Part shown: positions 1 to 34,315 of the stretch, piece by piece
How the letters are laid out: each line of letters opens with the position of its first letter
Position numbering within the stretch: position 1 is the first letter of the stretch
DNA from: Uliginosibacterium gangwonense DSM 18521
GTDB lineage: Bacteria > Pseudomonadota > Gammaproteobacteria > Burkholderiales > Rhodocyclaceae
Assembly (NCBI RefSeq): GCF_000373965.1
Contig: NZ_KB892848.1
Coordinates: forward strand, 127-34,441
Reading direction: 5' to 3'
DNA: 34,315 nucleotides
Position numbers and translations under genes: made by a program
Notes under the pieces: model-generated
What the model was told of the DNA's origin: nothing
Seen by the model: the letters and a program-made list of their open reading frames with translations, nothing else
Database searches by the model: none

Positions 1-372
1 ACCCATGTCACCGTGCGCCGTCCGTGGGGCAACTATACGGTGCTGGAGGAAAGACCCAGTTTCAAGATCAAGCGCATCGTCGTCAAACCCGGCGCCAGCC
101 TGAGCTTACAGATGCACCATCATCGCAGCGAACACTGGGTCGTCGTCACCGGGATTGCCAGAGTCGTGTGTGGAGAGGAGGAATTCTTCGTCAATCCCAA
201 CGAATCGACCTTTATCCCGGCGGGTTACAAGCATCGCCTTGAAAACCCCGGCCTGCTGGAGTTGGTCATGATCGAAGTCCAGCATGGCGAATACCTGGGC
301 GAAGATGACATCGTCCGCCTCCAGGATGTGTACGGACGAGATACACAACAAAACAAGGTGCTGTTTGCGTGA
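1..372 (+). CDS. Mannose-6-phosphate isomerase / mannose-1-phosphate guanylyltransferase, C-terminal part (5' end outside window)
   Basis: The frame is open from base 1, so this is the tail of a longer gene; the GTG at 13 is internal and not a real start. The product matches the cupin (type II phosphomannose isomerase) domain at the end of ManC/AlgA/CpsB-type bifunctional enzymes. Visible signatures are RPWGNY near the beginning, the metal-binding cluster HHHRSEHW followed by VVVTG, then FIPAGYKHRLEN and a conserved ending with EVQHGEYLGEDDIVR. The family makes GDP-mannose in the cytoplasm for polysaccharide synthesis. The guanylyltransferase half lies upstream of the window, so whether the gene is bifunctional cannot be seen. 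The stop is TGA at 370-372. No other polysaccharide gene lies downstream. Confidence 0.9.
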   Translation, partial: THVTVRRPWGNYTVLEERPSFKIKRIVVKPGASLSLQMHHHRSEHWVVVTGIARVVCGEEEFFVNPNESTFIPAGYKHRLENPGLLELVMIEVQHGEYLGEDDIVRLQDVYGRDTQQNKVLFA

Positions 373-540
373 TGTGTTGGTTTTATTCGATTCCATGACG
401 AAGGAATGAGTCCGAGGTGAGATCGGTACTATATCGCTCACGGAGTCTTCGCCAGCCCAGGTAGTCTTGGGAAGTGACAGGTTTGTGCTGCGTACGGGAT
501 GCTAGTGGAAGGTACGCCAACTTTTGGTTCGCTAGATTAG

Positions 541-1185
541 CTACTCTGTAGCCAGAGCATGTAGTTGTAATCGCGTGTAAGGTGTTTCATGCCCGGACAT
601 AAACAATGCGAGGTTGATTTCCCAATCATGTGTTGGCAAGTAGTTGGAATGTTTCGTACCGAAGGCGAACAAGAGTATGAAAGGTGCAAGATAAACAATC
701 CAGGGCCGTTGCTTCTGCTTTTTCATTGACCTCACCGTAACGACGGTTACAACAAAGCCTATCAGCCAGGCACAGACAACCTCGCTGACACTATGAGCAC
801 CTAGAACAACCCTCGATACAGCTACTTCTGCGCCGAGCAATAGACCGAAAACAGCGCCAGCAACGCGGAATCGAAACTGGTCAGGCAGCAGGAGCGAACT
901 GAAGAGTATCGGTAACACCGATGTCGCGAGCAAGGTGTGTCCACTAATGCCAGTGAAATTGAGAGATGCGATACCAATTCCCCAGCCAAGAAACAGTATT
1001 TTGGAAACAAGAGTGATTGCTATGGACAAGACAAGCCCAAGTACCCAGACGCATGTCGCAACGTGCTGGCGCGATTGCCATAACCCTATCACAGTGAGCG
1101 CTAGCGTCGGGAGGACCAAAGTTGCCGAACCCAAATGTGTAATAACCGACCAAGCCTGTACTGTTTGGAATACCGGACCAACCAT
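541..1185 (-). CDS. PAP2-superfamily membrane phosphatase-like protein
   Basis: This 214-residue protein has about six hydrophobic membrane segments. It resembles the PAP2 (type 2 phosphatidic acid phosphatase) family, whose members hydrolyse lipid or isoprenoid phosphates at the membrane. The central motif ISGHT and the later SRVVLGAHSVSEV correspond to the family motifs PSGH and SR-x5-H-x3-D. Two departures are seen: the last acidic residue is Glu rather than Asp, and the first motif (K-x6-RP) keeps only a Lys (SKILFLGWGIG) without Arg-Pro. I chose ATG at 1185, which has an AGG six bases upstream; a GTG at 1203 in the same frame is possible and would add six residues. It is convergent with the isomerase fragment. 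Activity is uncertain because of the altered motifs. Confidence 0.7.
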   Translation of the reverse strand: MVGPVFQTVQAWSVITHLGSATLVLPTLALTVIGLWQSRQHVATCVWVLGLVLSIAITLVSKILFLGWGIGIASLNFTGISGHTLLATSVLPILFSSLLLPDQFRFRVAGAVFGLLLGAEVAVSRVVLGAHSVSEVVCAWLIGFVVTVVTVRSMKKQKQRPWIVYLAPFILLFAFGTKHSNYLPTHDWEINLALFMSGHETPYTRLQLHALATE

Positions 1186-1256
1186 GTAGAACCTATCATC
1201 CACGATGAACCAGGGCAGAGTCTAGCTCATGACTCCCGAATAAGAAAATATTCTAA

Positions 1257-1272
1257 CCCCAATCGCGTGGGG
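1257..1272. other. Small hairpin (CCCCA/TGGGG) upstream of the PAP2 gene
   Basis: CCCCA at 1257-1261 pairs with TGGGG at 1268-1272 around a six-base loop. No clear T-run follows on the plus strand; on the minus strand the flank is T-rich. It may be a weak terminator or part of the PAP2 leader; no function is assigned. Confidence 0.25.
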
Positions 1273-1329
1273 CTGTTACTTTCTCCATTAGTATGAAGTG
1301 CAACACCTTGAACTTAGTAAGGTGTTGGG

Positions 1330-1551
1330 ATGGGAAAAATCTATACTCACATATCGATGCAAGAGCGTAACATCATTCACAGTGGTCGGAATGATGGTAT
1401 TCCTAGCAATTATAGTCGCGAACTGGGCTTTAACGTCCATGAGGTTTTTCGAGGCATTGGATCACTGTCCTGCACAAATAAAGTCGCAAACTACGCCCAG
1501 CAAGGCTTGTGGCGCGTTTTCTTATTCTCTCCATCTCAAAAAAAACAATAG
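1330..1551 (+). pseudogene. Decayed N-terminus of an IS30-like transposase
   Basis: This 73-codon frame begins MGKIYTHISMQERN and continues with SNYSRELGFNVHEV. That follows the layout of the IS30-family N-terminal helix-turn-helix (M-x-YTHL-x-ERxxI, then IARELGRxxSTxSRE), but the second half is badly eroded and the frame loses all resemblance after about residue 45. It is not part of the intact IS30 element that starts 99 bases downstream, whose N-terminus is different. I read it as the stump of an older insertion. The rest of the 1186-1649 interval shows no gene. Confidence 0.4.
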
Positions 1552-1649
1552 ATCAATTGGCTGTGACTTCCAGAAATAGATGAGACAAAATCTGGCCGGT
1601 ACAGTCGTGAGTGGTTAATGTAGTAGAATCTGAATGGCAGCTTGTCGGT

Positions 1650-1674
1650 TGCGGATTCAACCTGTGGATGCAAC
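1650..1674 (+). repeat. IS30 left inverted repeat
   Basis: This 25-base terminus starts TGCGGATTCAACC and ends GGATGCAAC. It is the reverse complement of 2854-2878 except for one position in the middle (T here, G expected). Confidence 0.9.
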
Positions 1675-1710
1675 ATACACTAAACTGCAAAAGCAGGAGG
1701 AGTGTTGCAA

Positions 1711-2871
1711 ATGAAGCAAAGACCTCGGATTTATTACTCGGCAAGCCAGAAGTTGCTGATGTGGGATCGCTGGCAGAAAGGCGAATCGCTCCAGCAGATT
1801 GCGCTGCTGTTCGATCGCAACCATTCTTCGATACAACGTATTCTGGCGGAGACGGGTGGAATACGCCCCAAGCAACGATGTCGCAGTCGACTGGCTTTGA
1901 GCTTGGTCGAACGAGAAGAGATTTCGCGTGCTATAGCGGTAGGGCACTCAATGCGTTTTATCGCAGCCCAACTTGGGCGGGCGCCATCGACCATCAGCCG
2001 CGAGATCAGGCGTAATGGTGGAAGTAGTTCCTACCGAGCAACTCAAGCCGATCAAGCCGCCTGGGATCATGGGCGTCGCCCCAAGAGATGCAAGCTGGTG
2101 GAGAATCGGGCACTGGCACACCTCGTGTCAGACAAGCTCCAATCCCAGTGGTCCCCTGAGCAAATTGCAGGATGGCTTAAGCATACATATCCGAGCAACG
2201 GGGGCTATCAAGTGTCACACGAAACCATCTATCGCAGCCTCTTTATTCAGGCTCGTGGTGCTCTGAAGAAGGAACTTCTGGCACATCTCCGGCGCACACG
2301 TGTTATGCGTCGCTCTCGTCACCACACACAGAAGACGGACGACCACGGCCGAATAGTCGACGCTGTGTCGATAAGCGAACGTCCAGCCACCGCTGAGGAT
2401 AGGGCCGTCCCGGGGCACTGGGAAGGAGACATGCTGTGCGGAAGTTCTAATAGCCAGATTGCAACACTGGTCGAACGCCAAACGCGCTATCTGATGTTGG
2501 TAAAGCTACCCGGTAAGGATACCGAGACCGTTATTAACGCGTTAATCAAGAACACCCGAAAGTTGCCGCAGGAACTCTACAAATCGCTGACCTGGGATCG
2601 TGGCAAAGAGATGGCCGACCACAAGCGATTTACCTTGGCCACTGACATCCGGGTTTACTTCTGTGACCCTCATAATCCGTGGCAGCGTGGGTCCAATGAG
2701 AATACAAATGGGTTGTTGAGGCAGTATTTCCCAAAGGGGACTGATCTCCCAGGCTACTCGCAGGCAAAACTTAATGCAGTGGCCAGACGACTGAACGAGC
2801 GGCCAAGAAAAACACTCAACTACGAAACACCGGCTGAACGATTTCAACAGGCTGTTGCATCCACCGGTTGA
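1711..2871 (+). CDS. IS30-family transposase
   Basis: This 386-residue DDE transposase catalyses movement of the surrounding element. It has an N-terminal helix-turn-helix region, including the IS30-typical stretch RAPSTISREIRRNGG. A C-terminal RNase H-like catalytic core follows. The catalytic triad can be placed at D240 (HWEGDM), D296 (TWDRGKEM) and E330 (SNENTNGLLRQ); the 33-residue gap between the last two is the usual DD33E of IS30. AGGAGG at 1695-1700 lies ten bases before ATG 1711, which decides the start; GTG at 1702 is in frame but only one base from that site. No frameshift or stop interrupts it, so it is probably functional. Confidence 0.93.
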   Translation: MKQRPRIYYSASQKLLMWDRWQKGESLQQIALLFDRNHSSIQRILAETGGIRPKQRCRSRLALSLVEREEISRAIAVGHSMRFIAAQLGRAPSTISREIRRNGGSSSYRATQADQAAWDHGRRPKRCKLVENRALAHLVSDKLQSQWSPEQIAGWLKHTYPSNGGYQVSHETIYRSLFIQARGALKKELLAHLRRTRVMRRSRHHTQKTDDHGRIVDAVSISERPATAEDRAVPGHWEGDMLCGSSNSQIATLVERQTRYLMLVKLPGKDTETVINALIKNTRKLPQELYKSLTWDRGKEMADHKRFTLATDIRVYFCDPHNPWQRGSNENTNGLLRQYFPKGTDLPGYSQAKLNAVARRLNERPRKTLNYETPAERFQQAVASTG

Positions 2872-2878
2872 ATCCGCA
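2854..2878 (-). repeat. IS30 right inverted repeat
   Basis: This 25-base terminus begins GTTGCATCC and ends AATCCGCA, pairing with 1650-1674. It contains the transposase stop codon (TGA at 2869-2871). The same repeat with one change occurs at 10449-10473. Confidence 0.9.
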
Positions 2879-2932
2879 CTCATAGTAGTCATCATCCCTT
2901 GATACTCACGCTCACAACAATTTGCGCGACCA

Positions 2933-5900
2933 CTAATGGAAATCCCGACTGACAACAGTAATATCCCCCAGCAATACCGAGAGATCCACCAGACGCTTGG
3001 CCACCAGATGCACAACGTCTCCTTCACGCTGGATCTGCCCATACACACCGAGCAGGCTGGCACTGAGGATTTCGCGGCGGAAGGGATTGACGAGGCTGGG
3101 ATAGACGACAACGTTACTGACACCACTTTCATCTTCCATGGTGATGAACACCACCCCTTCGGCCGTGCCGGGGCGCTGGCGGCAGGTGACCAGTCCCGCA
3201 ACGCGCGCCAGGGCGCGGTCCCCACAGGCGTTCGCGTCTGCGGCAGAAATGAACCGGTGCTTGGCAAGTTGCTCGCGCAGCAAGGCCAAGGGGTGACGTC
3301 CCAGCGTCAGTGCGACGCTGTCATAATCAGCAACAATGTTCTCTCCTTCGGTGGGGATAGTCAGTGTGGGCTGTCTCTCCGGGCGCTGGATGCCTTCAAA
3401 AAGATCACGTTGCACAAACACGCCTGCCACTTCCCATGCAGCCTGACGACGATGCCCGGCAAGCCCCTTCAGTGCATTGGCATGGGCCAGCAAGCGTAAG
3501 GTAGCGCTATCCAGATTGGCGCGATGCGCCAGATCATCCACCGAGGCAAAGGGTGCGCGCTGGCGCGCCGCGACAATGCCCTGTGCAAGGTTCTGATTCA
3601 GCCCTCTGATCTCTCTGAACCCAAGTCGCGCCGCCGGTTGATGGCGGGGGTTGCCCTCAAAGATCAGGCTGCAATCCCAGTTGCTGGCACACACATCCAC
3701 GGGTTCAACGCGCACGCCGTGACGCCGGGCATCCTGTACCAATTGTGCGGGGGCATAAAACCCCATCGGCTGGCTATTGAGCAGTGCGGTGAGGAATACT
3801 GCAGGATAATGGCATTTGATCCATGCCGAAGCATACACCAGCAGCGCAAAGCTGGCGGCGTGGCTTTCCGGAAAACCGTAACTCGCAAACCCATGTAACT
3901 GGCGGATCAGGGATTGGGCAAATTCTTCGCTATAACCGCGTTCGCGCATACCGCTGAGCAGCTTCTCCTCGAAGGGGCCGATGCTGCCTTTGCGCTTCCA
4001 GGCCGCCATGGCTCGCCGCAAGGCATCCGCTTCATCTGCAGTGAAGCCTGCCGCCACCATGGAGAGCTGCATGGCTTGTTCCTGAAAAATCGGTACGCCC
4101 AGAGTACGCTCCAGAATGCTTTGAACTGCATCACTGGGGTAGAGGACGGGTTCTGCACCCGTGCGCCGTCTCAGGTAGGGATGCACCATGTTGCCCTGGA
4201 TCGGGCCAGGGCGCACCAGGGATACCTCGATGACTAAGTCATAGAATTTCTTTGGCCTGAGGCGTGGCAGCATGGCCATCTGGGCGCGGGACTCCACCTG
4301 AAATACGCCGACGGTATCGGCCTTTTGCAGCATCTGGTACGTAGCGGGATCTTCACGGGGGATATCCTGCATGCGCATCGGGCGCTGCAAGCATTGGCCC
4401 ACGCCTTCCAGCGCCCGTCGCAAGGCAGAGAGCATACCGAGTGCCAGCACGTCGACTTTGAGGAGCCCCATGGCATCCAGATCGTCCTTATCCCACTGGA
4501 TAACGCTGCGATCAGGCATCGCGGCGTTCTCGATCGGCACCAGCCGCGAAAGTGGCCCGCGTGAGATTACAAAGCCCCCGACGTGTTGGGAGAGGTGGCG
4601 CGGAAACCCGCGCAGTGCCTCGGCCAGATGCAGCCATTTTTGTACGCGTGGGCTGTCCGGATTCAAGCCCGCCGCAGCAAGGCGTTCCGGCAGGGTTTCA
4701 CGCTTGTCCCACCATGCCATGGATTTGGTCAGCGCTTCGATTTGCGGCAAGCCGAAGCCCAGCGCACGCCCCACATCGCGCATGGCGCCGCGCGTGCGAT
4801 AACAGATCACGGTGGCAGCCAGCGCTGCACGGTCACGGCCATATTTGCGATAGAGATACTGGATGACTTCTTCGCGCCGCTCATGCTCAAAATCCACATC
4901 AATATCCGGCGGCTCGTTACGTTCCTTGGAGATGAACCGTTCAAAGAGCAATTCTGAATGCGCCGGGTCAACCTCGGTAATGCCCAAGGCATAGCAGACC
5001 GCTGAATTGGCTGCCGATCCACGCCCTTGACACAGGATGTTCTGGCTACGGGCAAAGCGCACAATGTCGAACACCGTGAGAAAGTAGGGTTCAAATCGTA
5101 ATTCACCAATCAGGCTCAGTTCGTGCTCGATGCGTCCGCGTACCTTATCGGGTACGCCATCGGTATAACGCCTGGCTAAGCCGTCTTCTGTCATCTGGCG
5201 CAGGTAGTCGGCAGCAGACACACCTGCCGGCACGATTTCATCGGGATATTCGTAGCGCAACTCATCGAGCGAGAAATGGCAGCGTTCGGCCACACGCAAG
5301 GTTTCCGCCAGCAATTCCTCCGGGTAAAGGGTGGCCAGCCGCAGGCGGGAGCGCATAGCTCGCTCGGCATTGGGATACAGGGCATAGCCTGCCTGCTCCA
5401 CGGAGGTGTTCAGGCGCAGTGCGGTGAGCACATCCTGTAAAGGACGCCGTGCCTTGCTGTGCATGTGCACGTCCCCCGCCGCCAGCAGGGGAATCTCCAG
5501 ATGCTGACTGATGGCTCGCAGCTTCGCCAGACGCCATGCGTCGTCAGGCTGCAGATGGCGTTCGTACACGATCCAGACCCGATCCGGAAAGCGCTGGCGC
5601 AACCACTGCCCCTGTTCGGCATCTGGCGCCTGCTCGGGGAGCCACAGCGCCAGACAACCGGGGAGGGCGCCGAAGGGGGTGAGGGGCTCGAAATCGCCCG
5701 GCTGGATGTTGTACTCGCCTTTCTCGGCGCGACGTCGGGCTAATGTGACCAAAGCCGAGAGGTTGCCGTAGCCCTCCCGGTCGCAGGCCAGACAGATTAT
5801 CCTCAAGCCATTGGAGAGACGCATCTCGGTGCCATGCAGGAGCTTGATTCCCACCTCTTTGGCTGCGATGTGGGCCCGCGCAGCCCCCGCAAACGAGCAT

Positions 5901-6070
5901 TCATCAGTAATAGCCAGCGCACGGTAACCATAAGCGTGGGCCTGCTGCACCAATTCCTCTGCATGCGAGGCGCCGCGCAGAAAGGTGAAGTTGGACAGGC
6001 AGTGCAGCTCTGCGTAATCGGGCAGGGTGGCAAAGCCCGGGGTCGGGGTAGATTCAGGCAAAGAGGCCAT
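2933..6070 (-). CDS. dnaE2: Error-prone DNA polymerase III alpha subunit DnaE2 (ImuC)
   Basis: This 1045-residue C-family polymerase carries out mutagenic translesion synthesis with ImuA and ImuB after DNA damage. It starts with a PHP domain (YAELHCLSNFTFLRGASH, residues 19-36). The palm follows, with GRGSAANSAVCYALG and the catalytic PDIDVDF (D389 and D391), then GLLKVDVLALGML. The C-terminus has an OB-fold region (VVYPSLVNPFRREIL). It ends SRDFH, the usual end of DnaE2, so it is full length. I placed the start at ATG 6070, which gives a 17-base overlap with the imuB end; a frame extension to 6214 has no family resemblance. It is the third gene of the imuA-imuB-dnaE2 operon and should be induced with it. 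An IS30 copy has landed just beyond its stop without damaging it. Confidence 0.96.
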   Translation of the reverse strand: MASLPESTPTPGFATLPDYAELHCLSNFTFLRGASHAEELVQQAHAYGYRALAITDECSFAGAARAHIAAKEVGIKLLHGTEMRLSNGLRIICLACDREGYGNLSALVTLARRRAEKGEYNIQPGDFEPLTPFGALPGCLALWLPEQAPDAEQGQWLRQRFPDRVWIVYERHLQPDDAWRLAKLRAISQHLEIPLLAAGDVHMHSKARRPLQDVLTALRLNTSVEQAGYALYPNAERAMRSRLRLATLYPEELLAETLRVAERCHFSLDELRYEYPDEIVPAGVSAADYLRQMTEDGLARRYTDGVPDKVRGRIEHELSLIGELRFEPYFLTVFDIVRFARSQNILCQGRGSAANSAVCYALGITEVDPAHSELLFERFISKERNEPPDIDVDFEHERREEVIQYLYRKYGRDRAALAATVICYRTRGAMRDVGRALGFGLPQIEALTKSMAWWDKRETLPERLAAAGLNPDSPRVQKWLHLAEALRGFPRHLSQHVGGFVISRGPLSRLVPIENAAMPDRSVIQWDKDDLDAMGLLKVDVLALGMLSALRRALEGVGQCLQRPMRMQDIPREDPATYQMLQKADTVGVFQVESRAQMAMLPRLRPKKFYDLVIEVSLVRPGPIQGNMVHPYLRRRTGAEPVLYPSDAVQSILERTLGVPIFQEQAMQLSMVAAGFTADEADALRRAMAAWKRKGSIGPFEEKLLSGMRERGYSEEFAQSLIRQLHGFASYGFPESHAASFALLVYASAWIKCHYPAVFLTALLNSQPMGFYAPAQLVQDARRHGVRVEPVDVCASNWDCSLIFEGNPRHQPAARLGFREIRGLNQNLAQGIVAARQRAPFASVDDLAHRANLDSATLRLLAHANALKGLAGHRRQAAWEVAGVFVQRDLFEGIQRPERQPTLTIPTEGENIVADYDSVALTLGRHPLALLREQLAKHRFISAADANACGDRALARVAGLVTCRQRPGTAEGVVFITMEDESGVSNVVVYPSLVNPFRREILSASLLGVYGQIQREGDVVHLVAKRLVDLSVLLGDITVVSRDFH

Positions 6071-7487
6071 GCAGCCACCATCCTTCCTGATCACGATAAA
6101 TCCACAGCCATTGGCCATTCGGAGCAAAGGCGACGAAATAGTCACGCCGCAAATCCCCGGTGGCGCCAGCTTCCCCCTCATCCCACCAGCCGCTCTCGAT
6201 CCGCTCGGGGCCACTGATCAGCACCAGTGGTCCGCCATGGTCCGGGCGACCCTGCCGTTCGCGCAGACGCCGTGGTTTGGGCGTGAGCCACACAGGGCGC
6301 GGAAATGCCGGGCTAGCCGTAACATGGGGCGTGCTAGCAAGCAGGTGCGCGTTCTCGGGGCGATGGTCCGCCCGTGCGCCCAAAATCTGGACGGCCTCTT
6401 CGCCCACGCGTACCCGCAAGCGATCCAGCACCTCAGCCACACTGTTTTTGGGTGGTGCCTGCCCGAACAGCGCCAGGGCTTCACCTTGAAGGGGCTCGAT
6501 GCGTGTGGCCTCCAGACGCAAGGCTTCCACGGCGTCCTTCAGGCGATGGCGCTCCAGGCGTTCGCGCAGCAGACGCTCAATCCGGCTGGCCTGATACACC
6601 GGTTCGGCAAAGCGCAAACGCAGCTGGGTGGGGTCTTGATGCGGGTGCTCCAGGATCAGCACACATTCGCGTAGCCCACTGGCACGCCGACTCAGCCACC
6701 CGGATAAGGCCGCGATGATGCGACGGCTGGAAAACAGAATAGCCGTGGTGTGCTCCACCGGAGCGGGCCATTCGATGCGTTGAGAAAAGCGCTCCGGGAA
6801 GATGAAGGACTCACGTGGGTCACTCAATTCGCCCAGCGCCTGCGCCAATTGCAGCACAAAACCCGTCCCCAGCCGGGCAGCCAACCCCTCACGTGGCAAA
6901 CTCAGTAGTTCTCCCAGTCGGGAAATACCCCAGGCCTGCACAGCAGCAAGCGAATTTGCTTCGAGCGCCAAAGCGGCAACAGGCACCTCAGCCAAGGCGC
7001 CGAACAGGTCAGTCGCAGTTGCATCCTGCCACGCCTCATGTAAGCCCGCACGGGCACGCCAAAGGGCTGCACGGGGGGTAGGTGCCAAACCAATCTTGGG
7101 CGAAAAGCCCAACCCAGCCGATTCGCTACAAGCTATGTCCAGCAGACGGTCCAACCCCTCGAATAGGCGCAGGCAACCGCCAATTTCCAGCAAGAGCGCG
7201 TTCGGGGCTTCCATATACACATGGGGCGTCAGTCGCCCAGCCCAGCAGGCCAGATTCTGCAAAGCCTGCACTTCAGCCGGAATCGTGCGGGTGTAGACGT
7301 GCAGGGTCGGCGCCAGTGCCCAGGCGCTGCCAGTCTTCATCCCCGCATGAATCCCCGCTGCGTCGGCCAATGCATTGCAAGCAACAACGCGATCAGCCCA
7401 GACCACGACCGTGGGGCGCTCACACGGCGGAAAGACTTCGAGCGGAAGACGCGGAAAATGGAGCGCCAGCCAGAGCGGGGAAGCCAT
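6054..7487 (-). CDS. imuB: ImuB, Y-family polymerase-like mutasome protein
   Basis: This 477-residue protein belongs to the inactive Y-family (DinP/UmuC-like) branch, which acts as the hub linking DnaE2 to the sliding clamp rather than as a polymerase. The N-terminus LWLALHFPRLPLEVF replaces the acidic catalytic motif of active Y-family enzymes, as is usual in ImuB. Further family stretches are LLEIGGCLRLFEG and GLGFSPKIGLAPTPRAA. The C-terminal part contains RPVWLTPKPRRL and ends with the typical tryptophan-rich DQEGWWLHGLFA. The start at ATG 7487 gives a 68-base overlap with imuA; the frame continues to 7832 but that extension is only the shadow of imuA. It overlaps dnaE2 by 17 bases, suggesting translational coupling. 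Confidence 0.94.
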   Translation of the reverse strand: MASPLWLALHFPRLPLEVFPPCERPTVVVWADRVVACNALADAAGIHAGMKTGSAWALAPTLHVYTRTIPAEVQALQNLACWAGRLTPHVYMEAPNALLLEIGGCLRLFEGLDRLLDIACSESAGLGFSPKIGLAPTPRAALWRARAGLHEAWQDATATDLFGALAEVPVAALALEANSLAAVQAWGISRLGELLSLPREGLAARLGTGFVLQLAQALGELSDPRESFIFPERFSQRIEWPAPVEHTTAILFSSRRIIAALSGWLSRRASGLRECVLILEHPHQDPTQLRLRFAEPVYQASRIERLLRERLERHRLKDAVEALRLEATRIEPLQGEALALFGQAPPKNSVAEVLDRLRVRVGEEAVQILGARADHRPENAHLLASTPHVTASPAFPRPVWLTPKPRRLRERQGRPDHGGPLVLISGPERIESGWWDEGEAGATGDLRRDYFVAFAPNGQWLWIYRDQEGWWLHGLFA

Positions 7488-8136
7488 GATCGATACGGAA
7501 AACCGGTCGGGGGATGTCGATTTCGATGGACTGCGCCACCGGCGCACCCCGGCGTTTGAACACATGGACAGACAGCCCGGCGCGTGCATGTCGCCCCGCA
7601 TGGAGTGCCACACGCAGGGGCGCTGGCGAAGATTGCTGTGCGCACGCCGATGGGCGCATGACAAAGGCCAGTGGGCGCTGCCCCTGTGCTGCGACCTGCA
7701 AACGGCGCATCTGCGGCGGCTGCGCTTCAGGCAACCACGCCACAACGCCCCCAAATGCGCCAGAAGAGAGAATCTGCTCGACACACCACAAGGCATCCAG
7801 CCCCTTGACGGGTAGCACGAGCAACCGCTCAAGACTCAACCCCCATTGCAGCAAAGCGGGTGCGTAAACCGGCAAAGCAGGCGCCACCCAGGCCAGCCAG
7901 GCACCTTCTGCACTAAGGCGTGCCAGAGCTGGGTGCAGCAATTCCAGCTCACCAATTCCCGGCTGATCCAGCAGCAGCTCACTTAAAGCCCCGCACGGCC
8001 AGCCCGCCCCCGGCAACAACGCATCCAGCGCCGCATAACCACTGGCCACACAATCCGCCCCCAGCTCAGCCACCCGATCCCCTCGCCAGATATCCGGGCG
8101 ATGGAGGAGAGAGGAGGGTTCAGCGGAAGCAGGCAT
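7420..8136 (-). CDS. imuA: ImuA, RecA/SulA-like mutasome protein
   Basis: This 238-residue protein is the first gene of the mutagenesis cassette. ImuA proteins are RecA-related and support ImuB/DnaE2 translesion synthesis in the cytoplasm. The region GWPCGALSELLLDQPGIGEL corresponds to the start of the RecA-like fold, with the Walker-A loop degenerated as is common in the family. Further family blocks are AWVAPALPVYAPALLQWG, LWCVEQILSSGAFGGVVAWLP and RRLQVAAQGQRPLAFVMRP. The ATG at 8136 is only 28 bases from the last base of the LexA half-site nearest the gene, giving a short leader with no obvious Shine-Dalgarno sequence. No lexA2 gene, present in some cassettes, lies upstream here. Confidence 0.9.
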   Translation of the reverse strand: MPASAEPSSLLHRPDIWRGDRVAELGADCVASGYAALDALLPGAGWPCGALSELLLDQPGIGELELLHPALARLSAEGAWLAWVAPALPVYAPALLQWGLSLERLLVLPVKGLDALWCVEQILSSGAFGGVVAWLPEAQPPQMRRLQVAAQGQRPLAFVMRPSACAQQSSPAPLRVALHAGRHARAGLSVHVFKRRGAPVAQSIEIDIPRPVFRIDHGFPALAGAPFSASSARSLSAV

Positions 8137-8140
8137 GGTG

Positions 8141-8193
8141 AGGATTGAAATGCTGTTAATATTTACAGTATTTCAATCCTGGCACTTCGTCAA
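8141..8193 (-). promoter_or_regulatory. LexA-controlled promoter of imuA-imuB-dnaE2
   Basis: Reading the minus strand, TTGACG (8188-8193) and TACTGT (8165-8170) are separated by 17 bases and form a good sigma-70-type promoter. CTGT-N8-ACAG at 8153-8168 is a classic SOS box and overlaps the -10 element, so LexA would block RNA polymerase there. The box is the core of a larger near-perfect palindrome at 8141-8180 with two 16-base arms, one mismatch and an eight-base centre. Transcription would begin near 8157, leaving a leader of about 20 bases before ATG 8136. Induction by DNA damage is inferred from the box, not shown. Confidence 0.9.
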
Positions 8194-8285
8194 GGGGCTT
8201 AGAACGATGTTTTACTCAGCGAGTGGGCACAATAAGGTCGGGGCGGGTGTTCGGCCAAAGCAACCTTAGTCAGCATTCCTATTAT

Positions 8286-8503
8286 CGTAAGCCCGCTTTG
8301 TCTTTGATTGAGCGCAAGGAGGGGGTGACTGTGCCATTTAATCCCAGTCTCGTTAGGCCTACACAGCCTCTCCGGTGCGCGGCACCCTGACGGTAGAGCA
8401 AGCGCTCCAAGCCGCACTTCGGGGCACTGATCTGGATCTCGTGCAAACAAGTAATGGTGCGTACACCCTCACAAGCAATTCAAGCAAATTAAGCTTACGT
8501 TAA
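8286..8503 (+). pseudogene. Remnant of an STN (secretin/TonB N-terminal) domain
   Basis: Two plus-strand frames together spell an STN domain of the FecA type. The first frame (from about 8286) reads KPALSLIERKEGVTVPF then NPSLV. The second (8366-8503) reads ASPVRGTLTVEQALQAALRG and then TDLDLVQTSNGAYTL, ending in TAA at 8501-8503. Intact STN domains follow the pattern 'PLxxALxxLAxxTGVxVxFdpaLV...SPxvxGxxTxxqALxxxLxGTxL'. A frame change near 8360 and the missing barrel show that this is the stump of a TonB-dependent receptor or related transducer gene. It has no start codon or usable ribosome binding site. Confidence 0.5.
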
Positions 8504-8571
8504 GCCTGCTGTATTCAAATACACCCTACCGCCCCAGCCGGAGCGTGCCAAATAAATACAGGGATGCCAAC

Positions 8572-8828
8572 ATGAGAAAACTGTTCGTATCGACCCTTGC
8601 AATGCTTGCCACTACCAGCGCTTTTGCCGGTCCCATCTGCAATGTGCTGCAAGAGAAGTGAATGAAGGAAGCCGCCTGCGCCAACATCTGAGTAGCCTGA
8701 TTTGGTGTCACGGGCTATATGCAAACCACGAAGCACTTGCCACCACCCTGATTGCATGCGCTGGCCTGCATGCTGTGGCTGCCATCGTGACGGGGCGACT
8801 GGAGCGCCCAAGCTCGTTGGTGCAATGA
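8572..8828 (+). pseudogene. Decayed small exported protein gene
   Basis: ATG at 8572 opens a clear Sec signal peptide (MRKLFVSTLAMLATTSAFAG) that reaches a TGA at 8659 after only 29 codons. The next frame is open from before 8652 to TGA at 8826-8828, with a plausible continuation (ALATTLIACAGLHAVAAIVT then GRLERPSSLVQ). A single frameshift near 8655 would join the two into a protein of about 85 residues. Another reading has two in-frame stops. I do not recognise the family. It could instead be a real 29-residue exported peptide, but the continuing coding character argues for decay. Confidence 0.4.
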
Positions 8829-8897
8829 TCACCGGCACCAAGATCCACCATGCCGACCGCCCCTGAACAACGCTTCGCGTCACACGAGAAAAACATC

Positions 8898-9563
8898 ATG
8901 AGTATTTCGAGAATTGCCACCCTCCCGGGAATAGGCCTGTCCATCATGCTAGCATTGATCGCGGGTGCGTTCTCCGCAGCGCTGATACACACCCCGGGGA
9001 AAGTGGAAGCCATCGTAGCCGAGAACCTCACCGCGACTTCGATGCTATCAGACCTGCAGGTCGAAGCCGAGAAGATCCGCCGTTACGAGAAAGAGACCTT
9101 CATTTATATCGCCGAACCTGAAACACGGCAGAAGTATCAGAAAGAACACGAGGCTAGCGCGAAGCGCCTGTTCAAGACCCTCAACAGCATGCTCGCGCAG
9201 AGCAACAAGGCTTTCAACGAAGAAGAGCGGAAGCAGATCGATAACTGGAACACAGCCGCCGAGTTTTATGTTGGCGAATTCGCCATGCTGATGCAAAAGG
9301 CGTCGGGTCTCGACAACCAGAACCTGACGCCTTTGCAGCAAGGCATGCTGACTGTGCAGTACAACGATGGCATCAAGGCGGGGAAGGATCGCTTCAAACT
9401 GCTCGTCGACCGCTCCGAAACATTACGCAACGACAAGGAGGCCGCAGCCCGTAACATCCTGACCAGCATCAGCGATCTTTTCTGCAGCCTGATTGTCGGC
9501 GTCGTCTTGCTGGTCGCAGTGGCGGCTGGACTGGTACTATGGATGCTTCAAAGTAGGCAGTGA
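8898..9563 (+). CDS. Orphan four-helix-bundle periplasmic sensor-like protein (no output domain)
   Basis: This 221-residue protein has a membrane segment at about residues 7-29 (LPGIGLSIMLALIAGAF) and a helical, charged periplasmic region of about 160 residues. A second membrane helix near the C-terminus (SLIVGVVLLVAVAAGLVLW) is followed by only MLQSRQ. This is the layout of a 4HB_MCP-type ligand-binding module of a chemoreceptor or sensor kinase, cut off exactly where a HAMP domain would begin. Coding is uninterrupted. ATG 8898 is preferred because the upstream extension to 8850 is not hydrophobic or family-like. It may be a truncated chemoreceptor or a stand-alone membrane protein; the surrounding gene debris favours truncation. 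Confidence 0.6.
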   Translation: MSISRIATLPGIGLSIMLALIAGAFSAALIHTPGKVEAIVAENLTATSMLSDLQVEAEKIRRYEKETFIYIAEPETRQKYQKEHEASAKRLFKTLNSMLAQSNKAFNEEERKQIDNWNTAAEFYVGEFAMLMQKASGLDNQNLTPLQQGMLTVQYNDGIKAGKDRFKLLVDRSETLRNDKEAAARNILTSISDLFCSLIVGVVLLVAVAAGLVLWMLQSRQ

Positions 9564-9774
9564 GTCTTGGCCGGAATTCTGTTTGTGCTCCTGAGCTTAA
9601 ATATGCGTCACGCCTGTTTTGGGGCGGGAACAATCAGTGCAGCCTCGGAGCCATTAACGCGACGAAAGCTCTGATGACTTTTCGGGCACGAATCCTCCAG
9701 ACATGCTTAAAACACGCCGTTAATCGTTAGTGCTGGGTATGCGCACGGCAAAGTTGATTATCGGAACCCTTTCG

Positions 9775-10139
9775 ATGAATTCCTTTCGTTACCGTACCGC
9801 CTTGCGCATTGCGGGAGTCAGCTTGTTGCTGGCTGGCGTAGCCAGTCCGGCGGCCTGGTTTGTTGCTCGCGAACAGGCTGAAGAAGGCATTGTCTCCTTG
9901 GCCAATGAGGAGTCCGGGCGGCTTCTGCATTTGCACCAGGCGATTGATCTTTCTGGCCCGCAAGCAGCCGAACACGCTGCAATCGCAGCCAAAGCCATTT
10001 CCGGTGGTCTGTTCGACATTGCTGAAATCTACGATGCCGTAGGTAATAAGCTGGCGGAATCGATCACCGATGATGGTGAATCGGTTGAGTCGTCCATGCC
10101 TAGTTACGGCAAACCATCCTATACCGAGGCTTCGTATGA
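9775..10139 (+). pseudogene. N-terminal fragment of a membrane sensor (signalling protein) gene
   Basis: The frame encodes a membrane anchor (YRTALRIAGVSLLLAGVA) followed by the beginning of an extracytoplasmic sensor domain (DIAEIYDAVGNKLAESITD). This architecture is typical of the N-terminal half of diguanylate cyclases, HD-GYP phosphodiesterases and histidine kinases. Coding sense continues to about SYTEASYER and then runs into transposase sequence on the other strand near 10140, reaching a stop at 10165-10167. Everything that would define the output domain is gone. ATG 9775 is the likely start; ATG 9739 and GTG 9730 are in frame upstream. Confidence 0.55.
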
Positions 10140-10283
10140 AAGGCAGTCACGCCGTTTCTGTATTTAGGTTGTATGCAAAACTGAGCACCGTTGTCCGTCA
10201 GAACGGTATGAATCTTGTACGGAACCGCCGTAACAAGCCGCGCCAGAAAATCAGAGGCAATTGCCAAAATGCGCGGCTCCTTA
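10140..10283 (-). pseudogene. Internal fragment of an IS481-like transposase
   Basis: On the minus strand the frame reads DFLARLVTAVPYKIHTVLTD then NGAQFCIQPKYRNGVTA. This matches the middle of the rve/DDE core of IS481-type transposases (FLRALxxAVPYKIHTVLTDNGxQF), including the second catalytic Asp in LTDNG. Both ends are missing: the upper end abuts an IS30 fragment at 10286 and the lower end abuts the truncated sensor gene. No inverted repeat is visible. Confidence 0.65.
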
Positions 10284-10285
10284 CA

Positions 10286-10473
10286 GTCCAATGAGAATAC
10301 AAATGGGTTGTTGAGGCAGTATTTTCCAAAAGGGACGGATCTCTCAGGCTACTCGCAGGCAAAACTTAATGCTGTGGCCAGACGACTGAACGAGCGCCCA
10401 AGAAAAACACTCAACTACGAAACACCGGCTGAACGATTTCAACAGGCCGTTGAATCCACCGGTTGAATCCGCA
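10286..10473 (+). mobile_element. Right-end fragment of an IS30 copy
   Basis: From GTCCAATGAG at 10286 to the right inverted repeat at 10449-10473, the sequence aligns without gaps to 2691-2878 of the complete IS30, with eight mismatches by my count. It encodes the last 59 residues of the transposase (from NENTNGLLRQ to the stop), including the catalytic Glu but neither Asp. The rest of the element has been lost at a sharp junction with the IS481-like scrap. Confidence 0.9.
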
Positions 10474-10475
10474 AC

Positions 10476-10650
10476 TGGCGATTAAACAGATGGGGATGTG
10501 ATTCGTACTATGCCTTCATCGCTTACATGGGAGTCTGACTATTTAGCACATTCTGTGGAAGTCGGTGGTTGTACAGATACACATAGAAGATGGCGCGGCG
10601 AATCTGCATCATGACGACATCTTCCCTGTGTTTATCGAACTCATACAGTC
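10476..10650 (-). pseudogene. C-terminal fragment of a second DDE-type transposase
   Basis: The minus strand reads RAIFYVYLYNHRLPQ, then NVLNSQTPM, a TAA, AMKA, a TAG, and YESHPHLFNRQ. With the two stops restored to Gln and Trp this is the C-terminal signature YNHxLPQxxLxxxTPxQAxxxWxxxHPxLF of integrase-core transposases. The two nonsense changes show it is dead. It cannot be the missing tail of the scrap at 10140-10283, because for a minus-strand gene that tail should lie at lower coordinates; it therefore comes from a separate insertion. Confidence 0.55.
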
Positions 10651-10750
10651 TGAAAAGTTCCGCAATGCGATAGCGTTACACTGCTCACTCATCCTGTTGG
10701 ATAATACTAGGATCCGAACGTTCAACTGGTCCAGTGCTTCAAAGATCAGT

Positions 10751-11299
10751 TCATTGACAAGCCGTTGCAGCAAGCTTGAGATAATCATCCAACGAACGCT
10801 GAAGCGCTTCTGCAATCAGCAGGGTGATCCCGTCGTAACAATCACTCATGCACGCTTCATCCAGTGCGTTGTAGTACCTAACTCGATCTTCTTTACGAAT
10901 CACTGCTGGTGGGTAGCCTGCTTTCATCAACTCCAGATTCAGCAGCAAGCGTCCTGTACGGCCATTACCGTCAATGAACGGGTGGATCTGCACGAAGTGT
11001 GTATGTAGCTCAGCTGTGCGCACCACCGGATGCAGCGTAGGGAGTACGCTCTCATGCCACACTATCAGCTTCTGCATCTCTTGAGTAAGATGCCGATAAT
11101 CAGGTGGGGTTGTGCTGGCGCCTGAAATGGCGACATTCTCGTGTCGGAAACGTCCTGCTTCTTCGTCACGGATGTTTTTGAGAATCAGGCTATGTAAATG
11201 TAGGATCTGCCGCACTGCCAGCCGATTTTGAGTACGAACCTGCTCTTCGACAAAGCGGATGGCTTCGCTATGGTTGATCACCTCAAAGTGCTCTCGCAT
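10751..11299 (-). CDS. Fic-domain protein (AMPylase-type), N-terminally shortened
   Basis: This 182-residue protein carries the complete Fic active site HPFIDGNGRTGR (residues 106-117), with catalytic H106, and the downstream LLLNLELMKAGYPPAVI. Fic enzymes transfer AMP or related groups from nucleotides to hydroxyl side chains of target proteins. The ORF starts at MREHFEVINHSEAI, but the in-frame sequence just upstream (11300-11352) still reads LEAVHDLFLEGIAAGGKS, matching the family region that precedes it. That frame reaches a TGA near 11391 without a start codon. The usual N-terminal helices, including the inhibitory (S/T)xxxE(G/N) motif, are absent. ATG 11299 has GGGAAG close upstream. 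It may be an active, unrestrained Fic core or a truncated pseudogene. Confidence 0.8.
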   Translation of the reverse strand: MREHFEVINHSEAIRFVEEQVRTQNRLAVRQILHLHSLILKNIRDEEAGRFRHENVAISGASTTPPDYRHLTQEMQKLIVWHESVLPTLHPVVRTAELHTHFVQIHPFIDGNGRTGRLLLNLELMKAGYPPAVIRKEDRVRYYNALDEACMSDCYDGITLLIAEALQRSLDDYLKLAATACQ

Positions 11300-11415
11300 G
11301 GACTTCCCACCGGCGGCAATCCCTTCCAGGAAAAGATCATGAACAGCCTCTAAAAAAACAAAGCAAGGGTTAACACAATTTCAGAAGAGAAAACAGTGCC
11401 AAGAGCCAGTAGCCC

Positions 11416-12720
11416 CTAGTGACTTCCAAAGCCATTATTTGCTTCGTCATATCCGTTGATGCCATGAATCCTGTCCACAGCAGAAAGGGGGGCAGGAATA
11501 ACAGTCCGGACATTTGCTAAAGAGAATACAGACTGCATCCCAATGTCGTTCTGATGGTAGACAGAGATGATAGCCGAGTAGAACGGATTAAAAGCATTAT
11601 CAAAAATGGCGTTCAGCTGCGGGTCGCTTGCCAGATTTTGAAGTGTCATTGCCGCAGCAAAAGCAGTCTGATCCTCGGTGTTTGCACTGATTGTAATAGT
11701 CGGAATTGTGGTCGACGTGGTGGCGCTATTCAGCGGGGTAACAGTAGGCACGGTCACCGCCTCTGCAGTCACGACGGTTGGTGTTGCCGGTGCCGGTGCA
11801 GTTGTCACCAAGGATTCAGGTGTTGGGACGGTAGCGACCACAGCAGGCGCTATCACTGCTTTGGGTAATACTTGCGCCGATGTGCTCTGACTCGTCGAGT
11901 CGGCGGCTACCGCAGTCGCAAGGGTCGCACTCAACGAGCCATTGAGCGCAGTGCGGGTTTGCTGGATTGTGTTGGCATCCAGGCCTGCTGCAGCGAGGTC
12001 GAGATCAGAAAGCTGAATGCTGTTCAACGCCGTATCTGCGGACAGGTTTTGTAATAAATTGATCGGAACCCCGACGCTTTGGGCGACGGTTGTGTCATTC
12101 GCCAATCCGCCCGGGGTGGTGGCCTGGGCTTCAAATTGCGCCACTTGTTGCAGCAGCGGCTGGGTCGCCTGACTCAGTAGCGCCAAGGATGCGGCTGGAT
12201 TGGCGGCTACGGCAGTATTCAGTACGTTCTCATTGATGGTGAGGCTGGTTGTTGCTGGGGTTGTTACAGACGCAGATGAGGTGTGCGGGGTAATTCCAAT
12301 GGTTTGCAAACTCGCCAAGTTTGACGTTTGGGTGTCCGCTGACGATGTCGCGGCGACATTTAAGGTTTGAGCAAACTGGTCGATAAGCGCGCTATTGGAT
12401 GTCAAGTCAAGCAACGGCTGGGCTTTGCCAATACTATTTTGCGTTTGGTTAAACTCGGTAACGAAGTTTTCCGCTTTGGCCAACACATTGCTTGGCGTTG
12501 CTTCTGAGGGATTCGCCTGCAGGGATTGAATGCTCGCTTCAAGAGACGCCCCCGCCGTCACCACCTGTCCGAGTGCCGATAGTTGGACAATGCTCGACAT
12601 GGTGTCAAGCAATACCGTGCTGCTTGCCTGTGTTTCTGAAGCCGCGAACGGAAACGTTACTGGATTGATACTCGACACGCTAGAGAGCGCGTTTTGAGGA
12701 ATAGAGATAACGCTGCTCAT
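11416..12720 (-). CDS. Ala/Ser/Thr-rich protein with FliD C-terminal-like segment
   Basis: This 434-residue protein has no signal peptide or membrane segment and is rich in Ala, Ser and Thr. The stretch LASLQTIGIT...LTINENVLNTAVAANPAASL and the helical region after it resemble the C-terminal domain of the flagellar cap protein FliD (LxxIGI..GxLxLDxxxLxxALxxNP). Residues of about 290-345 form a Pro/Thr/Val-rich linker. The final 80 residues look globular. No other flagellar gene is nearby, so a flagellar role is not supported by context. AAGGAGT lies just before ATG 12720. It lies downstream of the ATPase operon on the same strand, 224 bases beyond atpG, and could be transcribed separately. 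Confidence 0.65.
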   Translation of the reverse strand: MSSVISIPQNALSSVSSINPVTFPFAASETQASSTVLLDTMSSIVQLSALGQVVTAGASLEASIQSLQANPSEATPSNVLAKAENFVTEFNQTQNSIGKAQPLLDLTSNSALIDQFAQTLNVAATSSADTQTSNLASLQTIGITPHTSSASVTTPATTSLTINENVLNTAVAANPAASLALLSQATQPLLQQVAQFEAQATTPGGLANDTTVAQSVGVPINLLQNLSADTALNSIQLSDLDLAAAGLDANTIQQTRTALNGSLSATLATAVAADSTSQSTSAQVLPKAVIAPAVVATVPTPESLVTTAPAPATPTVVTAEAVTVPTVTPLNSATTSTTIPTITISANTEDQTAFAAAMTLQNLASDPQLNAIFDNAFNPFYSAIISVYHQNDIGMQSVFSLANVRTVIPAPLSAVDRIHGINGYDEANNGFGSH

Positions 12721-12807
12721 GGCTTACTCCTTCGACTTTCCGCAGCGCAGCCTTGCGTCAGCTAAATTTGCTGCAGAGTCTTGATACGAGTCAGACACAC
12801 ACCAAGC

Positions 12808-12835
12808 ACAATCGTTCCATTAAAAATGGAATTGT
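12808..12835 (-). terminator. Possible terminator hairpin downstream of atpG
   Basis: TTCCAT (12815-12820) and ATGGAA (12826-12831) form a six-base stem with a five-base loop, extendable by ACAA/TTGT on either side of an unpaired CG (and one neighbouring base). It lies about 110 bases after the atpG stop and before the next gene. There is no strong T-run, so termination is a guess from position. The remainder of 12721-12944 shows no gene. Confidence 0.3.
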
Positions 12836-12944
12836 TCTGCGTTCAAATATGAAACCTTGGCAAAGCGCTTGAAACTTGAAGCCGCCGGATTTCGAGCAGC
12901 GCATAAGCCTTGCACGGCCTGGTCGTAAAATCGTAAACCGCCTC

Positions 12945-13829
12945 TTACGGCTTGCCCAGCGCTTCAAAAGCAGAAACCACCTCGAATAATTCCTCATCAA
13001 TGCTGCTCTGGCGCAAGTGGTGGTAACCCCGGCGCAAGTCTTCGAGCAATTCATCAATGTTTTTCTCGGCGCGTTGCATCGCGGCCAGGCGACTCGCGTT
13101 TTCGCTGGAAAGGGATTCGGCACATGCCCTGAATAGCGACACGAATAGATACTCCCGCACGAAGGCCAGAAAGGTCGCGGCAGGATCATTCAGAATTTCT
13201 GGCAAGGCTTTGCTGGGCCAAGCCAGGGTGGTAAGCGTCTGTTGCCATGTGCGGTCCAATGGGAGGAGACGCTGACTGACTGGATCGTACAAAGCCCCTG
13301 CGCAAGGACGATGGTGAAACACATAGACCTGCGAGAGAGAAGTCCGTTGACGATACGTTTCCAGCTCGGTGAGTATCTCACCAACCAGTGGCGTGATGGC
13401 GTTGATGACTTTGGGCAGGACGAAACTCGCGCGTGTTGCCAGGCTGGTCTCGGCCAAGCGAGATTGAATCCGCTCACCGACGGCCCAGACAATTTTTTCG
13501 CCTGGTAGTTTTGCAAGCGCGGATTCGACGAAGTCCACCATCACGTCATTGAATTGACCCACCAGCCCCTGGTCTGAACCGAAGACGATAACGCCGATTG
13601 GTGCAGTGACGGCTTGCTCCGGGTCCGTTGCCGCAGCGGCGTTGGTTTCGTCGCGCAGGGATGCGGTAAGGCCCAGTTGGACGGTTCGATAATATTCATT
13701 CAGCGAAATGACGGCTTTTTCATATTGGCCGACACTTGCGGCGGCCATGGCTTTCATGGTGCGCACCACGGATTGCAGGTCACGGGCGCTGGCAATCTTG
13801 CGCTGTAGACTGGCCGTAGTGTCGCTCAC
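12945..13829 (-). CDS. atpG: N-ATPase gamma subunit
   Basis: This 294-residue protein is the central rotor shaft that couples the catalytic head to the membrane ring. The N-terminal helix contains ARDLQSVVRTMKAMAAASV, the gamma-family signature, and GSDQGLVGQFND corresponds to the conserved GS-x-rGLcG-x-fN motif. The C-terminal helix ends ELFEVVSAFEALG. Start GTG at 13829 has AGAGGA eight bases upstream; the frame continues upstream to 13976 but that part overlaps the hpf gene and has no family resemblance. It is the last gene of the operon and is separated from atpA by hpf. Confidence 0.93.
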   Translation of the reverse strand: MSDTTASLQRKIASARDLQSVVRTMKAMAAASVGQYEKAVISLNEYYRTVQLGLTASLRDETNAAAATDPEQAVTAPIGVIVFGSDQGLVGQFNDVMVDFVESALAKLPGEKIVWAVGERIQSRLAETSLATRASFVLPKVINAITPLVGEILTELETYRQRTSLSQVYVFHHRPCAGALYDPVSQRLLPLDRTWQQTLTTLAWPSKALPEILNDPAATFLAFVREYLFVSLFRACAESLSSENASRLAAMQRAEKNIDELLEDLRRGYHHLRQSSIDEELFEVVSAFEALGKP

Positions 13830-13833
13830 TTGA

Positions 13834-14199
13834 CTATTCCTCTGGAATTGTTGGATCTGCCACGATGGAATTTTCGGCGCGGGTTTTCTGGTCGCGGTAG
13901 CGTTCAATCGTACTTTCGAGCATGCGCAACAGCTTGCTGACTGCGCCTTCAATAGCTTGGTGCAAGTTGGCGGCATGATGCGTCACCACAACCGGTTGGT
14001 GGTGTTCGAGGTGAGCCTCCATCACGCAACGCTTGTCGTTGTCACCCCCCTTGCGACCGGTTTCCTCACTCAGGTGAACTTCAATACGCGTGATGTGGCT
14101 GCGTAGATGATCAAGGGTATGTTCAACCACACTTTGCACGTGGTTGCTCAGCCCTTCACTGCCTTCGATGTTGTGGTCAGTATTGATCTGGATTCGCAT
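13834..14199 (-). CDS. HPF/RaiA-type ribosome hibernation factor inserted in the ATPase operon
   Basis: This 121-residue protein has the S30AE fold sequence pattern: an N-terminal strand MRIQINTDHNIEG, then THITRIEVHLSEE-like (SHITRIEVHLSEE), the basic RCVMEAHLEHHQPVVVTHHA, and a long helix NLHQAIEGAVSKLLRMLEST. Such proteins bind the 30S decoding site and silence ribosomes in stationary phase or stress. A strong AAGGAGT precedes ATG 14199. It is 45 bases after atpA and 4 bases before atpG on the same strand, so it must be co-transcribed with the ATPase. The canonical N-ATPase gene order, atpDCQRBEFAG, has no such gene. Whether it acts on ribosomes generally or in connection with ATPase activity is unknown. 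Confidence 0.85.
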   Translation of the reverse strand: MRIQINTDHNIEGSEGLSNHVQSVVEHTLDHLRSHITRIEVHLSEETGRKGGDNDKRCVMEAHLEHHQPVVVTHHAANLHQAIEGAVSKLLRMLESTIERYRDQKTRAENSIVADPTIPEE

Positions 14200-14244
14200 G
14201 TGTTACTCCTTGTGCGGTGGGGTTGGTCGCGGCCTGACAGGGGT

Positions 14245-15828
14245 TTAGCTGGCATCAGATGTAGCCGTGACGGGCTTGTCCAGGCTGGCGACTTGGGCGC
14301 CTGCCTGGAATGCGGCGATGGCCTGACGAGCCATGGCGATGATGCTGGTACGATCTGCCTCGCTAAGCTCGTTGGCTGTGTCTAGGCGCTTATGCAGTTC
14401 AGTGGGTAGCTTCAGGGCTGCTTCACTGACCGCCCACTCGGCTGCTGGCATATTTTCAAGCGGCACTTCGTCAAACAGCTTGGTGCTCAATGCCAGCAAT
14501 ACGCTGATCTGGGCCGCTACCGCGACGGGAGCGGATTCCGGCTGCTTGAGGCAGGCGCGAATGCGTTGGCCATGCTTGATGATCTTTAACGTGTTGTCGT
14601 CAAGCCGGGCACCAAATCGCGCAAAGGTCTCCAGTTCTTCGAACTGAGCATGGGCCAGCTTGAGATCGCCGGCTACGGCGCGGAAAGCCGCGCGCTGGGC
14701 CTTGCCACCCACACGGGAAACCGATTGGCCGACATCCACAGCCGGTAGCACGCCGAGTTCGAACAGTGATGGCGACAGGTAAATCTGACCATCGGTGATC
14801 GAGATCAGATTGGTTGGGATGTAGGCCGACATATTTTGCGCTTCGGTCTCTATGACGGGCAGGGCGGTGAGTGAGCCGCCCCCCAGTTCTGCACGCAAGT
14901 GCGTGGCACGTTCCAGCAGGCGCGAATGGATATAAAAGATGTCGCCGGGGAAGGCTTCGCGACCCGGTGGCCGACGCAATAGCAAGGACAGTTCGCGGTA
15001 CGCGCGGGCATGTTGGGTGAGATCGTCATACACAATCAATACATCGCGTCCGGCTTCCATGAAATATTCGGCGATACTGGTCGCTGCATACGGGGCGATG
15101 TAGGCCAGCCCGGGTGGGGCATTGCCTTCGGCGACCACCACCACCGTGTAGGCCAGCGCACCTTTCTCACGCAGATTAGCCACAGACTTTGCTACCATTG
15201 AAGCACGCTGGCCGATTGCACAGTAGACGCATATGACATTGTTGTCGCGTTGATTGAGAATGGTGTCAATGGCAATCGCGGTCTTTCCTGTTTGGCGATC
15301 ACCGAGGATCAGCTCGCGCTGTCCTCGTCCGATGGGAATCAGCGCATCGATGACCTTGACACCGGTTTGCAGCGGTACGCTGACCGGGGCACGGTCCATG
15401 ATCGCAGTGGCGGGGCGTTCGATGGGCAGGCGCCCGCTGGTGGCGACTGGGCCCTTGCCGTCGAGTGGGCGTCCCAGGGCATCAATGACACGACCAAGTA
15501 GCGCCTCGCCTACGCCAACATCCAGAACGTGGCCCGTACGTTGGACTTCATCTCCGGCTTGCAGCGCGGTGTAGTCACCAAGCAAGACAACTCCGATGTC
15601 ATCTTCATCCACATTGAAGGCAATCCCGAATACGCCGTTGCGGAATTTCACCAGCTCGTCAAAACCGATTCCAGGCAAACCCGCCACATGCGCAATGCCG
15701 GTGGCAACCTCGGTAATGCTGCCAATCTCTTGGAGCGTGAGCTGTGGGACAAAACCTTCGCGTGCCTCACCCAGGTGAGTGAAGCTGCGTTCGAAAACCG
15801 CCGCGAGGCTGTCAAATGGTTTGCTCAT
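14245..15828 (-). CDS. atpA: N-ATPase alpha subunit
   Basis: This 527-residue protein is the non-catalytic nucleotide-binding subunit of the F1 head. The P-loop [15 protein letters not shown] lies near residues 175-190. [20 protein letters not shown] is the Walker-B region, and [12 protein letters not shown] with [13 protein letters not shown] are the conserved alpha-family segments. It resembles the N-ATPase branch, with a distinctive N-terminus ([20 protein letters not shown]). Its ATG overlaps the atpF stop as ATGA, which implies coupled translation. Confidence 0.95.
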
Positions 15829-16631
15829 GTAGCGCTATCGATCGTGGCCTGGGTAGAGGTCGTAGCCTCTGTGGGGATATTGTCTTTGAGCCAGGCATTG
15901 ATGTGTTCATCAAGTGAGGCAAGGTAGTCGGCAATGCTCCAGGCGAGTTTCTGCCCGGCAGTGCTGAGTTCGATGCCACTGATGAGATCCGGCGCGTCGG
16001 CAAAATTGAGGTGGACGTCCGCTGCGAGGGCTACCTGGAGTGCTTGCAGGATCGCCGCACGCTGCTCCGCAGACAATTCAAAAGCGCTACGCACCAGCAC
16101 CGGCCTGGATGACCCAACTGCTGCTGCCAGCACCTGTTTGGTTGCAGCGTCAAGTGTTCCCAGACGGTGAGTGAAGACTTCACAAATTCTGGCTTCGAGC
16201 GAAATCCCGGCAAGGTCTCCGAGTGTTTTGCGGGCGATAGCGAATACCTCTCGCTGCGTGTACCGGGCAATTTCTTCGTGCAGGTTCTTCTGCTCGCGGT
16301 TCAGGGCGATTTCATGGGTTGCCCGCATGGCATCTATGGCTGTGTGCGCTTCGGCGATTAGGCGCTGGCGTTCAGCCTTGGCGTCCTCTGTTGCCTTGTC
16401 TAGCATTTCAGCGCGTTGTTGGTCGAATTCCGCGTTCTTGCGTTGGTACGTATCGCGTTCCTGGGTGGCCTCGGCCTTTTTCGCGGCAGCAGCGGCGAGT
16501 TCGTCCGTGATCCTTTTTTCACGCGCAGCAATGGCATGCAGAATGGGTTGATACAAAAAGCGCTTCATCAACCATACAAGGATGAGGAAGTTAAGCGTTT
16601 GTGCACCAACGGTGAACCAATCGATCAGCAT
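15825..16631 (-). CDS. atpF: N-ATPase b subunit with delta-like C-terminal domain
   Basis: This 268-residue protein is longer than a normal b subunit (about 156 residues). It has one N-terminal membrane helix ([20 protein letters not shown]), then a long charged coiled coil (residues about 35-140) forming the stator stalk. The C-terminal third ([19 protein letters not shown] and later [20 protein letters not shown]) follows the pattern of the delta subunit C-terminus (LSxEQxxxLxxxL...PxLIGGixIxxGxxxxDxS). No separate atpH is present, so this fusion probably supplies the delta function. It is three bases downstream of atpE and overlaps atpA by four. Confidence 0.92.
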
Positions 16632-16634
16632 GGC

Positions 16635-16916
16635 TTACTTGCCGGTTGCATGTGCGATGGCGAAATTCCAGAACGGATTGGCAAAGATCAGGATCATCGA
16701 CACCACGAAACAATAGATGGCCGTTGATTCGATCATTGCCAAACCGACAAAGAGTGTTCGCGTAATGGTGGCTGAGGCGTCGGGCTGTTGCGCCAAGGAG
16801 GTGAGGGCCGTGGCAACAGCACGGCCTTCGGCCAGCGCCGGACACATGGTCCCAAAGCAGGTAGTGATGCCGGCAATGACAATGGATGCCACCGCGATAA
16901 TCGTCATGATGTCCAT
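16635..16916 (-). CDS. atpE: N-ATPase c subunit (rotor ring)
   Basis: This 93-residue two-helix hairpin forms the ion-carrying rotor ring. Helix 2 contains GLAMIESTAIY, giving E63, S64, T65 and Y68, which correspond to the Na+-binding Glu-Ser-Thr-Tyr set of Ilyobacter-type c subunits. Helix 1 has P26 and a second acidic residue, E30 (CPALAEGRAV), where Ilyobacter has Gln and Ala. The loop is SLAQQPD and the end is ANPFWNF. ATG 16916 is preceded by AAGGAA; the longer frame to 16991 overlaps atpB and is not real. Ion specificity (Na+ or H+) cannot be settled from sequence alone. Confidence 0.94.
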   Translation of the reverse strand: MDIMTIIAVASIVIAGITTCFGTMCPALAEGRAVATALTSLAQQPDASATITRTLFVGLAMIESTAIYCFVVSMILIFANPFWNFAIAHATGK

Positions 16917-16944
16917 GTGGGTTCCTTTGAAAGTGAGTGGTGTT

Positions 16945-17646
16945 TCATTGTTGGGTTTTTGGATCTGCAGGGGGCTCCAGTTGGCGTACACGCGTGGCGG
17001 CGGCGATGTAGACGCCAGCCAGGATGCTGAAGATGTAAGCCTGCACCATGCCCGTCAGCAGCCCAAGCAGGGTCATGACAATCGGGAACAGGAATGGGGT
17101 GATGGTGAGCAGGATGGCGATGATCATGCTGCCGCTCATCATGTTGCCGAACAGGCGTACGGCCAGCGCCAGGGTGCGGGACACTTCGCTGATCAAATGA
17201 AACGGGAGCATGACCACGGTCGGTTCGATGTAGGACCTGAGATAACCGCGCAGCCCTTGGTCTTCAATCCCGAACAGCGGCACCGCTACCAACACGCACA
17301 GGGCTAGTGCCGCTGTGGTCGATAGCGACCCGGTGGGTGGCTCGTAGCCGGGGATTACCGTGCATAAGCTGGCCGCTGCGACAAACAGGAACAGCGTGCC
17401 GAGAAAACCCAGATACTTTTCCGGTTGCGCCAAGCCAAGGTCTTGGATCTGGCCGTTGATGGTTGTGACGATGATTTCCAGCAGGTTCTGCCAGTGCGAG
17501 CGCTGAAGATCTATCGATAGCTTGCGCGTGATGAGTTTTGAACCCAGCACCAGCACGAGCATCAAGCCCCAAGTAAACACGATCGTGCCATTGAGTTTGA
17601 TGAAACCGTACTGCCAGAAAATCATTTCGTCGGGACTAAGGTGCAT
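16945..17646 (-). CDS. atpB: N-ATPase a subunit
   Basis: This 233-residue integral membrane stator subunit provides the ion half-channels. The essential stator Arg is in TLALAVRLFGNMMSG, and the last helices carry GMVQAYIFSILAGVYIAAA, both family hallmarks. I place the start at ATG 17646 (MHLSPDEMIFWQ), the typical N-ATPase beginning; an earlier in-frame start at 17679 would lengthen the overlap with atpR. The overlap with atpR is 11 bases. Compared with E. coli subunit a the N-terminus is shorter, as usual for this branch. Confidence 0.93.
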   Translation of the reverse strand: MHLSPDEMIFWQYGFIKLNGTIVFTWGLMLVLVLGSKLITRKLSIDLQRSHWQNLLEIIVTTINGQIQDLGLAQPEKYLGFLGTLFLFVAAASLCTVIPGYEPPTGSLSTTAALALCVLVAVPLFGIEDQGLRGYLRSYIEPTVVMLPFHLISEVSRTLALAVRLFGNMMSGSMIIAILLTITPFLFPIVMTLLGLLTGMVQAYIFSILAGVYIAAATRVRQLEPPADPKTQQ

Positions 17647-17965
17647 GGCTGGCCTCGCGCATCGCTGGCGGACTATCATTGTTTGGCGTGCGGGTCACTC
17701 GGATGACCAATAGGCGTGCCAGCACGAATCCTAGCAACCCCGCCAATAAGCGCTGCCATTGCCCGCCGGCCACAACATACAAGCCGCCCAGGGCGATGCC
17801 CATGCGTGCGAGCAGGCTGGTAAAAACCCACAAAGCGGCATGGGGGGAAGTCATGCTCTTGCGCACGGTCCACCACAAACCACCGAAGAAAATCGCACCG
17901 AGTACGCCGCCAGCAACACCCGCCAGCAGTAGAGTCAGCACCCAGAGAAGTGTTGCATTCATCAT
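17636..17965 (-). CDS. atpR: N-ATPase-specific subunit AtpR
   Basis: This 109-residue membrane protein has three hydrophobic segments (LLWVLTLLLAGVAGGVLGAI, FTSLLARMGIALGGLYVV and LLAGLLGFVLARLLVI). AtpR is found only in N-ATPase operons, between atpQ and atpB. It has a conserved Arg inside a membrane helix (SLLARMG) and has been proposed to support the c ring. GAGGAG precedes the start, and ATGA overlaps the atpQ stop. The identification rests on position, length and topology; the exact role is not established. Confidence 0.88.
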   Translation of the reverse strand: MMNATLLWVLTLLLAGVAGGVLGAIFFGGLWWTVRKSMTSPHAALWVFTSLLARMGIALGGLYVVAGGQWQRLLAGLLGFVLARLLVIRVTRTPNNDSPPAMREASHAP

Positions 17966-18283
17966 TTTTTCTCCTCTTCGTCATGGATCGCCTTGTCTTC
18001 CTTGTCAACCCAGTGCCAGGCATTGGCGCAGCCGATGAGCAGTCCGGCAACCAGCAGTGCGAGGGTCCACGAGTGGGTGCTGGGATGATGTTCATCCAGC
18101 CATAGGCCGAGTGCGGTACCCAGCAGGGTGGGCACTACAACCGACCAACCGATCAAACCCATCATGCCCAGGCCAAACCATACGCCCGCGCCGGTGTTGT
18201 GCTGAGCTTTCAATTTGCGTGCGCTCTTGGCGCCGATCAGCGCTGCAAAGTCGAGCGAGGCCTTGCTAGGTTTCTTGCCTGAA

Positions 18284-18291
<8 letters not shown>
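17962..18291 (-). CDS. atpQ: N-ATPase AtpQ (AtpI-like) membrane subunit
   Basis: This 109-residue protein has a charged N-terminus (KSARKLKAQHNTGAGVW), two membrane helices (FGLGMMGLIGWSVVVPTLLG and LALLVAGLLIGCANAW) and an acidic tail. It resembles AtpI, which helps assemble the c ring in ordinary F-ATPases; in N-ATPase operons this position is called atpQ. The ATG at 18291 overlaps the atpC stop (ATGACTGA), which decides the start over the in-frame ATG at 18306. Confidence 0.88.
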
Positions 18292-20516
<2,225 letters not shown>

Positions 20517-22022
20517 TCAGTCCGTGTGCGGGTTCTCAACCTGTTGAGCAAGTACAACATCACTTGGCCCCCAGCTTCCACCCAAAGCGCGGATCAAATC
20601 TATCGTTGTACGAACGTGCTCCGCTTCCAACTGAATGTTGCTACGCTGCTGCTGTAGCACACTGCGGTCGGCATCCATCACGTTCAGATAGCTGACCGAG
20701 CCTTCGCGATACTGCGTCTTCGAGAGTGCCGAGCTGCGTTGTGCCGAAACAAGCGCTTGGTTCTGCGCCTGCATCTGCTCGTGCAGTAGGCGCAGTTGGG
20801 CCAGATCGTCTTCAACCTCGCGGAACGCCCGCAACACGGTCTGCCGGTAGTTTGCTACCTGTTCGGCATATACGCCCTTGGACAGATCCACCCCGGCGCG
20901 GCGGGCGCCGCCGTCGAAGAGCGGCAGCGTGAGTGCGGTGCCCACCAGCGGGCCAAAAGCAAAGGTGCGGCTGCTCCACTTGAAGAGATCAGAGAGATCG
21001 GCCGATTCGAAACCGAAGTTACCGGTTAGGCTCAGGCGCGGGAAGTAGGCTGCGCGGGCTGCCCCGATCCTCGCATTGGCCGCTGCCATGGCACCTTCGG
21101 CTGCGGCGATGTCTGGCCGACGTTCGAGCAGGGTGGAGGGCACGCCAGCCGGAATCTGCAACGCAATCGCCTGCAGCGGGCTGGGGGGCAGGCCGAAGTC
21201 TGCAGGCGCCTTGCCCAGCAGGATCGCCAGGCTGTGCTCGGCCACTGCGCGCTGGCGCGCCACCCCAAGGGATTCGGCATGGGCCTGGGCCAGTTCCGTG
21301 CGGGATTGGGCTAGCTCCAGCTCGCTGATGTCGCCTTCATCGAAGCGATGCTGGATCAGGCGAGTGGTTTCCTCTCGCAGACGCAGGGTATCTGCATACA
21401 CGGCGCTTAGGGCATCGAGTTCGCGCAGCGTGAAATAGCTCTGCGCCACATCGGCTTGAATCGTCAGTTGCAGCGACAGGAAGAGCGCCTCACTTTGCTC
21501 ACGTGTGGCGGTGGCTGCGTCCACGTTCGAACGGATTCGCCCGAATAGATCCGGTTCGTAGGCAACCGTCCCCTGGGTGCGCCACAGGGTTGAGATCTCT
21601 GTGTGCGCATCCGGGGCAAGTCCTTGCGAAGCTGGCGAAGGACGCTGGCGGGTGGCGCCGGCCCCTACGCCGATCTGCGGGAAGTATTCGGCACGGGAAT
21701 TTTGTACCTGAGCACGGGCCTGCAGCAGGCGGGCCATGCCAGCCTGCAGATCCTGGTTGGCCGCCGCTGCCTCGGCTTCGAGCTGGTTGAGCTGCGCGTC
21801 GCCAAAAGCCGTCCACCATTCGCCGCGCGGGCTGGCTTCGGCGGGCTCAGCTGTTTTCCATTGCGGGTCGGCCAACTGTTCCTTAAATGCAGCGGGGGTG
21901 GCCACAGGGGGACGCTCATAGTGTGGTGCCAGCGAGCAGCCGGCGACGGCCATCAGTGCCGCGAGTAGCGGCAGGCCACGCAGCAGAGGGGATAGTGTAG
22001 GGGCGGGGGAGGAATTCGTCAT
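20517..22022 (-). CDS. RND efflux outer-membrane channel lipoprotein (OprM/OprN/NodT family)
   Basis: This 501-residue protein forms the trimeric outer-membrane duct of a tripartite pump. It has a lipoprotein signal ending LAALMAVAGC, then SLAPHYERPPVATP, the family opening. GEWWTAFGDAQLNQLEAEA and TQGTVAYEPDLFGRIRSNVD are the NodT-type helical repeats. RRPDIAAAEGAMAAANARIG marks the second repeat half. GGAGAA precedes ATG 22022; a TTG at 22037 is less likely. It is the last gene of the operon, 15 bases after the pump gene. The locus order suggests orthology with opcM/oprC of Burkholderia. Confidence 0.92.
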   Translation of the reverse strand: MTNSSPAPTLSPLLRGLPLLAALMAVAGCSLAPHYERPPVATPAAFKEQLADPQWKTAEPAEASPRGEWWTAFGDAQLNQLEAEAAAANQDLQAGMARLLQARAQVQNSRAEYFPQIGVGAGATRQRPSPASQGLAPDAHTEISTLWRTQGTVAYEPDLFGRIRSNVDAATATREQSEALFLSLQLTIQADVAQSYFTLRELDALSAVYADTLRLREETTRLIQHRFDEGDISELELAQSRTELAQAHAESLGVARQRAVAEHSLAILLGKAPADFGLPPSPLQAIALQIPAGVPSTLLERRPDIAAAEGAMAAANARIGAARAAYFPRLSLTGNFGFESADLSDLFKWSSRTFAFGPLVGTALTLPLFDGGARRAGVDLSKGVYAEQVANYRQTVLRAFREVEDDLAQLRLLHEQMQAQNQALVSAQRSSALSKTQYREGSVSYLNVMDADRSVLQQQRSNIQLEAEHVRTTIDLIRALGGSWGPSDVVLAQQVENPHTD

Positions 22023-22037
22023 GGAGTTCTCCTGCAA

Positions 22038-25000
22038 TCAGTTAGGGATATGGGCTGGTGTCAGCGGCGCTTCGTGCGGCGCTGCGGTGTGCAGGCGGTG
22101 GCTGCGGTCGAGCTTGCGCAGCACTACGTAGAAGGCGGGCGTGAGGAAGAGCCCGAAGAAGGTCACCCCGAGCATGCCGAAGAACACTGCCACGCCCATG
22201 GCATGGCGCATCTCGGCACCAGCACCCGTAGAAGCCACCAGGGGGATCACACCCATGATGAAGGCCACCGAGGTCATCAGTATCGGGCGCAGACGCAGAC
22301 GGCTAGCGTCGATGGCGGCCTGCAGCGGTGTCGCACCATGCATTTCGAGTTCGCGGGCGAATTCAACAATGAGGATGGCATTCTTGCAGGCCAGCCCCAC
22401 CAGCACGATCAGACCAATCTGGGTGAATATGTTGTTGTCCCCTCCCGTGAAATACACGCCGGTGAGCGCAGCCAGGATGCTCATCGGCACGATGAGAATC
22501 ACCGCCAGCGGCAGCGTGAGGCTTTCATACTGTGCGGCCAGCACTAGGAAGACCAGCAGCAGACTGATCGGGAACACCCAGATTCCGGCATTGCCGGCGA
22601 GGATCTTCTGGTAGGTAAGATCCGTCCACTCGAAGCGCACCCCGCGTGGCAACGTCTCCCGCGCAATGCGCTCGACGGTGGCTTCGGCCTGGGCCGACGA
22701 GTAACCGGGCGCGGGGCCACCATTGATGTCGGCAGCGGTGTAACCGTTGTAGCGGACCACCATTTCCGGGCCAAAACTCTGACGCACGCTGACAAGCGAT
22801 GACAATGGCACCATTTCACCTTGGTTATTACGCGTCTTGAGCTGCAGGATGTCTTCCGGATGGGCCCGGAATGGAGCATCTGCCTGTGCCCGAACCTGAT
22901 AGGTGCGGCCAAAGCGGTTGAAGTCATTCACGTAGAGCGACCCCAGATAGATCTGCATGGTGTCGAATACATCAGTGACGGAGACTCCCTGCTGCTTGGC
23001 CTTGACGCGATCCAGATCCACATCAAGCTGTGGCACATTGATCTGGTAGCTGGAGAACATCGGCCCCAGTTCTGGTGCCTTGGCGGCCGCCGCCATAAAG
23101 ACGTTGGCTGCGTTGTTGAGCTCTGCATAGCCTACCGAAGCGTGGTCTTCAATCTGCAGCTTGAAGCCACCTACCGTGCCTAACCCCATCACGGGCGGCG
23201 GCGGGAATATGGCGATAAATGCTTCCTGGATGGCGCCAAATTTCTGGTTAAGTGCTCCGGCAATGGCGCCAGCAGATAACTCCGCGCGCTGGCGCTCCTC
23301 AAACGGCTTGAGTGCCACAAAGACGATGCCGGCTGAAGAACTGTTGGTGAAGCCGTTGATAGAAAGGCCAGGGAAGGCGATAGCGCTTTCCACGCCGGGC
23401 TGCGCCAGGGTGATATCGCTCATCTTGCGGATAACGGCTTCCGTGCGGTCCAGTGAAGCGCCATTGGGTAATTGGGTGAAACCGATCAGGTACTGCTTGT
23501 CCTGTGCAGGCACGAAACCACCGGGCACAAGATAGGAGATACCGATGGTGGCTGCCAGCAGGATGGCATACACCATCATGGCCGAGGCCTTGCGCGTGAC
23601 CACGCCGCTCACGCCTTGGCCATAGCGTTCCGAGGCACGGCCGAAGAAGCGGTTGAAGGCAGCGAAGAAACGTCCCAGATAGCGGTTCATCTGGCGAGTC
23701 AACCAATCCGGCGCTTCACTATGACCCTTGAGCAGCAGGGCGGAGAGCGCAGGGGAGAGCGTCAGCGAGTTGAATGCCGAGATCACCGTGGAGATGGCGA
23801 TCGTCATCGCAAACTGCTTGTAAAATTGCCCGGTGAGCCCCGTCATGAAGGCGAGCGGCACGAAGACTGCAACGAGTGTGAGCGCAATGGCAATGATCGG
23901 CCCGGAGACTTCACGCATGGCCCGATAGGTGGCTTCTCGTGGTGAAAGACCCGCCTCAATGTTGCGCTCGACGTTTTCCACTACCACAATGGCATCATCT
24001 ACTACAATGCCGATGGCGAGTACCATACCGAACAGCGAGAGTGCATTGATCGAATAGCCAAACCCCAACATTAGTGCGAAGGTGCCGACAATCGAGACCG
24101 GTACGGCCAGTAATGGGATGATGGAAGCGCGCCAGGTTTGCAGGAACAGGATGACCACCAACACCACCAGCGCGATGGCTTCGAGCAGCGTGTGAATCAC
24201 GGCCTTGATGCTGGCACGCACGAACTGCGTGGGGTCATACACAATGCTGTATTGGATGGAAGAGGGGAAATCCTTGGCCATGTCGGCCATTGCAGCACGC
24301 ACCTGGGCCGAGACATCCAGTGCATTCGAGCCGGGCGCCTGGAAGATCGGAATGGCCACTGCAGGCTTATTGTCGAGCAGGGACCGCAGACCGTATTCCG
24401 AGGCGTCGAGCTGGATGCGGGCTACATCGCCAAGGCGAGTCACCGCGCCGTCGGGGGAGGTACGCAGAATGATATTGGCAAACTCCCCCTCGCTTTGCAG
24501 GCGTCCCTGGGCGTTGACGTTGAGTTGCAGTGGTACATCCGGCCCGGCTGGCGAGGCGCCGATCACACCGGCGGCCACCTGCACGTTCTGCTCTCGAATC
24601 GAGCGCACCACATCGGACGCCGTCAGGCCGCGCTGGGCAACCTTCTGCGGATCAAGCCACACACGCATGGAATAGTTGCCGGAGCCGAACAAACCTACCT
24701 CACCCACGCCCTTGATGCGAGCAAGGCGATCCTTGACGTTGAGCACCGCGTAGTTGCGCAGGTAGGTCATGTCATAGCGGTTGTCCGGCGAGATCAGGTG
24801 CACCACCATGGTCAGCGTGGGCGAGCTTTTCAGCGTCGTCACGCCGAGACGCTGCACATCCTCGGGTAGGCGTGGCAGGGCCTGCGAAACGCGGTTCTGC
24901 ACCAGTTGCTGGGCTTTGTCGGGGTCGACACCGAGCTTGAAGTTGACGGTGATCGTGAGATTGCCATCACTGTTCGCCTGAGACTGCATGTAAAGCATGT

Positions 25001-25226
25001 TCTCGACGCCATTGATGGATTCCTCCAGCGGAGAGGCGACGGTTTCGGCGATGACCTTGGGGTTGGCGCCCGGATACTGAGCGCGCACTACCACTGAGGG
25101 CGGCACGACCTCAGGGTACTCGGAGATCGGCAACTGGAATAATGCCAGCACCCCACCCAGAAGGATCAGGATAGATAGCACGCCTGCAAAGATCGGCCGA
25201 TCAATGAAGAATTTTGAGATATTCAT
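22038..25226 (-). CDS. RND multidrug efflux pump, HAE1 family (MexF/CeoB/BpeF-like)
   Basis: This 1062-residue inner-membrane drug/proton antiporter begins MNISKFFIDRPIFAGVLS, a typical HAE1 start. The proton-relay pair is visible in GMVLAIGIVVDDAIVVVENV (adjacent Asp residues in helix 4), and the helix-10 Lys in GLACKNAILIVEFA. Two large periplasmic loops and twelve membrane helices are present, so the length is normal. It is 11 bases after the fusion-protein gene. Substrates cannot be read from sequence; the nearest named systems (MexEF-OprN, CeoAB-OpcM, BpeEF-OprC) export chloramphenicol, trimethoprim and fluoroquinolones. Confidence 0.95.
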   Translation of the reverse strand: MNISKFFIDRPIFAGVLSILILLGGVLALFQLPISEYPEVVPPSVVVRAQYPGANPKVIAETVASPLEESINGVENMLYMQSQANSDGNLTITVNFKLGVDPDKAQQLVQNRVSQALPRLPEDVQRLGVTTLKSSPTLTMVVHLISPDNRYDMTYLRNYAVLNVKDRLARIKGVGEVGLFGSGNYSMRVWLDPQKVAQRGLTASDVVRSIREQNVQVAAGVIGASPAGPDVPLQLNVNAQGRLQSEGEFANIILRTSPDGAVTRLGDVARIQLDASEYGLRSLLDNKPAVAIPIFQAPGSNALDVSAQVRAAMADMAKDFPSSIQYSIVYDPTQFVRASIKAVIHTLLEAIALVVLVVILFLQTWRASIIPLLAVPVSIVGTFALMLGFGYSINALSLFGMVLAIGIVVDDAIVVVENVERNIEAGLSPREATYRAMREVSGPIIAIALTLVAVFVPLAFMTGLTGQFYKQFAMTIAISTVISAFNSLTLSPALSALLLKGHSEAPDWLTRQMNRYLGRFFAAFNRFFGRASERYGQGVSGVVTRKASAMMVYAILLAATIGISYLVPGGFVPAQDKQYLIGFTQLPNGASLDRTEAVIRKMSDITLAQPGVESAIAFPGLSINGFTNSSSAGIVFVALKPFEERQRAELSAGAIAGALNQKFGAIQEAFIAIFPPPPVMGLGTVGGFKLQIEDHASVGYAELNNAANVFMAAAAKAPELGPMFSSYQINVPQLDVDLDRVKAKQQGVSVTDVFDTMQIYLGSLYVNDFNRFGRTYQVRAQADAPFRAHPEDILQLKTRNNQGEMVPLSSLVSVRQSFGPEMVVRYNGYTAADINGGPAPGYSSAQAEATVERIARETLPRGVRFEWTDLTYQKILAGNAGIWVFPISLLLVFLVLAAQYESLTLPLAVILIVPMSILAALTGVYFTGGDNNIFTQIGLIVLVGLACKNAILIVEFARELEMHGATPLQAAIDASRLRLRPILMTSVAFIMGVIPLVASTGAGAEMRHAMGVAVFFGMLGVTFFGLFLTPAFYVVLRKLDRSHRLHTAAPHEAPLTPAHIPN

Positions 25227-25237
25227 TGGGGATGTCC

Positions 25238-26404
25238 TCAGATTTTTTTGGCATCAGGCTCTGTAGCGCCCATTTGCACAGGATGGGGTGTGACCGTATC
25301 ACCAGGGCGCACTCGTTGCAGACCGTTAACCACGATGCGTTCGCCTTCAGCCAAGCCGCTTTCCACTACACGCAACCCATCCTGCAGGCTACCCAGGCGC
25401 ACCTCTCGATAGGAGGTCTGGCCTCGGGGATTGACCACCAGCACAAAGCGCTTGGCCTGATCGGTACCAATGGCCTTCTCGTCAATCAAGATCGCTTTAT
25501 GCTGGTTTGAACTCCCCAGTTTCACGCGTACGTAAAGGCCTGGTACGAGTCGGCCATTGCGGTTGTCGAGCACAGCGCGCAGTTTGATCGTGCCGGACGT
25601 ACTGTCGAGGTGGTTATCGATCGAACTGAGTCTGGCGGTCAGCGGATAGTCCTCGCTGTCGGCCAGCCCGAGGTGAATAGGCAGATCTTTGCCCTGTGCA
25701 GCGTTGATGACCTGCAGGTAGCTTGGCTCATCCACATCAAATGCGGCATAGATGCGATCTGCCGAAACCAGGGTGGTCAGCGCAGCGCTATTGGCAGGAG
25801 CCACCAAGTTGCCTACGGTCACCTCGGCGCGCGAGGTTCGTCCTGCGATCGGGGCGGTGATGCGGGTATATTCAAGGTTGAGCTGCGCGGTCTTGAGTGC
25901 GGCTTGGGCTGCTTGCAGATTGGCACGAGCTTCACGCGCAGCATTCTGCTTTTCATCGAAGTCGCGGCGGGCAATCGCGTTGTCTGCGAGCAGTCGTTGG
26001 CCACGGGCCAGATCGTCAGCCGTATATGCGGCACGCGCTTCAGCACCTGCAAGCTGGGCCTGTGCGCGAGCAACTTCTGCCTCGAAGGGGCGCGGATCGA
26101 TGGTAAATAACAGATCCCCCTTGCGCACAAGGCTGCCGTCCTTGAAATGCACGGCGGTCAACATGCCGGAGACCTGGGGGCGCACGTCCACGTGCTCAAC
26201 CGCTTCGAGATGGCCAGAGTACTGCTTCCATTCAGTCACGTTCCGCTGGTGGACTTCCGCTACATCCACTGTGACAGCAGAGGGCGCAGGGGACTGAGCC
26301 TGTGGCTTGGCTTCTGCGTAATGCTGCACGGTAAAGGCTCCGGCCACGCAGAGCAGCCCCGCCACGGAGGCCGCGATGAGGCGATTTTTATGATTTGTAA
26401 GCAT
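25238..26404 (-). CDS. RND periplasmic membrane fusion protein (MexE/CeoA/BpeE-like)
   Basis: This 388-residue adaptor connects pump and channel. An N-terminal membrane anchor or signal (NRLIAASVAGLLCVAGAF) is followed by the lipoyl half VEHVDVRPQVSGMLTAVHFK. The alpha-hairpin contains ARAQAQLAGAEARAAYTADD, and the second lipoyl half LEYTRITAPIAGRTSRAEVT. A beta-barrel with IHLGLADSEDYPLTARLSSI follows. GAGGAAA stands before ATG 26404. It lies 103 bases after the hydrolase gene on the same strand and is probably co-transcribed with it. Confidence 0.93.
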   Translation of the reverse strand: MLTNHKNRLIAASVAGLLCVAGAFTVQHYAEAKPQAQSPAPSAVTVDVAEVHQRNVTEWKQYSGHLEAVEHVDVRPQVSGMLTAVHFKDGSLVRKGDLLFTIDPRPFEAEVARAQAQLAGAEARAAYTADDLARGQRLLADNAIARRDFDEKQNAAREARANLQAAQAALKTAQLNLEYTRITAPIAGRTSRAEVTVGNLVAPANSAALTTLVSADRIYAAFDVDEPSYLQVINAAQGKDLPIHLGLADSEDYPLTARLSSIDNHLDSTSGTIKLRAVLDNRNGRLVPGLYVRVKLGSSNQHKAILIDEKAIGTDQAKRFVLVVNPRGQTSYREVRLGSLQDGLRVVESGLAEGERIVVNGLQRVRPGDTVTPHPVQMGATEPDAKKI

Positions 26405-26507
26405 GATGATTTCCTCTGTGAGTGTTGGATGAGGGAGAGGGACTTACATGAGGTACCCATGGCACACAGCCATTGACGGGTACAACACCGGGCAATACCC
26501 CAAGGAA

Positions 26508-27332
26508 CTACGTGTTCATTCGGCTGTCTGCTGGCATCTCACGCAGACGGCGACGCAGAAAATGCACAATTTCTTCGCGTGCCGGAACATGACTTGAGAG
26601 CGCGGCGTGAGTAACGAGTGGATAGCGGACCACTTGGGTCGGCACCCCCGCTCCGATCAGCGCCTCTGCATACATTTCGGCCTCACGGTGCAACACATCG
26701 CAGCCCGCAGTGAGGATTAGCGCTGGCGGCAGCCCGGTGCGGCGCGTGGAGATGAGTGGCGCGGCGTAAGGGTGCAAGCGCTGGCGTGGCATGGGCAGGT
26801 ACTGCCGATAGTAGTTCGCGCAGGTAGAAGCGTCGATATCCGAATTGAGTTGCTCACCGTTTCCCAAACGCGTCATGCTCGGGTCCAGGAGTGGGGCAAT
26901 CAGCACTTGGGCGGCCACATCCGGGGTTCCACGGTCACGTGCCATCAGCGTGAGCGATGCGGCTAGATTGCCTCCTGCATCGTCTCCTGCTACAGCCAAG
27001 CGTCGGGCGTCGCCGCCCAGGCTAGCGGCATGGCGGGATATCCAGAGAATCGCTGCATAAGCATCTTCCGGTGCGGCGGGAAACGGGTGTGCTGGTGCCA
27101 ATGCATACTCAGCGGCAATTACCAGTGCATTGCAACGGTTTGCCAAGAAGTGGCAGATCCCTTCCACATCGTCCAGACAGCCTCCCACAAATCCACCGCC
27201 GTGCAAGTACAGGACCACCGGTAAGCTGGAAACCTCAGTCTCTGGACGATAGATGCGCAGGCTGCGCTCACCGGTGGGAGCGGTGAAGCGCCGCTCGAGG
27301 CGGCTGATCGAAGGAGGCGACGAAGCGTACAT
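26508..27332 (-). CDS. Alpha/beta-hydrolase (HSL/LlpE-like) with Asp in the nucleophile position
   Basis: This 274-residue protein is of the hormone-sensitive-lipase type. The oxyanion-hole motif HGGG (44-47) is intact, followed by YALAPAHPFPAAPEDAYAA. The nucleophile elbow reads GDDAGG (116-121) instead of GDSAGG: the Ser is D118 (codon at 26979-26981). The acid D212 (TAGCDVLHREAEMYAEAL) and H242 (THAALS) are present. It is first in the operon with the RND pump and divergent from a LysR gene. This matches the place of the lipase-like llpE in the ceoR-llpE-ceoAB-opcM and bpeEF-oprC loci of Burkholderia. Esterase activity is doubtful without the Ser; other Asp-nucleophile hydrolases exist in this superfamily. 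Confidence 0.85.
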   Translation of the reverse strand: MYASSPPSISRLERRFTAPTGERSLRIYRPETEVSSLPVVLYLHGGGFVGGCLDDVEGICHFLANRCNALVIAAEYALAPAHPFPAAPEDAYAAILWISRHAASLGGDARRLAVAGDDAGGNLAASLTLMARDRGTPDVAAQVLIAPLLDPSMTRLGNGEQLNSDIDASTCANYYRQYLPMPRQRLHPYAAPLISTRRTGLPPALILTAGCDVLHREAEMYAEALIGAGVPTQVVRYPLVTHAALSSHVPAREEIVHFLRRRLREMPADSRMNT

Positions 27333-27399
27333 TGGGCCGGACAGTTAAAACGTTACGGGATGAAATCATTCTCAATGTTTTTCCTGTCTGGATAAATCC

Positions 27400-27412
27400 T
27401 CGAATTTCGACA
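27400..27412. promoter_or_regulatory. Candidate LysR-type operator between the divergent genes
   Basis: The 118-base gap between the hydrolase and LysR genes contains TCGAATTTCGA (27400-27410), a perfect five-base inverted repeat around a single T. It also fits a T-N11-A spacing (27400 to 27412). LysR regulators usually bind such sites in the divergent intergenic region. It is the only clear dyad I see there. No convincing -35/-10 pair could be assigned to either gene. Confidence 0.35.
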
Positions 27413-27450
27413 ATACTATTCCGGTACAGCTAACAATCAGGACCGCAGAT

Positions 27451-28464
27451 ATGGCAATGGATCGTTTTCAAGCAATGCAGGTGTTCGTGCGGGTAGTGGA
27501 CGCCAGCAGCTTTTCGCGGGCTGCAGACAGTTTGGGTATGCCCAGAACGACGGTGACCATCATCATCCAGCAGCTTGAGGCCACTTTGCAGGTACGTCTG
27601 CTTAACCGAACCACCCGTCGCATCAGCCTGACGCCGGATGGTGCCGCGTACTATGAACATTGCATCCGAATTCTCGGCGAGGTTGAGGAGACCGAAGCAT
27701 CTTTCCGCGATGCAGCTAAAGGCCCGAGCGGGCGTCTACGTGTTGATGTGCCTTCGATCATTGGGCGACAGATCCTGATTCCCAAATTGTATAATTTTCA
27801 CGAGAGGTATCCGGAAGTAGAACTCGCAATCGGGATGAGTGATCGGCATGTCGATCTGGTCAGCGAAGCGGTGGATTGTGTGATACGTGGCGGCGAATTG
27901 GCAGACTCTACTTTGGTTGCCAGGCGCATCGCCAGTTTCAAAGTGATTACCTGTGCAGCACCCAAATATCTGGAGTGCCATGGAGTCCCCACGTGCATTG
28001 AGGATCTGGCGCATCATGTGGCGGTGAATTATTTCTCCAGCCGCACTGGCCGCATCATCGACTGGGATTTCGTGGTTGACGGCCAGACGGTGCCCGTGAA
28101 GATGAAAAGCATGGTTTCCGTTAACGATGGCGAGGCTTATGTTGAATGTGCGCTTCAGGGAATTGGGCTGACTCAGGTAGCGCGCTTTATGGCACATAAA
28201 TACCTGGAGTCCGGGAAGCTTATTGAAGTGCTGCCGCAATTATCCCCTTCGCCGATTCCTATCTCGGTTGCATATCTGCAAAACCGACATCTTTCACCCA
28301 AGGTACGTGCCTTTGTCGATTGGGTGTCCGAACTTTTCAGCTCTTGTCCTTTACTCAGTGGCGTCGACGTACGCTCCGACGGTTGCTCCGCGCTTCCTCT
28401 CCAATCCCCAACTAATACACTGCGTCAGGAGATCGATCAGATGAACAGTATCGGCGCTCTCTAG
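27451..28464 (+). CDS. LysR-family transcriptional regulator, divergent from the efflux operon
   Basis: This 337-residue regulator has an N-terminal winged helix-turn-helix (FVRVVDASSFSRAADSLGMP then RTTVTIIIQQLEATLQVRLL, NRTTRRISLTPDG) and a type-2 periplasmic-binding-like effector domain (residues about 90-295). It belongs to the DhcR/CrgA-like subgroup by pattern. The C-terminal 35 residues (from about GVDVRSDGCSALPL) exceed the usual length of about 300. AGGA lies seven bases before ATG 27451. Position opposite the hydrolase-RND operon suggests that it regulates that operon, as CeoR and BpeT do for theirs; this is inference from synteny. Confidence 0.92.
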   Translation: MAMDRFQAMQVFVRVVDASSFSRAADSLGMPRTTVTIIIQQLEATLQVRLLNRTTRRISLTPDGAAYYEHCIRILGEVEETEASFRDAAKGPSGRLRVDVPSIIGRQILIPKLYNFHERYPEVELAIGMSDRHVDLVSEAVDCVIRGGELADSTLVARRIASFKVITCAAPKYLECHGVPTCIEDLAHHVAVNYFSSRTGRIIDWDFVVDGQTVPVKMKSMVSVNDGEAYVECALQGIGLTQVARFMAHKYLESGKLIEVLPQLSPSPIPISVAYLQNRHLSPKVRAFVDWVSELFSSCPLLSGVDVRSDGCSALPLQSPTNTLRQEIDQMNSIGAL

Positions 28465-28605
28465 GAACCTATTCATAACCTTCCTGTGAGACGGTGATCG
28501 GGGCTTATGCGCTACACGAAGTTGTCATTGAGCGATCATACGTTCATACTCTTCCAGGCTGCGATGTCTTGTGTAGATTGACGGACCGGGATAGATTAGA
28601 CCTCA

Positions 28606-29114
28606 CTATTTTCCAATTGGATTTCTCTCTACAGGTGGATTGGCAGCAGGTTTTCCACGATCCAAACCCAATCGTAGTAGCGTGTGTTGTTCAGATGATT
28701 CCCGCCAATCCGCACAAAATTAGGCAATGACTCCAATTGAACGCAAAGCTGTGCGCTCAGATCGGCTACTAACACCGACGATTCGTTCTTGGAAGGTTTG
28801 CGTCTGCCAATCGGCCTGGCCTGTCATCGGGTCCCGAAATAATTTACGCAGGTGGCGTACAGGGTTGGGAAAGCGTTTATCCTCAAGCAAATCAGCTAAA
28901 TTCGCAGGTATATCAGGCTGACCTGCAGGGGACAGGCGACGATAGCTCTCCAGCGCCGCGCTGAATTGACGGCCTATATCAAGAAGCTGGGTTTCTTTCT
29001 CACGCTGTGTATTGAGATGCCAAATCTGTCCCAGGCCCGCTAATGGAGCCCCATCGCGGCCAGTGCAAAGATGAGCACCAAATAGCCAAATCCACGCTCT
29101 CGTTGAAGTCTCAT
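28606..29114 (-). pseudogene. Third pseudopilin gene, broken by frameshift
   Basis: ATG 29114 directly follows the stop of the preceding pseudopilin (TAGATGAG). It reads MRLQRERGFGYLVLIFALAA then MGLH and a TAG at 29040-29042. In another frame coding continues at once: AGLGQIWHLNTQREKETQLL, then LLEDKRFPNPVRHLRKLFRD and PMTGQADWQTQTFQERIVGV, to TAA at 28720. One base restored near 29043 joins the halves (MGL-x-LAGLGQIW). This is a type II secretion-like pseudopilin of the kind lacking the usual Glu5. Beyond 28720, two frames carry possible tail sequence (NNTRYYDW and KPAANPPVERNPIGK, the latter ending at 28606), so further shifts are likely. It may be real decay or a sequencing error. Confidence 0.65.
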
Positions 29115-29528
29115 CTACAGCTCATTCAAAGGCGTGCCATCTTGCGTATTGCCTTCTGCACCGCTATGCACATCATAGACCCCCGTCCCGTCCTCAGGAG
29201 AAGGCATGGCCGCCCAGCTTTGGGCCGAGTCTGTATAGGGGTCTTTGGGGATTGAGCGTAAATAATGCTGCGCGACCAGATCATCAAGACTGTCGGGCAG
29301 CTGGTTGCGATCAGCCTGAAACTTATCAATAGCATCGCGCATGGTAGCAAGGCTTTGGCGAAGGCTGTTCTCCTTGGCGCGCTCAACATGGTTGAAGTAA
29401 CGAGGTGCCGCAATCGAAACCAGCAATGCAACAATGCTCATCACCACCAGCAATTCAACAAGCGTGAAACCTATTGAACGTGCTTTATTCTGTCCACGAG
29501 ATTGATGAAGACAAATCAAATTTTCCAC
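29115..29528 (-). CDS. Type II secretion-like pseudopilin (second of three)
   Basis: This 137-residue protein has a prepilin peptidase site: SIGFTLVELLVVMSIVALLV, with Gly before Phe1 and Glu5. The long hydrophobic alpha-helix continues as SIAAPRYFNHVERAKENSLR. The globular part contains RDAIDKFQADRNQLPDSLDD and IPKDPYTDSAQSW, as in GspG-like major pseudopilins. The annotated GTG start at 29528 gives a 19-residue basic leader; its ribosome site is poor. It lies 51 bases after the first pseudopilin and abuts the broken third. Such proteins polymerise into a short periplasmic pilus after cleavage by a PilD-type peptidase; no secretion ATPase or secretin gene is in this window. Confidence 0.85.
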   Translation of the reverse strand: MENLICLHQSRGQNKARSIGFTLVELLVVMSIVALLVSIAAPRYFNHVERAKENSLRQSLATMRDAIDKFQADRNQLPDSLDDLVAQHYLRSIPKDPYTDSAQSWAAMPSPEDGTGVYDVHSGAEGNTQDGTPLNEL

Positions 29529-29579
29529 CTGGTTGGTTCAGATAACGTACAGAACAGCAATTGCCCCTTGCTACCATGC

Positions 29580-30068
29580 TTACCATTCTTTGAACGAAAC
29601 ACCGTTCAGCCCGCACTTCTCAGAGAGTGAGAATACATCAAACACATCCTGCCCCGCCTGCGGGTTGTCTGGCGGGCTTGCATAACTGCGCAGTCCCCAG
29701 GTCTGAGCAGCAGGCGCGGTGGTATCCGGGTACATCGGATCACGAGGCAAGCGCCGTAAAAGGTAGATCATGTTTTTGTCTGGAAGCGTTTGATCTGGTA
29801 CGCCATGAACCAACTCGTCCAAAGAATGAGGATAGCCCGAGTCCCCCACCTTCTTTTCAATTCGGCCCGTGTCGGAATATTCTTTATACGTATCGATTGC
29901 ATTGCGGATTTGCCGCAGTGCAAGACGCAACTCGGATTCCCGTGAGCGCTGCTCAACAATATGCACAATCGGAAACGCAGCTGACGCGAGGATTCCGACG
30001 ACCGTGACGACAACGACAATCTCGATCAGCGTGAAACCTGTGATTCTTCTCAAACGGTGATGACGCAT
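29580..30068 (-). CDS. Type II secretion-like pseudopilin (first of three)
   Basis: This 162-residue protein has leader MRHHRLRRITG followed by FTLIEIVVVVTVVGILASAA, a textbook class III (type IV pilin-like) signal with Glu5. The stalk helix carries EQRSRESELRLALRQIRNAI, followed by DTYKEYSDTG. The C-terminal region ends with RDPMYPDTTAPAAQTWGLRS and DVFDVFSLSEKCGLNG, similar to GspG/H-type pseudopilins. It is the first gene of a three-gene minus-strand set. The divergent cytochrome gene starts 410 bases away. Confidence 0.88.
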   Translation of the reverse strand: MRHHRLRRITGFTLIEIVVVVTVVGILASAAFPIVHIVEQRSRESELRLALRQIRNAIDTYKEYSDTGRIEKKVGDSGYPHSLDELVHGVPDQTLPDKNMIYLLRRLPRDPMYPDTTAPAAQTWGLRSYASPPDNPQAGQDVFDVFSLSEKCGLNGVSFKEW

Positions 30069-30478
30069 ATGGAAAGCACCAATATAGTGCAGTAAGACAG
30101 TGGAGAATTTTCAAGAAACGGATAAATCATAACCGGTTGAACCGCAAAACGTCAGATAACATACGCTATTTGCCCATCAAATATCTAACGACATGGTTTT
30201 ATGACGAACGGCGTTTACTGTCTAGTGCTTTGATTTTCAACAAAGTGTTTTAGAAAATCGAGTAAGTATTCTGGTTTGTAGTTGAGTCTGTCAGAAAAAT
30301 ATCAGGTCAAAATTTGCAGGCAATCTGTACAATTCTTGCGCTTTCGCCGACTGTTTTGAGAAATAATGCCCGTTTCAGCTTGGTCATAATCCTTATGGCA
30401 CAAGGATTCGAGGGTTCATATTTGAAACAGTGGGGAAAACCTAAAAAGAATATTCGCAATTGAATCCGGGGATGTATT
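30069..30478. other. AT-rich intergenic region between pseudopilin and cytochrome genes
   Basis: I see no credible gene in these 410 bases; the 84-codon minus-strand frame ending at 30307 has no recognisable content. The region should hold divergent promoters, but I cannot assign one with confidence. AACCGGTT near 30131 is a small palindrome. Its last 36 bases (30443-30478) resemble the leader of the repeat-protein gene at 31879-31915. Base composition is clearly more AT-rich than in 1-29000. Confidence 0.6.
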
Positions 30479-31516
30479 GTGCAGTCGCAGCTTGCTATTG
30501 TTTGCTTGAGACGGTTTGTGTTGTTGCTGACAGCGTGGGGCTTAAATGCACTATCTCCCATTTTTGCATCTACAGTCAGTCATCCATTGACAGATGGGAA
30601 AGCATATAGCGCTGTCTTGGCACAAGGCCAAAATGGCGCTTACAGCTTTGCAGGTTCGATCGGACAACGTTTAGGCTTGGGCTTGAGCAATTTGAGTACC
30701 ACGCCGTCGGGAGGTAACGTATCCGTCCAAGTAATTGGGCCAGACAACAATACAGTACTTGCAAATTGTGGGACATTCTACCACTCAAACAGTGGCGGCC
30801 GCTGCAATCTGCCTGTTTTCCCTGCCAATGGCACTTATACGGTTCATGTTCAGCCTGCGACGGGCTATACGGCCAGTTTCAATGTCATCTTATCGAGCGA
30901 TGTGGCCAAACTGATTACTCTCTCTGTCAAGACGGCAATCATGGGTTATCGCTCTACGGACGATTTATTGCATGCGCGCATGATAGCGGAAACAATTTGT
31001 GCAGGTTGTCATGGTCAGGAGGGGAGCGGTGCTGTCTCAACAATACCCAAAATTGCTGGACAGAATAGAACCTATATATATAAACAGCTCCATGATATTA
31101 AAGCTCAAAACGGTCAGCCACCTGCTCGCGTAGTCGCTCCCATGCTTCCGTTTCTAGTCAGTCTTTCCGATTCAGATTTCAAAGCTTTGGCAGGTTATTA
31201 CTCTGAAAAGATCTTAATCCCAGAAAAGTCAAAGCTCCTCCAAACCTTTGATCTCGGCCAACGTATCTGGCAAGCAGGAGACAAGGACAGGAATATACCT
31301 GCCTGCGCTGGTTGTCACGGACTTAACGGTCAGGGGAGGGCCCCCTTGCGTCCTCGCCTTCAGGGGCAGTTTGCTGACTACATAGCAAATACGCTGAATG
31401 CCTTTAAAACAGACAGTAGGACGAATGATCTTTCTGGAGCAATGCAAGCCATTACGAAACGCATGACCCAGGACGAAATCGAGTCGGTAGCAGGCTATGT
31501 GGCAGGGTTGTACTGA
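30479..31516 (+). CDS. Dihaem cytochrome c (c4-like) with extra N-terminal beta domain
   Basis: This 345-residue exported protein has a signal peptide (RRFVLLLTAWGLNALSPIFA, cut near residue 30). Residues 31-141 form a beta-rich domain (LAQGQNGAYSFAGSIGQRLG, NGTYTVHVQP) with no haem site. This matches the 107-residue repeat of the gene at 31916. The C-terminal 185 residues contain two CAGCH haem motifs (174-178 and 276-280) spaced as in cytochrome c4, with candidate Met ligands (APMLPF, SGAMQAI). Such proteins transfer electrons in the periplasm or at the cell surface. The start is GTG 30479; a nearby ATG is out of frame. The domain fusion ties it to its neighbour; its electron partners are unknown. 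Confidence 0.88.
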   Translation: MQSQLAIVCLRRFVLLLTAWGLNALSPIFASTVSHPLTDGKAYSAVLAQGQNGAYSFAGSIGQRLGLGLSNLSTTPSGGNVSVQVIGPDNNTVLANCGTFYHSNSGGRCNLPVFPANGTYTVHVQPATGYTASFNVILSSDVAKLITLSVKTAIMGYRSTDDLLHARMIAETICAGCHGQEGSGAVSTIPKIAGQNRTYIYKQLHDIKAQNGQPPARVVAPMLPFLVSLSDSDFKALAGYYSEKILIPEKSKLLQTFDLGQRIWQAGDKDRNIPACAGCHGLNGQGRAPLRPRLQGQFADYIANTLNAFKTDSRTNDLSGAMQAITKRMTQDEIESVAGYVAGLY

Positions 31517-31569
31517 GGCCTGAGAAGTCGGGCCGGCACATTACAAAAACGTATGGAGGGTCTTTAGTC

Positions 31570-31717
31570 ATGGTTGCGGATGCATACTTTTTCTTGGTCG
31601 AACTGATTCGCCTGGGCTATGCCGAGATCCAACCTTTAGGAAGGGGCAGACTATGACGTGTATTCGGAGCAGCTTTCAGATGAACGGTATGTGGTCTACT
31701 ATTTTGTTGATTTTTAA
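31570..31717 (+). pseudogene. Very short ORF with frameshifted continuation (unrecognised)
   Basis: ATG 31570 (GGAGGG nine bases or more upstream) opens 28 codons, MVADAYFFLVELIRLGYAEI then QPLGRGRL. One frame over, coding-like sequence continues as DYDVYSEQLSDERYVVYYFV to a TAA at 31715-31717. A single frameshift would give a protein of about 50 residues. I do not recognise it. The rest of 31517-31915 holds no other gene that I can support. Confidence 0.25.
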
Positions 31718-31751
31718 AAGAATATTAAAAGCAAAACGTACGGATTCGTGA

Positions 31752-31793
31752 GGCCTGTAAGAAATGTCTGATTGAATGTTTCTGAAACAGGCC
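31752..31793. other. Stem-loop in the cytochrome to repeat-protein gap
   Basis: GGCCTGT (31752-31758) pairs with ACAGGCC (31787-31793), with a second short pairing AGAAA/TTTCT inside. No T-run follows, so it is not a standard terminator. Its role is unknown. Confidence 0.3.
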
Positions 31794-31915
31794 GTTACAA
31801 TCCCTGCCCAGAATGGGTATGCCAGGCCTATCTATGATCCAAAGTTGGCTGTTGTGGTCATTGGATTGGCTTAATACCAAAAACGAATAATCACGAATTG
31901 AAATCGGGGGCGGCT

Positions 31916-34315
31916 GTGCAGCAACGTTCATTGTGTGTCCGTTGTATTCGATATTTGTTGCTGTTGGCTGCAGCTCTATCACTATCAAAAATTGTTTTTG
32001 CTAGCGTTCAGTATTCTTATGACGCTGCGGGCAGACTCGTAGAAGTCATACCTGTATCCGGGGTTCCATTTGAATATGGTTATGATGCGGCTGGTAACAT
32101 TACCGCCATCAATAACGCATCTTCTTCCAGTTTGACTGTTACAGACTTTGAGCCAGCAGCCGGGCCTGTCGGGACCAGCGTGACGCTGACAGGGAGCGGA
32201 TTCAATACCACGGCAGCCCAAAATACGGTGACTTTCAATGGGGTGGCTGCTGCCGTTGTGAGTGCCAGCACGAGCAGCCTAGTTGTCACGGTTCCAAAGG
32301 GAGCGACAACAGGCTTAATTGCCGTACAAAACAGTCTCGGTACTGTGCAAACCGCAAGCAATTTTGTCGTCGGGCCTGCAACAGCTTCAGGTGGTTCCTC
32401 TATTTCCGTGCAGCTTGCTGCAAACCAAAGCCAAATCTTTACATTCACGGGTTCGACAGGGCAAGGGCTTACCTTGGTGCTGTCAGATTTGGTCGTTGCC
32501 TCAGGTGTATCGGTTAATGCTTCTATCAGCCAAAGTAGCGGCAGTGTTTTGGCTACATGCACAATCGCCGCTGCTCAGCCAGCATGCTCCTTACCCTACC
32601 TACCTGCGTCAGGTGTTTATCAAATAACCTTGAGTGCAACTTCAGCGGCTTCTTTTTATGCCAAATTGGTTGCTGATGTAAATGGTACTCTTTCTTTGGG
32701 CGGATCGGTTAAGTTCAGTTCCGCTATTGCATATCAAGCCGGAAGCTATGTCTTTACCGCAAGTCAGGGGCAAAGTCCTAATTTGTTAGTAAGCTCGGAT
32801 TTATTGCAGAGTTCAACTCTTGTCAATGTGTATAAGCCAGATGGCTCCTTGTTGAAATCAATCACTTTGCCATATGCATCAGGCTCTAGTAGTTTTTCTT
32901 CACTCATTCTCAGTAATTTGCCTTCAACCGGTGATTACACTATCCGTGTACAGCCATTGGGTGGGGCGATAGGTAATATTAGTTTGGGCTTGCCAACAGA
33001 TGTGACAGGCGTTTTGGTAATAGGAACCCCATTGGTTGCTAAGTTGGCGGCAGCGCAGAATGCTACGTATACATTCACCGCTCAATCGGGGCAGAACCTC
33101 AATTTAGCGCTCACGGACGATTTGCTTGTCGGTACAATTTCGGTTTCTGTATATAAACCAGACGGCACTACGCTCAGTTCGACTAATTTGTCATATTCAA
33201 GTGGGGTTGGGACTGCGACAGCACTTGCGCTCAGAGGGGTGCCTGCAACAGGTACCTATACTGTACGGATTCAACATAGCGCACCATCCGCAGGTAGTGT
33301 CAGTTTGAATTTGCAAGCTGACGTTGCTGGTGTCTTGACGGTGGGCGTTCCTGTTACAGCTAGTCTGGCCAATGGGCAGAATGCGACCTATACCTTTACC
33401 GCGTCCTCAGGGCAGGATTTTGGTTTGGCGCTAACAGGAGATACGCTGGTTGGAACTACGAATGTATATGTCTATGCGCCAGATGGCTCCTTGGTGAATT
33501 CTCAAGGCATCTCCTATACATCTGGCAACGGTAGTACGTCAGCACTATCGTTGAGTAAATTACCTCAAACAGGTACCTATGTGGTGTCTGTGCAACATGG
33601 TGCAGGGGCTGCCGGAAGCATTACATTGACATTGCAGGCGGATGTTTCAGGAAGCCTGACAGTAGGTTCGCCCGTTACACTCAATTTGGCCGCAGGGCAA
33701 AATGCGGCGTATACGTTCAACGGGACGGTAGGACAAAATCTCGGTTTGGATATCGCTGGCGATACTTTGGTGGGTAATACCGCAATCTATGTCTACAAAC
33801 CAGATGGCAGTTTGTTGTCGTCAAACAGTTTGTCCTACAGTTCCGGTAATGGGTCTTCGACTGCGATTGCATTGAACAATTTGCCTACTACGGGCACATA
33901 TCTCCTGCGCGTAAAACCAGGTGGTGGTGTAGCAGGTAGCATCATTGTGGGTCTTCAGTCGGATTTGACAGGGGTACTCGCGATAGGGACTCCGGTTGCG
34001 TTGAATTTTGCTGCTGGGCAAAACGCCACCTACACCTTCAATGGAACGGCGGGACAGAATCTTGGATTGGGCTTGAGTGGAGATACGTTGGTTGGTCCGA
34101 CGAGTATCTACATCTATAAGCCAGATGGCACACAGTTAAATTCGGTAAGCCTGTCCTATAGTTCCGGCGCAGCTACCTCAACAGCATTGGTTTTGAATGC
34201 TTTGCCGGTCAATGGCACTTACAAGATTCGTGTCCAGCCAAACGGCGGGCTTGCTGGTGCTCTTACGCTGGGACTGCAGGCCGATTTGACAGGAACCCTC
34301 ACCGCAGGCACACCG
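31916..34315 (+). CDS. Large exported repeat protein: YD repeats, TIG-like domain, 107-residue beta repeats (3' end outside window)
   Basis: GTG 31916 opens an 800-codon frame without a stop that runs off the window. A signal peptide (CIRYLLLLAAALSLSKIVFA, cut after residue 29) is followed by two YD/Rhs-type repeats (YSYDAAGRLVEV at 33 and YGYDAAGNITAI at 54). A TIG/IPT-like domain follows at residues 74-152 (FEPAAGPVGTSVTLTGSGFN). After a divergent unit, near-identical 107-residue beta units start at residues 258, 366, 473, 580, 687 and 794. Each has the pattern GQNATYTF...GQNLGL...GDTLVG...VYKPDGS...LPxTGTYxxRV...LQADLTG. The start context and repeat domain match the cytochrome gene upstream. 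It is probably a secreted or surface protein that may continue into Rhs repeats; its function is unknown. Confidence 0.88.
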   Translation, partial: MQQRSLCVRCIRYLLLLAAALSLSKIVFASVQYSYDAAGRLVEVIPVSGVPFEYGYDAAGNITAINNASSSSLTVTDFEPAAGPVGTSVTLTGSGFNTTAAQNTVTFNGVAAAVVSASTSSLVVTVPKGATTGLIAVQNSLGTVQTASNFVVGPATASGGSSISVQLAANQSQIFTFTGSTGQGLTLVLSDLVVASGVSVNASISQSSGSVLATCTIAAAQPACSLPYLPASGVYQITLSATSAASFYAKLVADVNGTLSLGGSVKFSSAIAYQAGSYVFTASQGQSPNLLVSSDLLQSSTLVNVYKPDGSLLKSITLPYASGSSSFSSLILSNLPSTGDYTIRVQPLGGAIGNISLGLPTDVTGVLVIGTPLVAKLAAAQNATYTFTAQSGQNLNLALTDDLLVGTISVSVYKPDGTTLSSTNLSYSSGVGTATALALRGVPATGTYTVRIQHSAPSAGSVSLNLQADVAGVLTVGVPVTASLANGQNATYTFTASSGQDFGLALTGDTLVGTTNVYVYAPDGSLVNSQGISYTSGNGSTSALSLSKLPQTGTYVVSVQHGAGAAGSITLTLQADVSGSLTVGSPVTLNLAAGQNAAYTFNGTVGQNLGLDIAGDTLVGNTAIYVYKPDGSLLSSNSLSYSSGNGSSTAIALNNLPTTGTYLLRVKPGGGVAGSIIVGLQSDLTGVLAIGTPVALNFAAGQNATYTFNGTAGQNLGLGLSGDTLVGPTSIYIYKPDGTQLNSVSLSYSSGAATSTALVLNALPVNGTYKIRVQPNGGLAGALTLGLQADLTGTLTAGTP
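32687..34315 (+). repeat. Tandem 321-base repeat array encoding beta-sandwich units
   Basis: Unit starts are at 32687, 33011, 33332, 33653, 33974 and 34295. The first step is 324 bases and the following four are exactly 321, so every unit is in frame (108 or 107 residues). The last unit is cut by the window end. Units share the GQNATYTF and KPDG blocks but differ at many codons, so the array is old enough to have diverged or is under gene conversion. The units resemble bacterial pre-peptidase C-terminal (PPC)-like beta domains by pattern only. Confidence 0.9.

Follow-up and report, generated by a model that had tools for sequence, protein, structure and literature searches.

A window of 34,315 nucleotides from the betaproteobacterium Uliginosibacterium gangwonense DSM 18521 (assembly GCF_000373965.1, contig NZ_KB892848.1), by which we mean the whole stretch of DNA analysed, includes genes for a PPC-cytochrome c4 fusion, for the N-terminal part of a giant repeat exoprotein and, on the opposite strand, for pseudopilins (Table 1). 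The contig holding the fusion and the adjacent repeat protein is referred to as C15; C19, C14, C4 and C35 are other contigs of the same genome. An ORF check found the reading frames of the cytochrome and the repeat protein where the original prediction had placed them, and its estimate of 107 residues per repeat unit was correct. No RNA families or tRNAs were found in the window, and promoter and terminator scans performed no better than chance.

Table 1. Coordinates of the features at the fusion locus (positions within the window)
Feature	Position	Strand	Remarks
PPC-cytochrome c4 fusion, 345 aa	30479..31516	+	PPC and two Cytochrom_C matches; PDB cytochrome c4 1etp, 8uf3, 8smr
Fusion, signal-peptide-like region, residues 1-30	30479..30568	+	resembles that of the C19 paralogous repeat protein; cleavage site by eye
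Fusion, A-type PPC domain, residues about 37-150, cysteines 97 and 109	30587..30928	+	Pfam, alignment, BLASTP, AlphaFold
Fusion, first haem motif CAGCH, residues 174-178	30998..31012	+	
Fusion, second haem motif CAGCH, residues 276-280	31304..31318	+	
YD/RHS-TIG-PPC repeat exoprotein, N-terminal 806 aa	31898..34315	+	open at window end, cut by contig end
Repeat protein, first PPC unit, cysteine-bearing (A-like), residues 157-259	32366..32674	+	
Repeat protein, five 107-residue B-type PPC units	32675..34279	+	a further unit starts after them
Pseudopilin 1	29580..30068	-	81% identical to C19 copy
Pseudopilin 2	29115..29528	-	72% identical to C19 copy
Pseudopilin 3 remnant	28648..29099	-	57% in tblastn across residues 22-156 of 161; further pieces match in different frames

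The fusion consists of a signal-like start, one PPC beta domain (strands within residues 42-139 of the AlphaFold model) and a full-length di-haem cytochrome c4; the usual c4 layout, in contrast, has no PPC domain between the signal and the haem domains (Pfam, AlphaFold). The haem half is a c4 by sequence (E about 2e-27), with two class-I c domains and a CxxCH in each, and its predicted model matches c4 structures in Foldseek at TM 0.82-0.89 by target length. It shares with the known cytochromes c4 (1etp, 8uf3, 6q2u, 8smr) the same two haem domains, by both sequence and fold, and the double CxxCH. Both haem motifs are intact, and Met222 and Met322, which we take to be the distal haem ligands, sit in conserved Met columns of a 23-row alignment. 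The AlphaFold model (mean pLDDT 84.3) is confident for both parts, and the linker between them is of low confidence (pLDDT < 50 at residues 150-157). No lipobox was seen by eye.

In the repeat protein, a signal-like start is followed by a YD/RHS repeat, TIG and six full PPC units, after which a seventh begins; the protein matches the Pfam PPC family with 99.1 bits. It cannot be completed from its own contig because the latter ends 107 bases beyond the window.

The shared PPC domain and its closest relatives

The cytochrome and the neighbouring repeat protein were predicted to carry the same beta domain, and Pfam, BLASTP, profile-profile comparison and AlphaFold models all agree on this. Residues 31-150 of the cytochrome match the adjacent repeat protein with 49.7 bits (E 3e-12, 36% identity, BLASTP), and for each of three pieces of the repeat protein none of 300 shuffled versions of the cytochrome domain scored as high as the genuine sequence. 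The profile search proposed earlier was run as a profile-profile comparison of A-type with B-type units and gave a probability of 98.9% (E 2e-17). Against Pfam PF04151 the fusion scores 22.8 bits (E 1.7e-4) on the whole protein (gathering cut-off 25.9) and 26.2 bits in the genome search. One repeat unit was modelled with a mean pLDDT of 92.8; it and the cytochrome domain have eight matching strands with similar spacing, as judged by eye from strand lists rather than by superposition. In Foldseek, the solved PPC domain 5sv5 is the top match of the repeat-unit model and ranks 14th for the cytochrome model, after cytochromes and three other beta proteins. In its model, the N-terminal domain of the fusion is a PPC beta-sandwich. 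The domain is not an undescribed one: by profile and fold it is the Pfam PPC domain.

It has the Pfam match and the fold in common with 5sv5 and with 1wmd, the KP-43 protease. PPC domains are usually found at the C-terminus of secreted peptidases, whereas in the fusion the domain is N-terminal on a cytochrome and has the cysteine pair that is kept among the aligned A-type units. PPC repeats have a reported role in localisation, activity or stability and are present in the Myxococcus matrix (PMC3236237, in excerpt).

The neighbouring repeats can be rejected as the source of the domain: they reach 36% identity and 50 bits, compared with 59% and 138 bits (BLASTP) for the closest relative, the A-type head unit (with cysteines) of a repeat-protein paralogue encoded on C19. 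Residues 8-153 of the fusion, a stretch that takes in the signal region, align with the beginning of this paralogue (C19:23549-23977) at 51%. No repeat-gene remnants flank the cytochrome on either side (tblastn, blastn). A promoter common to the fusion and the C19 repeat gene and a fossil signal peptide within the fusion linker were also considered, and the alignments were unconvincing in both cases. A scan of genome contigs with one peptide pattern found no relatives of the A-type units. Compared with the C19 copies, the two halves of the fusion have pN of 0.22 and 0.24 and pS of 0.78 and 0.84, a history that is partly older than the fusion event.

Cytochrome c4 copies and the distribution of the fusion

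Four specialised c4 copies, two from the genome studied here and two from UBA1310, form a clade with 100/100 support which groups with the c4 proteins of the genus at 83/90. Its stem is long (0.78) and its members depart jointly from positions that are nearly invariant in other c4s. One of the two copies in our genome is the fusion and the other is located on C19. Since the C19 copy is plain, a c4 in this setting does not need a PPC domain.

The fusion could be an ordinary periplasmic c4 in which PPC serves as a spacer or stabiliser and which still shuttles electrons from bc1 to oxidases. Such a role, which we consider somewhat unlikely, agrees with the sequence and fold of the haem half, the retention of both CxxCH motifs and the low-confidence linker joining the two parts, c4 being a periplasmic family. 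It is at odds with the presence of another c4 on C4, adjoining engB-like and hemB-like genes (names by eye), and with the long stem and shared departures, which suggest another job for the specialised clade.

The fused haem half has accumulated 37 lineage-specific changes versus 11 in its sister (chi-square 14.1), and its end branch is 0.49 long versus 0.13. Because of this unusually fast evolution, it is a live, if unlikely, alternative that the fusion arose as a by-product of recombination among the shuffled repeats of the island and is drifting, with no role under selection. It would fit the occurrence of the fusion in a single genome among the samples, the broken state of the neighbouring pseudopilin 3, whose match does not stay within a single reading frame, and the decay of one UBA1310 copy (on C69), which is truncated and has an internal stop. 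However, the reading frame of 345 codons is uninterrupted, the PPC core is preserved along with the two haem motifs, pN is far below pS in both halves and both parts are modelled as confidently folded.

The fusion is indeed unusual, as was originally proposed. No PPC match was found at the best 80 c4 loci of a longer list of matches (tblastn, E 1e-6), nor was there any pseudopilin-1 match at these loci. The full fusion was present in one of 41 genomes (our genome and 40 relatives) and in 1/369 genomes of the class, the positive being our own genome each time. The expected co-occurrence of the fusion with its neighbours in other genomes was therefore not borne out in the samples, but a looser pairing of a di-haem gene with a YD-TIG-PPC gene recurs once. 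It is found in G794, from another genus of the same family, where a CCP/MauG-family di-haem gene (PF03150, E 3.5e-44) lies 155 bases upstream, on the same strand, of the gene for a YD-TIG-TIG-PPC protein built in the same way.

The exoprotein island and its secretion system

The pseudopilin genes are part of a type II secretion-like operon, and 142 of the 399 genomes sampled from the order have this operon. GspG, F, E and D are present together with pseudopilins: they form a single gene run in G019 and G007 (the G012 locus was left out of this comparison), and in our genome the gsp genes are located at C19:5179-13357, with the pseudopilins arranged as inverted trios on both C15 and C19. The operon on C19 lies between exoprotein genes. 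The contig order C15-C19-C14 is suggested by repeat types rather than by assembly.

RHS genes adjoin this operon at our own loci and likewise in G019 and G339, while A-type PPC units were found only in our genome, G339 and G794 among the samples searched; in G007 the proteins encoded beside the operon are giant and secreted but differ in composition. RHS matches occur at 2/31 further loci. A plain frame scan for two CxxCH motifs, which recovers 79 of 80 c4 loci, found no di-haem ORF beside the operon at any of the 31 other loci fetched. The operon is widespread and lacks a di-haem neighbour in 31/31 cases, and the idea of cytochrome, repeat protein and pseudopilins as a conserved system has to be abandoned for the loci examined.

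The haem protein might instead act on the exoprotein, as a redox partner in its extracellular oxidative maturation or cross-linking. The gene order in G794 points in this direction, as MauG oxidises a protein substrate. We regard this as very unlikely, since the G794 pairing is one instance, c4 is a carrier and not a peroxidase, the G794 haem protein and c4 show no detectable relationship (22 bits, E 0.02) and no substrate site is known.

A role as extracellular electron donor to lytic polysaccharide monooxygenases (LPMOs) is suggested by a GH44-CBM2 gene nearby on C19 and by Cbp2D of Cellvibrio, in which cytochrome domains are linked with a carbohydrate-binding module and the X183 domain reduces LPMOs (PMC8981238, in excerpt). 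This role is largely refuted and almost certainly wrong, since LPMO_10 matches were absent from all eight genomes searched (ours and seven of the genus), the control search being positive in Lactococcus lactis. Cbp2D and Cbp2E of Cellvibrio japonicus likewise are single secreted proteins that combine redox domains with a beta module of non-redox type, but their domains are CBM2, YceI-like, X183 and X132 instead of PPC and c4, and they are proposed to act on LPMOs, for which there was no match here (same source, in excerpt).

A possible surface cytochrome

We tentatively favour the explanation that a duplicated c4 within the exoprotein island captured the signal and head unit of an exoprotein, giving an exported, surface-docked cytochrome. 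The c4 gene would have been duplicated, most likely within the genus, and one copy lies in the island, which comprises genes for giant exoproteins with RHS/YD, TIG and PPC repeats and also the type II secretion-like system. There it would have taken over from an exoprotein gene the part for the signal peptide and the foremost PPC unit, which is of A-type. At the level of sequence, we can show the common domain, a similarity that extends to the signal region, the clade of c4 copies and the intactness of both haem motifs. The protein would then cross the outer membrane via the machinery of the exoproteins and be held at the surface by its PPC domain, passing electrons there; we infer both export and docking. 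PPC as a targeting or docking module is an economical guess; type II substrates are not known to carry a simple export motif that sequence would reveal.

A candidate surface partner is an MtrAB-like conduit encoded elsewhere in the genome: an ORF with 10 CxxCH motifs lies beside an MtrB/PioB match on C35, with no second ORF of this type within the 20 kb fetched. Against the surface cytochrome, UBA1310 (89% complete) has the specialised c4 and no MtrB match, G002 has MtrB without the fusion, and the excess of changes in the fused haem half also fits relaxed constraint. The single-genome occurrence among the samples, the plain C19 copy, the contig order taken from repeat types and the neighbours of the operon at the 31 other loci (no di-haem ORF, RHS matches at 2) likewise weigh against it. 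In Shewanella, type II secretion is implicated in moving the folded cytochromes MtrC and OmcA to the surface (PMC1974784, in excerpt). The route proposed here is alike in taking a folded haem protein across the outer membrane, but MtrC and OmcA are decahaem and membrane-anchored, whereas the fusion has two haems and its export is putative.

The combination of a c4 cytochrome with the front end of a large exported repeat protein, near a secretion system, is rare and may bring an otherwise ordinary periplasmic electron carrier to the surface of the cell. It is quite unlikely, though worth stating, that YD-TIG-PPC surface proteins recruited di-haem c-type proteins more than once (PPC-c4 here, the peroxidase/MauG type in G794) and form with the type II-like exporter an extracellular redox module, with the PPC head as docking or export tag. 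The fused and unfused paralogues constitute a natural pair within one genome, nearly the same cytochrome with and without PPC. Should the fused cytochrome prove to lie outside the cell but not its unfused paralogue, this would identify PPC head units as tags for export or docking; surface cytochromes may then have escaped notice through their resemblance to periplasmic c4.

PPC domain shared by the cytochrome and the repeat protein

The cytochrome, a fusion of a beta domain with a di-haem cytochrome c4, was predicted to share this domain with the adjacent repeat protein. BLASTP (49.7 bits, 36% identity) confirms this, and the shuffled cytochrome domain reached the real score in 0 of 300 trials against each of three repeat pieces. 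Profile-profile comparison of the two unit types (A and B, below) gave a probability of 98.9%, and the eight-strand AlphaFold models are similar: the fusion (pLDDT 84.3) has its strands within residues 42-139, with the c4 helices beyond a weak linker; the model of a single repeat unit (pLDDT 92.8) has a short first strand in addition, and strand spacing compared by eye is alike. In Foldseek searches the fusion model matches cytochrome c4 and its PPC part 5sv5 and other beta domains; 5sv5 is also the top match of the repeat-unit model. The shared domain belongs to a known family, PPC.

The window (C15:127-34441) lies in a 5.02-Mb draft genome of 35 contigs. The PPC part of the repeat protein comprises one cysteine-bearing unit, five complete 107-residue units (type B) and the beginning of another, and the gene runs into the contig end 107 bases past the window. 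Further pieces turned up in own-genome searches at both ends of C19 and at the start of C14; in the C19-end and C14-start pieces, type B units alternate with type A units, which are marked by a conserved cysteine pair. The cytochrome PPC domain is of type A. Its match to the leading unit of the C19 repeat protein (59% identity, 138 bits) extends into the signal region (cytochrome residues 8-153, 51%). C15, C19 and C14 may be consecutive and broken within repeats, an order we infer for contigs that are not joined. The multi-frame match of the third pseudopilin may reflect decay or an assembly error, both of which fit.

Features of the cytochrome locus and of related loci (window coordinates unless a locus is named)
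Feature	Position	Strand	Remarks
PPC-cytochrome fusion, 345 residues	30479-31516	+	signal-like start, then PPC domain, then two cytochrome c domains
Repeat protein	starts 31898	+	signal-like start, RHS/YD repeat, TIG, PPC units
Two pseudopilins	near cytochrome	-	
Broken remnant of a third pseudopilin	28648-29099	-	match split between reading frames
Truncated specialised c4 copy with internal stop	L061:1-1671		UBA1310 C69; one of two UBA1310 copies
197/198-aa secreted-looking proteins	L035:4939-5532 and L033:2748-3344		
10-CxxCH ORF and adjoining MtrB/PioB porin	L249:8806-12077		own C35
CCP/MauG-family di-haem gene	L256:12531-13745		G794 contig C72
YD-TIG-TIG-PPC repeat protein	L256:13901-15427		G794 contig C72; cut by contig end

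Relatives of the fused cytochrome

A second di-haem cytochrome, encoded on C19, lacks PPC and is 65% identical to the fused haem half. In a 24-sequence tree these two and two copies from a genus mate in our sample set, Rhodocyclaceae bacterium UBA1310, form one clade (100/100), which stands apart from the own genome's c4 on C4. Its grouping with five genus c4 proteins has 83/90 support, under the usual mark. The truncated UBA1310 copy is located downstream of a 261-aa ORF without a Pfam match.

Departures at the 68 columns near-invariant among 13 other c4s number 21 in the fused copy, 15 in the C19 copy and 14 in the UBA1310 C81 copy. With the last as outgroup, the fused copy has 37 unique changes over 195 haem-half positions versus 11 in the C19 copy (chi-square 14.1). 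In pairwise comparison, pN reaches 0.22 for the haem half and 0.24 for the PPC half, with pS saturated. Given these figures and counts, both halves of the fusion have been under constraint and the fused copy has changed faster, which fits relaxed selection as well as a new role.

Both island cytochromes have GC3 of 0.40-0.47, as do three repeat pieces; the fourth piece, at the C19 start, is at 0.66, and many host genes are at 0.61-0.74. Since the UBA1310 C81 copy has GC3 of 0.71-0.72, low GC is no mark of the cytochrome clade. Stretches of GC3 about 0.40-0.56 (many host genes 0.6-0.74) cover about 28000-34315 of the window, C19:19939-25879 and C14:1-3344.

Secretion operon and a possible route to the surface

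C19 carries gspG, F and E, PilN-like and GspM-like genes and a secretin gene. The pseudopilin trio, usually found beside the secretin, is here inverted and beside the cytochromes. A further set of T2SS-like genes of this type, in which pseudopilins 1 and 3 are divergent from the others, is located in L127 (own C2:116001-136000). A GH44-CBM2 gene (L035:2263-4299) is also located near the C19 secretion genes. DUF197, as we name a 197-aa secreted protein without a Pfam match, is encoded upstream of RHS genes in two places (C14 and genome G102), and on C19 upstream of the cytochrome instead; 197/198-aa proteins of this kind occur in 2/399 genomes.

Domain identity, the shared signal region, intact haem motifs and proximity to the T2SS-like operon and its presumed cargo are evident from the sequence. 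The fusion would be exported by Sec, loaded with haem and passed outward through the secretin; its PPC domain could then dock it for electron transfer at the surface. Passages in the literature implicate T2SS in moving MtrC/OmcA (PMC1974784) and in export of cargo fused to outer-membrane cytochromes (PMC6929479), and report that PPC repeats play a part in localisation and are present in the matrix of Myxococcus (PMC3236237).

An MtrB/PioB match (E 2e-110) on C35 adjoins a 10-CxxCH ORF taken as MtrA-like from haem count and place; no second ORF of comparable haem number occurs in the 20 kb examined. A 7-CxxCH ORF (L249:16236-17195) and a gene resembling cytochrome b561 by eye lie nearby. MtrAB is described as a core onto which other cytochromes can be added (PMC8805035). 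We regard the pair as a lead only, because UBA1310 (89% complete) gave no MtrB match and genome G002 has one with the fusion absent. An LPMO electron-donor reading (Cbp2D-like, after PMC8981238) failed in the genome search, which gave no LPMO_10 match in the own genome and seven others of its genus.

Distribution of the fusion and its neighbours

With the own genome counted, 142 of 399 genomes in the order have pseudopilin 1 at E 1e-25 or better; at E 1e-20 it is present in 16/24 genus and family relatives. We took 33 neighbourhoods from the 142 genomes: L127, one from G339 and 31 others. Each of the 31 has a secretin match besides pseudopilins 1 and 2; 28 also have pseudopilin 3, and two (L114, L121) an RHS match. 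RHS genes are also located at the G339 secretion locus, and a transglutaminase-RHS gene is divergent from the operon in G019; the giant secreted genes beside the operon in G007, with transglutaminase and other domains, gave no RHS match. A frame scan found no ORF with two CxxCH motifs in the 31 loci (positive control, 79/80 c4 loci).

Among 41 genomes (own and 40 relatives, E 1e-40) the PPC part of the fusion query was covered in the own genome only, which was also the sole match among 369 of the class at E 1e-46. The A-type PPC profile, searched in overlapping samples, matched 2/399 genomes in the order (own and G339, E 1e-14), 2/316 in the family (own and G794, E 1e-8) and 0/24 relatives (E 1e-6). 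None of 80 named c4 loci (the best 80 matches listed, three from UBA1310) had PPC, pseudopilin 1 or RHS matches at E 1e-6.

In G794, of another genus of the family, a CCP/MauG-family di-haem gene lies 155 bases upstream of a YD-TIG-TIG-PPC gene on the same strand. No relatedness of its product to c4 was detectable, and this one further pairing may be due to chance. No di-haem ORF was found in the stretch examined of G339, where A-type units lie beside RHS genes.

A full-text search, with most subscription journals outside its scope, found no such fusion or locus described in the titles or abstracts listed. The expected co-occurrence of the fusion with the repeat protein and pseudopilins was seen in no other genome of our samples, so the undescribed system of the original prediction is not borne out. 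The domain fusion is a real, rare combination of known parts rather than a conserved system new to science, and it is probably functional.
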